Source of the DNA: Deltaproteobacteria bacterium | GTDB taxonomy: Bacteria; Myxococcota_A; Polyangia; HGW-17 | DNA: 64,000 bases | Assembly: GCA_016937155.1 (NCBI GenBank) | Contig: JAFGWM010000025.1 | Location: 1-64,000 of the forward strand | Direction of reading: 5' to 3' | In this document: one piece after another, positions 1-64,000 of the stretch | Numbering within the stretch: the first letter of the stretch is position 1 | Layout of the letters: each line of letters starts with the position of its first letter | The notes under the pieces: model-generated | The model's input: the letters and a program-made list of their open reading frames with translations, nothing else | The model's database searches: none | What the model was told of the DNA's origin: nothing | Position numbers and translations under genes: made by a program

Positions 1-243
1 TCTGTGCTTTATGTCGATCAAAAAAGTTGATGCCCCTTTATTTTTTTCGTTTTATTTCAATAACTTAAATTTCCGGATGGGAACAAATTTGTTGAAAACA
101 AATACCCACCTGAAAAAGATGAAAAAATTTTAGTTCAGTATCAAACTCAGAACAACCTTCACATGAGACATAAGAAAATAATGCAACTCATTTCCAGCAA
201 ATAACAGTTTCCAATTGAGTCATGTTTTTACTACAACAGGAGA

Positions 244-1455
244 ATGCATACTTTATTTTTACAGATACAGATTATTACCATGACATCTTTGAGTATTTTC
301 TCATGCAGCAATATTGAGACGAACTCAAAAACCGGAGGAGGAGAACAAATTAGAGAAAATACTACTCAAGTGACATCCTCCTTATCAGAAATTGTGGAAA
401 CAAATCCTGTGGGAATTATGCACCAAAAAAAAACTTCAACGGTCAGAATTCCCGATAAAAGAATTTCTCATGTGAATAAAGTTGAAAAAATTCCCGATAA
501 AAAAACTCCGGAAGTTATATCGTCAGAAAAAGCAGCTCAACTTCTGTTTCCAGTTGGGGGAAAAAATAATAATGAGATCTGGAAGTTGAAACTGAAAAGC
601 TGTACCGGAACAGATTCTGAGAAAATCAGATGCCTTCTTCGCAAAAAATATTCGAAATATCCAAAAGCCCTTAAGCTTGCAATTGATTTTTATAACCGTT
701 TTGGAAATGTGGCCGGTGTCAGACCGGAGCAGACAGTTGACGGGGGATGGAGAGGGATTCTTAAAATGATTCCCAGACTGCCAGTTGGCAGAAAACACAG
801 ACATCTAGCAGGAGTACTGGCAAGTTTTAAAGAATATGAGATGTTTTTCAAATGGCTGTCTGAAAAAGGGAAAAAACACCCAAACTTCAGAATTACAAAC
901 ATATCCTTTAAATTTTATGTCACTCCTGGCAGAAAAACGCCATCGGCCAGTGCATGGAAATGGAATATTGCATACAATCTGAACGGTTCTCTACTTAAAA
1001 ACATGGATGGAATAAGGGAGACACTCTATCATGAGCTTTTTCACCTTAATGATGCAGTACACAATAACTGGTCAGAGAGAAAACTGAGAGTAACATATGA
1101 TTCAATTTTAGCTAAATGCCGAAAATACAGAGTCAGGGGTAACAGGCAAAGTCGCAGATATCAGAAGTGTCTTTTACCATATGCCCCATATAAAACAACT
1201 GTTCTGAAGGATAATGTTTTTTACGCCTTCCATCCTGAATCTGATGCAGGAGAATATGCAGCTGAACTGGCTGTGAGGTATTATCTTGAACATCGGGCAA
1301 TTTTGAAAAAGCTCCCCGAACATAAACATAAAAAAACACTTGGGTACAGTGCCAGAGGAAATTTTAAATGTGGACCAAAAGAAAACCTGCTTGTGTGGAA
1401 TCTGATCAGAGATGAATTCTTCGGTGGAAATGATTTAACACCTCCCTGTAAATAA
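244..1455 (+). CDS. Putative lipoprotein with HExxH metallopeptidase-like motif
   Basis: A predicted secreted lipoprotein of 403 residues. The N-terminus has a hydrophobic stretch ending in a lipobox-like SIFSC (Cys21), then a Lys/Ser/Thr-rich linker to about residue 95. The C-terminal half contains HELFH at residues 263-267, the zincin zinc-binding pattern, followed about 80 residues later by an acidic GEYAAE segment that could supply a third ligand. I do not recognise the family, so the peptidase role is inferred from the motif. The start is uncertain: AGGAG lies only one base before the ATG, and the next ATG (280) would leave almost no signal peptide. The 243 bases upstream are AT-rich and show no gene. 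Confidence 0.6.
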   Translation: MHTLFLQIQIITMTSLSIFSCSNIETNSKTGGGEQIRENTTQVTSSLSEIVETNPVGIMHQKKTSTVRIPDKRISHVNKVEKIPDKKTPEVISSEKAAQLLFPVGGKNNNEIWKLKLKSCTGTDSEKIRCLLRKKYSKYPKALKLAIDFYNRFGNVAGVRPEQTVDGGWRGILKMIPRLPVGRKHRHLAGVLASFKEYEMFFKWLSEKGKKHPNFRITNISFKFYVTPGRKTPSASAWKWNIAYNLNGSLLKNMDGIRETLYHELFHLNDAVHNNWSERKLRVTYDSILAKCRKYRVRGNRQSRRYQKCLLPYAPYKTTVLKDNVFYAFHPESDAGEYAAELAVRYYLEHRAILKKLPEHKHKKTLGYSARGNFKCGPKENLLVWNLIRDEFFGGNDLTPPCK

Positions 1456-1579
1456 ATTTACATTTTTTTCAACCATAAAACCCATTCCTGAAATCACTGA
1501 GTACTGTCTGTATAAAAAAAATATTGATGTTTTTTAATTCTGAAGTTATTTGATAACACACTAAAAGGAGGATCCACGT

Positions 1580-2218
1580 ATGTTAAACATTTCTAATCGA
1601 TATCTTACTTTGATTTTCTCAGTTTTATTCATTCTGATGGCATGTGACGACGACAGCAGCAATGAAAACAACACGACAAATAACACCACTAACAACACCA
1701 TAAATAACACAACTAACAACACCACAAATAATACAACTAACAACACGACAAATAACACCACAAATAATGCTCTGCCAAGATATGCATCTGAAATAACCGT
1801 CAACCTTCATGATGCTGCCCTTCAGAAAGTAAATATTATCGAGTATACCAGTGGTCCAGATATTGCGGACTGTCATTTTGGAATTAAAACAACCACAAGT
1901 GTTCCAGCAGTTGTATTATGTGATGGCACTGAAGTTTACAATGCAGGTGATGCTGACTTTTATACTGTTGATTCCGTGGAAACCGATGCAGTTTTTATCG
2001 CAGATGATGGTGAAACATACGCCATTGGTGATACATGGCAGGACGGTGGAGATGGAATTTCCGGCTTTAATATGACAGAAAACGTTTATGTATTAAAACT
2101 CCCTGATGGAAGTTATGGAAAAATGGAAGTCCTCAGCGCAGCTTCTGGTCTTGTTAAATTTCTGGTATTTTCAGATCCTGATGGTTCTGATGATCTCAGT
2201 TGTGAAGAGCCTCAGTAG
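1580..2218 (+). CDS. Lipoprotein with Asn/Thr linker, possibly HmuY-like
   Basis: A 212-residue lipoprotein. The signal peptide ends in ILMAC with Cys22 followed by three Asp, then an almost pure Asn/Thr linker (about residues 30-63), then a globular domain of about 145 residues. AGGAGG lies 8 bases before the ATG. The C-terminal part (YVLKLPDGSYGKMEVLSA, then a DGSDDL turn) resembles the end of HmuY-like domains, which bind haem or other ligands in Bacteroidetes and deltaproteobacterial lipoproteins. This is an inference from a short stretch, and the domain is shorter than usual. The gene stands alone and converges on the flavoprotein gene downstream. Confidence 0.65.
   Translation: MLNISNRYLTLIFSVLFILMACDDDSSNENNTTNNTTNNTINNTTNNTTNNTTNNTTNNTTNNALPRYASEITVNLHDAALQKVNIIEYTSGPDIADCHFGIKTTTSVPAVVLCDGTEVYNAGDADFYTVDSVETDAVFIADDGETYAIGDTWQDGGDGISGFNMTENVYVLKLPDGSYGKMEVLSAASGLVKFLVFSDPDGSDDLSCEEPQ
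1667..1768 (+). repeat. Imperfect 12-bp tandem repeat coding Asn-Asn-Thr-Thr
   Basis: About eight imperfect copies of a 12-base unit (AAC AAC ACC ACA and variants) code for the NNTT linker of the lipoprotein. The unit is a multiple of three, so slippage would lengthen or shorten the linker without a frameshift. The antisense strand reads as an open frame rich in Val/Leu, but that is only a shadow of the repeat. Confidence 0.85.
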
Positions 2219-2266
2219 TTAATTCTACAAATATAAATAATTTTTCCTGATACAAGTTAACAAATT

Positions 2267-3514
2267 TCAGATAACCGATTTTGCTGCCGCCATCCCGGCT
2301 GCGTGCCCTGTTGAGAAAGCGGCCTGAAGATTGTATCCGCCAGTCTGGGCATCAATATCCAGTACCTCACCGGCAAAATAAAGTCCCTTTATCTTTTTGG
2401 ATGCCATTGTTTTAGGATCAATTTCACTGAGGGAAACGCCACCTGCTGTAACAATTGCCTCATCTATAGGACGGCTTGAATCAATATGAATTGTATAGTT
2501 CTTTAACCACCACCCTAAGCGTTTTCTTTCTTTCGATGTCAATTGATTGATTTTCTTTTCGGGATTAATCGAAAGGGCACTGATACAAACTGGAATTAGT
2601 TTTATTGGCAGCAAACCGTTTAAAAGACTGCGAAAAGTGGAGTTTCCGGAATTATTTATATCTCTGAGTATTCTGGCATCAAGTTTTTGGGAGTCCAATG
2701 CTGGTTTAAGATCTATAACAATATCCACACTGTGCTTTTTCTCCATGGCGACTATCGCCTGAGAACTGAGGGCTAAAATTACCGGACCAGAGACACCACT
2801 TTCAGTGAAAACCAGATCACCAAACTTTTCATTTATCTTTTTACCGTTAGCATTGAGAGTGGCGTTGATATTAACAAGTTTCAGGTTGTTCAAATCATTT
2901 TTTGGCACATCACGGCTATCAAGTGGGACAAGGGCTCCATGTAAAGAAACAACAGTATGACCTGATTCTCTGGCAAAACGATATCCATCACCAGTGGATC
3001 CTGTTAAAGGATATGAACATCCACCAGTGGTCACTATAACATTCTTGCTTAAAATAATTCCTTCTGAAGAATGAACACCTTTCACGGTCAAATTCTCAAT
3101 TATTATGCCATCAACTGTAACTTCAGTCCGAATTACTGCTTTTTTACTTCTCGCCCATGATACCAGTGCATCAACAACATCGGTTGCATTACCACTTTCA
3201 GGGAAAACCCTTCCACCCCTCTCGAAAACTACCTCAACACCCATGCTTTCAAGTAATTCAATAAGTTCAGATGAAAAAAACCGTGCAAATGCCTGATGAA
3301 GAAAACGTCCATTTTTACCAAATTGAAGAATAAATTCCCCGATTGGGTCAGTGTTGGTGATATTACAACGGCCTTTACCGGATATTTTTATTTTTCTTCC
3401 GGGTCTGTTCATTTTTTCAAGAATGATGGTTTTTGCACCCTGAAAAGCAGAGGCGCCCCCTGCCATGAGTCCAGCCGCTCCTGCTCCGATAACCGTCACA
3501 TCATATTCGTTCAA
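2267..3514 (-). CDS. HI0933/YhiN-family NAD(P)/FAD-dependent oxidoreductase
   Basis: A flavoprotein of 415 residues, the normal length for the HI0933/YhiN (BaiN-like) family. The N-terminus has the dinucleotide motif GAGAAG (residues 11-16), followed by the family's KISGKGRCNITN segment. GGCSYP and the C-terminal FAGEVLDIDAQTGGYNLQ motif, which closes the FAD site, are present. The start is TTG at 3514 with GGAG 8 bases upstream; the nearby ATG is out of frame. The physiological substrate of the family is poorly defined, and nothing in the neighbourhood identifies it. Confidence 0.9.
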   Translation of the reverse strand: MNEYDVTVIGAGAAGLMAGGASAFQGAKTIILEKMNRPGRKIKISGKGRCNITNTDPIGEFILQFGKNGRFLHQAFARFFSSELIELLESMGVEVVFERGGRVFPESGNATDVVDALVSWARSKKAVIRTEVTVDGIIIENLTVKGVHSSEGIILSKNVIVTTGGCSYPLTGSTGDGYRFARESGHTVVSLHGALVPLDSRDVPKNDLNNLKLVNINATLNANGKKINEKFGDLVFTESGVSGPVILALSSQAIVAMEKKHSVDIVIDLKPALDSQKLDARILRDINNSGNSTFRSLLNGLLPIKLIPVCISALSINPEKKINQLTSKERKRLGWWLKNYTIHIDSSRPIDEAIVTAGGVSLSEIDPKTMASKKIKGLYFAGEVLDIDAQTGGYNLQAAFSTGHAAGMAAAKSVI

Positions 3515-3606
3515 AAGTAAACTCCATACTACAATTTTCTCAAATCACCTGAGAATATAGAAAAAACAGCAATTACCTAATGGAAAATATTCATAATTCA
3601 AATTTT

Positions 3607-5376
3607 TCACTTTTCACCTTGAATATCCACGATTGAATAAGAATTATGCATTATTTTTCTGCATTTTGAGAAAGCTTCTGAAATGTGTCTAAACTCATCT
3701 CCATTTTTTAGAGAGTCCATTTTCTCTGATATCATCGACAGAGAGATAACTCTGGAGCTCATAAGGTTATGACAGGTTACAACCACACTTTCGCTGTAGA
3801 ACAACTTTGAAATATAATTGATATCTTTTTTGGAAAGTATCCCATCTGTTTCTGATTCAATTAAAAAATTCAGACATCTATACAGGGTTGAATCCTGATG
3901 GTTTAATTTACAGACCTCAATAGCGTTTTCACACCAGATCAGGGCATCATCAAACCGTCCTATTCCCAGTGAAAGAAATAAAAGCAACTCTGAAACCGAA
4001 ATTGATGATTCTCCCGGGATTCCAATAAGTTCACCTACTTTATGGTCTCCACTATAACCAGAGTCACACAACTCTTCATATAAAACTTCACATTCATCTG
4101 ATTCAGCATTTTCAATATTTAAAAGAATATCGCGAACAGATCTGTAGCGGTTTTTATTGTTATAGACGAGTTCATGAACAGGATATATTTCTGACATACC
4201 CGGAATAATCAGGCGGCATACATCTACTCCCATCCAGTTGTATTGGGCCATATAGATTTCATAGCCCTCACTTTTAATTATATTTTCAAGGTAAGCCAGT
4301 TCTTCATTTCTACCACCCTCAAAACTCCAGCCTTTATAAGAGAAATCAGACGAGGACAGAAAATATTTCCAGTGTAAAAGTCCACTGGAATCAATAAAAT
4401 GTTCTTCAAGATTACCTGGATCTGCCACTAAAGCTTCATCGAAAACAGGAGATGGAAAAATATCAAGACTATCCAGATCCCGCCCCTGCAGCAGCTCCGT
4501 AAGAGTTCTTTCAAGGGCTACATGAAACCTTGGATGAGCTCCAAATGCTGCGTATACCCCAGAGTTTTTTCGATCAATAAGAGTTATGTTTACAACCGGA
4601 TATTTTCCTTCCAAAGATGCATCCTTGAAAAGAATCGAAAAGCCTGCAGATTCAAGAATTTTCTTTCCGTACTGTATATTTTTGTATTTGCTTAAAACAG
4701 CAGCAGGAATATCAGGAAGTGTAATTTTTTCTGCTATAATCCGGTTTTTAACATAACGTTCAATAATCTCAGAAAGAGCCTGGACTCGTGCTTCATTCAG
4801 GGAATTTCCAGCAGCCATTCCATTACTTACATAAAGGTTATCCAAAATATTCACCGGAAAATTAATAACTTTATTATCATTGAGTGAAGTAAATGGAAGA
4901 GTACAGATACTTCCTTTGGTTCCCACAGTATTGCTGTCCATAAGATGATTTGCATCAAGTTGTTCAAGGTAATTATAATAATTAATAAGCTTTTTATTTA
5001 GAACACCTTCCGGAATTGAAGCATCTCCTTCAACTTCAAACCATTTTTCGTCAGGAAAGAATTTCCATTTGGGAAATTCATCATCGATTCCTGCAAAACA
5101 ATAGTCAGCAAAAAAATATCCTGTGGAAAGTCTTTCGAAAAACTCACCATAGGCACTTGATAGTGCACCCTCCATGGAAATCCCTTTTCCATTGGTATAG
5201 AGATTATGACATTCTGAGTCCCTTACATGAACTGACCAGATGCTATCAATCGGATTCAACCACGAAACAACTTCTATTTTAAAACCATTTTTCCTAAAGG
5301 CTTTTTCGAAATTCTCTATCGTTTCTTTATAACTAATATCTTTTTCGGGTAAATTCATATCTGCTGTAATTTCCAA
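3607..5376 (-). CDS. ycaO: YcaO-domain protein, ribosomal S12 methylthiolation factor type
   Basis: The 589 residues match Escherichia coli YcaO in length and along the whole chain: the SWLNPIDSIWSVH N-terminus, NGKG, GEFFERLSTGYFF, NGMAAGNSLNEARVQALSEI and ERTLTELLQGRDL. The C-terminal TPR-like tail is also kept. YcaO-fold enzymes use ATP to activate amide carbonyls. This subfamily assists RimO in beta-methylthiolation of an Asp of ribosomal protein S12. No RimO gene is in the window. No peptide precursor or export gene lies nearby, so a RiPP role is unlikely. The start is TTG at 5376 preceded by GGGGAG at 7 bases. Confidence 0.92.
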   Translation of the reverse strand: MEITADMNLPEKDISYKETIENFEKAFRKNGFKIEVVSWLNPIDSIWSVHVRDSECHNLYTNGKGISMEGALSSAYGEFFERLSTGYFFADYCFAGIDDEFPKWKFFPDEKWFEVEGDASIPEGVLNKKLINYYNYLEQLDANHLMDSNTVGTKGSICTLPFTSLNDNKVINFPVNILDNLYVSNGMAAGNSLNEARVQALSEIIERYVKNRIIAEKITLPDIPAAVLSKYKNIQYGKKILESAGFSILFKDASLEGKYPVVNITLIDRKNSGVYAAFGAHPRFHVALERTLTELLQGRDLDSLDIFPSPVFDEALVADPGNLEEHFIDSSGLLHWKYFLSSSDFSYKGWSFEGGRNEELAYLENIIKSEGYEIYMAQYNWMGVDVCRLIIPGMSEIYPVHELVYNNKNRYRSVRDILLNIENAESDECEVLYEELCDSGYSGDHKVGELIGIPGESSISVSELLLFLSLGIGRFDDALIWCENAIEVCKLNHQDSTLYRCLNFLIESETDGILSKKDINYISKLFYSESVVVTCHNLMSSRVISLSMISEKMDSLKNGDEFRHISEAFSKCRKIMHNSYSIVDIQGEK

Positions 5377-5414
5377 TCATATTCTCCCCGTTCAAAAGTC
5401 CCGGAGTCAGTATT

Positions 5415-6809
5415 TTATGGCGTTTTTGTCTTTATTTTCTTCAACACTTTATCGTAGGGACGCAACATTCCTGGGATCATTTCCTTCATATAAAATCTAC
5501 GTCTGAATGGGGGAATTTTCAGAACTGAAGAAAGTAGAAACCTGAGAATACTCATATGTGGTTTTCCAGTTGGAAAGTCAAACAGTTTGTTACTCTTAAA
5601 ATGTTTATAATCGTATTCAAAAACAAAACCGAGACGTCCATATACCTCATCCCTGAACAGTTTATGAGCCCCAACAGCTGGAAATTTCATAAAGGGAATA
5701 TATTTTTCATTGAAATCATTCATCATCTCTACTGCCATTGAATCAATCATAGTATCAAGCAACTTGGAATCGTTCACTTCATCTGAGATAAACTCCAGAA
5801 TGGAATTATCACTGTGAAGTAAAAACCCTTCAAAAATCTCCCTGATAAATGGTCTTTTATTAAATCCTCCAGAGAACAGAAATCCCATAAATTTATTCTT
5901 AACCAGAGGAACATGACCATTATAAAAAAGTCTTGTGAGAAATTTTTGCCATTCTGCAGAGAAATATCCGTGACGGAGATCAGCTGCAATTACAAGCATA
6001 TCCGAAGGTACAATAATTTCTTCAACAATTTTACGATGATTATCCTTGTTATTAAAAATACATATCTGATCACCTGCGCACTTAAGACAGCCCATGCAAC
6101 CTGATACCAGTTCAGCTTCCCTGAGATGAACAATTCTTGGTGGAAATTTAAAATTGCCAGCAAACCTTTCAACCATTGAACCAAGATTTGAATCGGAACC
6201 ATGATCAGTCAAAATCACAACTGAACTTTCACCAGAATCAATTTCAGTACAAGCCTTACCAGGATTGTATCTGAATTCCGGAGAAATAATTTTTTCAAAC
6301 TGTTTGGGAGTTCGATGATTATTTTTCGACAATCGGATGGCTTTTTTCATAAAGCCAATCATTTTGGCAGCGCCCTCAGTCTTTGTCATATCCTCCATAT
6401 GAGCACTCAAACCGCAGGTGAAATTCATGTCCAAAATATCACACATCGATCTCACATAATCGTGAGATGTGTGATCAAAAAAGTGAATTGAAGTTGAAAA
6501 AAGAGCACCAGATTTACCACTGAAATGCTTATCAAGGTGCAAATCCTGTATAATCTCAAAAAACCTTAAATATGGAGCCGGGACACTCATGTAATATACT
6601 GGCCAAGCAAACAGAATCAGATCTGAATCATCAATAAATTTTAGTGTTTCAGATTTGTATTCGGAAGAATTTTCAAATTTTTTTATTTCTTTTGAAATAT
6701 AAACTGTCCTGAATTCCACTTCGGGAAAATTCATGGAAAAAAATTCGACATGTTTTTGCGTTATGCTGGTTTTACCCTTGGGACTTCCGTTGAAAACCAA
6801 AACTTTCAT
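5415..6809 (-). CDS. Tandem flavodoxin-like / iron-sulfur flavoprotein-like oxidoreductase
   Basis: The protein has 464 residues and two flavodoxin-fold regions. The first begins MKVLVFNGSPKGKTS, a phosphate-binding loop of NADPH-dependent FMN reductases, and has FAWPVYYMSVPAP around the flavin site. The second (from about residue 195) starts SVVILTDHGSDSNLGSM and has a Cys cluster GCMGCLKCAGDQIC like the 4Fe-4S motif of iron-sulfur flavoproteins. An electron-transfer role is therefore likely, with unknown partners. GGGAGA lies 7 bases before the ATG. It sits upstream of ycaO on the same strand with a 38-base gap, so the two may be cotranscribed. Confidence 0.75.
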   Translation of the reverse strand: MKVLVFNGSPKGKTSITQKHVEFFSMNFPEVEFRTVYISKEIKKFENSSEYKSETLKFIDDSDLILFAWPVYYMSVPAPYLRFFEIIQDLHLDKHFSGKSGALFSTSIHFFDHTSHDYVRSMCDILDMNFTCGLSAHMEDMTKTEGAAKMIGFMKKAIRLSKNNHRTPKQFEKIISPEFRYNPGKACTEIDSGESSVVILTDHGSDSNLGSMVERFAGNFKFPPRIVHLREAELVSGCMGCLKCAGDQICIFNNKDNHRKIVEEIIVPSDMLVIAADLRHGYFSAEWQKFLTRLFYNGHVPLVKNKFMGFLFSGGFNKRPFIREIFEGFLLHSDNSILEFISDEVNDSKLLDTMIDSMAVEMMNDFNEKYIPFMKFPAVGAHKLFRDEVYGRLGFVFEYDYKHFKSNKLFDFPTGKPHMSILRFLLSSVLKIPPFRRRFYMKEMIPGMLRPYDKVLKKIKTKTP

Positions 6810-6893
6810 TTTTTAATCTCCCACTTTAAAAATATCATATTTCATTACTGTTGAGCATATGATTCATCCTCTGAACTCTGCCTGATTGAATTT

Positions 6894-7809
6894 TCACCGG
6901 CTTTTCCGCCAGAATTTATTCCGTAATATTTTTAACAGTATTTTTCTGATTGCTACAGATATTTCTTTCTTCTCAAATGGTTTTCTAACCTCTGATATTT
7001 GATTTCTTGTAATTTTCCTGCTCAGACGAGAAACTGCGTCCTGTGATTATCATAAACTTTCTTTCAATAGTTGGAAAATTTGTAAACAGCCATTGACAGT
7101 ATCTGCCATCAGACCCCTGTACAAATACTTCAGATTTGTAATTATTTTTTTTAATTTTAGCCATGTATTTGATTTCATTGAATGACATATTAACAGCAAA
7201 ATCAATAACATTATTCAGATCATATGCCTCCAGTACATCCTTCTCTACCCTTGAAAATATACCAAAGCCCTTTTGGTTATATCCTTTGTTTTGTACAGAC
7301 CATCAAAAGTCTCTTTGAGTGTTTCATGTATATCTTCGGTATCTTCAGGATTCAGATAATTTAATATTTCATTGAAATCATCAGTTGACAGATTTTTGCG
7401 ATTATTACACTGCTTCAGTTTTTCAGTAACATCAGAAAGAATGCGTGGAAATTCTTTTTCAAGACTCGAAATGTTATATATCAGATAAGACAGTGGATTA
7501 TTGATTACATGCGCAATTCCTGCTGCAAGCATCCCCATGCTGGAGAGCCTGTCAGACAGAACAGGCATGCTCTGGAGATTCTTGATTTTTGTAAGATCCT
7601 GATCCATACAGAAATAATTTTTTCTTTTCATTTTGAACAGGTACTGCATGCAGGAGGATATTCCTTTGGGTATTGTGCTTTCCTATTATAAACAATTCCA
7701 AGGGGAGCCATACTACGGATATTATTTTTATTTGTAATCGGTTATGGAAAGAATGGAATATTGGGATATAATAACTCTGGTTTAAAATACTTCTGGATGG
7801 AGGAGACAA
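6894..7809 (-). pseudogene. Decayed PAS hybrid histidine kinase
   Basis: Remnants of one hybrid sensor kinase lie in order on the minus strand but in different frames. A PAS end (RNILLHAVPVQNEKKKLFLYG) is at about 7620-7700. HisKA follows with GMLAAGIAHVINNPL (about 7490-7535), where the usual H-E of the H-box has become H-V. A frame change near 7255 leads into FSRVEKDVLEAYDLNNV and a start of HATPase ending GSDGRYCQ near 7110. Most of the ATPase is then missing. The end of a receiver domain (KFMIITG, then after another shift KPFEKKEISVAIRKIL) runs to a stop at 6894. At least three frame changes and one internal deletion make it non-functional. Confidence 0.75.
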
Positions 7810-7812
7810 CTA

Positions 7813-9885
7813 ATGAAATCACTAAGATATTTTCTTGTATTTATTTTTCTGGCAATTTCATGTTCACCGGGTGTTCAACACAGCAGCAACAATGGTACAA
7901 ATAACACGAACAATCCTGATTGTGTTGATTCCGATGATGATACCATCTGTGACACCGATGAAGGAAAAGATGAGGGAAGAGATTCCGATAATGATGGTAT
8001 TCCGGATTATCTGGATCCCGATTCCGATGATGATGGTATTCCAGACAGTGTTGAAGCCGGTGATGCAGATAAAAGCACTCCCCCTGTTGATAGCAATTTT
8101 GACGGTGTTCCCGATTTCATTGATGAAGACAGTGATGGAAATGGTATTCCCGATAAAGACGAAGGGACAGCTGATATCGATGCTGATGGTCAGCCCAATT
8201 ATGTGGATCCCGATAACGATGGTGACTACATCAGAGACATAGATGAAATTGGGGTGGATCCCTATAATCCGAAAAACTCCGATGATGATATGATTCCTGA
8301 CTATAATGATATAGATTCAGATAATGACGGAATTGGAGATCTCTTTGAATCCAATTCGGATGCTGATGAAGATGGCATCCCAAATTTCAGAGATCTTGAT
8401 TCAGATGCTGATGGAATACTTGATGCGAATGAAGGTGGCACCGGAGGTGATCCTACGGTGGAACCCAAAGACAGTGATGACGATGATCACTATGATTTCC
8501 TTGATGCTGACTCGGATAATGATGGTCTTCCTGACAATCAGGAAGATGTAAATCACAATGGTATTGTTGATGGAACAGAAAGTGATCCTACCAAACCTGA
8601 CAGTGACGGAGATGGAGTAAATGACCTCATTGAAGTTGCAGCCGGTACAAATCCACAGGATGACACTGATAATCCCAGAGCAAATGGCGATTTCGTTTTC
8701 CTTGTTCCCTTTGAGGAAGATCCGGATCCAACTGAGGATGTTCTCAATTTCTCCACGGCATTCCAGAAACTTGATTTAATGTTTGTGGAGGATGTCTCCG
8801 GTTCAATGTCATCTGAAATAGGTTCCGTTTACGACGGGCTGTCTAACATGCTTGAAAATATCAGTTGTGCACCTGGTGATGATCCAAGTACTACACACTG
8901 TATTCCTGATGTGGAAAGCGGTGTTATTGTTTTCGGAGGACCAAGTTCCCCATCCAATGTCTACCAACTTTTAAAAGCGGTGGACGACAACAATCTTTTA
9001 GCGGACGCTGGTGATGACAACCTTTCCACTCAGCACATAATCCCCGATGATGACTGGTCAGGCGGAAGTGAGGATCCCATTACTGCAATGCGTGCGGCAG
9101 TTCAGGGAAGTTGTGGTTATGATTCATCAAGAGTTGGCCAGGGATGTTTCAGGCAGGGGGCTCTAAGACTTATTCTTCTTATCACTGATGAGGATGATGA
9201 TGAAGATGCGATGTATCCCAGTTTCCAATCGGCATGGGATGATCTGGTAGCTGCCAATGTGAGGATACTTCTTGACTTTGGAGCCAGCACAAGTTCTTCC
9301 GATCAGAATGATATATACAGTCTACTAAGCGGTGCTCAAAGTGGAGGTACTTATCTGGTGCCGACCCTGGATCTAAGCTCAATTGATATACCTGCATGTA
9401 ATAATCTTGGCTCAAATCCATTTTATAATAATCGTGCAATACTTCAGGGTTCTGACTCTAATGCAGGTGATGCCCTTACTTGTGCAGTACAGGCAATCGG
9501 TGCCTATATTCCTCAGGATGTTGAAGCCACTATTTTGAATTCACCTTCGAATGTTGACTATAACGGAAATCCTGTTGACGCACCTACTGAATTCATAGAT
9601 CACATAGAAGCGTTTATGGCTGGTGATGCCACATGCCCAAGCGGATACCAGACAACTGATGTGAACGGTGATACATACCCTGACAAATATCTGGGAGTAT
9701 TACCTGGAAATCCTGTTTGCTGGAAGATTTTCGTAAAACAGAATGTGACAGTGGAGGGAGCTCCTGAACCTCAGATGTTTACAGCAACCGTTGAAGTATA
9801 TGGTGAAGCAGGTGCACTCCTTGACACAAGAGATGTTTATTTCCTTGTTCCACCTGTGATCGAAGGACCCGGCGTTATAGAATAG
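7813..9885 (+). CDS. Lipoprotein with thrombospondin-3-like Ca repeats and VWA domain
   Basis: The 690-residue lipoprotein has a signal peptide ending AISC (Cys17), then from about residue 36 to 290 many Asp-rich repeats of the DSDNDGIPDYLD kind (thrombospondin type 3/EF-hand-like calcium loops). A von Willebrand A domain follows with a full MIDAS start DVSGS at residues 327-331. The C-terminal 150 residues look like a beta-rich extension. Repeats of this kind are known to bind calcium, and VWA domains bind protein or matrix ligands through a metal ion, so a surface adhesion or scaffold role is inferred. GGAGGAG precedes the ATG, and a perfect TATAAT at 7767-7772 is a candidate -10 box. Confidence 0.85.
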   Translation: MKSLRYFLVFIFLAISCSPGVQHSSNNGTNNTNNPDCVDSDDDTICDTDEGKDEGRDSDNDGIPDYLDPDSDDDGIPDSVEAGDADKSTPPVDSNFDGVPDFIDEDSDGNGIPDKDEGTADIDADGQPNYVDPDNDGDYIRDIDEIGVDPYNPKNSDDDMIPDYNDIDSDNDGIGDLFESNSDADEDGIPNFRDLDSDADGILDANEGGTGGDPTVEPKDSDDDDHYDFLDADSDNDGLPDNQEDVNHNGIVDGTESDPTKPDSDGDGVNDLIEVAAGTNPQDDTDNPRANGDFVFLVPFEEDPDPTEDVLNFSTAFQKLDLMFVEDVSGSMSSEIGSVYDGLSNMLENISCAPGDDPSTTHCIPDVESGVIVFGGPSSPSNVYQLLKAVDDNNLLADAGDDNLSTQHIIPDDDWSGGSEDPITAMRAAVQGSCGYDSSRVGQGCFRQGALRLILLITDEDDDEDAMYPSFQSAWDDLVAANVRILLDFGASTSSSDQNDIYSLLSGAQSGGTYLVPTLDLSSIDIPACNNLGSNPFYNNRAILQGSDSNAGDALTCAVQAIGAYIPQDVEATILNSPSNVDYNGNPVDAPTEFIDHIEAFMAGDATCPSGYQTTDVNGDTYPDKYLGVLPGNPVCWKIFVKQNVTVEGAPEPQMFTATVEVYGEAGALLDTRDVYFLVPPVIEGPGVIE

Positions 9886-9886
9886 T

Positions 9887-9916
9887 CCCCTGAGTAAAAT
9901 AATTACAGGGGTTTTT
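9887..9916 (+). terminator. Rho-independent terminator after the VWA lipoprotein
   Basis: CCCCTG (9887-9892) pairs with CAGGGG (9906-9911) around a 13-base AT-rich loop, followed directly by TTTTT. It lies just after the stop codon of the VWA lipoprotein and ends that transcript. Confidence 0.85.
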
Positions 9917-9953
9917 GAGAAATGAAGTAACTGAAAATATCAGGGAGAACAGT

Positions 9954-10976
9954 ATGTCAAACATAACCAGAATTTTTATGATTCATGACAAACTTTCAAG
10001 AAGATCTCATTTCAATGCTCAGGAAATTGCTGATATTCTTGAAGTATCAAAATCCACAATCTACAGAGATATTGATTACATGAAGGATCATTTGAAAGCT
10101 CCAGTTGTGTTTGACCGTGAAAAGGGAACATACACGTATGATTCCGGAACCGATTTTCAACTTCCCGCCATGTGGTTCAACTCTCAGGAAATACATACCC
10201 TGTTGGCTATTAATTCTCTTCTGAAAAGTCTGGACAGTGATCATTCCAGATACATTTTTGAGGATTTGACCCATCATGTTTCCACCCTTCTATACAATAC
10301 CGGATATGATGCCCAGTTTATTATCAATCACATCTCAATAAAACCATTTGAAGCTCGGCCGGCACCTCCCAGAATTTTTGCAAAAATTGTGGATTCAATG
10401 CTGAATAAAAAAACTCTGGAGATGACTTATAAAAGCAGAACTACACTGAAACTCAGTGAAAGGACAATTGAACCTCAAAAAGCAGTGCATTACAGAAATA
10501 CCTGGTATCTGGTTGCACACTGCCGGAGCACAACAGCCCTAAGAACCTTTTCTTTGGACAGAATAGTGGAACTGACGAAAACCTCAGAACCCTACGAAAT
10601 GTATCCTACTGAAAAAATTGATGAATACATTGATAATGGTTTTGGGATTTTCATAGGAAAACAGCATAACAGCGCAACCTTAATGTTCACTCCTCAGGCT
10701 GCTTTGTGGGTCAAGGATGAAAAATGGCACCCTGATCAGGAGGGAGAATTAAACCCTGATGGCAGCTACACATTAAAACTCCCGTATAGTGACCCTACTG
10801 AACTTGTTATGGAAATAATGCGTCATGGGCCCCATGTTGAAGTCATCGAACCGCCTGAATTGAGAAAAAGCGTTGCCACAAGGGTTTACAATACACAAAA
10901 ACTTTACAGGGAATTCAGGAAAAAACGGTACAACCGGAATGGTGGACGATATAACGAAAACATCAACCACAGATAG
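9954..10976 (+). CDS. HTH-WYL domain transcriptional regulator
   Basis: The protein is 340 residues from the ATG at 9954, which has AGGGAGA 5 bases upstream. An earlier in-frame TTG at 9915 sits inside the terminator hairpin and is rejected. The N-terminus is a DeoR/HTH_11-type winged helix (AQEIADILEVSKSTIYRDI). The middle is a WYL domain (HYRNTWYLVAHC, then RTFSLDRI), followed by the C-terminal WYL extension (DPTELVMEIMRHGPHVEVI). WYL domains sense ligands, often nucleic acids or nucleotides, and control transcription. No obvious target lies adjacent, since it is flanked by a terminator and a convergent gene. Confidence 0.88.
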   Translation: MSNITRIFMIHDKLSRRSHFNAQEIADILEVSKSTIYRDIDYMKDHLKAPVVFDREKGTYTYDSGTDFQLPAMWFNSQEIHTLLAINSLLKSLDSDHSRYIFEDLTHHVSTLLYNTGYDAQFIINHISIKPFEARPAPPRIFAKIVDSMLNKKTLEMTYKSRTTLKLSERTIEPQKAVHYRNTWYLVAHCRSTTALRTFSLDRIVELTKTSEPYEMYPTEKIDEYIDNGFGIFIGKQHNSATLMFTPQAALWVKDEKWHPDQEGELNPDGSYTLKLPYSDPTELVMEIMRHGPHVEVIEPPELRKSVATRVYNTQKLYREFRKKRYNRNGGRYNENINHR

Positions 10977-10988
10977 TCTGACCTGTAT

Positions 10989-11423
10989 TTATAAAAGGTT
11001 ATTTTTTAATGGGGAATAATAAAGAAGGCTGAGTACTGCAAAACCCCAAAGCATATAGAAATCAATGATATTTCCGCCAAGAAAAAGACTTACCATCCCA
11101 TAAATTCCACTGGAACTGGCTATAGCCCACGTAATTATTTCTCTACTTTGAATAGTTGAGTTTTTTTCATGTTCATCACTTTCAGAATCAGAAAGATTCT
11201 CTATTTTGGGATTGAAAATATATTTTCTCAGGAAATGTACAACAAGCATTTCCAGCAAAGCTACCGTAAAAAACAGATAAATAATAAGTCTGTTATCAGA
11301 CTTAATCTGTGATGCAACTTTTGAGTGTAATCCCAACCATGGAAACATTCCAATCAGTAGTGTCTGAAGCAGAAAAACACTATAAAATATTTTAAGCATA
11401 GATTTTTGTTTGTTGATAGTCAT
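10989..11423 (-). CDS. Small integral membrane protein of unknown function
   Basis: A 144-residue protein starting MTINKQKSMLKIF. Four hydrophobic segments are visible, around residues 10-30, 45-65, 95-115 and 118-135, with a charged Ser/Asp/Glu loop in the middle. The start at 11423 overlaps the stop of the upstream NlpC/P60 gene as ATGA, which implies translational coupling. The family is not recognised. Position at the end of the RND operon suggests cell-envelope work, but no function can be assigned. Confidence 0.65.
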   Translation of the reverse strand: MTINKQKSMLKIFYSVFLLQTLLIGMFPWLGLHSKVASQIKSDNRLIIYLFFTVALLEMLVVHFLRKYIFNPKIENLSDSESDEHEKNSTIQSREIITWAIASSSGIYGMVSLFLGGNIIDFYMLWGFAVLSLLYYSPLKNNLL

Positions 11424-12301
11424 CTGTTCAAACCCTTCTGTAAAATTTCCGGATGCCATCTTCTTATTTCAAATTTCTTTCCTGGAGGGTATGCCGATAA
11501 ATTAAAATTATCAATTCCTTTTCTATACTTCATTATTTCTCCAAGACGCCTTCTAAAAGATGAGATAACAACCTTGCCTGTATATTTTTTCAACTCATAG
11601 TTTAAACTCTCAATTACATTATTCACATCAAGCACAATAACAACATGACCAGGCCATAATATCAAATCAAGTGGTTTGACGATTTGGGAAATCTGCTCCA
11701 CTGATTTTCCCTCAATCTGAATGTTTTTTCCAAACTTCATCAATTTTGATGTATTTCTTGGTGTAAAACCATTGGTCGCCTCAAAAAGCAGTCCACTGCA
11801 GTCAAGACCTGTAAATGTCCATATCCAGTTTCCGGGAGAATTTTTAACTTCAGGGTAGAAAAAACTGATGTCCCTTATCCCCTTGCGCACATTACAACCC
11901 CAACAATATCTCGAGCCGGCACTGAGCTTCAAATTTTCTATGATCCTTTTTAGAGATGGAGGCTTTACAGATTTTTTTTCACTCCGCAGTGAAAGTTTTA
12001 CAACCCTTGAATCTATATAACATTTTTTACAGGGATAAACTTTACCCGTAACCTGATAAAGCCATATTCCACCTTGTCTGATTACTCTCTTTACATTCAG
12101 CAGATCACCTTTCACGGCGATATATTCAGTCCATGGAAAAGTTCTATCTCTATGTATGGCAGACTTTTTTCCGATGAGATCAACAGCCCATGGAACAGAA
12201 AAAACAGGGAAATCCATTACCACCTCCACTTGAGGTTTAATACTTTCCACATAAAACAGCGGGGCAATTTTCAGAGAAATCAGCAGGGCAAAAACTATCA
12301 T
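11420..12301 (-). CDS. NlpC/P60-type cell-wall hydrolase with N-terminal SH3-like region
   Basis: The 293-residue protein starts with a hydrophobic export signal (IVFALLISLKIAPLF). A region of about residues 30-120 looks like bacterial SH3-type wall binding. The NlpC/P60 papain-like domain shows catalytic GLDCSGLL (Cys168), the following PRNTSKL segment and PGHVVIVLD with His219. A CxxC-containing insert (SRYCWGCN) lies before the active site. The expected activity is cleavage of peptidoglycan stem peptides in the periplasm. It follows the TolC-like gene on the same strand and overlaps the next gene. I see no strong ribosome-binding site. Confidence 0.82.
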   Translation of the reverse strand: MIVFALLISLKIAPLFYVESIKPQVEVVMDFPVFSVPWAVDLIGKKSAIHRDRTFPWTEYIAVKGDLLNVKRVIRQGGIWLYQVTGKVYPCKKCYIDSRVVKLSLRSEKKSVKPPSLKRIIENLKLSAGSRYCWGCNVRKGIRDISFFYPEVKNSPGNWIWTFTGLDCSGLLFEATNGFTPRNTSKLMKFGKNIQIEGKSVEQISQIVKPLDLILWPGHVVIVLDVNNVIESLNYELKKYTGKVVISSFRRRLGEIMKYRKGIDNFNLSAYPPGKKFEIRRWHPEILQKGLNR

Positions 12302-12355
12302 TTGATAAGTTGATACATTAAAAATGCAATCAGGAAAATGAATTTTAATTAATAA

Positions 12356-13843
12356 TCATCGATTTTCCGATATATTTTTTATTCCATATTTGGGGAGAAT
12401 TTCACCGCTCAGAGCCATAATCTGCTGCATTGCCACATTCTGATCATGTCTGGCACGTTCCAGCGACAGTTTTGCTACATCAAGTTCAGTCATACGTAGT
12501 AAAATACTATGGTTTGTACTTTTTCCGCTCTTAAAAAGAAGTATTTCATTTTCAAGATGAATGGCTGCGGCTTTAACAGCCAGTTCAGCTGCCAGAATCA
12601 TTTTTCCTGCACTCTTATAGTCAGTTTCAGACAAAACTGCACTCATAGCCAACTGATTTTCAACCTTATCCTTTTTTATTTTGATTAATTCTGAAGATGC
12701 CCGCACTCTATCAACGTTTCCTTTGGCACTACGTCTTTCAAACACACCGGAAACACTGATACCGGCGCCTACCATATAACCATTGAATTTATAAAGATTT
12801 TTAACAGTATCCACAAATCTTTCACTTTCAATGGAGGGTCCAGCTGTAATATTAAAATCAACTCTGGGAAGAAGAGAATTTCTAGCCACTTTCATGTCCA
12901 GGTTGTTATTTTCAAGCTGTTTTTTTAGTACAAGAAGACCTTTACTGCGTTTAATACTTTTTTTAACCAGATTTGATACATTTACTTCAAGAGCAAATAC
13001 AGAGACAGGTTTATAGGGTTTGAATCCTCCAGCTATTTTCACTCCCATGAGATCCGCCAATTTCAATGAGGCTTTTACTATTACATTTTCCGCCATTGTA
13101 TAATCCAGCTTTTTCTGTGCGAGGGCGCTTTGCACTGCTAAAAGATCACTTTTCTTTCCCATTCCCGCTTCAATCAGAATTTTTGTATTTTCCAGTTGTA
13201 CTTTCATGGATTTCAGAGATGACTGATGCACCCTTAACTGCTTCCAGGCCAGATCCAGATCCATCCACGCCACAGCAACATCCCTTACGAGATTTTCAGC
13301 TGCAATCTGAAAATTCAGTTCTTCTATCTCAACATTTTTTTCAACTTTTTTAATCTGAGCCTGATTGATTTCTGTCCCCATACCTGCAAGCAGTGGATGA
13401 GAAATTGAGAAAAGAAGACTGCCCTTTTTAGTTGTTGTATCTATTTCCGATAAGGCAGTATTTCCCGTCATAGATGACATATCGATAATCTGCTCAGTGG
13501 AATTCCATGAATTTGATGATTTTAAACTGATAACACCCCCACTTGAAAGTCTTTTGGATATCCCAAAATCGAGACTGATGCTTTTCTGGCCGGTAACGGA
13601 CATAAAACTGCCACCAACAGGCTCTGAATTCATATAACTGGTGTTTAAGGTTGCCTGATACATCACATCAAACTGGCCTTTTTCAACTTTCTTTAATCCC
13701 TTCTGAATTTCGATCATGTGATATTTTTCCCTCAATGTGGAACTGTTACTGATTGCTTTTCCCAGAGCACTTTTCAGTGTAAGGTTTTCATGAGAAGGAG
13801 TTGCTATAGTAAGTGTACTCAGTATTATAATCAGGATATTCAT
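12356..13843 (-). CDS. TolC-family outer-membrane efflux protein
   Basis: The 495-residue protein has a signal peptide at its start and the two long alpha-helical repeats typical of OEP/TolC proteins: LTLKSALGKAISNSSTLREKY at the beginning of the first and LKKSI-type helices in the second. The outer-membrane trimeric channel would dock onto the RND pump coded just upstream (36-base gap). GAAGGGA precedes the ATG at 8 bases. No periplasmic adaptor gene lies in this operon, so one must come from elsewhere if the pump is tripartite. Confidence 0.85.
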   Translation of the reverse strand: MNILIIILSTLTIATPSHENLTLKSALGKAISNSSTLREKYHMIEIQKGLKKVEKGQFDVMYQATLNTSYMNSEPVGGSFMSVTGQKSISLDFGISKRLSSGGVISLKSSNSWNSTEQIIDMSSMTGNTALSEIDTTTKKGSLLFSISHPLLAGMGTEINQAQIKKVEKNVEIEELNFQIAAENLVRDVAVAWMDLDLAWKQLRVHQSSLKSMKVQLENTKILIEAGMGKKSDLLAVQSALAQKKLDYTMAENVIVKASLKLADLMGVKIAGGFKPYKPVSVFALEVNVSNLVKKSIKRSKGLLVLKKQLENNNLDMKVARNSLLPRVDFNITAGPSIESERFVDTVKNLYKFNGYMVGAGISVSGVFERRSAKGNVDRVRASSELIKIKKDKVENQLAMSAVLSETDYKSAGKMILAAELAVKAAAIHLENEILLFKSGKSTNHSILLRMTELDVAKLSLERARHDQNVAMQQIMALSGEILPKYGIKNISENR

Positions 13844-13879
13844 TGCTGCTGTCCCTTCACTAAACTGGTTATTAAATTA

Positions 13880-16800
13880 TTATTTTCCTGCCCGATTTTT
13901 CCTGAATCCCGATTTCACTGCATGAATCAGCAGATAAATACATGGAACAAGAAGCAGGGTGAATATTGTTGAGAAGCTCAAACCCCAGACCATAACAACA
14001 GCCATAGGCTCAAGCCATTCCTCACTTCCGAAAAGACCTGTTGCCATTGGAAGAAGTCCAAACACTGTGGTGAGAGTGGTAAGAAGCACAGGTCGAAGCC
14101 TCAATTTTCCACCTTCCACCACTGCTTTTTTTACATTCATCCCTTCCTTTAGTTTATTATTGATGAATTCAACCATAACCAGAGAGTCATTTACAACCAC
14201 TCCTAGAAGTGAAACCATCCCCAGGAGACTTATCATTGAAATTGGAAGCCCATGGAAAAACAGACCTGCTATTACGCCCACAATACCGAATGGGACTGCC
14301 ATCAGTACTATAAATGGCTGCAAAAAACTTCTGAAAACTGTTGCCAGAATAATATAGATACCCATCAGAGCAAATATCAGTGACATCACTATACTACCCA
14401 TCAGTTCGTCAGAAGTTTCAGTTTCCCCCTTGAATACAATTTCAACACCAGGATATTTTTTACTGATTTCTCCGGAAATTTTCTTCAGTTTACTGTTTAC
14501 CTTATTTACTGTGGTAATTTCGTTGTCTATTTCACCGGATACAGTGATGGTTCTCATCTGATTTACTCTGGTAAGTGTCGATGGACTGTTTGTATATTCC
14601 AGTGTTGATACGGCTCTTAGGGGAATATACTTTCCTGTCAGTGGACTTAGAACTTCGTAATCTCTTAATTCAGATAGAGTTTTGCGTCTGGAATCAGGAT
14701 ATTTAACCACAACTTTAATATTATCATTTCCCCTCTGTATGCGGCCTGCAGTTCCCCCGGCAAATGCCCGTCTTATTGAAATACCGGTGGTCTGAGCATC
14801 AAGACCGTAAAAGGCCGCAGTTTTCATATCAACTTTAATCGAAACTTCTCTTTTACCTGATGAAGAGTCATCATCAATATCAATAACGCCACGAATTGAT
14901 TCAGTTTTATTTCTCAACATCAGTGCTGCTTTTTCAATTTTAGTTGAGTCCTTTCCCCTTAACTGTATTTCAATGGCTTTTCCTGATGGAGGACCGTTTT
15001 TTGTAATAACAAAACTGACTTTCTCCAGCCCACCAATACCACTGAGCATTTCTCTCCATTCGGAAATAAGCTGACGTGGACTCTTGGGCCTGGAATGTCC
15101 ATCATTTGCAAACCGCACCTGACACTGTATCAGATATTTTCCAGTTAATAATTTCGTTCCAACAGTAGCACTTCCTATACTACAGAAGCTTGCATCTATT
15201 TCTTTGGTGGTTGTACCGGAAAGTATTTTTTCTATTTCCAGAGCAGTTTTCTCTGATGATTCCAGTGATGAACCACGTGATGTTTCTACATTTATTGTTA
15301 CCGCCTGTATTGTTTTTGAAGGGAAAGCCTCAAAATCCAGATGATTTATAGCAAACCAGCCTGAAAAAATAAAAAGACCAATAAAAAAGGCAATTGATAC
15401 CGGCCAGAAACGGGTAATACCTTTTAACAGACGGCCGAAATACATCTGTAATGACTGAAACCATTTAGATTCATGATTAACTTTTCCTTCCATAACCGGA
15501 GTTTTAGCCTTACCGAATTCTGCCATGTGTGAAGGAAGCACAAAAAGAGCCTCCAAAAGAGATATGGAAAGAGCAATGGCAACAACCATCGGAATAACCG
15601 CCAGTACTTTTCCCATAACACCAGGCATTATAATAAGTGTGGAAAATGCCACCACAGTAGTTGAAACACTGGCAATAACAGGCCATAAAACCTCCCCTGA
15701 GCCCGTTATTGCAGCCTTGAGGGGACTAACACCCTTCATCATATATCTGTAAATATTCTCAACCACCACAATGGCATCATCCACAATCATTCCCAGTGCC
15801 ACGATGAGGCCGAACATAGCCATCATATTGAATGATATACCCAGAAAATACATCACCAGAAATGTTCCGAAAAACGCCACCGGAATACCAATTGCAGTCA
15901 TCAGAGCTGAACGGAAATCAAGAAAAATAAAAAGCAGTACTCCAACCAGAATAAGTCCGGAGATTCCATTTGAATAAAGAGTATTCTGCCTTTTAACTAT
16001 ATACTTTGAACTATCCCAGAGAATTTCAAGACTCAGATCTGAATCCCCTCTGGAGTTAAACTTTTTAATAAATTTTTTTACTGCAGTTGAAACATTTATT
16101 GCATCTGCCTTCTGTTCCTTGCTGACAATGAGATATACCCCCCTTTTACCATCAAGATGAGTAAGTGCTTCAGGTTCTTCAAGTGAAAATTTTACTAAAG
16201 CAATATCCCCAAGTTTCACTGTGCCACTGGCAGATGTTTTCATTATTATGTTTTTAAAATCCTCAATTTTTCTCGCTGGTGATGGTATTCTTATCAGATA
16301 CTCGCTGCTGCCGGCTTTGACGCTGCCACCCGGAATGTCTCTGGTATACCCTCCAACTCGATTCATAACTCCTGTAATATCAAGGTTAGTACTTTTCATT
16401 TTTTCAGGGTCAACTGTAATAATCAACTGTGGTTCTCTCAAACCAATGGTTTTTACTGAAGAAACTCCTGAAATTCTTTCTATATCAGACTGGATATCTA
16501 CTACTGTATCTCTTGTCTTCAGTTCATTCATGCCGGAGGTTATTCCGATGTATACAACAGGAACTTCCATCTTCTGAATTCTGGTAACCGGTTTTTCCAT
16601 GTCTGAAGGAAAATCATCGATCCTTCCAACAGCACTCTGGATATCCATTGAAATCTGTGAATGTTCATTTTCTGAAAGCCCCTCCACAGTTTCCACATTT
16701 ATTCTGCAGATACCTTCACCTGAAGTAATGTGGATATTCTTTATTCCACTGATTCCCTTGATTTCCCTTTCGATTTTTATTCCCACAAGGTTCTCCATTT

Positions 16801-16972
16801 CCAGCGGACTGGCACCCGGGTAACTTGCTGTCACTGTAATATTACCCACCGGTATAACCGGAAATGTTTCACGGGGAAGTCTGGTCAGTGCCAGTAAACC
16901 GGCGACAATTAAAAATATTGTTAGAAGATTTACCAGAACCGGCTGCTTAACTGAAAATTTGGAAATGTTCAT
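13880..16972 (-). CDS. RND-family efflux permease (AcrB/CzcA-like)
   Basis: The 1030 residues match the standard RND length, with the two-fold repeat of 12 membrane helices. The proton-relay pair is intact in GMIVDDAIVVVENI (TM4). The second half has the matching SLLGVVVNDSLVMVEFI. The starting MNISKFSVKQPVLVNLL is typical of permeases that lack the usual amphipathic start of AcrB. Proton-driven export of drugs, metals or lipophilic compounds across the inner membrane is expected; the substrate cannot be told. GAGGTGA precedes the ATG. It is the first gene of the RND-TolC-NlpC/P60-membrane protein run, divergent from the next gene. Confidence 0.92.
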   Translation of the reverse strand: MNISKFSVKQPVLVNLLTIFLIVAGLLALTRLPRETFPVIPVGNITVTASYPGASPLEMENLVGIKIEREIKGISGIKNIHITSGEGICRINVETVEGLSENEHSQISMDIQSAVGRIDDFPSDMEKPVTRIQKMEVPVVYIGITSGMNELKTRDTVVDIQSDIERISGVSSVKTIGLREPQLIITVDPEKMKSTNLDITGVMNRVGGYTRDIPGGSVKAGSSEYLIRIPSPARKIEDFKNIIMKTSASGTVKLGDIALVKFSLEEPEALTHLDGKRGVYLIVSKEQKADAINVSTAVKKFIKKFNSRGDSDLSLEILWDSSKYIVKRQNTLYSNGISGLILVGVLLFIFLDFRSALMTAIGIPVAFFGTFLVMYFLGISFNMMAMFGLIVALGMIVDDAIVVVENIYRYMMKGVSPLKAAITGSGEVLWPVIASVSTTVVAFSTLIIMPGVMGKVLAVIPMVVAIALSISLLEALFVLPSHMAEFGKAKTPVMEGKVNHESKWFQSLQMYFGRLLKGITRFWPVSIAFFIGLFIFSGWFAINHLDFEAFPSKTIQAVTINVETSRGSSLESSEKTALEIEKILSGTTTKEIDASFCSIGSATVGTKLLTGKYLIQCQVRFANDGHSRPKSPRQLISEWREMLSGIGGLEKVSFVITKNGPPSGKAIEIQLRGKDSTKIEKAALMLRNKTESIRGVIDIDDDSSSGKREVSIKVDMKTAAFYGLDAQTTGISIRRAFAGGTAGRIQRGNDNIKVVVKYPDSRRKTLSELRDYEVLSPLTGKYIPLRAVSTLEYTNSPSTLTRVNQMRTITVSGEIDNEITTVNKVNSKLKKISGEISKKYPGVEIVFKGETETSDELMGSIVMSLIFALMGIYIILATVFRSFLQPFIVLMAVPFGIVGVIAGLFFHGLPISMISLLGMVSLLGVVVNDSLVMVEFINNKLKEGMNVKKAVVEGGKLRLRPVLLTTLTTVFGLLPMATGLFGSEEWLEPMAVVMVWGLSFSTIFTLLLVPCIYLLIHAVKSGFRKNRAGK

Positions 16973-17177
16973 AAATCACCTCGAAATCTTATCTCTGAAA
17001 GTATTATTAATCGTGATTGAGGGTGATTTGCATTTCACATAGGCAATCAGTTCATTTATTTCCGTGAAAATTCATAAAATCCGGTGAATGGCAGCATTTT
17101 AGCGGTGAACACCAGCTGATAAATTTATTTTTATTGGATGAATAATCGGATATAATACAGCTCTACGGGAGAAAAAT

Positions 17178-17741
17178 ATGACTGAAAAGATATTATACAG
17201 CGAGACACAGCAGGTGAGTTCATTCTGGAAATATTTCACATGCCTTCTCATCAGTATTCCAGTTATTGTCTTTACCTATATAGTACTTAACAGATACGAC
17301 GGCAACTTCATTACCGGTTGGAAAACCACTGATATCATACTCTGGCTGGTAACAGTATTTTTTGCCTCCGGAATAGTATTTCTTGTTTTTATCACAAAAC
17401 TCCAGATTGAATTAACCTCAAGTGTGCTGTCATTTAAATACGTTCCACTGATGCTTAAATGGAAATATCGTGAGGTTGAAAACATACATAAATGGGAAAT
17501 AATAAAATTCCGGCCTGTAGTTCAGTACGGTGGCTGGGGAATGCGACTGGGTAGAGACCACATTGCATACATAATGCGCGGAAACGCTGGCATTTTCTTC
17601 ATTTTTAAAAATAAGGAAAAACTTATGATTGGAACGAAAAACCCTGAATTATTCAGTTCAAAACTCAGGGAAATAACCAAAGAAGGTTCAGAACTGCTCA
17701 GTCACAAGGATGATGAAAAACACTTTAGACCACTTCCTTGA
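17178..17741 (+). CDS. Two-TM membrane protein with PH-like C-terminal domain
   Basis: The 187-residue protein has two membrane helices (about residues 18-38 and 50-70) followed by a soluble domain. The pattern YGGWGMR, then a Gly-rich turn and KNKEKLMIGTKNPELFSSKL, is typical of bacterial PH-like membrane proteins of unknown role (DUF6141-like). GGGAGA precedes the ATG, and a TATAAT at 17151-17156 is a candidate -10 box. Its end overlaps the convergent gene by 17 bases. No functional assignment is possible. Confidence 0.65.
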   Translation: MTEKILYSETQQVSSFWKYFTCLLISIPVIVFTYIVLNRYDGNFITGWKTTDIILWLVTVFFASGIVFLVFITKLQIELTSSVLSFKYVPLMLKWKYREVENIHKWEIIKFRPVVQYGGWGMRLGRDHIAYIMRGNAGIFFIFKNKEKLMIGTKNPELFSSKLREITKEGSELLSHKDDEKHFRPLP

Positions 17742-18537
17742 AATAATGGAAGCTTCTTATTCCCATTGATTCTGTAAACTCATATCCATCCACAAGATTA
17801 CCGGACACACTGCGGTTCATTTCAGGATAAAATGCCATAAACAGCATTCTGAATTCTTCTTCTGACATGGAATTTTTTATAAACTCTGGAATATCCTCAT
17901 CACTGTCAAAATTAAACAGGGTATAATGATGTTCCTGCTGCTCCTCATTTTCCACCAGAATATCCGCAATAAAATTTATAATGGAGTTTTTGTGAAAATT
18001 TTTCCAGAAACTGTCATTTTCATCTATACCGCTGATTTCTTCAAGTATGTCACTGACAACATCATCTGAATTTTCCAGTAACTCCTCTATTCTGTCATAA
18101 TCCCGTACGTCAATACCATCGTAGGTATAATCTATGATCAAATCCACAAATTCGTTTTTTTCTCCATCTATATCCCTGATTCTGTCTGTAACCTCTTCCC
18201 AGTATTCATACACGAAATGCGAGAAATCCTCCGAACCCAGACGCTGAAGCTGCCATTTCACAAAAGAGGATGTATCCACAGCAACTTTTTCCCCGTTATC
18301 CCTGAAGGTAACACTGAAACCGGATTTTGAATTCTCTTCCTCCGTAGTTTCAGGGACAATGATTCCATTACTTTCAATCATCTCAAGATAATCATCCACT
18401 CCCATATCCTCAAGAGGGGTGTCCTCACTGATTTCATACATCATGGGTGCAAAACACGGAAAATATCTCCAGGAATTCTGGAAACTGAATTCTCTACCTG
18501 AATATTTTTTTGAAAATTCATTAAAATCTATAAGCAT
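17725..18537 (-). CDS. Hypothetical acidic cytoplasmic protein
   Basis: A strongly acidic protein of 270 residues, rich in Asp/Glu, Phe and Tyr, with no signal peptide and no membrane segment. I do not recognise a family. The ATG at 18537 follows a possible TTG at 18540; a weak CAGGAAA lies 10 bases upstream of the ATG. It converges on and overlaps the PH-like membrane gene by 17 bases. Confidence 0.55.
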   Translation of the reverse strand: MLIDFNEFSKKYSGREFSFQNSWRYFPCFAPMMYEISEDTPLEDMGVDDYLEMIESNGIIVPETTEEENSKSGFSVTFRDNGEKVAVDTSSFVKWQLQRLGSEDFSHFVYEYWEEVTDRIRDIDGEKNEFVDLIIDYTYDGIDVRDYDRIEELLENSDDVVSDILEEISGIDENDSFWKNFHKNSIINFIADILVENEEQQEHHYTLFNFDSDEDIPEFIKNSMSEEEFRMLFMAFYPEMNRSVSGNLVDGYEFTESMGIRSFHYFKEVV

Positions 18538-18860
18538 CAATAAGTTTTCCTGTCTATAAAATGCTTTCCAAATTTAAAATAGGAATACTATTCAGAAAGC
18601 AACTATTAATTTTTTTAAATATAAATATCATGGAATGAAAAACCGGCACTCAACTCAGCACCAGGTTCAGCTTTTATACTTCTTCAGATATATTTTCAAA
18701 GAAAAAAAGTACAAACGGAATGGTCATTAGTACTTTTTTATATAAAACCTGTTTTCCCAAAATCTTACCTAGGCGGATTAAGATATACTGAGAAAGGGAA
18801 ATCAGGAATTTAATTGACCTGCAACCCTTAAAGTGAATACTCTCTACAATTGGAGGAACC
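18538..18860. other. AT-rich divergent intergenic region
   Basis: These 323 bases separate two divergent genes. Apart from the promoter candidate for the methyltransferase gene near the right end, I see no open frame, RNA gene or clear repeat. Confidence 0.6.
18814..18841 (+). promoter_or_regulatory. Candidate sigma70 promoter of the RlmL-like gene
   Basis: TTGACC (18814-18819, five of six matches to the -35 consensus) is followed after 16 bases by AATACT (18836-18841, four of six). It lies 20 bases before the ATG at 18861, so the leader would be short and contain the GGAGGAA ribosome-binding site. Confidence 0.45.
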
Positions 18861-20003
18861 ATGTCCAGAAATTTTCAGTATCAGAAAGACGGTCAGTATT
18901 TTGCACAGGTGTCCGGCGGTCTTGAAGAAGCTTCCGGGGATGAACTTAGAAAAGCTGGTTGTAAAATCATCAGTGATGAATTCAGGGGACTGATTTTTCA
19001 ATGCGATGTGGAAAAAGTTTTCCAACTGAACTACACCGCACGTACAATAAGCAGAATTCTTGCTCCCATTGCTTCGTTTCAGGTTAAAAATGCAGATGAT
19101 CTTTATAGAAAAGCTATAGAAATCCCATGGGAAGTTTTGATTTATTCGGGAAAAAATTTTGCATTATCAGTTCAGGGGAAAAGTGACGTTATTGATAACA
19201 GCCGATTTGCTCTTTACAGGGTAAAGGATGCAATCACTGATCGAAGTGTGAATACCGGTATGGATCGTCCGATGGTGGCCAGATCCAATCCTGATATACT
19301 AGTTAACATCTATCTTGAAAAAAGATCAGTTACACTGAGTATAGATACTTCAGGAGAAAGTCTTCACAAGAGAGGATATAAAAAAGCCACAGGAAGAGCA
19401 CCCCTAGCTGAAACTCTTGCCGCAGGAATTATTGATTATTCACAGTGGGATGGAGAAATGGATCTTCTTGATCCCATGTGCGGAACAGGGACACTGCTTA
19501 CAGAAGCACTGATGAAAGCTGCAAATGTACCTGCTGGATATTTCAGGAAATCCTGGGGTTTTTTCGGAATGCCTGAATTTCAAAGGGAAAAATTTGAAAA
19601 TTGGAAAACCGGCCTGAATAAAGGTATCAGAGAAGTATCCAGTGTAATTACAGGTAGTGATATAGATCCTGAAGCATTAAATGCAGCAAGAAAGAATACA
19701 GAACTAATACCTGGTGGTGAAGATTTAAGATTCAGACTGGTGGATTTCCGTAAAAGAAAACAGTTTACAGACGGTGTTTTAGTAACAAATCCCCCTTATG
19801 GGGAAAGAATTGAAGACAGTAATCTTGTGGAACTTTATAGAGATTTTGGTGATTTTCTCAAACACAACTGTGCTGCCAGTAATGCATATCTTTTTACCTG
19901 CAATCTGCCATTACTCAAAAAAGTAGGACTCAGGACATCCTTCAGAAAACCATTGTGGAACGGTCAACTTGAAGGCCGGTTATGCAGATACGAAATTTAT
20001 TAA
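18861..20003 (+). CDS. rlmL: THUMP-domain RNA methyltransferase, RlmL (m2G2445) type
   Basis: The 380 residues correspond to the N-terminal (RlmL) half of the enterobacterial RlmKL fusion. A THUMP-like RNA-binding region is followed by the SAM-binding motif LDPMCGTGTLLTEA (about residues 207-220) and motif IV TNPPYGERIED. The family methylates guanine N2 of 23S rRNA at the position equivalent to G2445. The RlmK half is absent, as in most non-gamma bacteria. GGAGGAACC precedes the ATG. Confidence 0.88.
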   Translation: MSRNFQYQKDGQYFAQVSGGLEEASGDELRKAGCKIISDEFRGLIFQCDVEKVFQLNYTARTISRILAPIASFQVKNADDLYRKAIEIPWEVLIYSGKNFALSVQGKSDVIDNSRFALYRVKDAITDRSVNTGMDRPMVARSNPDILVNIYLEKRSVTLSIDTSGESLHKRGYKKATGRAPLAETLAAGIIDYSQWDGEMDLLDPMCGTGTLLTEALMKAANVPAGYFRKSWGFFGMPEFQREKFENWKTGLNKGIREVSSVITGSDIDPEALNAARKNTELIPGGEDLRFRLVDFRKRKQFTDGVLVTNPPYGERIEDSNLVELYRDFGDFLKHNCAASNAYLFTCNLPLLKKVGLRTSFRKPLWNGQLEGRLCRYEIY

Positions 20004-20170
20004 AAAAACGAAAAAATTTTTTTGTTGCATTTTGGTTCATTTCAGCTAATTTTTTCCATATATGCTGCGAGGAGTAAAAAGCGTTTTATTTTATCATCCA
20101 TTAGTATAATTACTGCCCTGGCCCGCTTTACCATTACAAACGAGGCATTAGGAGATTTTAAGGAGACTAA

Positions 20171-20503
20171 ATGTTTAAAAAGATTTTTGTAGGCAACCTT
20201 TCGTATCAGACTTCAGAAGATGAGCTTAAAGAGCTGTTTGGCCAGCATGGTGATGTCCAGAGTGTAAAAATTATTGTAGATCGCGATTCAGGACGCAGCA
20301 GAGGTTTCGGATTTATCGAGATGGAAGAGGCTCAGGCTCTTACGGCAATTGATGCAGTAAACGGCTATGAATTCATGGGTAGAAATCTCAGAGTGAATGA
20401 AGCTAACGAACGCACAGGAAACCGTGGCAACAGAGGACGCTTCGGAAACCGCAGCTACGGCGGAAACAGAGATCATTCAGATCGTTTTGATGACGGATAC
20501 TAG
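20171..20503 (+). CDS. RRM-type RNA-binding protein with Gly/Arg tail
   Basis: A 110-residue protein with one RNA-recognition motif: RNP2 KIFVGNLSY at residues 4-12 and RNP1 RGFGFIEM. A short Gly/Arg/Asn-rich tail follows. Bacterial RRM proteins of this size, common in cyanobacteria and deltaproteobacteria, bind single-stranded RNA and are often cold-induced. AAGGAG precedes the ATG. The leader of more than 50 bases after a TATAAT at 20105-20110 could carry post-transcriptional control, though I see no defined structure. Confidence 0.92.
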   Translation: MFKKIFVGNLSYQTSEDELKELFGQHGDVQSVKIIVDRDSGRSRGFGFIEMEEAQALTAIDAVNGYEFMGRNLRVNEANERTGNRGNRGRFGNRSYGGNRDHSDRFDDGY

Positions 20504-20648
20504 TTCATCTCACATTTTCCTCATTTATAACCCATACATGATATCTTTTTTCGCAGCGTAAGATATTAATTCCAGCATGAAACACAGTTGAAAAACTTAG
20601 TTCAGGTGCTATCATTCTGTATCATTCTCAGGGAAAGGATCATCTCGT

Positions 20649-21980
20649 ATGAAATACTATAACTGGATCGCACTTTTTATGATGATCATGGTTTTTGGTT
20701 GTGCCGGGGGGGCTTCCCAGACACATCAGGACGAAATCTGTGACAACGGGAAGGATGATGACGCAAACGGATTGATAGACTGTGATGACAGTGCATGCAC
20801 TCATTCAACTTATTGTTCATCCCCCGAAATATGTGATAACGGAACTGATGATGACGGGGATTTTCTCATTGATTGTGCTGATCCGGGATGTATCGGCAGA
20901 TTAAATGGGGATGGAGTATACTGCGAAACTGTTGAAGTTACCTGCAACGACGGAGGAGATAATGATGGTGATGGTCTGGATGATTGTGACGATCCTGACT
21001 GTTTCAATTCTCTCCTATGTCAGAATGTGGAAAACTGTTCAAACAATATGGACGATGACGGGGACAATCTTGTGGATTGTGATGATCCGGATTGTGAGAC
21101 GAATATTGCATGTCAGACAGCATCTGAAAACTGTTCAAACAATATTGATGATGATGGTGACTATCTCATTGACTGTGATGATCCCGACTGCACAGGAAAC
21201 GCATCATGTCCGGGAACTGAAAACTGCACTAACAATATTGATGATGACGGGGATTCTCTGGTAGATTGCTTTGACCCTGACTGTGCAACTCACACCAGTT
21301 GTGCCACTGATCCTGAAGACTGCACTAACGGTGTGGATGATGATGGAGATTCTCTGGTGGATTGTTTTGATCCTGACTGTGCAACTCACGCCAGCTGTAC
21401 AACCAATCCTGAAGACTGCACTAACGGTGTGGATGACGACGGAGATTCTCTGGTGGATTGCTATGATTCTGACTGTGCAACTCACGCCAGCTGTACAGGA
21501 ACAAGTTGTACCACATTTTCAGAGGGTTTTGAATCATCCTTTGTTCCCACAGGATGGAGTCTTGACTCCTACAATTCTCTTTACACATGGGAACAACTTT
21601 CCGGAAGTGGTGATGGTGTTCATGGCGGCTCATATATTGCGTATGTTGCCTATGATGACTGGTGGGATGATCAGTCAGAAATTCTTATGAGTGCCGAAAT
21701 TACATGCGGTGCCGGGACAGTTTCATTCTGGTGGTCCGGTTCCTCCACCTGGGCCTATAATTATGATGTGAGCGTTTATATCTTAACTGACACTGACCAG
21801 TATCTGATAAGTTCCGGGTTACTGGCAGATCAAGGTTCGTTCACTGACTGGACATGGATTCAAAAGTCATTTACCATTCCGGCACAGTTTCAGAATGTCC
21901 CGTTCGTTATTGCCTGGTGGTACGTAGGTTTTGACGGAGCTGATTTTTATCTGGATGATGTTTCTCTCACATCAAACTGA
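20649..21980 (+). CDS. Cys/Asp-rich repeat lipoprotein with C-terminal jelly-roll domain
   Basis: The 443-residue lipoprotein has a signal peptide ending VFGC (Cys18). It then carries a series of repeats of about 32 residues, each built as NGxDDDGDxLxDCxDPDC. These have paired Cys and an Asp-rich, probably calcium-binding loop. After residue 290 comes a beta-sandwich domain (FEGFESSFVPTGW-like start as CTTFSEGFESS, ending FYLDDVSL) of the 'choice-of-anchor J'/MAM-like kind. A surface-exposed binding or structural role is inferred. AAAGGA lies upstream of the ATG. Confidence 0.85.
   Translation: MKYYNWIALFMMIMVFGCAGGASQTHQDEICDNGKDDDANGLIDCDDSACTHSTYCSSPEICDNGTDDDGDFLIDCADPGCIGRLNGDGVYCETVEVTCNDGGDNDGDGLDDCDDPDCFNSLLCQNVENCSNNMDDDGDNLVDCDDPDCETNIACQTASENCSNNIDDDGDYLIDCDDPDCTGNASCPGTENCTNNIDDDGDSLVDCFDPDCATHTSCATDPEDCTNGVDDDGDSLVDCFDPDCATHASCTTNPEDCTNGVDDDGDSLVDCYDSDCATHASCTGTSCTTFSEGFESSFVPTGWSLDSYNSLYTWEQLSGSGDGVHGGSYIAYVAYDDWWDDQSEILMSAEITCGAGTVSFWWSGSSTWAYNYDVSVYILTDTDQYLISSGLLADQGSFTDWTWIQKSFTIPAQFQNVPFVIAWWYVGFDGADFYLDDVSLTSN
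21030..21506 (+). repeat. Five tandem 93-96-bp coding repeats
   Basis: Units begin at 21030, 21126, 21219, 21315 and 21411, each starting GAAAAC or GAAGAC. Spacings are 96, 93, 96 and 96 bases. The last three are nearly identical at the DNA level, which indicates recent duplication or conversion inside the gene. Confidence 0.85.
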
Positions 21981-22003
21981 TCCATAATCTCAATTCACAT
22001 TTC

Positions 22004-22030
22004 TTGCATTATTTTTGTTTTGTATATAAT
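22004..22030 (+). promoter_or_regulatory. Candidate promoter of the coiled-coil lipoprotein
   Basis: TTGCAT (22004-22009) and a perfect TATAAT (22025-22030) are spaced by 15 bases, slightly short. They lie 44 bases upstream of the ATG at 22074. Confidence 0.4.
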
Positions 22031-22073
22031 ACTGCTATCTGGTTAAACATTTTCTCAGATTTGGAGTTTTTAA

Positions 22074-22577
22074 ATGAATAAACATTTTTTTGTTCCGGTT
22101 ATTTCTCTTTTAGTTATTACGTTTGTTGTTTCCGGTTGTAACAAGGAAAACAAACCAGCAAAACAATGGCAGAAAATGCACTCGGAAATAAAGAAAAACG
22201 ATGAAAAAGTTATAAGCGCAGTGCAATCATTCAATACCTGGATTGAGAAAATATCAGACTCAAATTTAAAGGAATATGCCAGAGATATCGATAAGCGTAT
22301 TAAGGAAATGACAACACTGAAAAGCGAAATTCAGAAAATTCATGCAGACAACAGTGAGTTAAAAACAGTTAAGGATAATTACATCAAGGGAATTACACTT
22401 TATGTGAAAGTAATGGAACTTTACAAAACCGCTATTAAGGATGAAAGACCAGGTCTTTTACAGAGTGAAATTGATAAACTCACACGTTTTAAAAGTGAGC
22501 TGGAAGCTGTAAATAAGAATTTTTTAAGACTCCGTTCAAACTATATATCCAAGTACGACATCAGAACCAGCAATTAG
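22074..22577 (+). CDS. Small coiled-coil lipoprotein
   Basis: The 167-residue protein has a clear lipoprotein signal ending VVSGC (Cys22). The rest is Lys/Glu-rich and almost wholly helical, with heptad-like spacing over about residues 35-155. GGAG lies 8 bases before the ATG. The family is unknown; an envelope spacer or adaptor role is possible but unproven. Its end overlaps the convergent dpdA-like gene by 4 bases. Confidence 0.7.
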   Translation: MNKHFFVPVISLLVITFVVSGCNKENKPAKQWQKMHSEIKKNDEKVISAVQSFNTWIEKISDSNLKEYARDIDKRIKEMTTLKSEIQKIHADNSELKTVKDNYIKGITLYVKVMELYKTAIKDERPGLLQSEIDKLTRFKSELEAVNKNFLRLRSNYISKYDIRTSN

Positions 22578-23782
22578 TTTTCCTGATTTGCGTATTTTTC
22601 TCTCATGGCAATAAATTTCTGTTGTAAAACCCACGTATTATGAAAACCACGACGTCTGTTTCGGTTATTTCCCCTGAATATAAGTGTTTGAATTCCTGAA
22701 CTTTTACATATGGGACACATACATTTTTCCCAGGGTCTGTCCTTGAGAGTTTTTAAATATCCCTCAAGGCGGCTCTTGCCTTTCTGAACATAAAGACCTT
22801 CATATTCCTCCAGAAGATTTTCCAGAGTGGAAATATCTGATTTATATTCTCCATACTTCATTAATTCATCAAGAACTTTGCTTTCAAGTTTTGTTGCACT
22901 GGACAGTTCACTGCCAGCCAGATTCTTAAGGGGCCCTCTTCCACCCGGTGATGGAACCCGCACAGCACAATACGATCCATCTGATGTATGATAATTATCC
23001 GTACTGCCCATCCAGGCTCTTCTCAGAGCGCTTGCACTGTCAACACTGAAAACGCCATAATCCGGAAACAGATCAAAAAGCTGGGGTCTTGCAACACCAA
23101 ACAGATGTAGAGGAACCAGTGGAGCAGCTTTTCTTACTTCACTTACAATTTTTCTCACTTCATCATTTTTAGTTCTAACGAGTCCCCCCACTGCAAGGTA
23201 GGTGTAACCCATTTTTACAAGTTTAGCAGCACATTCTCCATAACTTTCAGTGTTCCATCCCTGAACAGCACCTACTGCAATCCAGCGTGGTTTTTCTCTT
23301 GTATGGATTTTTATAAACTCTGCTGCGTTTTCTATGGTTATTTTCAAACGGAATTCTCTGTCTGAAAATTCAGGAGATGGGATAAGATGATCAACACTTA
23401 CACCAAAATCAAATCCCCCGGCAGTGTAATAGTCAAAAACATCAGCACTGCTGTAAGGAGGAATTTTTTCATCTATATACCCGAATGCTCCACAGTCACC
23501 CAGTACCGGAAAATCCTGGGGTACACGCAAAGCTCCCTTCACACCTAAAGCCCTTATCCTCTTTCTTCTTGCAACACTTTTTTCCTCAACAACCTTGGAA
23601 ACCAATATCCCGTCATATGGTGGAGGAGATATAAGCTCATGAGCATAGGACTGCTTTTCCCAGCCTTTATTATACTGGGTCTCGGTCTTAAAATCGAAAT
23701 CAGGATCCACAAGATCATCCCAGTCAGGAATGAAATGCCATGGACCCCTGGTTTTTATAAACTGTTCAGGATTAAAACTCAT
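22574..23782 (-). CDS. dpdA: DpdA-like tRNA-guanine transglycosylase paralog (7-deazaguanine DNA modification)
   Basis: The 402-residue protein is a TGT-fold base exchanger. The two catalytic Asp positions are visible: Asp96 in GDCGAF and Asp248 in FSVDSAS. The zinc site is complete (Cys354, Cys356, Cys359 and His381 in the RRGFHN motif). VQGWNTESY and AVGGL are conserved core elements. Ordinary bacterial TGT motifs (SGGFQ, a GxGxP loop before the second Asp) are altered, and the RRGFHN ending is like DpdA proteins, which place preQ0 in DNA instead of tRNA. It is the last gene of a que operon, overlapping the gene before it by 4 bases. A tRNA substrate is not excluded. Confidence 0.8.
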   Translation of the reverse strand: MSFNPEQFIKTRGPWHFIPDWDDLVDPDFDFKTETQYNKGWEKQSYAHELISPPPYDGILVSKVVEEKSVARRKRIRALGVKGALRVPQDFPVLGDCGAFGYIDEKIPPYSSADVFDYYTAGGFDFGVSVDHLIPSPEFSDREFRLKITIENAAEFIKIHTREKPRWIAVGAVQGWNTESYGECAAKLVKMGYTYLAVGGLVRTKNDEVRKIVSEVRKAAPLVPLHLFGVARPQLFDLFPDYGVFSVDSASALRRAWMGSTDNYHTSDGSYCAVRVPSPGGRGPLKNLAGSELSSATKLESKVLDELMKYGEYKSDISTLENLLEEYEGLYVQKGKSRLEGYLKTLKDRPWEKCMCPICKSSGIQTLIFRGNNRNRRRGFHNTWVLQQKFIAMREKYANQEN

Positions 23783-24459
23783 TTATCCTCCAGAAAAGCC
23801 AGAGATGCCTGGGGATTGCCCGAAGTAAATATTTCCATTGTCTGCTCAGGCATTTCACACATCTTTTTAAGCAGAATTTTCACCAGATAACCTTTAAGGG
23901 ATACTAAAGTTGCACCAAATCTTCGGGCTTCATCCATTCCAAGTTTCAGGTGAAGTACTCCAGGAGGCAGTTTACCTGAAGGGGCAGCAAGAAAAACATA
24001 TCGTCCATCAGGAAGGACCTGATTAAGATTGGCTGCTGTCAGATATGAATTTCCAAGAAGAAAAACAGTTAATTCAGATGGTTCTGATAAGAATTCAGAA
24101 ATCTTTTCGGGTATTCCAAGCTCAATTCCCTTTTGAAGAATTTTTTTGGCGGACTTTCCTGAAAAAGTATAATCGTAAGGGGGAATTTTATCGTTTTCAT
24201 CCACAAGACCAAGCCCGGCACTTACTATTTTAAGCCTGATTTTCCCGCCGCATTTTCTGTAATAGGATATCCCCTGCATCAGGTACCGGTGCTGCATCCC
24301 TGTGTAAAGTTCAGAAGCCTTTATGGTCGCAAGTTCATCGGAAAAACAGCCGGTTTTTAAAAAACTTCTGAGTTGATTCTCAGTTAAATCCCCTTTTAAA
24401 CATTTGTTTCCCGTACATGAAGAAATAATTTTAATATCAGGAAGGTTACCTGTCGGCAT
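23779..24459 (-). CDS. YaaA/DUF6884-like partner of the DpdA-like enzyme
   Basis: The protein is 226 residues. The pattern ISSCTGNK near the start, ASELYTGMQHRYLM, IVSAGLGLVDENDKIPPYD and LLGNSYLTA resembles DUF6884/YaaA-like proteins, whose members bind DNA with unusual properties or occur beside phage and bacterial 7-deazaguanine genes. The family name is given from memory of motifs and is moderately sure. The ATG at 24459 overlaps the folE2 end by 14 bases, and its own end overlaps dpdA by 4. The tight coupling suggests it acts with the transglycosylase, perhaps as a subunit; this is inference. Confidence 0.6.
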   Translation of the reverse strand: MPTGNLPDIKIISSCTGNKCLKGDLTENQLRSFLKTGCFSDELATIKASELYTGMQHRYLMQGISYYRKCGGKIRLKIVSAGLGLVDENDKIPPYDYTFSGKSAKKILQKGIELGIPEKISEFLSEPSELTVFLLGNSYLTAANLNQVLPDGRYVFLAAPSGKLPPGVLHLKLGMDEARRFGATLVSLKGYLVKILLKKMCEMPEQTMEIFTSGNPQASLAFLEDK

Positions 24460-25252
24460 CACTTCTTGTCCAGGTTGTTACGGCAAATGCTTTATGGTTA
24501 TGTATGCTTTCATCGTTAATAGCACTGACTTCATACCACTCAATGCGTTCATCATCCCTTAGGATTACAGCGGCATTTCTCACCATGTCTTCAACAAAAA
24601 CAGGATTATCATATGCCTGCATCGTTACAAAACGCTCATCTTCACGTTTGAGCAGAGCATAAATCGGAGCACTGGAGGCCTTTTCCGCCACTTCGAAAAG
24701 TTCCTCAAGCCATATGTGACGATAATTATCCGGGCCGTCAATAACCGGTCTTACCTTAATAGTTATAAGCCCACGCTGATTATGTGCTCCATAATCACTT
24801 ACAGCTTTGGAACATGGACACAAAGATGTCACAGGAACAGTAGCCTCAAGGATAAAATCACTGTTTTCACCATCGGCACTGATATGGAAGGCACATTCAT
24901 ACTGAAGAAGACTTTTTGAACCACTGACTGGAGCAGATTTTTCCACGAAATATGGAAATTTAAGATCCAGATGAGCTTTTTCAGCATTAAGCCTGCGCTG
25001 AATCTCTCTAATCATCTCGGGTAAAATATCCGCTGTGATATTATGACTGAAATCACTGAGTATAGTCACAAACCGACTCATATGAGTTCCCTTGAACTCC
25101 TTGGGCAGATCAACACTCATTTTGAACTCAGCTACAGTCTGCTGATTTTCTCTGGCTCTGTCAGAAACTGTGACAGGCCACTTTATATCGGTGATACCTA
25201 CGTGATCAATTGGAATCTGACGGTGATCCCTTGAGTTCTGGATATCTTCCAT
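24446..25252 (-). CDS. folE2: GTP cyclohydrolase IB, FolE2
   Basis: The 268 residues match FolE2 (COG1469). Features are the HVGITDIKWP start, the MSRF segment and the catalytic TSLCPCSKAVSDYGAHNQRG region with the metal-binding Cys. The enzyme opens GTP to dihydroneopterin triphosphate, the first step to preQ0 (and folate). The start at 25252 has GAGGAG 7 bases upstream and lies one base after the queD stop; an upstream in-frame codon at 25300 would extend into queD and is not used. Unlike FolE, FolE2 does not strictly need zinc, which is known of the family. Confidence 0.93.
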   Translation of the reverse strand: MEDIQNSRDHRQIPIDHVGITDIKWPVTVSDRARENQQTVAEFKMSVDLPKEFKGTHMSRFVTILSDFSHNITADILPEMIREIQRRLNAEKAHLDLKFPYFVEKSAPVSGSKSLLQYECAFHISADGENSDFILEATVPVTSLCPCSKAVSDYGAHNQRGLITIKVRPVIDGPDNYRHIWLEELFEVAEKASSAPIYALLKREDERFVTMQAYDNPVFVEDMVRNAAVILRDDERIEWYEVSAINDESIHNHKAFAVTTWTRSDADR

Positions 25253-25253
25253 A

Positions 25254-25625
25254 TTAGAGCTCCTCACCGTAATAGTCACATCTTGAATTAACAGTTTCAT
25301 ACACTGTTATCCTGTGCAGACCCTCAATGTTTTTTTCAAGTCTTTTCCATATCCATCTCGCAAGAATCTCACTTGTTCCATCTTCAAGTCCTGGTATTTC
25401 ATTGAGATAGGTATGATCAAGTTCATCAGCTATAGGTTTGGCTACACTGCTTATATCCTTATAGTCCATAAACCACGCAGTTTCAGGATCCACTGGCCCC
25501 ATCACCTCCACATCAAATCTAAAACTGTGTCCATGAAGATTCCGGCACTTGTGACCTTCAGGGGCTTTAGGCAATCTGTGAGCTGCCTCAAAGCTGAATT
25601 GTTTTGAAAGTTTTACTGTATGCAT
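25254..25625 (-). CDS. queD: 6-carboxytetrahydropterin synthase, QueD
   Basis: The 123-residue protein is PTPS-like. Zinc ligands lie in FSFEAAHRL and LHGHSF, and the C-terminal catalytic part contains VYETVNSRCDYYGEEL. It converts dihydroneopterin triphosphate to 6-carboxytetrahydropterin. The ATG at 25625 has AGGGAG 7 bases upstream; the other ATGs upstream have no good spacing. It lies between queE and folE2 with almost no gaps. Confidence 0.93.
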   Translation of the reverse strand: MHTVKLSKQFSFEAAHRLPKAPEGHKCRNLHGHSFRFDVEVMGPVDPETAWFMDYKDISSVAKPIADELDHTYLNEIPGLEDGTSEILARWIWKRLEKNIEGLHRITVYETVNSRCDYYGEEL

Positions 25626-25644
25626 AGTCATGCTCCCTAACCCA

Positions 25645-26271
25645 TCAGGGCATATCAAGTATTTTGTGCAACTGAAGCTGCAGTTTCATTGTTGGAGGAC
25701 CTTCTTCTAAAAGCCATTTTGCCAGAATCGAAGGTTCCATTCCGGGACTCACCGGACTCATCAATTTTTTAAACTTTCCATCAAATTCCCGAACGATGGA
25801 AAGTGCATATTCAAAGTCATCCCTTGTTGCCACAGGGAATTTCACTTCATCTTTTTCCCTAAGTATGGAAAAGTTTTCCTTTCTCAGAGTTTTTTCCATA
25901 CCGCTGGATGGTCCTTTGACATCCATGATAATGTGTACATTGGAAGGCACTTTATCAAGGGGGAAAGCACCGGAAGTTTCAAGCAAAACGGTATAACCCT
26001 TATCAGACAGACGTTTCAAAAGTTCAATCGAATTATCCTGGGCAAGGGGTTCTCCACCGGTCACCTCAACAATACTCCCACCAAGAAATCCAAGATTACT
26101 TACAATATCATCTATTTCCATTGGTCTTCCGCTGGCATTTCTCACGTGTGGAGTATCACACCAGGAGCAGTCAAGAGGACATCCGGCCAGTCTTATAAAA
26201 ATACATGGATATCCCTGAAATGAACTTTCTCCCTGAATTGAACGAAAGATCTCAAAAACATTGATTTTCAT
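25645..26271 (-). CDS. queE: 7-carboxy-7-deazaguanine synthase, QueE (radical SAM)
   Basis: The 208-residue radical-SAM enzyme shows the QueE start EIFRSIQGES, the cluster motif CPLDCSWCDT (CxxxCxxC) and the SAM-binding VTGGEPL. It contracts the pterin ring to 7-carboxy-7-deazaguanine. The ATG overlaps the queC stop by 4 bases (ATGA). Confidence 0.93.
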   Translation of the reverse strand: MKINVFEIFRSIQGESSFQGYPCIFIRLAGCPLDCSWCDTPHVRNASGRPMEIDDIVSNLGFLGGSIVEVTGGEPLAQDNSIELLKRLSDKGYTVLLETSGAFPLDKVPSNVHIIMDVKGPSSGMEKTLRKENFSILREKDEVKFPVATRDDFEYALSIVREFDGKFKKLMSPVSPGMEPSILAKWLLEEGPPTMKLQLQLHKILDMP

Positions 26272-26960
26272 TTCGTATCCTGAACATAGACAGTGGGATC
26301 AGCAATGCCCGCCTCTTCAAACCCTTTTTTTCGGAGAAGACAGCTGTCACAATGCCCACATGCTCTTAAGTTTTCATCGGGATCGTAACATGTATGTGTC
26401 ATTGAATAATCAACGCCCAAAGAGATCCCCAATTTTATTGTTTCCGCCTTGGTAAGATTAATCAAAGGGGCAATGATATTTATATGGCCAGTTGTTGTTC
26501 CAATTTTAGTTGCCGCATTGGCAAGTTTTTCAAAGGCATCAATAAACTCTGGACGGCAGTCGGGATAACCTGAGTAATCAACACTGCTTACCCCAATGAA
26601 AATATCCTCTATCTCTGTTACCTCTGCCAGTGCAAGAGCATAACTCAGAAATATTGTATTTCTCGCAGGAACATATGTTACAGGAATTCCCTCTCCCGAA
26701 GGGCTCTGGTCGTATTTGGGAACTTTTCCCTGTCCTGTAAGAGCACTTTTAAATGCATTTGAAGGAAGTTGCAAAATGGTATGTTCTTCTACTCCAAAGT
26801 GAGATGCAACTTTACGGGAAGCATCAATTTCACCACTATGCAATTGCCCATACTGAAAACTCAGACAGTGTGGTTTAAAACCTTGAGATTTGGCAATTGC
26901 AAGACATGTGGTTGAATCAAGACCACCACTCAGAAGAACAATAGCTTTTTTATCAGACAT
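26268..26960 (-). CDS. queC: 7-cyano-7-deazaguanine (preQ0) synthase, QueC
   Basis: The 230-residue protein has the PP-loop LSGGLDSTTCLA at residues 11-22 and the zinc site CGHCDSC near the end. It uses ATP and ammonia to convert carboxy-deazaguanine to the nitrile preQ0. ATG 26960 has GGAG 7 bases upstream; the earlier in-frame start (27005) lacks support. First of the four preQ0 genes, 90 bases after the YrdC/TrmN6 fusion gene. No queF, queA or tgt is in the window, so the operon stops at preQ0. Confidence 0.94.
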   Translation of the reverse strand: MSDKKAIVLLSGGLDSTTCLAIAKSQGFKPHCLSFQYGQLHSGEIDASRKVASHFGVEEHTILQLPSNAFKSALTGQGKVPKYDQSPSGEGIPVTYVPARNTIFLSYALALAEVTEIEDIFIGVSSVDYSGYPDCRPEFIDAFEKLANAATKIGTTTGHINIIAPLINLTKAETIKLGISLGVDYSMTHTCYDPDENLRACGHCDSCLLRKKGFEEAGIADPTVYVQDTK

Positions 26961-27049
26961 TATTAACTCCGGACTCCCCGAGGAAAAAGGGAGCTGAGTC
27001 TCCATAGCACAGTGAAATTTCTAGTCAAGATGAGGGTAAATTCCTGCGT

Positions 27050-28378
27050 CTAAGTAATAGTTTTCATGTAGTTGGAATAGTCACCATCTTCTCTTATGAT
27101 TACCGGAGAGGAACATTCCAGTGGTTTTTTCCCCCCTTTTCTCAGGGTCAGCAGCATTCGCTTGGCCTTGCCATGCAGTTCATTGTATACAGGTTTGATA
27201 TTTTCCGGATTCAATCTGACTGATGCACACTCTGCCAAAACACTGCCAAGCCTTTCGGGTGGAATAATCATATACATGGCGCCTGATGGTTTCAACACAC
27301 GTGAGGCAGCTCTCATGAATATCACTGCACTTCCAGTTCCTTCTGTCATTGCCATCCGGCGTTTTTCATCAGGGGAGCTTCTACCGTCAGATCTGTAAAA
27401 TGGAGGATTGGAAATCACCATGTCACAACACTCCCCTGGTAAAAACTCCTGACTTTCTGAAAGGTCTCCACATACCGGTTCTATCACCACCCCAGCTTTT
27501 CGCTTTTGAACGGTTGCTTTAAGAGCCTCAATACTACTGCAGTTGATATCAACACTGAAAATTCTCTCCACAGGATATTTTTCAGTGAGAATCAGAGATA
27601 AAACCCCTGTATCACACCCTGCATCCAGAATAGTTTTTTCAGTTCCCTTCATTTCCTCAAGAGCGTAGGCTGCAAGGATTACACTGTCAGTTGTAAATCT
27701 ATATCCCTGAGAAGGCTGATAAAGCCCTCCGAGGCAACCTGGAATGCTGAACCATTCATATCCTGAAGGAATTTTTAATTCACCTATCTGATTCGGTATA
27801 AGATTTCCCTCCCTCAGGATTTTCCACCTTCCATCGGAAAATTCAGCTATAGTTGATGGCCGCCCTCCTGGACTTTCACCACCATCCAAAACAATATCCA
27901 CTCCCTCAATAGCGGCCATTTTGGCATTTGAGGCAGGGGGCATTCCCGTTATGTTGGCGCTTGTGGATGTAATACATCTTTTTGTCAGTCTGGAGAGACT
28001 TCTAGCTGCACAATTGGATGAAACCCTCACAGCAACTTTTCCACCCATGGAAATTCCCTCAGGAAGATCACTTCTGGCTGGACATATTACCGTAAAAGCA
28101 TCAGGCCAGCCGTAGGATGCAATTTTCATATATTCATCATGAATATCCGATACGGCAGTCTTAAATGTATGAATGGAATCTGCAATAAGAGGAAGAGGAT
28201 TGGATTCTTTTCTTCCTTTTATTTTAAAAATTCTGTTAATAGCTTCCTGATTGTAAATATCTGCAGCAAGACCATAAAATGTTTCAGTGGGGAAGGCAAC
28301 AATTCCACCATTTTTTATCACAGCAGCGGCAGCTCTCAAACCTTTTTTAATATCAATAATTTCTGGCAAATCAAACAC
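27050..28378 (-). CDS. Fusion of Sua5/YrdC threonylcarbamoyl-AMP synthase and TrmN6-like methyltransferase
   Basis: The 442-residue protein has two domains. Residues 1-200 are YrdC/TsaC: FPTETFYGL, KGRKESNPL (the KxR/NPL substrate site) and SANITG, making threonylcarbamoyl-AMP for t6A37 in tRNA. Residues 215-442 are a TrmN6-type methyltransferase: GYRFTTDSV, SAM loop DAGCDTG (252-258) and NPPFY (324-328). This would methylate an adenine N6, in E. coli A37 of tRNA-Val. Both halves therefore act on tRNA position 37. The start is GTG at 28378 with only a weak ribosome-binding site. It lies between purE and queC on the same strand, 39 bases after purE. Confidence 0.85.
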   Translation of the reverse strand: MFDLPEIIDIKKGLRAAAAVIKNGGIVAFPTETFYGLAADIYNQEAINRIFKIKGRKESNPLPLIADSIHTFKTAVSDIHDEYMKIASYGWPDAFTVICPARSDLPEGISMGGKVAVRVSSNCAARSLSRLTKRCITSTSANITGMPPASNAKMAAIEGVDIVLDGGESPGGRPSTIAEFSDGRWKILREGNLIPNQIGELKIPSGYEWFSIPGCLGGLYQPSQGYRFTTDSVILAAYALEEMKGTEKTILDAGCDTGVLSLILTEKYPVERIFSVDINCSSIEALKATVQKRKAGVVIEPVCGDLSESQEFLPGECCDMVISNPPFYRSDGRSSPDEKRRMAMTEGTGSAVIFMRAASRVLKPSGAMYMIIPPERLGSVLAECASVRLNPENIKPVYNELHGKAKRMLLTLRKGGKKPLECSSPVIIREDGDYSNYMKTIT

Positions 28379-28417
28379 CCTGTGGATTTTCTAAAAACAA
28401 ACCAGCACAAAAAGCAT

Positions 28418-28915
28418 CTACTGTTTATTGAAAAATTCTTTTACTTTGCGGTCCTTTTGAAGAATCTTCTTTTCAAAATTATCACGATAACTGTGGAGAT
28501 ATTTCTTCATCTCAACATCGGATGTTCCAAGTATTGATATCGCCAGTAGAGCAGCATTTGCACTGTTTCCCATTCCCACTGTTGCCACCGGAATGCCTCG
28601 AGGCATCTGTACAGTTGCTAAAAGAGCATCAGCTCCACCAAGACCCAGTGTTGGAAGGGGCACTCCAATAACCGGCAATACAGTCTGAGAAGCTATAACC
28701 CCCGCTAGATGTGCAGCACCACCTGCTCCGGCAATAATAACTTTACATCCATTTTTTTCACCTTCAATTACAAGCCCTTTAACGCGTTCAGGGGTTCTAT
28801 GGGCGCTTGCCACATGTATTTCAAAAGATACCCCTGCATTATCAAGTTCTTCGGCTGCTGCCTTCATATAATCAAGATCACTGTCACTTCCCATCAAAAT
28901 AAGCACTTTACTCAT
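28418..28915 (-). CDS. purE: N5-carboxyaminoimidazole ribonucleotide mutase, PurE
   Basis: The 165-residue PurE has the nucleotide-binding GSDSD near the start, SAHRTP (the catalytic His region) and GAGGAAHL. It moves the carboxyl group to form CAIR in purine synthesis. AAGGAAA precedes the ATG, which shares one base with the purD stop codon. Confidence 0.95.
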   Translation of the reverse strand: MSKVLILMGSDSDLDYMKAAAEELDNAGVSFEIHVASAHRTPERVKGLVIEGEKNGCKVIIAGAGGAAHLAGVIASQTVLPVIGVPLPTLGLGGADALLATVQMPRGIPVATVGMGNSANAALLAISILGTSDVEMKKYLHSYRDNFEKKILQKDRKVKEFFNKQ

Positions 28916-30174
28916 CAGATTTTCCTTTCTGAGGAAATACCGATATCCCGTCGGTACTGCATCCCTTTGAAGTTCAGTTTTGAAATACCTTCATATGCTA
29001 TTTTTGCAGCTGCGTTGTAATCAGTGGATCTCCCAACCACTGTAAGAATCCTTCCCCCGGATGCGAAATATTCACCATTGTGTGTTACTGTGCCGGAATG
29101 AAATACCTTGAGACCCTTTATGTCAGCAAGTTTTTCCAGACCGGTTATTCTGGCTTCCGGACTTTTTCCACCGGGATAATTTTCTGAAGCACACACAACA
29201 CCAACACTGACCGTTGTGGGAGCATCAATTTCCTGGTTACCGGCATTTCCTCTGGCGGCACTGAAAAGCAAAGGCAGTATATCATCATCCATATTGTACA
29301 AAAGAGGCTGTGTTTCAGGATCGCCAAATCTACAGTTAAATTCCAGAACCCGTGGTCCATCTTCGGTGATCATAAAACCTGTATAGAGCAAACCACGATA
29401 ATCAATTTTTTCCGAGTGAAGCCCCTTCATTATTTCACCCATAAGAGACTGAATATTCTCTTCAGTCTCTGGGGTCATCCTTGCCACAGGGCTTACTGCA
29501 CCCATTCCTCCGGTATTCGGTCCCTTGTCCCCGTCAAGTAATCTCTTGTTATCCTGAGATTCAGGAAGAAGGATAAAACTGTTCCCATCGGACACAGCAA
29601 AAACACTCAATTCCCATCCGGTCAGAAAATCCTCAATAACAATTTTCTCATCCGGATTTTTACTGTAAATTTTTTTCAGCACATTTACTGAATTCTCATA
29701 ACTTCCCGGAATAAAAACACCCTTGCCGGCAGCCAGAGTGTCCAGTTTAATTACAACTGATTCCTTTTTGTGATGCAGATATAAAAGGGAATCCTCCAGA
29801 TTACAAAAAGCTTTTCCTGATGCTGTAGGGATACCGTATTTATTCAGAAAATCACGAGCATATGATTTGGAACCTTCAAGTTTTGCTCCGGATGCCCGTG
29901 GCCCGAATACCGTAATTGAGTTTGATGACAGTACATCAGCCAGACCATCCACAAGGGGTTTTTCAGGCCCGATTACAACCAGATCAATTGAAAGTTCTCT
30001 GCATAAGGAAAGAATACTCTGATGATCACTTTCTTCATATCTGCAGCCTACAAAACTCTCTTCCAGATGAGCAATGGATTCATGAACAAAAACAACCTGA
30101 CACAGTGGAGAACATGAAATTTTCCACCCGAGTGCATGTTCTCGACCACCTTTTCCAATTATCAATACTCTCAT
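28915..30174 (-). CDS. purD: Phosphoribosylamine-glycine ligase, PurD
   Basis: The 419-residue ATP-grasp enzyme shows the N-terminal GKGGREHAL, LAAGKGV (ATP loop), PNTGGMGAVSP and VLEFNCRFGDPETQ motifs of GARS. It joins phosphoribosylamine and glycine in the second step of de novo purine synthesis. It is one base away from purH and shares a base with purE. Confidence 0.95.
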   Translation of the reverse strand: MRVLIIGKGGREHALGWKISCSPLCQVVFVHESIAHLEESFVGCRYEESDHQSILSLCRELSIDLVVIGPEKPLVDGLADVLSSNSITVFGPRASGAKLEGSKSYARDFLNKYGIPTASGKAFCNLEDSLLYLHHKKESVVIKLDTLAAGKGVFIPGSYENSVNVLKKIYSKNPDEKIVIEDFLTGWELSVFAVSDGNSFILLPESQDNKRLLDGDKGPNTGGMGAVSPVARMTPETEENIQSLMGEIMKGLHSEKIDYRGLLYTGFMITEDGPRVLEFNCRFGDPETQPLLYNMDDDILPLLFSAARGNAGNQEIDAPTTVSVGVVCASENYPGGKSPEARITGLEKLADIKGLKVFHSGTVTHNGEYFASGGRILTVVGRSTDYNAAAKIAYEGISKLNFKGMQYRRDIGISSERKI

Positions 30175-30175
30175 C

Positions 30176-30754
30176 TTACTCTCCTAAAAAACCGGCAACT
30201 GCTTTGTCATATTCTGATGTAATTCTAAAAACTGCAGCAGCCATTCTTTTTCTGAAGTTCAGATCACATCTGCTGTGTTTCTCTCTGTCCATAAACTCTT
30301 CATACTGAGAACTGTCAGAAAGACAAACAACCCTTTCAAAATTCTTTGCAGCAGCTCTGAGCATGGTGGGACCACCAATATCGATCATCTCTACAATCTG
30401 CTGCTCTGTGGAATCAGGGTTCTCAAGGGTTTTTTGGAATGGATAAAGATTGACCACAACGAGATCGATTGCTGGTATACCATGTTTTTCAAGTGTATTC
30501 AGATGCTCCAATGTATCTCTAGCTAAAATCCCGGAGTGAATCCTGGGATGGAGTGTTTTAACCCTGCCATCCAGAATTTCAGGGAAACCGGTATGATCAC
30601 TTACATCAATAACATCAATCGAATTCTCTTTAAGTATTTTTGATGTTCCACCTGTGGAAAGTATCCGGTAGCCATTTCGCACAAGAAACTTCCCCAGTTT
30701 TTCTATTCCGGTTTTATCGAAGACGCTCAGGATTGCTGTTTTATGATGTTCCAT
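30176..30754 (-). CDS. purH: IMP cyclohydrolase, stand-alone PurH N-terminal domain
   Basis: The 192 residues are the MGS-like IMP cyclohydrolase domain of PurH: LSVFDKTGIEKLG, STGGTSKIL, GRVKTLHPRIHSGIL and DIGGPTMLRAAAKN. It ends at 192 residues, where the AICAR formyltransferase domain would normally begin. The stop is followed at once by purD, so the second domain is absent here and not merely out of frame. The formyl-transfer step must be done by a separate gene elsewhere. AGGAGA precedes the ATG. It heads the minus-strand pur-que run. Confidence 0.9.
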   Translation of the reverse strand: MEHHKTAILSVFDKTGIEKLGKFLVRNGYRILSTGGTSKILKENSIDVIDVSDHTGFPEILDGRVKTLHPRIHSGILARDTLEHLNTLEKHGIPAIDLVVVNLYPFQKTLENPDSTEQQIVEMIDIGGPTMLRAAAKNFERVVCLSDSSQYEEFMDREKHSRCDLNFRKRMAAAVFRITSEYDKAVAGFLGE

Positions 30755-30881
30755 AATCTACATCTCCTGAACCGTATTTTTCTACGCTACACGAAAGATA
30801 AAAGCAATAGAAAAGAAAGGATTTAAACAGGAAATCAATGAACTTTTTCCTGGTCAATAATTTTCACGTTGTACTTAGAAA

Positions 30882-32669
30882 TCAGTTGGGTAAGCAGCTG
30901 TAATCCTCTGCAGGACAGGTGGTGAGAGTTGAGCCAATATCACCGCCTTCGGTGCCATCAGAATTCTCATAGCCCACTGTAGCTGAATAATCTTCACCAA
31001 TCCAGTTTGCTCTGTCATAGTAGACTTCAAATCTGTTGGTTGTTTCGTGAAGTTTTACCTGAAAAGAAGCTTTATATTCAGTGCCTCCGCCTAAAACTCT
31101 TAGAGAATACCATTCCAGAGTCATCACTCTGTTTGGAGAAGTTCCGGCAACCTGATATAAAAGTCTGGCATCCGGCCATGTGTCCTGACTGTAAACAAGA
31201 TCATCCCAGAAAACATAAATTGCTGCATTTGGAGTTTCGGTTGTCGGGAGTGCTGTATTTGTATAAGTGGTCACACCAGGATCATTTCCGAATGAAATCC
31301 ATCCGTTGGAACACAAATATCCTGATGTGTAGGATACACCATAAAAATTGAATGCAAATGGAATCGTAAAAGAGTAAACTGCATCGTCAGCATATGTATC
31401 AGAAGTCAGTTCGGTTCCTGTTCCTATAATGGAACTGTACAGACTGCCCGCAACATCACAGGTATAGGCTTCCACAGCCATACATTCACCATCAGTACAT
31501 ATCTGTGAGAGGGTTGCACAGTTTGTAACATTCACCCATTGGGTACATCCATAGGTATTAGTCTGACATTCCCTTGTATAATCACCATTGCAATCCTTTT
31601 CACCCGCTGTGCAGGGATTTTCACATAAACACTCCCCTGCGGTGCAGATTTTTCCGGATGATGTGCAGTTTTCTCTATCTGTCCAGTCATAACAACCACT
31701 TGCCTGTAGTGTACAGTCCTGTGCAGTTGCTGTGGAACATCTTTTTTCCCCCAAACTGCAGGAACTTGTACAGGAAAGCTCACAACTGGCGGTTCCTGAA
31801 GAGGAATCACATACCATGGAACTGGATTCACAGTTTTCCACTTGTGCCCAGTGCCAGCAGTTCCATGAATCGCTTACACACTCCTCAACAAATGTACCAT
31901 TGCATCTGGTATCACCATCTGAACAGTCATTGACACACTGACAACTCCCTGAAGTGCAGTTTCTGGAAGAATCATCACAGTCCTGGGCTGTTTCCCAGTA
32001 ACGGCACCCATCAACTCCAGTAGCGCACTGCTGAACTACAGTTCCGCTGCATTGATCCGAAGAGCCCAGCTCACATTCATGATCACAGGGATCCAGACAT
32101 GCGTAACCAGCACCTGAGTCAGCGCAGACCCATGAAACAATTGAACAATCCTGTTCATCTTTCCACTGGGTACATCCATTTTCCCCCTTCTGGCATAGTT
32201 GCAAAACAGCTCCCTGACATCGTCTCTCATTTTGTGTACATGCATCTATACAACTGTCTGTGCATATTGGAGTTCCTGAGGAATCATCACACAAAAGACC
32301 ATCATCTGTGCAATCAGATGTGCTGAGCCATGAAAGACAGCCTGATGCGGCTTCAGAACAGGTTTCTATATAGTTACCGTTACATCGGGTGTCACCTTCC
32401 GGGGAACACAGATCCTGACACTCACCTGTACAGCCTGAAACATCGAGAGTACAATCAGATGAACATTCCAAAACACCACCTGTAAATCCCTCAGTTAAAC
32501 AACTTTTACCGTTCATCTGGGTTAAGTCGCACTGCTCAGTTCCTTCAATAACACCATTTCCACATGAACTGTTCCCGGTTCCGCCCTTGGCACACCCAAA
32601 AATCAATAAAGCAGTGGAAACTAAAAAGACTTTGGAAATTACTCTCAGTTTTTCAATCAAAGAAATCAT
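30882..32669 (-). CDS. Cys-rich repeat lipoprotein with NIDO-like C-terminal domain
   Basis: The 595-residue lipoprotein has a signal peptide ending LIFGC (Cys26). It starts with a DUF4215-like module (CGNGVIEGTEQCD), then about eight repeats of about 45 residues with six Cys and the core GDTRCNGxxxxxC. After residue 400 there is a domain with AFNFYGVSYTSG, SNGWISFGN, PNAAIYVFWDDL and PNRVMTLEW, the signature of NIDO-like extracellular beta domains. GGAG precedes the ATG. A surface-binding protein is likely, with an unknown ligand. It is the terminal gene before the pur operon and lies on the same strand, but with its own 134-base leader. Confidence 0.82.
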   Translation of the reverse strand: MISLIEKLRVISKVFLVSTALLIFGCAKGGTGNSSCGNGVIEGTEQCDLTQMNGKSCLTEGFTGGVLECSSDCTLDVSGCTGECQDLCSPEGDTRCNGNYIETCSEAASGCLSWLSTSDCTDDGLLCDDSSGTPICTDSCIDACTQNERRCQGAVLQLCQKGENGCTQWKDEQDCSIVSWVCADSGAGYACLDPCDHECELGSSDQCSGTVVQQCATGVDGCRYWETAQDCDDSSRNCTSGSCQCVNDCSDGDTRCNGTFVEECVSDSWNCWHWAQVENCESSSMVCDSSSGTASCELSCTSSCSLGEKRCSTATAQDCTLQASGCYDWTDRENCTSSGKICTAGECLCENPCTAGEKDCNGDYTRECQTNTYGCTQWVNVTNCATLSQICTDGECMAVEAYTCDVAGSLYSSIIGTGTELTSDTYADDAVYSFTIPFAFNFYGVSYTSGYLCSNGWISFGNDPGVTTYTNTALPTTETPNAAIYVFWDDLVYSQDTWPDARLLYQVAGTSPNRVMTLEWYSLRVLGGGTEYKASFQVKLHETTNRFEVYYDRANWIGEDYSATVGYENSDGTEGGDIGSTLTTCPAEDYSCLPN

Positions 32670-32803
32670 ATAAAATCTCCATTCCTTCAGCTCATAAATC
32701 CTAGCATGTTTACATAAAATTTACAGGTATGAAGATTTTTTTCTTCATAACAAAAATATCTTCTGTATTATGTGTAATGTCTCAAAAAACATGAAGTAAA
32801 ATA

Positions 32804-33160
32804 ATGGTTATTGATTCAGAAACTTTCATTGATGTTGTTGAAAATATTGGCTCGGGAGTCATCATGCATTCTCCTGAGGGCAGATGTCTGTTTCTGAATA
32901 AAACTGCCCGGTTATTGCTTAATCTATCCGATTATGATGATGCCACTTTTGATATTTATAAAAATTTAAAACCTTGCCCTCCCCTGCCTTATCCCATAGA
33001 CCCTGTCACAGAAGTGATAAAAAAACTGAAATCCTTTCAGGGAAAATTCACGTATGATATAAATGATATCCACAGATTGTTTGATGTTAAATTTTTTCCG
33101 GTGATTCGATCAGATACACTAATATATGTTGTGGTTAATATCACGGATCTCTCCGATTAA
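32804..33160 (+). CDS. N-terminal PAS part of an interrupted hybrid histidine kinase
   Basis: The 118 residues form a PAS domain (VENIGSGVIMHSPEGRCLFLNKTARLLL, ending VVNITDLSD as a PAC-type end). The stop TAA at 33158-33160 is in the same frame as the next kinase part, with only six codons between it and that part's annotated start. Read through, the join would be a normal PAS-to-PAS linker. The fragment is either half of a nonsense-mutated gene or a separate small sensor protein. Confidence 0.6.
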   Translation: MVIDSETFIDVVENIGSGVIMHSPEGRCLFLNKTARLLLNLSDYDDATFDIYKNLKPCPPLPYPIDPVTEVIKKLKSFQGKFTYDINDIHRLFDVKFFPVIRSDTLIYVVVNITDLSD

Positions 33161-33178
33161 TACAACACTCAGAAGCAG

Positions 33179-35089
33179 TTGAAATACAGTGAGGAAAAAT
33201 TCAGAAATGCTTTCGAAACCTCACCGGACAGTATCAATATAAACAGACTTTCAGATGGTCTTTACATTGATGTAAATTCAGGTTTTCTCAGTATAATGGG
33301 TTATGATAGGGAAGAGATCATCGGAAAGACCTCAATTGAACTGAATATCTGGGCGGATACCACTGACAGAGACAGACTTCTGTCCGGCCTGCGCTCAAAT
33401 GGGATTGTAGAAAACCTGGAAGCCAGGTTTATTTCAAAATCCGGTGAAATAAAAAACGGCCTTATGAGCGCCAAAATACTGGAAATTGAGGGAGAACTTT
33501 TCATTCTGAGCATAACCAGAGACATTACTTCATGGATTGACGCATCACTTGCATTAAAAAGAAGTGAAGAAAAATACAGAGGTATTTTTGAAAATATCAG
33601 AGATGTTTTTTATGAGGCCTCACTTGAAAGAGAAATTCTCGAAGTAAGTCCCTCAATAGAAATACTGTCCAGAGGTCAATATAAGCCTGAAGATGTTATA
33701 GGCAAAAATCTAGCTGATTTTTATCAGGATCCTCAATCAAGAAATGCACTGATTGAGACTCTTTTAAAAAAAGGTACAGCATCAGACTTCATACTTATGC
33801 TGGTTAATAAAGATAAATCAGTAATACCATGCAGTGTAAGTGCATCCATAAGATCTGATTCCAACACAGGTCATAAATGGATTGTGGGCAGCTTAAGGGA
33901 TATTTCTGAACGTATAGCTGCTGAAAAAGAACAGGAAAATCTTGAAAACCAGCTAAGGCAGACTCAAAAGATGGAATCAATTGGAAGACTAGCTGGTGGT
34001 ATTGCACATGATTTCAATAATATGCTTGGAGTTATTCTGGGACAGTCGGAAATGATTCTTCAGGATGAAAACATTCCCCAAAAGCTTGTTGCAGAAATAC
34101 ATGACATCAGAAATGCAGCCATCAAAAGCAGTGAACTTACCAGACAGTTACTGGGTTTTGCCAGACAACAGACCATAGTCCCTAAAATAATCAATCTTAA
34201 CTCAGTCGTTGAAAACATGATGAAGATGATCAAAAGGATTATTGGAGAAGACATTGAACTCATCTGGATTCCTGAGAAAAATCTGTCCAGAATTAAAATT
34301 GATCCGACACAGATTGATCAGGTCCTGGCTAATTTATGTGTGAATTCAAGAGATGCAATAAAGGGTAATGGAACACTCACCATTAAAACCTCAAACTGTC
34401 TTGTTACAGCAGATTATGAATCGAAAAATATCCACAGCAAAAAAGGAAATTATGCCGTATTGACAATTCAGGATAACGGTATTGGGATGGAAAAATCTAT
34501 ACTGGAAAATATTTTTGAGCCCTTTTTCACTACAAAAAGTCCCGGTGAAGGCACCGGCCTTGGTCTGTCCACTGTTTATGGTATTGTAAAACAGAATGAA
34601 GGATTCATCGACCTTCACTCAGAAAAGGGTAAGGGAACCACATTCAGTATTTTCTTTCCGGTATGTAACTCTGTGGATTCAGTTAAATCAAAAACAGTGG
34701 ATGAGATTTCAGAACTAAAGACTGGACATGAAACAATTCTTCTTGTTGAGGATGATGTTTCTATCCTGAAAATGACCACGAAAATGCTGGAAAAATTCGG
34801 ATATGAAGTTATTCCATTTAATTCTCCCGTCCAGTGCCTTGAGAAAATCAATTCCATAAAAAAAATTGATCTGCTCATTACCGATGTGATCATGCCCGGA
34901 ATGAATGGTAAGGAACTGGTGCAAAAGTTAAATAAAATCATACCTGATCTCAAAAACATTTTCATATCGGGATACACAGCGAACATAATAGAAAACAGAG
35001 GTATATTGGATGATGATGTCTGTTTTCTTCAAAAACCCTTCTCTTCTTCTGAGCTTTATGACCTAATAAAAAAAGTATTGAAAAACTGA
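33179..35089 (+). CDS. Hybrid sensor histidine kinase (PAS-PAS-HisKA-HATPase-REC)
   Basis: The 636 residues contain two PAS domains ([18 protein letters not shown] and [16 protein letters not shown]), a HisKA domain with phospho-acceptor His277 ([10 protein letters not shown]), the N and G boxes of HATPase ([24 protein letters not shown]) and a receiver with Asp569 in ITDVIMPGM. It autophosphorylates and passes phosphate to its own receiver; no output domain is visible. The TTG at 33179 has no good ribosome-binding site. Translation probably began at 32804 before a TAA split the gene, so this part may be poorly expressed. Confidence 0.8.
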
Positions 35090-35101
35090 AAAGTCAGTTT
35101 T
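35082..35101 (+). terminator. Possible terminator hairpin after the kinase
   Basis: AAAACTGA (35082-35089) pairs with TCAGTTTT (35094-35101) around a 4-base loop. The hairpin overlaps the stop codon and has A and T runs on its two sides, so it could work for both strands. The stem is AT-rich and weak. Confidence 0.4.
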
Positions 35102-35313
35102 AGTTCAAACATGTTTCAAATGTCCTGATATAGCTCAATCAGGCGAACTGGTTTGCATTCACTCAGTTTATGTGGTAGTCCATCACAACAAGAAAATGCT
35201 TTGTTTTCAAATTGATTTTCCTGCCTGTAACAAGGGTTTTATACATTTATTCTCCTTTATTGCGCTTGTTTACTGTATTTGAATCATTCAACTGAACAGG
35301 AAGGTGTTTTAGT

Positions 35314-35757
35314 ATGAACTTACTTGTAATAAAAAAAGAAAGCCAGTTTCCGGATTATATCACCATTGATTTGCTGTCTGATTTTTTACACCGAGTGATG
35401 AAACCATGGGAGGACAAAACCTCTGATATAAAAAAAGGCATCCAATATGCACTGGATGACTCGGATAAAAGGGGAGGTTTTATAATTCTTGCATTGGAAA
35501 ATAAGAAACTTCTTGGTGGAAGTGTTGTTCTGAAAACAAATATGTCAGGATATATCCCACCAAATCTTCTCCTTTTCATCGGGGTTGATCCTGAACTGAG
35601 AGGAAAAGGTATCGGTGGAAAAATACTTGATGCAGTTAAAAGCAACTGTATTGGAGATATCAAGCTTCATGTTGAGCCGGAGAATAAAGCAGGAAACCTT
35701 TATGAGAGAAAAGGTTTTAAAATTAAGTACAATGAAATGAGGTTCTCAGAAGAATGA
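35314..35757 (+). CDS. GNAT-family N-acetyltransferase
   Basis: The 147-residue protein has the GNAT core: LLFIGVDPELRGKGIGGKIL (motif A acetyl-CoA loop RGKGIG) and a C-terminal LYERKGFK. An acyl group from acetyl-CoA would go to an amine. It overlaps the following racemase gene by 4 bases, so the amine substrate may be an amino acid handled by that enzyme; that is inference from coupling. AGGAAGG precedes the ATG. Confidence 0.88.
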   Translation: MNLLVIKKESQFPDYITIDLLSDFLHRVMKPWEDKTSDIKKGIQYALDDSDKRGGFIILALENKKLLGGSVVLKTNMSGYIPPNLLLFIGVDPELRGKGIGGKILDAVKSNCIGDIKLHVEPENKAGNLYERKGFKIKYNEMRFSEE

Positions 35758-36917
35758 ATAAAGTAATAATAAACCTTGAGGCCCTTAGGCATAATCTTGC
35801 TCAGATAGATCGCATAATAACACTTCAGGGGGCCAGCTGGAGCGTTGTTACAAAAGCTCTGTGCGGGCATGCCGACACAATTGAAGCATTGAAGATTATG
35901 GGTGTAAGATCCATTGCAGATTCCAGACTGGATAATCTTCGCACAATAAATGAAGTCACCCCTGAACTTGAAAAGTGGTATCTGAGACTTCCTCATATGA
36001 GTGCTATCAGGGATATAGTACAACTGGCAGACCTGAGTTTAAACAGCGAGATAAGAATTATCAGGGAACTTGGCAAGGAAGCAGTAAGACAGAAAAAAAT
36101 TCATAATATAATCATTATGATTGAACTGGGGGATCTCAGAGAAGGAATCACTCCGGGAACTCTAACGGAATTTTATAAGGAGATTTTTCAAACTCCCGGA
36201 ATCAAAGTACAGGGTCTTGGTGCTCAGATTGGATGTCTGGCAGGAGCGACTCCAAACGAGGATCAGGTTGCTCAACTTGGACTTTATCGTGAACTACTGG
36301 AACTGAAGTATCATCATAAAATGAAATTCACATCAGCAGGCTCCACAATCTTCCTTCCATCTCTTTTTGAAGGAGGAAGATATCCGGCGATCAATCATTA
36401 CCGGATAGGAGAAGCTCTGTTTCTGGGGACGAATCTTATATCCGGTGGAAGAATTCCATCTCTGAGAAATGATGTCGTACTTCTTGAAGCTGAAATAGCT
36501 GAAATCAAGGAAAAGAATCTCACTACCACATCAGCTGTTGGAATAAGTGCTCCTTTCGAGTCTCCGTTGACGGAGCAGCATGAACCAGGTAAAAGAGGTC
36601 ATCGGGCTCTTGTTACTGTGGGAAATCTTGATACGGATGTAAGCGGGTTGAAACCGGTTGTGGAGGAATACAGTGTAGCCGGTGGTTCCAGCGATATTAC
36701 TGTTGTTAACATGGGAACCAACCCCAACAACCTGACAGTCGGAGACACAATTACTTTTAAAACCAGTTACAGCGCGTTTTTAGGTTTAATGAATGATCCA
36801 TATATTCCCAAAGTGGTTAATCCGCCTCTGAGTGAATTCAGAAAGAATCTCCTAGGAAAATGGGAAGTTGAAATACCAAGAACAATTCCTTCTGAAAACG
36901 ATGATCTATCAAAATGA
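35754..36917 (+). CDS. Alanine racemase-fold PLP enzyme, predicted amino-acid/ornithine racemase
   Basis: The 387-residue protein has the type III PLP barrel of alanine racemase-like enzymes. MNKVIINLEALRHNL starts it, the Schiff-base Lys lies in VVTKALCGH, and the barrel continues with DSRLDNLRTI, QGLGAQIGCL and SAGSTIFLP. It resembles the ornithine racemase/YhfX-type family more than Alr, and has the C-terminal beta domain. Its likely product is a D-amino acid. Overlap with the GNAT gene (ATGA) suggests a small pathway that racemises then acylates, or the reverse. Confidence 0.8.
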   Translation: MNKVIINLEALRHNLAQIDRIITLQGASWSVVTKALCGHADTIEALKIMGVRSIADSRLDNLRTINEVTPELEKWYLRLPHMSAIRDIVQLADLSLNSEIRIIRELGKEAVRQKKIHNIIIMIELGDLREGITPGTLTEFYKEIFQTPGIKVQGLGAQIGCLAGATPNEDQVAQLGLYRELLELKYHHKMKFTSAGSTIFLPSLFEGGRYPAINHYRIGEALFLGTNLISGGRIPSLRNDVVLLEAEIAEIKEKNLTTTSAVGISAPFESPLTEQHEPGKRGHRALVTVGNLDTDVSGLKPVVEEYSVAGGSSDITVVNMGTNPNNLTVGDTITFKTSYSAFLGLMNDPYIPKVVNPPLSEFRKNLLGKWEVEIPRTIPSENDDLSK

Positions 36918-36928
36918 TTTGCGTTTTT

Positions 36929-37711
36929 TCAAATCTTATATCCACAGTATTCAGTAATAAAATCAACAGTAACTTTAATTAGGTGATAATCAAGAAATTC
37001 CAGTGCTTTTTCAATCATATCACGGGGAATTTCACCAGAATAAAATGCTTCTGAAATTGATCCTGTGATAGCGGCTATTGTATCACTATCACCTCCAATT
37101 GAAATTGCACATCTGATAGAATCCTCAAAACCAGTTGAATCGTAGAATGCTCTTATTGCCTGCGGAACACTTCCCTGACAACTTACATCAAAACTGTAAT
37201 CATGCCTTATTTCATCAATGGATCTACTCAGGTCATATCCAAAAATTGACTCAACAAATGATTTAATTTCATCTTTTGTTGAACCATTTCTGGCCAAAAA
37301 AATACAGGCAGAAACACTTTGAGCTCCTTTTATTCCTTCTGGATGGTTATGGGTAACAGATGCATATTCTCTGGCTTTTTTCATAACTTCTTCCATTGAA
37401 TTATAGGCCCAGCCAACTGGTGAAGTTCTCATAGCTGATCCGTTTCCCCAGCTGTTATATGGAAAACTTTCAATATTTTGAGCCCACATATGAAAATGCC
37501 CACCATAGCCTCTGTCAGGATAATCACGATAATATTTTTTCAGATTCTCCACATAGGAAACATCATTCATAATAGAGTCAGCTAGAGCTATACTCAGTAC
37601 TGAATCATCAGTGAAATCAGCTTCATCATGGAAAATTTTTATCTCTTTACTTTTGCAATTTTGAAATTCGTAAAAACTACCCGCAATATCACCAATAATA
37701 GCACCAATCAT
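36929..37711 (-). CDS. ADP-ribosylglycohydrolase (DraG-like)
   Basis: The 260-residue protein is an ADP-ribosylglycohydrolase-fold enzyme. The metal-binding Asp cluster (DFTDDSVLSIAL) and the later AISIGGDSDTIAAITGSI motif are both intact. Family members remove ADP-ribose from Arg or other targets; the target here is unknown. AAGGAG precedes the ATG. It follows truC on the same strand with a 24-base gap. Confidence 0.88.
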   Translation of the reverse strand: MIGAIIGDIAGSFYEFQNCKSKEIKIFHDEADFTDDSVLSIALADSIMNDVSYVENLKKYYRDYPDRGYGGHFHMWAQNIESFPYNSWGNGSAMRTSPVGWAYNSMEEVMKKAREYASVTHNHPEGIKGAQSVSACIFLARNGSTKDEIKSFVESIFGYDLSRSIDEIRHDYSFDVSCQGSVPQAIRAFYDSTGFEDSIRCAISIGGDSDTIAAITGSISEAFYSGEIPRDMIEKALEFLDYHLIKVTVDFITEYCGYKI

Positions 37712-37735
37712 AATGACTCTCTCCTTGTTTAAAAA

Positions 37736-38461
37736 TTATCCGCCGATGTCAATATCTGTTTTTCCTGTTTTTAATATAAAATCAAACTCTTTAGGAAGAG
37801 GAGCTTCAAATTTTATTTTTTCTCCGGTTATGGGATGCATAAGTGTCAGACTTCTTGAATGAAGAAGCAGCCTGCTGATTTTCAGGTTTTCCCTGAAAAG
37901 TCTGTTGTGAAAACCATCACCAAATGTTGTATCACCTATCAGCGGATGAAAAATATGTTTGAAGTGCCTTCTAATCTGTCTGTATTTTCCCGTGTGTGGG
38001 TGTATTTCACACATACTGTATCTGCATGACGGGAAATCTCCACAGTTCCAGGGAAATTCCAGTAGCCGGAGGGTAGAATATAGAGTAACTGCATCAAGCG
38101 ACTTCCCATCTTTTATTTTCTGTCCTTTGGAGTCTTCCAGTTTTTTTAATCTGTAATCTATTCTTCCCGATGTTTCTGTCCAACCTCTACAAATTCCGCA
38201 ATAAACTTTATCAACTGAATGCTCTGAGAACTGCACTGCAACTGCGTTAATATACTTTCTCTCCTTGATAAATACAACAACACCACTTGTTGGACGATCA
38301 ATTCTGTGAACAGGAACAGCCGATATTTTCAATTCCTGGGCAATATTCGTTTCAAGACTTTCAGTCACCTTTTTATCAAGGGGAGTCAGATGAACAAGAA
38401 GCCCGGAAGGTTTGTTTACAACCAGAAAAAGCTCATCTTCAAAGATTATGTCTATATTCAT
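37736..38461 (-). CDS. truC: tRNA pseudouridine synthase C (RluA family)
   Basis: The 241 residues match TruC. FLVVNKPSGLLVH starts the fold, the catalytic Asp lies in HRIDRPTSGV, and HPHTGKYRQIRRHFKHI and GDTTFGDG follow. TruC makes pseudouridine 65 in tRNAs. GGAGGAG lies 4 bases before the ATG. Confidence 0.9.
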   Translation of the reverse strand: MNIDIIFEDELFLVVNKPSGLLVHLTPLDKKVTESLETNIAQELKISAVPVHRIDRPTSGVVVFIKERKYINAVAVQFSEHSVDKVYCGICRGWTETSGRIDYRLKKLEDSKGQKIKDGKSLDAVTLYSTLRLLEFPWNCGDFPSCRYSMCEIHPHTGKYRQIRRHFKHIFHPLIGDTTFGDGFHNRLFRENLKISRLLLHSRSLTLMHPITGEKIKFEAPLPKEFDFILKTGKTDIDIGG

Positions 38462-38629
38462 GTAACTCCTCCGTTTATACAGGCATAAACAGGTAAATTT
38501 TTGACAAAACAGCGGTTTTATTTCTCATTGAAAAAAAATACCAGTATTTATTTGTAACTCAAATTCCATGAATGTATTGTCTCAGAGGCGTTTTTATAGT
38601 TCCTGACTTCATTCCGGGAGTATAATTAA

Positions 38630-39571
38630 ATGAAATTGAAATTACTGATTTCTCCTTTTTCAAAAACAGCCTATTACGATGATTATCTGAATGTTTCCAG
38701 ACTTGAACTTTTAGAGTATTTTCCAGAAAGTTCATTTGAATTAAATCACTTCGGTGGCATGGATTTTATCGAAACTGAGTTACCCGGGGATGTGTTGCCA
38801 CAACTGGCAAATCTTTCCACGATACAGGGTATTTTCGAGGACAACGGTGATTCTGGCCTTGTTCCCCTTGATGCTGTTCCCACTTTTAAACTGCCTGAAT
38901 CCATTGTCTTCGGATCAAAATATCAGGGTAAAACCAATGAAACGGTAAGTCAGATGGCTTTAAATCTCGCGGTGTTGTACTGTAAAACAAACAGAGAAAA
39001 GAAATCACTGATGGATCCCCTGGCCGGAAGAGGGACAAGTCTTTTATGGGCTTTGAGATATGGAATAAATTCCGTTGGAATTGAAATTGATCCCAAAGCT
39101 CTGGATGGATTACATAACCACGTAAAAAAACAGACAAAGCTCCATCACATAAAGCATCAGCACTCATACGGTTCAGTGGGTAAATCAAGAAAAGACGGAG
39201 TTGGAAAATTTACACAGTACAGGTTTGATGAAACTACCCTGAAATTAATCACTGGTGACAGTAGAAGCACTCCGGAACTCGTTGCAAAACAGCAATTCGA
39301 TATGATAGTAACTGATCTTCCATACGGCATCCAGTTCAAACCTGAAGGAGGCTATAAAATAGTTGAACTTGTAAATCAGTGCGCCCAGGGCTGGATAAAC
39401 AGTCTTCGTCCCGGAGGCAGTATGGTTATTGTATTCAACAGCTTTCAACCAAGAAGAAAAGAACTCTCTGATATTTTCCAGCGCCCTGACTGCATAGTGC
39501 ACCCGTTTAAGGCTCCACACAGAATGAGCGAATCCATCATCAGGGATTTTCTGGTTGTTACAAAACACTGA
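38630..39571 (+). CDS. TRM11/UPF0020-type RNA methyltransferase
   Basis: The 313-residue protein carries a C-terminal class I SAM methyltransferase of the UPF0020/TRM11 kind: MDPLAGRGTSLLWALRYG, then GIEIDP, and motif IV TDLPYGIQF. The N-terminal 100 residues resemble a reduced RNA-binding part. It probably modifies guanine N2 in tRNA, though the exact target is not clear. An insert of about 30 residues rich in His and Lys interrupts the fold near residue 170. Confidence 0.75.
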   Translation: MKLKLLISPFSKTAYYDDYLNVSRLELLEYFPESSFELNHFGGMDFIETELPGDVLPQLANLSTIQGIFEDNGDSGLVPLDAVPTFKLPESIVFGSKYQGKTNETVSQMALNLAVLYCKTNREKKSLMDPLAGRGTSLLWALRYGINSVGIEIDPKALDGLHNHVKKQTKLHHIKHQHSYGSVGKSRKDGVGKFTQYRFDETTLKLITGDSRSTPELVAKQQFDMIVTDLPYGIQFKPEGGYKIVELVNQCAQGWINSLRPGGSMVIVFNSFQPRRKELSDIFQRPDCIVHPFKAPHRMSESIIRDFLVVTKH

Positions 39572-39622
39572 AAGCAACCGCAGTCCAACCCCCTTTTGTC
39601 TTCACTTTTCGGCAGATTTTAA

Positions 39623-41131
39623 TTATTTGTTATTAAGTGTATATGTTTCCACTTCAAAAGTTACACCATCTACATGAGCCTCAATTTCAAAACTGTCAAC
39701 ACCGCAAAAATAAGTCAGTTCCTCCTCACCTGGTGTAAAATTCCATGAAACGCTGCAGTTACCGGGTTTAATCTGGTGTTCCCACAGAAAATCCTGAATA
39801 TCAGAAACGAGCCAGATACTTTCAAATCCTCTGGTAAGCCATGGCTGCCTGTCCGGTCTGGGGAAAAAACCAAACCAGACATCGGGGTTATCTTCTGACT
39901 GAATCATTCTGACATTCACACTCTCTCCGTTCATAGTGGTGTCATAGCCAGGTTCCAGATCATGCATGGAAAAAGTCGTATTCCATCTTCCGATTGTCTG
40001 GGAAAGTTGAAGTGTGACATTTTCTCTGGTGTCATAAAAATTACCAATACGCCACATAAGTATCTGATCCGTAAGGGTCATCCATATATCCGGATCAAAG
40101 GCTATAAGTGTAAGAGCCATCCTTGAATTGCTCAGGATACATTCTGCGGTGTGTGGAAGATGACATATCCCCCAGTGCATATCCCATTTTGCAACCTCTC
40201 TTGAGGTATGCCCTGAACCCATATACTGAAAATATATTCCATCCTCATGATTTATATTTTCACCAACTGCGTTGAGAGCCGCATTACAGTATGAAACATT
40301 GGTGAGATCACCGGAAATACCTGTTACCTCAAAACCCAGTTGAGTGGTCCTGGTTGCATCAAGCAAAGGGGAGCCGTTATCTTCAATTCCAAGACCAGTA
40401 ATATCCCATCCGTCAGATTCAATATCCATCATAAGCTGCATATTAAGGTCCTGTTCATCGGTGGAACCGTGGGACTCACCAAACAATACTGCAGCAAGTC
40501 TTTCCTCCTGATGAAGTCTGGTTTTCACGGCCATCAGAAAATCATCATATTTAAGTGCCGAACTGTCCATAACGGTGTCCATAAGACTGAAATACCAGTC
40601 AAGTTCCCTGTCCATCGGAAGAAGATAGGCTTCTCTTTCGCTATCCAGTTCATTCTGGGAGTAGCAGACATCATGTACACATTGCATATCATTGTCACAT
40701 CCGCATTCTCCACAGTTGTATTCAGGTAAATCGCTTCCATTACATTCCCATGGCTGCTCAGTGGAGCAGCTTATTCCTCCATCACAGTCTATTTCCCACT
40801 GGGGAACACATCCGTTTTCGGTACAGATTCCTGAAATGCAACCGGTATCTTCACAACAGTTTTCCTCGGTCTCTCCTTCATTCACAACACCATCCCCACA
40901 TCGCCCTGCATCTTCACACTCTGAAAAATCAATCCGGCATGTATCGGAACATTTGATAACACCACCATAATATCCCAGGGAAAGACATGTATCATCTCCC
41001 TCGTAGTTTGTGTCACATTCCTCAGAATTGTCATTTATCAGTCCGTCTCCGCAATAAATCTCAGGTTCCGGCCCTGCATCGTCACAACCCCAGAGTAAAA
41101 CAACAGTAAAAACCAATAAGAATTTTTTCAT
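39623..41131 (-). CDS. Cys-rich lipoprotein with ChaN/Tiki-like domain
   Basis: The 502-residue lipoprotein has a signal peptide ending LLWGC (Cys15), then DUF4215-like Cys-rich modules (CGDGLINDNSEECD; CGDGVVNEGE) to about residue 155. The large domain beyond starts with VLFGESHGSTDEQ and later shows QYMGSGHTS. A GExH motif at the first strand is typical of the ChaN/TraB/erythromycin esterase (Tiki) superfamily, in which some members bind haem or cleave substrates. This assignment rests on short motifs only. The signal is strong. Confidence 0.7.
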   Translation of the reverse strand: MKKFLLVFTVVLLWGCDDAGPEPEIYCGDGLINDNSEECDTNYEGDDTCLSLGYYGGVIKCSDTCRIDFSECEDAGRCGDGVVNEGETEENCCEDTGCISGICTENGCVPQWEIDCDGGISCSTEQPWECNGSDLPEYNCGECGCDNDMQCVHDVCYSQNELDSEREAYLLPMDRELDWYFSLMDTVMDSSALKYDDFLMAVKTRLHQEERLAAVLFGESHGSTDEQDLNMQLMMDIESDGWDITGLGIEDNGSPLLDATRTTQLGFEVTGISGDLTNVSYCNAALNAVGENINHEDGIYFQYMGSGHTSREVAKWDMHWGICHLPHTAECILSNSRMALTLIAFDPDIWMTLTDQILMWRIGNFYDTRENVTLQLSQTIGRWNTTFSMHDLEPGYDTTMNGESVNVRMIQSEDNPDVWFGFFPRPDRQPWLTRGFESIWLVSDIQDFLWEHQIKPGNCSVSWNFTPGEEELTYFCGVDSFEIEAHVDGVTFEVETYTLNNK

Positions 41132-41297
41132 ATGATATTATCTCCTGACTCTTAAATTGAGCATAATTCAGTTATAAAGTCCAGTTCGCATTAAACACTG
41201 ATCCCCAAAAATACTGAATTTTCAATCACCACAGCCAATAGTTTCTTTCAATTTTCCGGGAAGGTAAACATACAGCAGATTATCAGGGTAAAGGATT

Positions 41298-42227
41298 CTA
41301 CAATTGAAAAAGATCTGCCCCTTCACGGTAAAGATAATACTGCCTGGCAAGATATGGCTCCTTATACTTTCTCACATAATGTTTCAGTAAAGTGATAACT
41401 GCTGATAACGGTAAAATTCCTTCCCTGTACTGCATAATATTTTCCATCAGTTCCTTTTTTTCATCTGATGTAAGTAACTTTTTGAAATATCCTGCAATAT
41501 GTTGAAGAACATTCACGTGCTGCCCCTTTGTTGGAATCTTTTTCAGACCATCTAGGAGCATATGGATGTATTTTTCAAGAAATTCATCAGTAATATTATT
41601 CCCCGCACCTGATATAAATCCTCCAAGTTTTTTCAACTGGCCTACATCGGATGCCATCAAAAGATACTTATGAGCAGCATGAAAGTTGTAAAGTCCGTCA
41701 GCAGTGGGATTCTCAGATATAAATTTTTTCCATTCGGCAAAAACAAAAACTCTGGTAAGAAAATTTATTCGAATTTCCGGGTCGTTTAGCCTACCCTCTT
41801 CTTCCACAGGCATAAAAGGAAAAGTTTGAATGAATTCCTGCGCAAACAGTCCGGAACCCGTACTGTTTGAAAACCCATTTTCGTTATAAATTTTAACCCT
41901 TTCCATTCCACAACTTGGACTTTTCTTTTTGAAAATAAAGCCGCATAAATCACTTCCCACAGACTCCTCAATTAATTTTTCCACGGTGGATTTTACAATC
42001 TGAGTCATGTTTTTTCCTGTTTTCACAGTTGATAAAATAACTTCTCCGGAAGAATTAACCACAAGATGCATCGATTCTCTGGGAACTCCTAAAACACGTT
42101 CAGGACACATACTCACCCATTCAAAATACTTCCCGAGATTATCAGTAAGATATTTATCATGTTTATGACCTCCGTCATAGCGAACCTTTTCTCCTAAAAG
42201 ACAAGAACTTACCCCAACTTTAATCAA
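41298..42227 (-). CDS. TudS (DUF523) and DUF1722 fusion protein
   Basis: The 309-residue protein has DUF523 at the N-terminus (VGVSSCLLGEKVRYDG, CPERVLG, and FKKKSPSCG, with the Cys set expected to bind a 4Fe-4S cluster) and DUF1722 at the C-terminus (FHAAHKYLLMA to the end, YLARQYYLY). DUF523 includes 2-thiouracil desulfurases (TudS); DUF1722 is a YbgA-like helical domain often fused to it. Start is TTG with GGGAGG at 6 bases. Confidence 0.85.
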   Translation of the reverse strand: MIKVGVSSCLLGEKVRYDGGHKHDKYLTDNLGKYFEWVSMCPERVLGVPRESMHLVVNSSGEVILSTVKTGKNMTQIVKSTVEKLIEESVGSDLCGFIFKKKSPSCGMERVKIYNENGFSNSTGSGLFAQEFIQTFPFMPVEEEGRLNDPEIRINFLTRVFVFAEWKKFISENPTADGLYNFHAAHKYLLMASDVGQLKKLGGFISGAGNNITDEFLEKYIHMLLDGLKKIPTKGQHVNVLQHIAGYFKKLLTSDEKKELMENIMQYREGILPLSAVITLLKHYVRKYKEPYLARQYYLYREGADLFQL

Positions 42228-42534
42228 GATATTCCTCCCAAATTTTAAAATTATAAATTAACTTTATGTACCTCATAAATACCCGTCAGATATATATAAA
42301 TGAACATTTATCATTTTAAATATCGGTAGAAAAATAGAAGTATTAACTTCAATCTGTAACAATTTTCTGTTAACCCACCACTGAAAAAGCATCGGGTATA
42401 ATATGGTCGAAAAACTAAATATCGGGTAATTTTTCACCTTTTTTTTATTTGATAAATTTTTTTAGTTCTTATTTTCACATTTAATTAAAAAAATATTGAC
42501 TGTTTTTTTTCTACAATCTAATGTGCCCTCCGTC

Positions 42535-42558
42535 GCACTATATCAAGATTTATAGTGC
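42535..42558. promoter_or_regulatory. GCACTATA/TATAGTGC palindrome upstream of amt
   Basis: GCACTATA (42535-42542) and TATAGTGC (42551-42558) are perfect inverted repeats around 8 bases. Another GTGC lies at 42523-42526, giving three evenly spaced GCAC-type half sites. GCAC half-sites are part of known NtrC sites, but the spacing here (about 24 bases overall) is longer than the NtrC consensus. Confidence 0.5.
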
Positions 42559-42642
42559 ATGGAGTTTTTTATGATTCCGCTTTTTAATTCTATTTTCAAA
42601 AGTGTGTTTATACAAAATTCTCGCTCACTTATAAATAATTTA

Positions 42643-42671
42643 CTGACGATTTATTACCCATTTTATATACT
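42643..42671 (+). promoter_or_regulatory. Candidate sigma70 promoter of amt
   Basis: CTGACG (42643-42648, four of six) and TATACT (42666-42671, five of six) are 17 bases apart. Transcription would begin about 36 bases before the ATG, leaving room for the GGAGG ribosome-binding site. I found no sigma54 -24/-12 element. Confidence 0.5.
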
Positions 42672-42713
42672 ATAACCACAGATGCATTTTAGCAACTGAA
42701 CGGAGGAAACAAT

Positions 42714-43934
42714 ATGGATATATCGAGTTTCAATACTGGAAACACAGGATTCATGCTTTTGGCTACAAGCCTTGTAATGCTCATGACTCCGGGTCTGGCG
42801 TTTTTTTACGGAGGACTTGTGGGGAGAAAAAATGTTTTAAGTATAATGATGCAAAGTTTTGTATCTATGGGAATCACAACAGTTCTTTGGGTAACAGTCG
42901 GATATTCACTCTGTTTCAGCGGTGATGTTGGAGGAATAATTGGAAATCTGGATATGGCATTCCTCAGAGGTATAACCCCTGAACAGGCATATTCTGGTGA
43001 TGGAAGAATCCCTCATCTTGTTTTTGTGGCCTATCAGATGATGTTCGCAATCATTACACCAGCGCTTATTACAGGTGCTTTTGCAAATAGAATTCGTTTC
43101 ACAGCATATCTCATCTTTTTGGTGGTATGGCAACTTTTCGTATATTTCCCCTTTGTACACATGGTATGGGGCGGAGGAATGCTTCAGAAATGGGGGGTTC
43201 TGGATTTCGCAGGTGGTATCGTTGTCCACGCAATAGCTGGTATGGCTGCACTTGCAAGTGTGTTTTATGTTGGGAAAAGGCAGGTGGATGAGCATGGACC
43301 TCACAGTATACCACTTGTTGCTCTGGGAACCGGTCTTTTATGGTTCGGCTGGTATGGATTTAATGCTGGAAGTGAACTCAAAGTTGATTCAATCACTGCT
43401 CTGGCGTTTGTAAATACGGATATTGCAGCTTCTTTTGCTGCCATGACATGGCTTGTAATTGAGTGGACGCTTAAAAAGAAACCCAAATTCGTCGGGCTCC
43501 TCACTGGTGCTGTTGCAGGACTGGCAACCATAACTCCAGCAGCCGGATTTGTCACTCCAACATCTGCCATTTTGATTGGTGTTGTAGCAGGAATTATCTG
43601 TTATGCGGCTGTAGCACTAAAAAACAAACTAAAATGGGACGACGCTCTTGATGTATGGGGAGTTCACGGTGTTGGCGGAATCATCGGTGTTATTATGCTG
43701 GGACTTTTAGCCACAAAGGGTGTAAACAGTGGAGGAGCTAACGGTCTCTTCTATGGCAATCCCGTATTTTTCGGTAAACAAATGGCGGCTGTTGTTGGTG
43801 CATCCATATATGCATTTGCATTTACATACATTATGCTTATAATCATCAACAAACTGACTCCTGTACGGGTTAAAAAAGAAGAGGAAGAAGAAGGTGTGGA
43901 TGAGGTTTTACATGGTGAGAACGCTTATCTTTAG
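42714..43934 (+). CDS. amt: Ammonium transporter, Amt/MEP/Rh family
   Basis: The 406-residue permease has 11 membrane helices with no signal peptide. It shows the Amt hallmarks: GNTGFMLLATSLVMLMTPGLAFFYGG, FVHMVWGGG, DFAGGIVVHAIAG (the first conserved His) and GVHGVGGIIG (the second). It imports ammonium as NH3 plus H+ or NH4+. The C-terminal tail is unusually acidic (EEEEEG). No glnK/PII gene lies next to it, although amt genes usually have one. GGAGGAAACAAT leads to the ATG. Confidence 0.95.
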   Translation: MDISSFNTGNTGFMLLATSLVMLMTPGLAFFYGGLVGRKNVLSIMMQSFVSMGITTVLWVTVGYSLCFSGDVGGIIGNLDMAFLRGITPEQAYSGDGRIPHLVFVAYQMMFAIITPALITGAFANRIRFTAYLIFLVVWQLFVYFPFVHMVWGGGMLQKWGVLDFAGGIVVHAIAGMAALASVFYVGKRQVDEHGPHSIPLVALGTGLLWFGWYGFNAGSELKVDSITALAFVNTDIAASFAAMTWLVIEWTLKKKPKFVGLLTGAVAGLATITPAAGFVTPTSAILIGVVAGIICYAAVALKNKLKWDDALDVWGVHGVGGIIGVIMLGLLATKGVNSGGANGLFYGNPVFFGKQMAAVVGASIYAFAFTYIMLIIINKLTPVRVKKEEEEEGVDEVLHGENAYL

Positions 43935-43955
43935 ACTTCTCCTCCAAGGAAAGGT

Positions 43956-44846
43956 ATGAACATCATGAATTTAAATAAATTTGGCATCATCAGTATTTTA
44001 AGTGCCGGATTTTTATTTGCCAGTTTGGCAAATGCACAGGACAACACCACTTCAGAGACTTCCACCAGCAAAACCGAAGTAAAAAAACCTGAAGATACAA
44101 AAAAAAGTGAAAAACCCGCTGCTGCTTCAGAGGATACAAGTCTTGGAGTTAATTTAGAAGTTACATTTTCCAGTGCATATGTTTTCCGCGGCTATAACAT
44201 ATTCCAAAAAGATTCTCAGATGAATCAGTATGGACTTGTAGCCCCCGGGCTATCATATACATTTCCAGATACCGGTTTATCATTCGGTTACTGGGGTGCT
44301 TTTCAGTTAAATGGAGACAATAAAAGTATCAATTCTGACGTGGGTCTTAACCTTGAATCGGATTTCTATCTTTCCTACAGTAGAAAAGTTACAAATAAAC
44401 TGTATGTGAAAGGTATACTCACCAGTTACGTGTATTTTTTTGCAAAAGATTCAAGACCCACATGGGTTGAGCCCGGCGTTATTGCGTATTCCAACCTAGA
44501 TGTTGTTAGAGCAAGTATTGGTTTTTATTATCTTCTGGGAACTCAGGAATATATAAGAGATGCAGGGTATCTTTATATCAATCCTTCAGTATCCAAACAT
44601 TTCAAGATGGGAAAAAAACCTGTCAACCTGACACTGGGATACGGTTATAAACACTACTCAGACGGAAATGAAGGAATGAGTAATGTTCATGATCTGCTGT
44701 TGACTGTTGATACATTTATTCAACTTCCTCTTATTTATATCAGACCAGGAATTGGTGTTGCATGGACGAATATCGAAGCTCCGGATTCAACATTCAGCGA
44801 TGGATTTGTAGTATGGGCCCAACTTATAATGGGTGTAGATAAATAG
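43956..44846 (+). CDS. TorF-family (Gcw-type) putative porin
   Basis: The 296-residue protein has a signal peptide ending NAQ (cleavage after residue 27), a Lys/Thr/Glu-rich linker, then an outer-membrane beta-barrel. The barrel start LEVTFSSAYVFRGYN matches the gcw_chp motif, in which Y-V-F-R-G begins the barrel. Known relatives often lie beside amt genes. It is 21 bases after amt, so it is probably cotranscribed and may admit ammonium or other small solutes through the outer membrane. AAGGA precedes the ATG. Confidence 0.85.
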   Translation: MNIMNLNKFGIISILSAGFLFASLANAQDNTTSETSTSKTEVKKPEDTKKSEKPAAASEDTSLGVNLEVTFSSAYVFRGYNIFQKDSQMNQYGLVAPGLSYTFPDTGLSFGYWGAFQLNGDNKSINSDVGLNLESDFYLSYSRKVTNKLYVKGILTSYVYFFAKDSRPTWVEPGVIAYSNLDVVRASIGFYYLLGTQEYIRDAGYLYINPSVSKHFKMGKKPVNLTLGYGYKHYSDGNEGMSNVHDLLLTVDTFIQLPLIYIRPGIGVAWTNIEAPDSTFSDGFVVWAQLIMGVDK

Positions 44847-44918
44847 TTCTGTTTATTCCTGAAATTTCCTGTCATAATCCCACCGGCAAATCGAACTTAC
44901 AATTCAATGGGAGTAAAC

Positions 44919-46154
44919 ATGCTAAAAAACCTGATAATTTTAGTTTATTTTTTATCTGTCTTTCTTCCCTGCGGGTGTGATGACTCCAAAACAACTGAGC
45001 CGGTCATTGTGGTCCAGGGAATAACCGATGACCAATGCGGAAGTGTCCGCATGACACATTACACAGCATCGGATAGCGGGTGGTGCGGCTTCAGAACCAC
45101 CCATGATGTTCTTCCAGAATTTGTAAGACAGCGATATATCGTCGCAATAGCTGAACCATGGAACGGTTCATCATATGGAGGTGAAGTAGGTGAGGCATGT
45201 GGAGAATGCTGGGAAATCGATTCCATCTACGGAAAACAGACAGTAATGGTTGCCGACCTTTGTCCGGTGGAAGGAAATCCCGTGTGTGCAGGAGATCATT
45301 TTCACTTTGATCTGTCATCAGAAGCATTTCAGATACTGGGTGATGGTGAGGCTTCAGCTCATCGAATACCCTGCCCTGTTTCCGGAAATATTCATATTGA
45401 ACTCAACAGCAGGAATGAATGGGGATATGTCAGCCTGGCTTTTTTCAACCACCGCTTTCCAATAAGATATGCTGACTACCGGGCTGCAGATTCTGATGAA
45501 TGGATTCCTCTCACCAGAGAAGGGGGAAGTTGGAGAATTGAAAATGACAATTACACTTTCTCTAAAAACGGCCCAGGTGGAACCTTTCGTTTTACATCCC
45601 CATCCGGTGAAATTATCCAAGGGAATCAGGTTCTCACATATGAATACGAAACAGATGATGTTTTTGATACTGGAGTAAATTTTGAAGCAGCGTTGCCGTT
45701 GGTGGAAACATGCGAATATTACCCACCTTCTGATGTATATGACGAAGGATATGGAGGTATCGATGGAGCCCGATGGACACCCAATCCGTGGGGAAACGCC
45801 ACCATGAAGGAAATTAGTACTGACTGTGCTCAGGATAGTGAGTCGTGTATTCTGATTAAAAACATGTCAATGGGAGATGGTTTTCATATTTATTACCGGA
45901 ATCCGTTTCCTGTGAGTACTTTTAGTACACTGACTTTAAGTTTCAGAGCACAATCAGGTTCAGGAAGTCTGGTGGTGGCGCCATCCAATGGAAGCCGATG
46001 TACAGAAACAACTATTGAAGCTAACTCTGAGTGGCAGAGTGTGGTAATTAATGTTCCTGAAAGCTGCAGCGAGTTTTCAGAAATCAATGGTGTTACTTTT
46101 TCCAGCCGGACTGATAATATTGATCTTGTTGTTGACGAAATTTATTTCGATTGA
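44919..46154 (+). CDS. Expansin-like lipoprotein (DPBB domain plus binding domains)
   Basis: The ATG at 44919 has GGGAG 5 bases upstream; the earlier ATG (44907) has none. A lipoprotein signal ends LPCGC. Residues of about 40-150 form the double-psi beta-barrel of expansins: MTHYTASDSGWCGF, GECWEI, TVMVADLCPV and HFDLSSEAF (the conserved acidic residues are present). The second domain (about 155-235) resembles the cellulose-binding D2 (CBM63) domain. A third beta-sandwich domain of about 150 residues ends the protein. Expansins loosen polysaccharide networks without hydrolysis. The fit is to bacterial EXLX-type proteins, anchored as a lipoprotein. Confidence 0.8.
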   Translation: MLKNLIILVYFLSVFLPCGCDDSKTTEPVIVVQGITDDQCGSVRMTHYTASDSGWCGFRTTHDVLPEFVRQRYIVAIAEPWNGSSYGGEVGEACGECWEIDSIYGKQTVMVADLCPVEGNPVCAGDHFHFDLSSEAFQILGDGEASAHRIPCPVSGNIHIELNSRNEWGYVSLAFFNHRFPIRYADYRAADSDEWIPLTREGGSWRIENDNYTFSKNGPGGTFRFTSPSGEIIQGNQVLTYEYETDDVFDTGVNFEAALPLVETCEYYPPSDVYDEGYGGIDGARWTPNPWGNATMKEISTDCAQDSESCILIKNMSMGDGFHIYYRNPFPVSTFSTLTLSFRAQSGSGSLVVAPSNGSRCTETTIEANSEWQSVVINVPESCSEFSEINGVTFSSRTDNIDLVVDEIYFD

Positions 46155-46279
46155 TTTTCTTCTTTTATTTAACATTCAAGTCAGTGTTTTGTTTGAAACA
46201 TTTTTTAATTGTGTCCAAATACCAAGGTGTGTTATAGGTTATTTAATGAAATTATTTTTGTATATAGAGGAGGTTTTCA

Positions 46280-46780
46280 ATGAGCAAACGAAAAATAGCA
46301 GCAATTATAAGTGCAGTTGCAGGTGTTTTAATTCTTGTGAGTGTATTCAGCAATACACTGCTGACAAAATCCGGTCCTAGAGGTTCCGTAAAAATGGGTT
46401 ATACTTCAATGGAAGCATGCCGTGGAGATAATTGCAGAACCACTGATATTAAAAAACTTGAGAAGGATCTGGCACCGATAGCCCATGGTCTGAAATACCT
46501 TGTCATTCTAATTGGAATCCTGGGACTTATAGTTCCAGCAAGAAGATTTTTGGCTCAGCCGGATACCGAAACACAAAAAAGTCTTGATAAGTATCAGTTG
46601 TTTTTTCTCATATTTTCTGTTCTGGGTTTATTGATTCTTTTAGGATGGATTTTTGTAATGCCCAATATGCATGGAATCATCAGATTAAAACTTGAAATTG
46701 GCTGGGGTGCAATCATAGGAATTATCGGTTATGTTATTTCCATTGGCGCCTTTATTCTGATGAAACTCGACAGAGAGTAA
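46280..46780 (+). CDS. Membrane protein of unknown function
   Basis: The 166-residue protein has four hydrophobic segments: about residues 6-28, 70-90, 105-125 and 137-160. Between the first and second lies a polar loop with two Cys (CRGDNC) that could form a disulfide on the outside. GAGGAGG precedes the ATG. I do not recognise the family, and it is a separate gene between the expansin gene and a long gap. Confidence 0.65.
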   Translation: MSKRKIAAIISAVAGVLILVSVFSNTLLTKSGPRGSVKMGYTSMEACRGDNCRTTDIKKLEKDLAPIAHGLKYLVILIGILGLIVPARRFLAQPDTETQKSLDKYQLFFLIFSVLGLLILLGWIFVMPNMHGIIRLKLEIGWGAIIGIIGYVISIGAFILMKLDRE

Positions 46781-47519
46781 AACATTACCCTGAATTCATG
46801 TCCTGATTCTTCAGATCCCATTTTGTTTGCCACGTTAAAAAACTATTCTCCATTGTGCAGTTTTGTGCATTAAAAATCAGAAAATTAATTTAAAATACTG
46901 AAAAACCGGAATCTGATGGTAACTTTTCAGAAACAACAGATATTTTGAGCATATACTCTTTTATTTCTCCCTGTATCTGTTTAATATTTTTTTTAATTAT
47001 TTATTTGATGGTATTTAATATATTTTGACTTATTGATATTTTTACTGTTTCCTTAAAAGTTCATATGCTCATAACTTCAAACCTGTATACCTCGTATATT
47101 TGAGCTGCTTTTTTTAAATATATATTTAATCACTTATAAACTGAACTATTCATATAATAACTAATTTATACGTATTTTCAGAAACTTTTAGATTTCACAA
47201 TTGAAACCTCCTTAAATTTTTACGGGCATATGCATAAATTAAAAAAAATATTATGTAATCACCACCAACAGCGCTTTCTTGCTAAAATCGAAAAATTTTC
47301 AAAAAAATTTAAAATTCTTCTTTACTGGCTTATGCTCATTTCTATTGTCTTTATTTTATTCATAAAAACAAGTACATGTAAAACAGATCTGTTTGATTAC
47401 TGATTTTTTATTTTTTTCCATGAAAAACATATGGTTTTTATTTTATCCGTATTTTTAAATATTTATGAAATTACTTTCTACTTTCAGATTCTGTAATACA
47501 GACATATCTGATAATTTTA
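46781..47519. other. Long AT-rich intergenic region
   Basis: About 740 bases are very AT-rich. Apart from the 57-codon open frame near the right end (listed separately), I see no gene, RNA gene or clear repeat. Such a gap may hold the promoter of the Mrp/Nuo operon and its regulators, but I could not identify a reliable promoter. Confidence 0.55.
47230..47403 (+). CDS. Possible small membrane protein (57 aa)
   Basis: An open frame of 57 codons starts ATG at 47230 and ends TGA at 47401. The first 28 residues are Lys/His-rich and the middle (about residues 29-45, LLYWLMLISIVFILFI) is a clear membrane helix, a plausible small-protein design. The ribosome-binding site is weak (ACGGG) and codon use cannot be judged in such AT-rich DNA, so it may be chance. 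Confidence 0.3.
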   Translation: MHKLKKILCNHHQQRFLAKIEKFSKKFKILLYWLMLISIVFILFIKTSTCKTDLFDY

Positions 47520-47639
47520 TTGAATATTTTTTTCATTATATTGTTTGTAATTTTTATTTTCACGATTACGATAAACGCGATTTTGTATCAGGAGTATCCG
47601 TTTGAGGGATGCCCTATTCCTTTCAGGATAAGGAGTGAA

Positions 47640-48128
47640 ATGAAAAATCTATTTATTTTCAGCGTGTTGCTGTTTTCTGTGTGGGTTTTACTCAATGCCA
47701 GTATCGATAAAAGCATACTGATAGTTGGTGGTTTTTTATCAATTATACTTTCTCTGCTATTTTCTAAAAACAGAAGTATTTTCAGTAGCATAAAGATTTC
47801 TCCAAAAAGTTTTTTGTATTTTTTCCTCTACATTTTCGTACTGCTCATAGAAGTGATAAAAGCAAATTTTGATGTGGCTCGTAGAGTGATTATGCCCACA
47901 ATCCCAATCAATCCAGGAGTGGTGGAAGTTAAAACAAAACTGAAATCCCCCGTTGCGCGATTGATACTGGCCAACTCCATAACCCTCACTCCCGGCACAC
48001 TCACTGTGGATATAAAAGACGAAACATTACTTGTGCACTGGATTGACGTAAAATCCACGGATCTTGAGAAAACAACAAAATATATAGCAGCTTCATTCGA
48101 GAAATATCTGGAGGTTATTTATGGTTGA
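47640..48128 (+). CDS. mrpE: Mrp antiporter subunit E (MrpE/MnhE)
   Basis: The ATG at 47640 has AAGGAG 6 bases upstream and gives the usual 162 residues. The same frame is open from a TTG at 47520, but the extra part lacks family resemblance. Two or three membrane helices are followed by the MrpE cytoplasmic domain (MPTIPINPGVVEVKTKLKSP and NSITLTPGTLTVD). It is the first gene of the Mrp/Nuo operon and overlaps mrpF by 8 bases. Confidence 0.92.
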   Translation: MKNLFIFSVLLFSVWVLLNASIDKSILIVGGFLSIILSLLFSKNRSIFSSIKISPKSFLYFFLYIFVLLIEVIKANFDVARRVIMPTIPINPGVVEVKTKLKSPVARLILANSITLTPGTLTVDIKDETLLVHWIDVKSTDLEKTTKYIAASFEKYLEVIYG

Positions 48129-48381
48129 AACCATCATCAATATTTCAATGGGTCTGATAATACTGGCAGGATTGCTTGGAAGTGTTCGTTTCTTTATTGG
48201 GCCGTCCATATATGACCGAGTCATTGCTCTGGATGTTCTTACAATAATTTCCATTTCCCTTATTGCTTTACTTTCCCATGTGGCAGGCCGTGCGCTATTC
48301 CTTGATATTGCAATTGTTTACGGTTTGCTGAGCTTCATTGCTGTACTTGCTATCAGCCGCTACCTTGAAAGGGGGCTCTGA
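48121..48381 (+). CDS. mrpF: Mrp antiporter subunit F (MrpF/MnhF)
   Basis: The 86-residue protein has three membrane helices and the MrpF core GPSIYDRVIALDVL. It is a small integral subunit of the Na+/H+ antiporter. It shares one base with mrpG. Confidence 0.93.
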   Translation: MVETIINISMGLIILAGLLGSVRFFIGPSIYDRVIALDVLTIISISLIALLSHVAGRALFLDIAIVYGLLSFIAVLAISRYLERGL

Positions 48382-48701
48382 TGCATATTCTCCATATTTC
48401 CGGAGCAATCACACTGCTTGCCGGTTCCATTTTTCTTGTACTTGGTGCCCTTGGTGTAGTGCGCATGCCTGACCCTTTCAACCGCATACAGGCAGGAACC
48501 AAGGCAACAACACTTGGCACAATATTAGTAATGTCCGGTCTGGGGATGCTTCATCCCTCCTGGCTGCCCAAACTCTTTATACTGATTTTCTTTATTGTTA
48601 TCACAAATCCAATCAGTTCTCATGTACTGGCAAGAGTGATGCATAATCTTCAGGTTCCTCTCTGGAGCAAAAAAGATCAATTATCAGAAGAGGAGGAATA
48701 A
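48381..48701 (+). CDS. mrpG: Mrp antiporter subunit G (MrpG/MnhG)
   Basis: The 106-residue protein has three membrane helices and the MrpG sequence LGALGVVRMPDPFNRIQAGTKATTLG. It is required for antiporter assembly. It overlaps the next gene by one base. Confidence 0.93.
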   Translation: MHILHISGAITLLAGSIFLVLGALGVVRMPDPFNRIQAGTKATTLGTILVMSGLGMLHPSWLPKLFILIFFIVITNPISSHVLARVMHNLQVPLWSKKDQLSEEEE

Positions 48702-48946
48702 TGTTACCTGTATTATTGACTATTCTGGTGATTATCATGCTTTTAGGAGGCCTACTGGCAGTTGAGCATAAAAGTCTTCTCATTGGTGTTATTTCAGCAG
48801 GTCTTGTGAGCCTTACTGCTTCTATAATATATGTGATACTCGCTGCCCCAGATGTTGCAATGACAGAGGCAGCCATCGGTTCAGGACTATCAACGGTGAT
48901 GTTTCTTTATGTTTTAAGACGTATCAAGGGGGACTCCAATGCTTAA
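48701..48946 (+). CDS. DUF4040-type Mrp/MbhD subunit
   Basis: The 81-residue protein has two or three membrane helices and the DUF4040 signature DVAMTEAAIGSGLSTVMFL. It corresponds to the C-terminal part of MrpA and to MbhD of archaeal Mbh. It overlaps the next gene by 8 bases. Confidence 0.88.
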   Translation: MLPVLLTILVIIMLLGGLLAVEHKSLLIGVISAGLVSLTASIIYVILAAPDVAMTEAAIGSGLSTVMFLYVLRRIKGDSNA

Positions 48947-49640
48947 AAAATTATTTGCCCTGATACTGATAGGCGGGCTTGGTCTCATATTTTTTCAACT
49001 GTATAATCAGCGTTCCCGACGTGAAGGACTCACCAAAACCGCTTCATACTATACAGAGAAAGGTCCGGCAGAAACCAGAAGTGCAAATATTGTCACCTCC
49101 GTTGTTGTCACCTACCGTGGGCTGGACACCCTTGGTGAAGTCACCATTTTATTTGCAGCAGCGTCAATTATCGGTTTTTTCCTGAAACGAAGTGAAAAAG
49201 GCTCAAAAGATAAAACTATTCGAAATCAAAGCAGTGAGCTTCTTCAGACCGGTAGTATGCTTCTGGTACCACTTATTTTCCTTCTGGGTATCTATGTTTT
49301 TGTGAATGGACACCTTTCACCCGGAGGAGGATTTCAGGGCGGAGCAATCATTGCATCCGGTACAGTGCTTGCATTCCTTGCCAACCCTTCATTTGAAGGA
49401 GGACGTACTTTAATCCATATTCTGGAATCACTTTCGGGAATGTTCTATGTGGGAATTGGAGTGGCAGGAATCTTTCTCGCAGCAGGTTTTCTGGACAATC
49501 GCATTTTCCCCACAGGGAATGTCGGGAGTTTTATTTCCGCAGGAGCAATTCCGGTAATCTACAGCATTATAGGTCTCAAAGTGGGAGCTGAACTTTCAGC
49601 TATACTTTATTCCTTAAGAGATACAAAGGAGCAGCAGTAA
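48939..49640 (+). CDS. mrpB: MrpB/MnhB-type antiporter subunit (MbhE/F-like)
   Basis: The 233 residues join an MbhE-like N-terminal part (VTSVVVTYRGLDTLGEVTILFAAA) to the MnhB domain (SPGGGFQGGAIIASGTVLAF). It has about six membrane helices. In other operons these are two genes; here one polypeptide carries both. It overlaps the next gene by one base. Confidence 0.88.
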   Translation: MLKKLFALILIGGLGLIFFQLYNQRSRREGLTKTASYYTEKGPAETRSANIVTSVVVTYRGLDTLGEVTILFAAASIIGFFLKRSEKGSKDKTIRNQSSELLQTGSMLLVPLIFLLGIYVFVNGHLSPGGGFQGGAIIASGTVLAFLANPSFEGGRTLIHILESLSGMFYVGIGVAGIFLAAGFLDNRIFPTGNVGSFISAGAIPVIYSIIGLKVGAELSAILYSLRDTKEQQ

Positions 49641-49999
49641 TGATCCATATCGCTCTAGCAGGAGGTGCACTTCTCATTTTCATCGGGATCTGGGGAATGC
49701 TCACAAAAAAGAATATAATACGGATCATAATCGGATTTTCCCTTTTTGACACCGGGTTGCATGTTGTATTGGTGGGGCTGGGATATCTGAAAAACCGTAC
49801 AGCTCCGATTGTTGACGCTGATCTTCCGGCAAAAGCAGCATCTTCACAGTCTGTGGATCCGGTTCCTCAGGCTATTGTTCTGACGGCTATCGTTATAGGT
49901 CTGGCTGTCACATCGGTGCTACTGGTGTTCGCATTAAAGCTCTACCAGAGTAAAAACACCCTTGATATCAACAAACTCAGGGATAATACCAATGATTAA
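49640..49999 (+). CDS. mrpC: MrpC/NuoK-like subunit
   Basis: The 119-residue protein is the MnhC/NuoK-like subunit with three helices: NIIRIIIGFSLFDTGLHVVLVGLG, and DPVPQAIVLTAIVIGLAVTSVLLVFAL. It lies in the antiporter module and overlaps the next gene by 8 bases. Confidence 0.9.
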   Translation: MIHIALAGGALLIFIGIWGMLTKKNIIRIIIGFSLFDTGLHVVLVGLGYLKNRTAPIVDADLPAKAASSQSVDPVPQAIVLTAIVIGLAVTSVLLVFALKLYQSKNTLDINKLRDNTND

Positions 50000-52900
50000 C
50001 CCAATATATATTGTCGCTATAGGTCTGGGAACTGCTTTCTCTTTGGGACTCCTGCGAAAGCTGGGAAAAGAATTTTCGTTCTGGGTCACCATATTTGCTC
50101 TTGGTGCCATGGCCTTCATTTCAGGGCACTGGCTCAGTGCGTTTCTTTCTCATCAGATTACATCAACGGTTATTACCACTGCTGGAGGTAAAGCCCCATT
50201 TGTAATTGTTTTCAATATGGGAATGACTGAAGCACTTTTTTCATTCATGGTCACCATGGGTGCTGTTTTTTCAGGTTTTTACCTTCATGATCGCCTTATT
50301 GAGAGCGGGCCATCAGCTATGGCTGTACTTTTAGCCGGAACAATGGGCCTTAATGGAATAATCCTCACTGGGGATATTTTCAATCTGTTCGTATTCATGG
50401 AGATTTCAGCTATTGCCACCGCAGGCCTTGTATTACTCGTATCTGATTTTAAAGCATTGCAGGCAGGATTTAAATTCATGCTTGCATCTGGCATTATCTC
50501 CGGCCTTCTTTTGCTTGGTATTATTTTTCTGTATAATTCAACGGGAACACTTAATATCAGTGAGCTTCATTCGAAAGCCGGCGTAATCTTAAAGTCAGGG
50601 GGTGTTGCCACTTACCTGATAACCATAGCTCTACTTCTTGAATTAAAACCATTTCCCGCAAATGGCTGGGGAGTGGATCTCTACGAGGGCGCTCCATCCG
50701 GAGTTAGCGCATTCATTGCATCGTCATCCGCAACAGCCGCTTTTTTTGTGTTCCTTAAGGTTCTTCCCCTTGGCGGTGATATATCCCTCCGGATTGCTGC
50801 TGCTGCAGGTATTTCAACATTTGTTTTCTCAAACCTTATGGCGCTGTCATACAAAAACACCTCCAGACTTCTCGGATATTCTTCCATCGGCCAACTGGGG
50901 CTTTTAGTTGGCATAGCCGGTCTTTCAAAACATCTTGGTGATAAAACCCTGATGATTATTCTTACTCTTCTTGGAACACATTATCTGGCAAAAGCTGGAT
51001 TATTCTGGCTTTCCGGGATTGTCAAAAATCCAAACACTGATGAATGGCGCAGTTTGCGTAAATCCCCTGTGCTTTTTGCATTTTTCGGCGTCTTCATATT
51101 TGCTTTGCTTGGTTTTCCTCCATTTCCATCATTTTTTGGGAAATGGGAACTCATTATGGGTCTGGTTGCCACAAAAATGTACTGGTGGGCCGGTGCTATT
51201 CTTCTGGGAACTATGTTTGAGGGTATTTATCTGTTCCGGTGGTTCAGTCGGGCCCTTAAACTCCAGAACAATGATACAGCCACACCTGCCGTGACCATTT
51301 ACAGCATATTACCAGTTGTATTCTTTGGCTTTTTCCTGTTCTATGCAGGGTATTACACAAGCACATTCGTGCCAGCTCTGCGGGTCATGTGTCTGGCTCC
51401 TCTTTTGTTTATACTTTTACTTGGTCTTTTGGATTTTCTGCCGGCATTTCTTAAAAATATCATCTCTCTTGCAGGTGTAACTGCATATATCGTGTATCTG
51501 TGGCCACATATTCAGGGAAATACCTTTAAAATAGTATTTGCCGGAATATTTCTGGGAGGTGCAATTCTTGCGCTAATCGCAGGATTTTACAGACGTGGAA
51601 AACATATGGGCTTTTACCCAATGACAATGCTCATGTTTCTGGGTCTGGGAATCCTCGTGGATGCATCAAACCTTCTTGAGCTCTTCTATGGATGGGAACT
51701 TATGACCATAGGCAGCTATTTCCTGCTGATTCGCGGGGAACGCTCTCTTCCACACGGTCTCAGTTATCTTCTGTTCTCCCTTGGTGGTTCCCTTGCAATG
51801 CTTTTTGGATTTGCTCTTGCTCATGCCAGTTCGGGAAGTGTGGACCTCTCAGCTCTCAATCATATCCGGATAATGCCGGCTCTGGCTTATTCGCTGATGC
51901 TGGCGGGTTTCATGACAAAGACCGCTTCTTTGGGTCTTCATATATGGCTTCCCGGTGCCCATGGTGAGGCTGTAGCTGATATTCACTTCATGGCATCTGC
52001 AATTTTACTCAAGGCTGGTGTCTTTGGAATTATTCTGGTTCTCGGTGGAATGGGAAATACCCAGCCCTATGCACAAAAAATCCTTTTCGTTCTCGGCTGG
52101 ATAGGTGCACTGACAGCTCTCATCGGTAACATAGGAGCTGCATTTCAGGAAAGTGCCAAATATCTTCTTGCATGGTCATCCATAGGCCAGTTGGGATATA
52201 TTGTTTTCGGTCTTGCATCCATGACACATCTGGGATGGCTTGCAGCATACGGATATACAATAACTCATTTCCTTTACAAGGGTATTCTGTTCCTACTCAT
52301 CGGTGGAGTTGCATTCAGAGTGGGAACTGCCGATATGTATAAAATGGGTGGGTTGATAAAAAGAATGCCTTTCTCATTTTTTGCTGTTCTCATAGCAATT
52401 ATCACCCTAGCTGGGATACCCCCTCTGGTTGGGTTCACAGGTAAATGGCTAGTATACAACATGATTTTATCAAAACATCTGTTTTATCAGGGTGTGGTGA
52501 TTATTATTTCCGGAGTTATTGCGTTCCTGTATCTGTTCAGACTCATTCATGTAATTTTTCTGGGTCAACTCAAGGACAGAAACAGAAAGGTCAAAGAGGT
52601 TTATGTATGGCTTCTTATTCCTGCCTATCTCATGCTTACAGCCATTTTCGCACTTTCAATGTTCCCGGACATGATGCTGGCCAGACTTGGAAGAATGCTT
52701 ACACCTTCCTTCCCTGAAGGAGCTCTGGTCTGGGATGGTTTCACCGCAAGCAGCAGATACGGAACCTTTAATCTGCAGATTATAATGGCGGTCATCGGAG
52801 CAACCTTCGCAGCTGTCTTTTTATGGCTTGTTTTTGCCAATAGAAAAGCCCAGAAAGTAAAACAGTTCAACATTTTCTACTCCGGTGAAGCACCTTCAAG

Positions 52901-53129
52901 ACCGGAACTGACCCATTATGGATATAATTTCTTTGCTCACTACCGTAAGGCTGTGGGTTTCATGGCAACACCACTGGTCACCCGGTTCTGGGATCAACTT
53001 TCTCAGGGACTGCATGGTCTTTCATCTTACGGTCGCGCCATATACACAGGTAACGCCCAAAGCTATCTTTATCATATAGTTGCCTTTGTGGTTGTGGTTT
53101 ATCTGCTCTCCGCGGGAGGTATCTCATGA
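49992..53129 (+). CDS. Fused tandem antiporter-like subunits (MrpD/MbhH plus NuoL/HyfB-like)
   Basis: The protein is 1045 residues from the ATG at 49992, about twice the length of one NuoN/MrpD. The first half has the proton-conducting core TGDIFNLFVFMEISAIATAGLVLL and LELKPFPANGWGVDLYEGAPSGVSAF. The second half repeats it as LELFYGWELMTIGSYFLL and TKTASLGLHIWLPGAHGEAVADIHFMAS. Each has its key Glu in TM5 (ME and WE) and Lys in TM7. Archaeal Mbs/Mbx-type complexes code these as two genes, so the fusion is a distinct trait. It is followed by the NuoH-like gene with a 4-base overlap. Confidence 0.88.
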   Translation: MINPIYIVAIGLGTAFSLGLLRKLGKEFSFWVTIFALGAMAFISGHWLSAFLSHQITSTVITTAGGKAPFVIVFNMGMTEALFSFMVTMGAVFSGFYLHDRLIESGPSAMAVLLAGTMGLNGIILTGDIFNLFVFMEISAIATAGLVLLVSDFKALQAGFKFMLASGIISGLLLLGIIFLYNSTGTLNISELHSKAGVILKSGGVATYLITIALLLELKPFPANGWGVDLYEGAPSGVSAFIASSSATAAFFVFLKVLPLGGDISLRIAAAAGISTFVFSNLMALSYKNTSRLLGYSSIGQLGLLVGIAGLSKHLGDKTLMIILTLLGTHYLAKAGLFWLSGIVKNPNTDEWRSLRKSPVLFAFFGVFIFALLGFPPFPSFFGKWELIMGLVATKMYWWAGAILLGTMFEGIYLFRWFSRALKLQNNDTATPAVTIYSILPVVFFGFFLFYAGYYTSTFVPALRVMCLAPLLFILLLGLLDFLPAFLKNIISLAGVTAYIVYLWPHIQGNTFKIVFAGIFLGGAILALIAGFYRRGKHMGFYPMTMLMFLGLGILVDASNLLELFYGWELMTIGSYFLLIRGERSLPHGLSYLLFSLGGSLAMLFGFALAHASSGSVDLSALNHIRIMPALAYSLMLAGFMTKTASLGLHIWLPGAHGEAVADIHFMASAILLKAGVFGIILVLGGMGNTQPYAQKILFVLGWIGALTALIGNIGAAFQESAKYLLAWSSIGQLGYIVFGLASMTHLGWLAAYGYTITHFLYKGILFLLIGGVAFRVGTADMYKMGGLIKRMPFSFFAVLIAIITLAGIPPLVGFTGKWLVYNMILSKHLFYQGVVIIISGVIAFLYLFRLIHVIFLGQLKDRNRKVKEVYVWLLIPAYLMLTAIFALSMFPDMMLARLGRMLTPSFPEGALVWDGFTASSRYGTFNLQIIMAVIGATFAAVFLWLVFANRKAQKVKQFNIFYSGEAPSRPELTHYGYNFFAHYRKAVGFMATPLVTRFWDQLSQGLHGLSSYGRAIYTGNAQSYLYHIVAFVVVVYLLSAGGIS

Positions 53130-54031
53130 ACTTCGATCCCATGAAAATTCCCTGGTCACTTCTGGGGTTGGTCATCGTTTTTACAATCGGCATGTTTATC
53201 CGCGGGATTGTACCGAAAATAACTGCCCGTGCAGGCATGCGCATTGGAATACGCTTCTATCAGCCATGGATTGACCTGATAAAGCACTTCTCCATCCAGA
53301 CTTCAATCACTCATGGTGTTATGTTCTATCTGGGACCAGTTTTTCGTCTTACAGGCGGAGTATCCATGATTCTCTTCATGCCACTTATTTATGGCTCATG
53401 GTACTTTTCCAACTTCGCATTTGCCGGAGACATGGTGCTTTTTCTTTACATGATGTTTTTTGGAACATTGGGAATGGCTCTGGGAGCCGGAGAGAGTGGA
53501 CATCCATACAGTGCCATAGGTGTTTCACGTGGTCTTGCTCAGGTAACCGTAGCTGAAATTCCTCTGGTACTTGCTCTTTTATCAGTGGCAGCACAGCACA
53601 ATACCCTTTCCATCACCGAAATAGTTGCTGCCCAGCAGGGTGGAATATCACACTGGACAATGGTTACAAACCCTGTGGCCACTATGGCGGGAATGCTTGC
53701 ACTTTTAGGTTCCATGATGAATTCACCCTTCAATGTGGTTCTCGCTCCCCAGGAAATACCCGTGGGTCCTCCCACAGAATATCATGGTACTTTTCTTGGA
53801 ATCATGAACACCAACCGTTCAATATTTCCTGTGGCAAAAGTCGTGTTTTTTATGAATATATTTTTTGGAGGTGCCACAAACTGGGGCATCCTTATTCTGA
53901 AATCATTTATCATTTACATGTGGCCCGTGTTTGTGGGACTGGTTTTCCCGCGGTTCAGGGTAGATCAATCCATTCGCTGGTTTCTCAAGGTGCCGATGCT
54001 GCTGGGAATTTTAGCAGTAGCCCTGATTTAA
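53126..54031 (+). CDS. NuoH/MbhM-like membrane subunit
   Basis: The 301-residue protein has eight membrane helices. It shows RFYQPWIDLIKHFS (the N-terminal quinone/connection loop), GESGHPYSAIGVSRGLAQVTVAEIPLVLALL and the acidic SPFNVVLAPQEIPVGPPTEYHG. NuoH/HycD-type subunits join the peripheral arm to the ion pump. It overlaps the gene before it by 4 bases. Confidence 0.9.
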   Translation: MNFDPMKIPWSLLGLVIVFTIGMFIRGIVPKITARAGMRIGIRFYQPWIDLIKHFSIQTSITHGVMFYLGPVFRLTGGVSMILFMPLIYGSWYFSNFAFAGDMVLFLYMMFFGTLGMALGAGESGHPYSAIGVSRGLAQVTVAEIPLVLALLSVAAQHNTLSITEIVAAQQGGISHWTMVTNPVATMAGMLALLGSMMNSPFNVVLAPQEIPVGPPTEYHGTFLGIMNTNRSIFPVAKVVFFMNIFFGGATNWGILILKSFIIYMWPVFVGLVFPRFRVDQSIRWFLKVPMLLGILAVALI

Positions 54032-54047
54032 GAGAGTTGAGGTTTCA

Positions 54048-54689
54048 ATGACTGAAAAAAAATATCCACACCATAAAGTAACTGGCCCCGATGGTGCAGA
54101 GTTTGTTGTTACACCTATGGAGGATTACTACTGTCAGGAACGTCCTCAGGTACAAAAATCCTCAAATGCAGTTATAGAAAAATTTTATAACTGGGCAAGG
54201 GCCAACAGTCTATGGATCGTTGGTTTCGGAACAGGCTGCGGCGCCATTGAAATGAGACCCCTCAGAACCCCAAGATTTGATGCATACAGATATGGCGTCA
54301 ACTGGAGAGCAACTCCAAGACAGTCAAACCTGTTTATAATTTCCGGTTATCTGAGTGTAAAAACACTTAAACGGGTTATCAGGGTTTATGAACAGATGCA
54401 ATCTCCAAAGTATGTACTGGGTCTGGGTTCATGCACAATAAACGGGGGAATGTACTGGGACAGCTACAATACAATAAAGCGACTTGATCATTACATTCCT
54501 GTGGATGCCTATATCCCCGGTTGTATGCCCCGCCCTGAAGCTCTTCTTGATGGTTTTGAAGAACTGAAAAAAATCATCATTGCCGGAGAAGCCAACGGAG
54601 CAAACCTTTATGCGGAAAACTTTGACTGGTATAAGGCCAATCAGAAAAAAATTATTAAAAACTGGGATATGCCTGATTACAGCTGGTAG
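54048..54689 (+). CDS. NuoB/MbhJ-like iron-sulfur subunit
   Basis: The 213-residue protein matches NuoB/MbhJ: GAIEMRPLRTPRFDAYRYGV, ATPRQSNLFIISG, GSCTINGG and PGCMPRPEALLDG. Cys64, Cys129 and Cys159 fit three of the four N2 ligands. The usual Cys-Cys (NuoB) or CNGC (hydrogenase) region reads GC-G, so one ligand is replaced by Gly or supplied from elsewhere; Cys29 is a possible alternative. GAGG precedes the ATG. Confidence 0.88.
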   Translation: MTEKKYPHHKVTGPDGAEFVVTPMEDYYCQERPQVQKSSNAVIEKFYNWARANSLWIVGFGTGCGAIEMRPLRTPRFDAYRYGVNWRATPRQSNLFIISGYLSVKTLKRVIRVYEQMQSPKYVLGLGSCTINGGMYWDSYNTIKRLDHYIPVDAYIPGCMPRPEALLDGFEELKKIIIAGEANGANLYAENFDWYKANQKKIIKNWDMPDYSW

Positions 54690-54695
54690 CACAAC

Positions 54696-55232
54696 ATGAA
54701 AACATTACTCACAAATTTAAAAAAACGACACGACATAACAGCGAGTAAACTACAGAGAAACAATGAACTGTTTGTCACTGTTCCAAATAATCAGGCTGTT
54801 TCTCTGGTTACATATCTGCGTGATCATGAGGGCTTTTCGCATCTTGTTATCCTGAGTGCAGTGGACTGGCTTGAAGAAGAGGTTTTTCAACTTACCTACC
54901 TTCTGAACAATCCTGAACTAAAGCAGGATATTGGTGTACGCACTCTGGTTGACAGAAATGAGCCTGTGATGGAATCAATTCATCATTTATGGGAGCACAG
55001 TGCAACATATCAGAGAGAACTTTTTGAAATGTTCGGTATTTCCTTTCCAACAAGTCCCCGAATGGAAGAACCCTTCATCCTTGAGGGCTGGGATGGTCCA
55101 CCTCCGTACCGAAGGGATTTTGACACCCTTAAATATGCAGAGGAAACTTATTTCCCCCGTCCAGGACGTACCACAAATGATGTTGCAGCATACATGAAAG
55201 AAAAACTTTATCCGGAGGATGATAATGATTAA
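54696..55232 (+). CDS. NuoC/MbhK-like 30-kDa subunit
   Basis: The 178-residue protein has the NuoC C-terminal signature WEHSATYQRELFEMFGISF followed by PYRRDFDT. NuoC pairs with NuoD in the peripheral arm. It is separate from NuoD as in Mbh-type operons, and overlaps the next gene by 8 bases. Confidence 0.9.
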   Translation: MKTLLTNLKKRHDITASKLQRNNELFVTVPNNQAVSLVTYLRDHEGFSHLVILSAVDWLEEEVFQLTYLLNNPELKQDIGVRTLVDRNEPVMESIHHLWEHSATYQRELFEMFGISFPTSPRMEEPFILEGWDGPPPYRRDFDTLKYAEETYFPRPGRTTNDVAAYMKEKLYPEDDND

Positions 55233-56403
55233 GTTCGATGAGGATCGTTCGAGATTCCCCGAAAAAAATCCAGACGGTACCAATATTATAGATCTTGAAT
55301 CTGGACGTTTTACCCACCTGTGGCAGGGCCCTGTTCACCCCGGAATCACAGGTAATATGTCTCTCGAGCTTATTGTTCAGGGCGATGAGGTGATGAGCTG
55401 TAAAACACATGTGGGATACCTGCACAGAGGATTTGAAAAACTGATGGAACGCCGTAGATTCATTCAGTGCCTGCCAATCTGTGTGAGAATCTGTGTACCT
55501 GAACCTGATTTTAATGAATACTGCCTCTGTGCAACGGTGGAAGAACTGGCCGGAGTAGAGGTCCCCGATGCCGGGCAGTGGATGCGTACTCTACTTCTGG
55601 AAATGGCACGATTGCAGGGATATCTGATGTGGCTGGGAGGAATCTCCGGAGCTCTTGGAATGGGAATCATCGGACAATGGACGAATTATGGCCGGGATCT
55701 GATTCTCGATCGTTTTGAGGAAATAACCGGTGGCCGTGTTTATCATATGCATATGATGCCCGGTGGAGTCCGAAGTATGACTCCAGATGGTTTCAACCAG
55801 AGAATGGAAGAAAATCTCAGAGAAATTTCTGAAATTTTAAAAGATGTCCATAAAACAATGATTGAAAACACCGTATTCAGAACCAGAACAGTAGGAACCG
55901 GCTACATCGATCCGCTTATGGTAAATAAATATGGGATAACAGGACCAAATGCCAGAGCAGCAGGAATCCTCAGAGATGTTCGTATTGAGTATCCGTACCT
56001 GAGATACGGTGAGCTTGATTTTGAACCATACCTTGGAAAGGATTCCGATATCTTCACCAGAACACTGGTACGATATAATGATACACTTACCAGTGTGGAT
56101 CTCATAAGGCAGATTATGTCAAAAATGCCTTCAAAAGGTCCCTTTATGGCTGATATGCCCAATATGCTTCATTTTAAAATACCCAGGGGAGAAACCTATA
56201 TCCGTGCTGAATGCAGTCGTGGTGAATTCGGATATTACACTGTAACCGACGGTTCAGGTTACCCCAGACGAATTAATGCCCGTGGCCCCTCTTATACTCA
56301 TGGGGTTTCGCTGATTGAAAAACTTGGTATCAACGCAAATATTGCGGATGTTGCAGCACTGATGGTTTCGCTGCATATATATCCACCCGAGATAGAGAGG
56401 TAA
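55225..56403 (+). CDS. NuoD/MbhL-like catalytic subunit without NiFe ligands
   Basis: The ATG at 55225 has CCGGAGG 6 bases upstream and gives 392 residues; a second ATG 6 bases earlier lacks that spacing. It matches NuoD/HycE large subunits over HPGITGNMSLELIVQGDEV, VGYLHRGFEKLME and IEYPYLRYGELDF. At the place of the first hydrogenase motif it reads RICVPEPDF, so only one of the two Cys is kept. The second (DPCxxC) motif is absent: the end is MVSLHIYPPEIER. It cannot hold a NiFe center and is the catalytic subunit of a hydrogenase-related complex. Extra Cys at 82, 86, 90, 100 and 102 are unusual. Confidence 0.88.
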   Translation: MIKFDEDRSRFPEKNPDGTNIIDLESGRFTHLWQGPVHPGITGNMSLELIVQGDEVMSCKTHVGYLHRGFEKLMERRRFIQCLPICVRICVPEPDFNEYCLCATVEELAGVEVPDAGQWMRTLLLEMARLQGYLMWLGGISGALGMGIIGQWTNYGRDLILDRFEEITGGRVYHMHMMPGGVRSMTPDGFNQRMEENLREISEILKDVHKTMIENTVFRTRTVGTGYIDPLMVNKYGITGPNARAAGILRDVRIEYPYLRYGELDFEPYLGKDSDIFTRTLVRYNDTLTSVDLIRQIMSKMPSKGPFMADMPNMLHFKIPRGETYIRAECSRGEFGYYTVTDGSGYPRRINARGPSYTHGVSLIEKLGINANIADVAALMVSLHIYPPEIER

Positions 56404-56406
56404 CAA

Positions 56407-58197
56407 ATGGGAGTAAAGGATCTGCTCAGCCCTTTCATGGCATGGAAAAAAGTTGTTTCCGATCCGGTTACGATTACTGATCCGTTTTCCCGGGAGGCAG
56501 CTCCCCGCTACAGAGGGTTTCATAAAAATGAAATAACAACCTGCATCGGGTGCGGAACGTGTGAAGAAATCTGCATGAATAACGCTATAGATATGGTTCC
56601 AGTGGATGGAATTGAAACAAAGGACGGAGATAGCGGCCTTAGACCAAAAGTTGATTACGGCCGTTGCTGTTGGTGCGCCCTTTGCGTCGATGTCTGTACT
56701 ACAAGTTCTCTCACCATGTCCAACAAGTTCCGGTGGGTTGAAAGAGATGCTGACAATTTCCGGTTTGTCATTGGAGCTGAAGATAAATACTGGGATAATG
56801 CTGAATTAGGATACACTCGTGACCCTGATTACACACTCAACAGACCTGACCGGACTCATATGGGAGAACTGACTCCAGAAGAAAGAAGTGATTCATTCAT
56901 TGAAATGATCAAAGGGTTTTCCAAGGAAGAAGCAAGGCGTGAAGCTGACCGATGTATCGAATGCGGCCTTTGTGTTGCCACCTGCCCTGCTCATATGGGT
57001 ATCCCGCAGTATATCAAAGCCATTCGGGAAGATGATATGAAGGAAGGTCTTCGTATTCTTTATGAAACCAATCCTCTCCCGGAGATTTGCGGACGTGTCT
57101 GCACCCATAAATGCGAAAGCGTATGTGCAATGAATCATAAAGGAGATCCCATCTCCATCAGATGGCTAAAACGTTACATAGCTGACCAGATTCCTGAAGA
57201 AAGATATGCAGAAATTCTTGGAGGTGAAGTTGACGATAAATCCAATAAAACCGTTGGTATTATTGGTGCAGGGCCATCAGGACTGAGTGCCGCATATTAT
57301 CTGGCGAGAATGGGTCATGGAGTAACAGTCTATGAAGCCCTCGATAATGCCGGTGGAATGACACGCTACGGAATTCCGGAATACCGCCTTCCCTATGATC
57401 AGATTGATAAGGATGTTGCCTACATCCGCTCTCTTGGAGTTGAGTTCAAATTCAATACAAGAATTGGTGAACAGATAACACTTGAAGCTCTGCATGAGAA
57501 GCATGATGCAGTATTCGCCGGAACCGGTCTGCATCTTGGAAGGAGCACAAGAGTTGAAAATGTCGATCATCCCATGGTTTTCATGGCTGTTGATCTGCTC
57601 CGTCTGTTTACGATGGGAAAACCTATTCATGTGGGCAAAAAAATCCTTGTTATCGGTGGTGGTAACGTTGCCATGGATATTACCCGTACGTTAGCCAGAC
57701 TTCAGAATCAGAAATATGGTGAAGTTGATGTAACCACCACATGTCTTGAAACGGAAGAAACCATGCCGGCGGACTGTGAAGAAATTTATGAAGCCCGTGG
57801 AGAAAATGCTGTAATTAAACCCGGATGGGGTCCCAAAAAGATCGAACTGGATGGAGATGCAATCAAGGGACTGCACGCAGTTAAATGTCTGGCAATTTTC
57901 GATGAGAACAGAAATTTCAATCCCAGATTCGATGAAAATGAAAAATTCTTCTTCCCAGCTGACATGATCGTTGAAGCCATAGGTCAGGGAATGGATCTTT
58001 CGTGGACCGGATCCCTTAAGGAAACCATCAATTTTACCCAGAGAGGTAGAATTGAAGTTGATGAAACTTTTCAGTCATCTCTGCCATGGCTGTTTGTGGG
58101 AGGCGATATCATTCAGGGGCCAGATGTAATCCATGGAATTGCAAATGGGCAAAAGGCTGCCAAAGCCATTGACAACTACATGAGAACACTTCCCTGA
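56407..58197 (+). CDS. Fusion of NuoI-like ferredoxin subunit and GltD/NfnB-type NAD(P)H oxidoreductase
   Basis: The 596-residue protein starts with a NuoI/MbhN-like ferredoxin part with two 4Fe-4S motifs (Cys46/49/52/56 and Cys87/90/93/97). A GltD-type N-terminal part has two more Cys groups (183/186/189/193 and 228/232/236/240). An FAD loop GAGPSG (287-292) and a NAD(P) loop IGGGNVAMD near 412-424 follow, and the sequence ends VGGDIIQGPDVIHGIANGQKAA. GltD/NfnB subunits oxidise or reduce NAD(P)H. Fusion to the peripheral iron-sulfur subunit of a membrane complex would feed electrons from NAD(P)H straight into the Fe-S chain, or take them out. GAGAGG precedes the ATG. Confidence 0.88.
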   Translation: MGVKDLLSPFMAWKKVVSDPVTITDPFSREAAPRYRGFHKNEITTCIGCGTCEEICMNNAIDMVPVDGIETKDGDSGLRPKVDYGRCCWCALCVDVCTTSSLTMSNKFRWVERDADNFRFVIGAEDKYWDNAELGYTRDPDYTLNRPDRTHMGELTPEERSDSFIEMIKGFSKEEARREADRCIECGLCVATCPAHMGIPQYIKAIREDDMKEGLRILYETNPLPEICGRVCTHKCESVCAMNHKGDPISIRWLKRYIADQIPEERYAEILGGEVDDKSNKTVGIIGAGPSGLSAAYYLARMGHGVTVYEALDNAGGMTRYGIPEYRLPYDQIDKDVAYIRSLGVEFKFNTRIGEQITLEALHEKHDAVFAGTGLHLGRSTRVENVDHPMVFMAVDLLRLFTMGKPIHVGKKILVIGGGNVAMDITRTLARLQNQKYGEVDVTTTCLETEETMPADCEEIYEARGENAVIKPGWGPKKIELDGDAIKGLHAVKCLAIFDENRNFNPRFDENEKFFFPADMIVEAIGQGMDLSWTGSLKETINFTQRGRIEVDETFQSSLPWLFVGGDIIQGPDVIHGIANGQKAAKAIDNYMRTLP

Positions 58198-58226
58198 ACC
58201 CCATGTTTTTATTAAAATAATCAAAA

Positions 58227-59153
58227 TCAGTTCATAATTTTGCGGAGGGTGTCTTCCAGAACATCCAGCTGTTTGAATAAATCATGAATCACAAAGTTTC
58301 CATCCTTGAACTGAGGACTCTTCCAGAAAAATGAAAGCCATTCCTGTACACCAAACTTTCCAGCTCTCATTGCAAAATCAGTTAAAAGTGCCAGGTCCAG
58401 ACATACAGGTGCCGCAAGAATAGAGTCTCTGCACAGAAAATTGATTTTTATCTGCATTGGATAACCCATCCATCCCCTGATATCTATATTATCCCAACTT
58501 TCCTTGTTATCACCCCTTGGAGGATAATAATTTATTCGAACCTTATGGTAAAGATTTCCATAAAGTTCCGGAAACTCTTCAGAACTGAGAATGGATTCAA
58601 TAACACTCAGTTTGCTTTTTTCCTTGGTTTTAAAGGAATCCGGATCATCCAGTACCAGACCATCAAGATTTCCCAGTATATTTGATGAAAACCATCCGTC
58701 AACTCCAAGCATTCTGGCTCGCAGCCCGGGGGCAATTATTGTTTTCATCAGGGTCTGCCCTGTCTTAAAATCCTTTCCTCCAATGGCAACTTTCTTTTCA
58801 TGGGATAAAGACACCAAAGCAGGGATATCCACAGTAAGATTAGGAGCACCGTTTAAAAACGGAATATTTTTCATAATGGCTGCATATGCGTATATCATTG
58901 AGGGAGAAATTTTTTCATGGCTGTTTCTCAAACCTTCCTCAAAACTTTCAATACTCAGATGCACTTCACTCAATTGCGTAAAGACTTCCGTGGAGCCACA
59001 CCAGAGCATGACTGTTCTTGAAACCTCTTTTTCTTTCATAAACCTGTCGATGTCATCCATAACCATTTTCGCCAGTTCCATTTTGGATTCACCTGACTTA
59101 AGTTTCACAGGTTCAATATTTCTTACCCATGATTTATCAAATACACCATCCAT
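58227..59153 (-). CDS. C-terminal part of interrupted myo-inositol-1-phosphate synthase
   Basis: The 308 residues continue the synthase after an in-frame TAG at 59178-59180. Conserved parts are LWCGSTEVF, FLNGAPNLTVDIP, GGKDFKTGQTLMKT, LGVDGWFSSNILGNLDGL and GYPMQIKINFLCRDSILAAPVCLDL. The Lys/Asp residues of the catalytic GGDDFKSGQT-type loop are present. This annotated start is simply the first ATG eight codons after the stop; no ribosome-binding site is obvious. Confidence 0.75.
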   Translation of the reverse strand: MDGVFDKSWVRNIEPVKLKSGESKMELAKMVMDDIDRFMKEKEVSRTVMLWCGSTEVFTQLSEVHLSIESFEEGLRNSHEKISPSMIYAYAAIMKNIPFLNGAPNLTVDIPALVSLSHEKKVAIGGKDFKTGQTLMKTIIAPGLRARMLGVDGWFSSNILGNLDGLVLDDPDSFKTKEKSKLSVIESILSSEEFPELYGNLYHKVRINYYPPRGDNKESWDNIDIRGWMGYPMQIKINFLCRDSILAAPVCLDLALLTDFAMRAGKFGVQEWLSFFWKSPQFKDGNFVIHDLFKQLDVLEDTLRKIMN

Positions 59154-59177
59154 GGGTTTTATTAATTCAAGCTTTTC

Positions 59178-59528
59178 CTACATCTGCTCCAGAGTGGAAC
59201 CATCAATTACCGAGCTTTTCAGGGCCACTTCGTAAACATTTTTCCCGTGAACATCCCATCCGCCGAATTCAATATCTTCAAGATTTGCCAGGGGCAGATA
59301 TTCCCTGAAAAGAGGGTTTTTTACTTCCTGTCTGTCACCTGAAGAAATCCTTCCCATCTGTGTCAGACTACCAATGGGCTCAGCTATTTTCATTCTTGCC
59401 GCTTCAACCCCCGCAATAAGAGTAGTAGCCACTGCTCCCATTCCGGGAATAAGAATACCAAGTTTTCCTTCAGGCAGTGGTACTTTGGTCCTGTCATTCA
59501 TTTCTTTATCAGTTTTAATTCCGGTCAT
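59178..59528 (-). CDS. N-terminal part of interrupted myo-inositol-1-phosphate synthase
   Basis: The 116 residues form the NAD-binding start: ILIPGMGAVATTLIAGVEAAR and the conserved GGWDVHGKNVYEVA. The frame ends at TAG (59178-59180), and the same frame then runs on into the C-terminal part. In homologs this position is a coding residue in the linker between the two segments. AAGGAAAT precedes the ATG. With the stop suppressed, the gene would make a full L-myo-inositol-1-phosphate synthase of about 433 residues. Confidence 0.78.
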   Translation of the reverse strand: MTGIKTDKEMNDRTKVPLPEGKLGILIPGMGAVATTLIAGVEAARMKIAEPIGSLTQMGRISSGDRQEVKNPLFREYLPLANLEDIEFGGWDVHGKNVYEVALKSSVIDGSTLEQM

Positions 59529-59627
59529 TTTCGGGATTTCCTTCCTTATTCAATCAATCAGAATACATAAAGAATATACACCTAATTTGATGCAGGTTAA
59601 GAATAATCTGAAGATTGGTTTTTTTCG

Positions 59628-59637
59628 CCACATGTGG
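59628..59637. promoter_or_regulatory. Palindrome CCACATGTGG between synthase and PII-like gene
   Basis: A perfect 10-base palindrome lies in the 118-base gap. It might be an operator half-site, but the length is short and no second copy was found. Confidence 0.25.
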
Positions 59638-59646
59638 AGAAATCAC

Positions 59647-59958
59647 TCAGGTATGGTCCAGCACCGGAAGGGAAAATGCCTTTATCCCCTGTCCTGGAAC
59701 CTTTTCCCGTATTGTTTTAACAATTTTGAAGATAATTTCCTTTTCCGGCTTTTCACACATTACAGCCAGAACATGATTAGTGCCCGGCCACACATGATTA
59801 TCCATATGGGGATTGGAACTGCTTCCCTGGCCCTGAACCTGTTGCCATTTTGTAAAATACCTGATTGTCGCATCAGCTAGGTATTCCATAACTTCTGATT
59901 CCAGAGTGGATTTATAAACTAAAAGAACCATTAATAATTCATGATTTTCTTCGCACAT
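59647..59958 (-). CDS. PII-like signaling protein of the RND efflux operon
   Basis: The 103-residue protein has the PII-like ferredoxin-fold pattern: a short beta strand (LLMVLLVYKS), a helix, a central loop with HMDNHVWPGTNHVLAVMCE, and VKTIREKVPGQGIKAFSLPV at the end. It resembles DUF3240/PII-like proteins coded next to heavy-metal or multidrug RND pumps, thought to sense metals or nucleotides. It follows the RND permease by 14 bases on the same strand. The role is inferred from location and fold. Confidence 0.65.
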   Translation of the reverse strand: MCEENHELLMVLLVYKSTLESEVMEYLADATIRYFTKWQQVQGQGSSSNPHMDNHVWPGTNHVLAVMCEKPEKEIIFKIVKTIREKVPGQGIKAFSLPVLDHT

Positions 59959-59972
59959 TTTAAAGTACCCTT

Positions 59973-62900
59973 TTAAGCTGTTATTTCACTTAATTTACTT
60001 CTTTTTTTCTTTTCCTTACGGGCTTTTGCTCTTCGTTCGCTACCGCTCTCCATGGCAGTATACATAATAGGGACCAGGAAAAGAGTAACAAAGGTTGAAA
60101 CTGTGAGACCGCCTATTACCGCTGTGGACATAGCCACCCACATTTCACTTCCCTGACCGGTGGACATCGCAAGGGGAATCATGCCCACAATTGTTGTTAT
60201 TGTTGTCATTAAAACCGGTCTCAGACGGCTTCGGCCACCTTCTGTAACAGCATCAAGAATTGAATATCCTCTGGCTCTCAGAATTTTCATATAGTCAATC
60301 AGAACTATTCCGTTATTTACCACGATACCGACTAACATGATGAGACCAATGAAAGAAAGCATGGAAAGAGTCTGTCCCTTCATTACAAATGCCCATAGTG
60401 CTCCCATCATTGCAAATGGAATCGCCGTTATAATTATGAAAGGATCCCTCAGTGATTCAAACTGGGCAGCCATTACAAAATATACCAGAATAATTCCTAT
60501 TATTAATGCGATAAAGAGCATTCTGAAACTCTTCATCTGCTCCTCTCTTTCACCACTTAGTTTAACTGTAACTTCCGGAGGGGGCTTCAGAGAACTCAGC
60601 ATTGTATTCACATCCTCACTCACCGCTCCCAAATCTCTCCCTCTAATATCACCTGATACTTTGATGATTCTCTCCTCATTTTTTCTTTCAATTTTAAATG
60701 GACCAACACTCTGTTTGATTTTAGCTACGTTTCCCAGTTCAATGAAACTACCGCCCATAGTGGGAATTTTCAGCCGCATGAGATCCTTAAGACTGCTGCG
60801 ATCACTTTTTCTCATTCTCACAAGAATATCATATTCTTTACCTTCTTCTCTGAATTTACTTACTTTCGCACCATTGAATGCATTTCTCACACTTCGCCCT
60901 ATTGAGTACATACTGACCCCCATACGGGATGCCTTGTCTCTGTCGGTTTCAACGGAATACTCCGGCAAACCGTCCTTTTGGCTCACCACAACGTTGACAA
61001 TACCATTTATATTATTGAGCCTGTCTTCTATTGTTCTCGCAATATTGAGGGAAACCTCTTCATTGGAACCGTAAATTTCAATTTCTATAGGTTTTCCACC
61101 ACCCATGAGGAGTGAAGACATCATGTTGTTTGGTGCTATTTTGATTTTCGCCCCGGGAAACATAGTGGCAACTTCCTGAAAAGTATCACTTATTTCCTGA
61201 TCGGTTCTTTTTCTGTCTCCCTTGTTGATCAGTGAGATAAGTATCCGGCCCATGTTGTCACCGTATTCAGCTCCTCCCATGGATCCCGCCATCGCGCTGT
61301 CATCACTTTTCCCCCAGCTCCCTATTATTGCCTGTTTTTCCGGAACTTCCTTTTCTATTCTGGCCATAAGTTCTCTAACGTATTTACCTGTTTCCTCAGG
61401 TCTGGTTCCGGAAGGAAGTTCAATCGCAGCCTCAACAAATCCATTATCCGTAACTGGCATGTAATCGGTACCCATATATGGAATCAGGACAAGGGAAAGC
61501 ATTGCGGTTCCACCAATTACCGAAAAAGAAACCAGCTTATTGTTCAGGCAGATTTTCAGAAGAAAGAGATAACCACTTTCCAGTTTCAAAAAGGCCCACT
61601 CCGAGGAATTGTAGAGAATTTTAAAAATGCCCCAGGGTTTGGCCTTCCGAACCATCAGTGATGACAGTGTCGGAACAAGCACCAGAGCCACAATCAGTGA
61701 TGCTATCAGAGTTGCACATATTACAAATGCAAGCTGGGAAAAAAGTATCCCGATGATACCGCTGACGTATAGTATGGGAACAAATATAATAACAGTGGTC
61801 AGAGTACTGGCTATGATGGATCCCGCCACCTCACTTGAACCCTCCACTGCAGCTTCCGCCGGATTTGTACCTTTCTCAATATGGTGAACAATATTTTCAA
61901 GTATAACAATTCCGTTATCAACCACCATACCAATTGCGATGGAAAGTCCCATCAGAGAAATCATATTGAGTGTGTATCCCTTGATGTACATAAAGAGAAA
62001 CGTGACAATAAGGGATGTGGGAATTGTTATTCCAACGATAAATCCAGCCCTCAGACTTCTCAGGAAAAGCAATATGACCACAATTACAAAAAGAGCCCCG
62101 GTAATTACCACATTTGCAAGATTATCAATGGTGTTTTTAATATTCTCCGACATATCACGGATAATGTTGATTTTAATATCATCAGGGAGGGTCTTTTTGA
62201 TTATTTCAAGTTTCTCGAGAACTCTTTTCGCCACATCCACAGTGTTGGCATTTGACTGTTTATTGACGATCATCATCAATGCCACACCGGTGGATGTTTC
62301 ACTGAATAGCTCCTGCTCATTCGTTGAGAGTTTCACCTTCGCAACATCAGAAAGTCTTACGGCAGCGCCAGTGCGAGGATTCATACCAACTACCAGCTGC
62401 TCAATTTCCCTGATGGAAGTGAATTCCCCAGGGGAGCGCAACTGAAAGGATGTATGATTAATCTTGGCCTTACCGCCGGGAATTGTAAGGTTCGACGCGG
62501 AAATAATACCCTGAACTGTTTCCACGGAAATCTTCATTGCCTCCAGTCTGGCACTGTCCATATCCACCTGAATCTGCCGTTTAAGTCCACCCATAATCTG
62601 GACCTGACCGACACCATTTATTTTTTTCAACTGATCAACAATATTATCCTCTGCGAACTGCTGGAGAGATGGAAACTTTTCCGGTGTAGTCTCCACAGAG
62701 AAAATCAGTATTGGCATCATGGAAAAATCAAATTTAAAAAGAAACGGTTTTTCAGCATCCGATGGAAGATTTCTGGATGCGATATCCAGTTTATCCCTCA
62801 CATCATTTGTTGCATCTGAAAGTGATGTATCCCAGTCAAAGCTCAATGAAATAACAGATATATTCTCTTCGGATGAAGATGTTATTTTGTCAAGGCCGCT

Positions 62901-63122
62901 TACTGCACTGAGACCGTTTTCAAGAAGTTTGGTCACATTTGTTTCAACTTCTCTTGGTCCAGCTCCCGGATATGGTGTAATTACTGTGAGCATGGGAACA
63001 CTCAAATCCGGCATGAGATCCAGTTTCAGAAGATAAAAGGATAACCCTCCAAGTAATGTCAGGGACAAAAATACGATAATTGTAGCAAGGGGCCGTCTTA
63101 CACTCAAACCGGTGAGGTTCAT
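59973..63122 (-). CDS. RND-family efflux permease (HAE1-like)
   Basis: The 1049-residue permease has the full two-repeat RND layout. It starts MNLTGLSVRRPLATIIVFLSLT, and TM4 reads GMVVDNGIVILENI, keeping the first proton-relay Asp while the second is Asn. The later repeat carries LVGIVVNNGIVLIDYM. Its start overlaps the adaptor gene stop as ATGA. The C-terminal tail is Lys/Arg-rich. Substrate unknown. Confidence 0.92.
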   Translation of the reverse strand: MNLTGLSVRRPLATIIVFLSLTLLGGLSFYLLKLDLMPDLSVPMLTVITPYPGAGPREVETNVTKLLENGLSAVSGLDKITSSSEENISVISLSFDWDTSLSDATNDVRDKLDIASRNLPSDAEKPFLFKFDFSMMPILIFSVETTPEKFPSLQQFAEDNIVDQLKKINGVGQVQIMGGLKRQIQVDMDSARLEAMKISVETVQGIISASNLTIPGGKAKINHTSFQLRSPGEFTSIREIEQLVVGMNPRTGAAVRLSDVAKVKLSTNEQELFSETSTGVALMMIVNKQSNANTVDVAKRVLEKLEIIKKTLPDDIKINIIRDMSENIKNTIDNLANVVITGALFVIVVILLFLRSLRAGFIVGITIPTSLIVTFLFMYIKGYTLNMISLMGLSIAIGMVVDNGIVILENIVHHIEKGTNPAEAAVEGSSEVAGSIIASTLTTVIIFVPILYVSGIIGILFSQLAFVICATLIASLIVALVLVPTLSSLMVRKAKPWGIFKILYNSSEWAFLKLESGYLFLLKICLNNKLVSFSVIGGTAMLSLVLIPYMGTDYMPVTDNGFVEAAIELPSGTRPEETGKYVRELMARIEKEVPEKQAIIGSWGKSDDSAMAGSMGGAEYGDNMGRILISLINKGDRKRTDQEISDTFQEVATMFPGAKIKIAPNNMMSSLLMGGGKPIEIEIYGSNEEVSLNIARTIEDRLNNINGIVNVVVSQKDGLPEYSVETDRDKASRMGVSMYSIGRSVRNAFNGAKVSKFREEGKEYDILVRMRKSDRSSLKDLMRLKIPTMGGSFIELGNVAKIKQSVGPFKIERKNEERIIKVSGDIRGRDLGAVSEDVNTMLSSLKPPPEVTVKLSGEREEQMKSFRMLFIALIIGIILVYFVMAAQFESLRDPFIIITAIPFAMMGALWAFVMKGQTLSMLSFIGLIMLVGIVVNNGIVLIDYMKILRARGYSILDAVTEGGRSRLRPVLMTTITTIVGMIPLAMSTGQGSEMWVAMSTAVIGGLTVSTFVTLFLVPIMYTAMESGSERRAKARKEKKKRSKLSEITA

Positions 63123-64000
63123 TTCTTCACCATTTCTTTCTGTTTGATATGAGTGAATGGCGACGTCTTCATCAACCTAACACTCTGTCCATCAAACACT
63201 GCTCTGTGGCCGATTGTAATAATCTGTTCGCCCTCTTTCAGTCCTTCTCTGATCTCTGTGATTGAATTGTCCACCATCCCCGGTTTAACAATCTTTCTTC
63301 GTGCCAGACCGTTTTCATACGTGAAAACATAGGTGAAACCACCACGACTTATAACAGCATCAGAGGGAACTGCTATTTTATTACCCTTGCTGGAAAGCTT
63401 TAGATTTATTCGGGCGAACATCCCTATTTTCAGAGGTCTTTTGATTTCTATTTTCTTCCCATCCAGGATGTAACTTATTGGCTTATTTTGAATAAGAACT
63501 GTGGTTTTCAGTGTTCGGGTGACCGGATCCAGAAATTCCCCTATTTTTTCCACCTTTCCGTCAAATTCATGCTCCCATGCATCAACTTTGATTTTTGCAG
63601 TGAGTCCCTTATGAAGCCACGGAATAAACTGCTCCCTCACGTGAAATTCAACTTTCATTGTGTCAAGATCAGCTATAACAACCAGGGGTGAATTTTTCAT
63701 GGCCTGGGCACTGCTCATCAAATCCCCCTCTTCAACATTTTTTACAATAACTGTTCCACCCATTGGAGCCTTTAATGTTGCATCTGACCAGCTTGAGGAA
63801 ACCAGGGAAACCGAAGCACTTGCCATTTTAACCTGCTGCTGTGCCACTTTGTAACCGATATCGATTTTTTCAAATTCACTTTTTGAAATGGCTTTTTCAT
63901 CATAAAGAGTTTTCATTCTCTTATAATTTACTTCCATATTCTGAAGATTCAGTTTCGCCTGGCTCAGACCGGCTCGTGCCTGATTATAATTAAGGGCAAT
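63119..64000 (-). CDS. RND periplasmic adaptor (HlyD/MFP), partial at window edge
   Basis: The frame is open to the right edge, so the N-terminus is outside the window; 293 residues are visible. It has the hairpin end (KRMKTLYDEKAISKSEFEKI), the lipoyl-like GGTVIVKNVEEGDL, a beta barrel, and the C-terminal membrane-proximal part (GMFARINLKL, IAVPSDAVI). It links the RND permease to an outer-membrane channel not seen here. Confidence 0.9.
   Translation of the reverse strand: MALNYNQARAGLSQAKLNLQNMEVNYKRMKTLYDEKAISKSEFEKIDIGYKVAQQQVKMASASVSLVSSSWSDATLKAPMGGTVIVKNVEEGDLMSSAQAMKNSPLVVIADLDTMKVEFHVREQFIPWLHKGLTAKIKVDAWEHEFDGKVEKIGEFLDPVTRTLKTTVLIQNKPISYILDGKKIEIKRPLKIGMFARINLKLSSKGNKIAVPSDAVISRGGFTYVFTYENGLARRKIVKPGMVDNSITEIREGLKEGEQIITIGHRAVFDGQSVRLMKTSPFTHIKQKEMVKK

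Follow-up and report, generated by a model that had tools for sequence, protein, structure and literature searches.

Background

The enzyme MBS (membrane-bound sulfane reductase) is familiar from archaea as being driven by ferredoxin, and an early position on the evolutionary path to complex I has been argued for it. The closest described system to the locus studied here is the ferredoxin-driven MBS of P. furiosus. There, three Cys of MbsJ (C28, C93, and C123) bind the proximal cluster, C25 lies too far off, and catalysis takes place at the open iron of this cluster (PMC7684303). Neither MbsJ C25 nor MbsL C385 is required for MBS activity; MBS lacks complex I's quinone residues H38 and Y87, and it does not release H2S directly (PMC7684303). 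In T. maritima, mbx is induced 4.36-fold on sulfur, and MBX has been modelled as ferredoxin-driven (PMC9431562). T. maritima membranes gave no H2S from sulfur with either NAD(P)H or reduced ferredoxin. Among the related flavoproteins, T. maritima NfnB binds the phosphate of NADP through Y310-R311-R312, and DsrL enzymes carry YRR with NADP(H) and a replaced YRR with NAD(H), which is supported by kinetics (PMC7596348).

Operon structure and the fusion protein

The window, by which we mean the whole 64,000-nucleotide stretch analysed, contains 12 same-strand genes with overlapping or almost touching ends (47520-58197), in the order MrpE, MrpF, MrpG, MbhD, MbhE+MrpB, MrpC, a 1055-aa double antiporter, NuoH, NuoB, NuoC, NuoD, and, as the last gene, the fusion protein (Table 1). 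NuoE, NuoF, and NuoG are not found among the 12 genes, and no sulfur-specific gene was seen adjoining the operon. The fusion protein is encoded by an uninterrupted frame of 596 codons (56407-58197, forward strand) and is one protein. The preliminary description held that this one protein carries four 4Fe-4S Cys groups, an FAD site, and a NAD(P) site, and this is borne out: Pfam detects a Fer4 dicluster (residues 45-100), Fer4_20 (162-265), and Pyr_redox_2 (283-576), GGGN is present at residue 417, and all four Cys groups are complete and invariant across 10 aligned fusion proteins. It also called the first half NuoI-like. The ferredoxin dicluster is indeed complete, but the first 158 residues are nearest in PDB to MbsN (6u8y_N, 79 bits), whereas any complex I NuoI scores at most 43 bits.

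The remainder of the protein (residues ~150-596) matches NfnL, GltD, DPD, and NfnABC/StnABC subunits by sequence. The predicted fold of the C-terminal half matches the same proteins with Z of 31-38 (maximum 37.7) over ~400-430 residues, in an AlphaFold model made from 10 sequences in which the C-terminal half is usable and nearly all of residues 1-168 have pLDDT <50. The E-values obtained, 4e-21 and 1e-79 to 1e-73, are too low for chance. MBS has nothing that corresponds to the flavoprotein half. Beside the cluster ligands, two extra Cys, C88 (56668-56670) and C228 (57088-57090), are invariant in 10/10 aligned fusions, and so is a Lys (K255, 57169-57171) at the position of the NfnB cluster ligand Glu117. 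C228 may be a substitute cluster ligand.

Several other genes lie around the operon. Upstream, 44907-46154 encodes a lipoprotein-like protein in which an expansin-like domain (EXPB1_D1) is recognised. Downstream on the reverse strand, a Myo-inositol-1-phosphate synthase gene (58227-59528) has an in-frame TAG at 59178-59180, and both of its halves match PF07994; it may be a pseudogene, an assembly error, or a gene with a true stop. A P-II-like small protein (59647-59958, reverse strand), with a weak match below the cut-off, adjoins an AcrB-type RND transporter (59973-63122, reverse strand).

Table 1. Positions of the operon genes and of the cofactor-site features of the fusion protein in the window
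Feature	Position	Strand	Remark
MrpE-like subunit (MbsA position)	47520..48128	+	
MrpF-like subunit (MbsB position)	48121..48381	+	Named by position and homologue in the same place in other operons
MrpG-like subunit (MbsC position)	48381..48701	+	Named by position and homologue in the same place in other operons
MbhD-like subunit (MbsD position)	48701..48946	+	
MbhE + MnhB-like subunit (MbsE position)	48939..49640	+	
MrpC/NuoK-like subunit (MbsG position)	49640..49999	+	
1055-aa head-to-tail fusion of two antiporter-like pump subunits (MbsH + MbsH')	49962..53129	+	N-half 6u8y_H, C-half 6u8y_X
NuoH/MbsM-like membrane anchor	53126..54031	+	6u8y_M 138 bits, next 65
NuoB/MbsJ-like subunit	54048..54689	+	Conserved cluster ligands C64, C129, C159 only
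GTGCG motif of the NuoB/MbsJ-like subunit	54228..54242	+	G61 (MbsJ C25 position), C64 (MbsJ C28), G65 (complex I second tandem Cys position)
NuoC/MbsK-like subunit	54696..55232	+	
NuoD/MbsL-like subunit	55219..56403	+	T44, V93 at complex I H38, Y87
Fusion protein, 596 aa	56407..58197	+	MbsN/NuoI-like ferredoxin domain + NfnL/GltD-like flavoprotein
First Cys group, C46-C49-C52-C56	56542..56574	+	NuoI-like 4Fe-4S
Second Cys group, C87-C90-C93-C97	56665..56697	+	Plus extra invariant C88
Fer4_20 domain, residues 162-265	56890..57201	+	Cys C183/186/189/193 + C228/232/236/240
FAD-binding Rossmann motif, residues 283-321	57253..57369	+	Pfam
NAD-site GGGNVA motif, residues 417-422	57655..57672	+	
C446-L447-E448	57742..57750	+	Where NfnB has NADP-phosphate-binding YRR; predicts NAD(H)

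Subunit similarity and active-site residues

All seven operon stretches compared with PDB have P. furiosus MBS (6U8Y) as their best match. The scores of the best against the next match are 217 and 141 bits for the NuoB-like subunit (MbsJ), 297 and 187 for the NuoD-like subunit (MbsL), 138 and 65 for the NuoH-like subunit (MbsM), and 58 and 51 for the NuoC-like subunit (MbsK). The C-terminal half of the double antiporter scores 188 bits with MbsH' and 150 bits with MbhH of MBH, and its N-terminal half 140 bits with MbsH. In an ungapped alignment to MbsJ, the window NuoB-like subunit has G61 at the C25 position, followed by C64, C129, and C159 at the three ligand positions, and G65 stands where complex I has the second tandem Cys; in the NuoD-like subunit, T44 and V93 occupy the positions of H38 and Y87. 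With three Cys, no tandem Cys, and both quinone residues replaced, the site matches MBS in its ligand pattern, and neither complex I nor hydrogenase. The nearest families of the NuoD-like subunit are NuoD and not hydrogenase. The four NiFe Cys of group 4 [NiFe] hydrogenase are not present as a set, and of the two retained by MBS (C85 and C385), only one is kept, as C92.

The resemblance to MBS is not complete. MbsJ C25 is entirely missing from the window clade (the window and loci L030, L036, L043, and L044), and Tyr stands at the MbsL C385 position in three of these (the window, L030, and L036). In an unrooted NuoD tree of 14 sequences, the window clade is separate from the clade of MbsL and the second operon copy described below (split support 1.00). 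This position outside MbsL, together with the Tyr, suggests that the acceptor may have changed.

Cofactor preference

GltD-like proteins across the loci examined fall into two types, with either YRR or (C/S/A)LE at the position of the NADP-phosphate motif. The second type includes the window fusion together with the second copy and the relatives in the family, and the first includes L036, L043, and L044. As CLE replaces YRR in the window, its fusion is predicted to use NAD(H), and NADP(H) is predicted for L036, L043, and L044. Cofactor preference, which the preliminary description had left between NAD and NADP, thus receives a provisional answer. The same two-state pattern recurs among GltD-like proteins of loci L017-L028, which suggests repeated NADP/NAD switches.

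Distribution of the fusion

The preliminary description proposed looking for the fusion next to Mrp/Nuo genes in other genomes, and would have been refuted by halves that are separate in relatives and joined here by error. In every MBS-like locus located, the fusion occupies the same place in the operon, and a separate NuoI is found in complex I operons. A sequencing error is ruled out by 11 contiguous versions in 10 genomes, and neither error nor chance fusion fits its being contiguous in all MBS-like loci examined. Among 360 genomes of the phylum, every NuoD match of at least 281 bits is followed by the fusion, and the two next-best NuoD matches (209 and 219 bits) belong to complex I of the usual kind, whose NuoB has CC and whose NuoI is separate. 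The fusion family occurs in 5/379 genomes. The fusion is thus a stable trait of the complex and rare overall. The operon type of the window is also present in G051 (same class), in G129 and G149 (same phylum), and in L036, a Proteobacteria MAG, which was the only locus found in a scan of named genomes with the single fusion protein. A distant-mode search of a plasmid collection gave no match.

A second, diverged, whole MBS-type operon is present in the same genome (G000:C9:3505-14392, L029), whose fusion is 47-50% identical to that of the window. Its antiporters are unfused, it neighbours 2-oxoacid:ferredoxin oxidoreductase genes, and its type is also found in the relatives G001, G002, G004, G007, and G009. 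This second copy has His at the complex I H38 position and CTGC in MbsJ, and a rubrerythrin-like gene lies beside it.

The fusion type is already curated as NCBIfam NF010590/PRK13984 ("putative oxidoreductase") and is not new as a protein. Residues 3-593 of the window fusion align with positions 8-607 of the 611 in the model, at 855-856 bits. Of 14 control genomes, T. maritima is the only one with this family, above the cut-off, and its protein, presumably TM1217, would adjoin mbx (TM1205-1216).

Genome context

In the genome, whose assembly is 95% complete, the only PF00346 (49-kDa) proteins are the two MBS-like ones, and thus no complex I is detected. MenD, MqnA, and MqnD were not found in the assembly, and a UbiA homologue lies beside a polyprenyl-synthase-like gene (G000:C44, ~30.6-32.3 kb, L055). 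Rnf-like genes and several NuoF-type proteins are present, along with three CoA-disulfide-reductase-like flavoproteins that score below curated cut-offs. Subject to the 95% completeness for the absences, this content fits an anaerobe lacking complex I.

Proposed reaction and alternatives

We propose, with a probability of about 0.5, that the complex is an ion-pumping NADH:sulfane-sulfur (polysulfide) oxidoreductase. NADH would be the donor according to the published motif rule, homology and the ligand pattern point to sulfane sulfur as the acceptor, and homology suggests forward direction and ion pumping. NADH would reduce the FAD of the flavoprotein half, from which electrons would cross the Fer4_20 pair of clusters and then the NuoI-like pair before reaching the proximal cluster of NuoB/MbsJ. 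The open iron of this three-Cys cluster would reduce a polysulfide or a similar S-S compound in a chamber between the NuoB, NuoD, and NuoH subunits. A conformational change would then move H+ through the two antiporter-like domains, and the Mrp-like subunits would yield a Na+ gradient. Support comes from the best PDB matches to MBS, the three Cys ligands, the loss of H38 and Y87, the CLE motif, the constant position of the fusion in all MBS-like loci found, the presence in the assembly of only the two MBS-like 49-kDa proteins, the lack there of MenD and MqnA/D, and the induction of mbx on sulfur in T. maritima, a carrier of the fusion family. Estimated from textbook potentials, the span from NADH to polysulfide is small, so that few ions would be moved per electron pair. 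This small span speaks against our proposal, as do the ferredoxin-driven model of MBX, the outlying NuoD clade, the Tyr at the MbsL C385 position, the lack of an adjoining sulfur-specific gene, and the existence of a UbiA homologue. The lack of H2S from T. maritima membranes also counts against it, though MBS itself releases none directly.

Ferredoxin could instead be the main donor, docking as it does in P. furiosus MBS onto the NuoI-like clusters, with the flavoprotein being a side port for NAD(H) and the complex balancing ferredoxin, NADH, and sulfane sulfur. MBS is driven in this way, MBX is modelled likewise, the ferredoxin domain of the fusion is complete, and the second operon lies beside 2-oxoacid:ferredoxin oxidoreductase genes. 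However, the Rnf-like gene set already covers ferredoxin/NAD exchange, and a covalent, dedicated NAD(H) module on the entry clusters would be hard to explain if ferredoxin were enough; we regard this alternative as unlikely but worth serious consideration. The preliminary description pictured a built-in pyridine-nucleotide module doing without NuoEFG. The module itself stands, as the fusion is real, lies in an Mrp/Nuo-type operon, and is a plausible input, but the active site is MBS-like and not complex-I-like. The replacement of H38 and Y87, the missing tandem Cys of the N2 motif, the lack of MenD and MqnA/MqnD in the assembly, and the fact that all tested subunits are nearer MBS make it improbable that the complex is a compact complex I, i.e., an NADH:quinone oxidoreductase with GltD replacing NuoEFG, despite its Nuo-like architecture overall and the UbiA homologue adjoining the polyprenyl-synthase-like gene.

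Complex-I-type enzymes are reversible, and with a small NADH/sulfane span an ion gradient might drive NAD+ reduction from sulfide, thiols, or short polysulfides. Although the related flavoprotein DsrL works preferentially towards NAD+ reduction in a sulfur-oxidising organism (PMC7596348), the bifurcating-type NuoF-like proteins, Rnf-like genes, and 2-oxoacid:ferredoxin oxidoreductase are typical of a fermenter that has reductant in surplus, and reverse running appears quite improbable. The nearest folds include bifurcating NfnL and NfnABC and StnABC subunits, which would fit bifurcation at the FAD, NADH giving one electron to sulfane sulfur via the complex and one to ferredoxin. The operon, however, has no NfnS partner or other second flavin subunit, and the NfnB Glu117 ligand is Lys in the fusions. 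GltD and DPD have the same fold without bifurcating, and we give bifurcation very little credence.

If the NADH:sulfane-sulfur reading is true, an MBS-type complex in a bacterium, with an NAD(H) flavoprotein fused to it, would be a second route to NADH oxidation in the superfamily and would connect sulfur reduction and ion pumping to the pool of NADH in anaerobes without complex I. Cofactor use is directly testable through the YRR/xLE split seen within the fusion family. More tentatively, and with rather less confidence, the window complex could form a separate, third branch of the complex I/MBS superfamily, NADH-driven and passing electrons to a non-quinone acceptor (sulfane or another disulfide) at an open-iron cluster; with its sister copy it would be the only complex-I-type pump in a menaquinone-free bacterium, its NADH input having been reached independently of NuoEFG. 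Our literature search, which is not proof of absence, found no description of a flavoprotein on an MBS complex or of an NADH-type MBS variant. The protein family is not new, and it is the identity as an NADH-type MBS variant that was not found described in the literature searched.

Comparison with known systems

The window fusion shares the fused architecture of NF010590/PRK13984 end to end, but its score is under the equivalog cut-off of 946. With NfnL/NfnB, GltD, DPD, and Stn/NfnABC it has in common the Fer4_20 and FAD/NAD(P) fold, and it differs from them in being fused to an MbsN domain, in CLE against the NADP(H)-binding YRR of the Nfn bifurcating transhydrogenase, and in Lys against the Glu117 ligand of NfnB. 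Like respiratory complex I, the complex has homologues of NuoB, C, D, H, I, and the antiporters and a putative pyridine-nucleotide input; unlike it, the operon is without NuoE/F/G, the tandem Cys (CG against CC), and H38/Y87, and all tested subunits score lower with complex I than with MBS. The likeness to P. furiosus MBS extends to the best PDB match of seven stretches, the three-Cys proximal cluster, and the missing quinone residues, whereas in the window MbsN is fused to a flavoprotein of predicted NAD(H) type, the counterparts of MbsH and MbsH' are joined in a single protein, no Cys stands at the MbsJ C25 and MbsL C385 positions, and the unrooted NuoD tree puts the window outside the MbsL branch. 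Judged from its sequence, the putative complex is most aptly called MBS-like, with an input module added to it.
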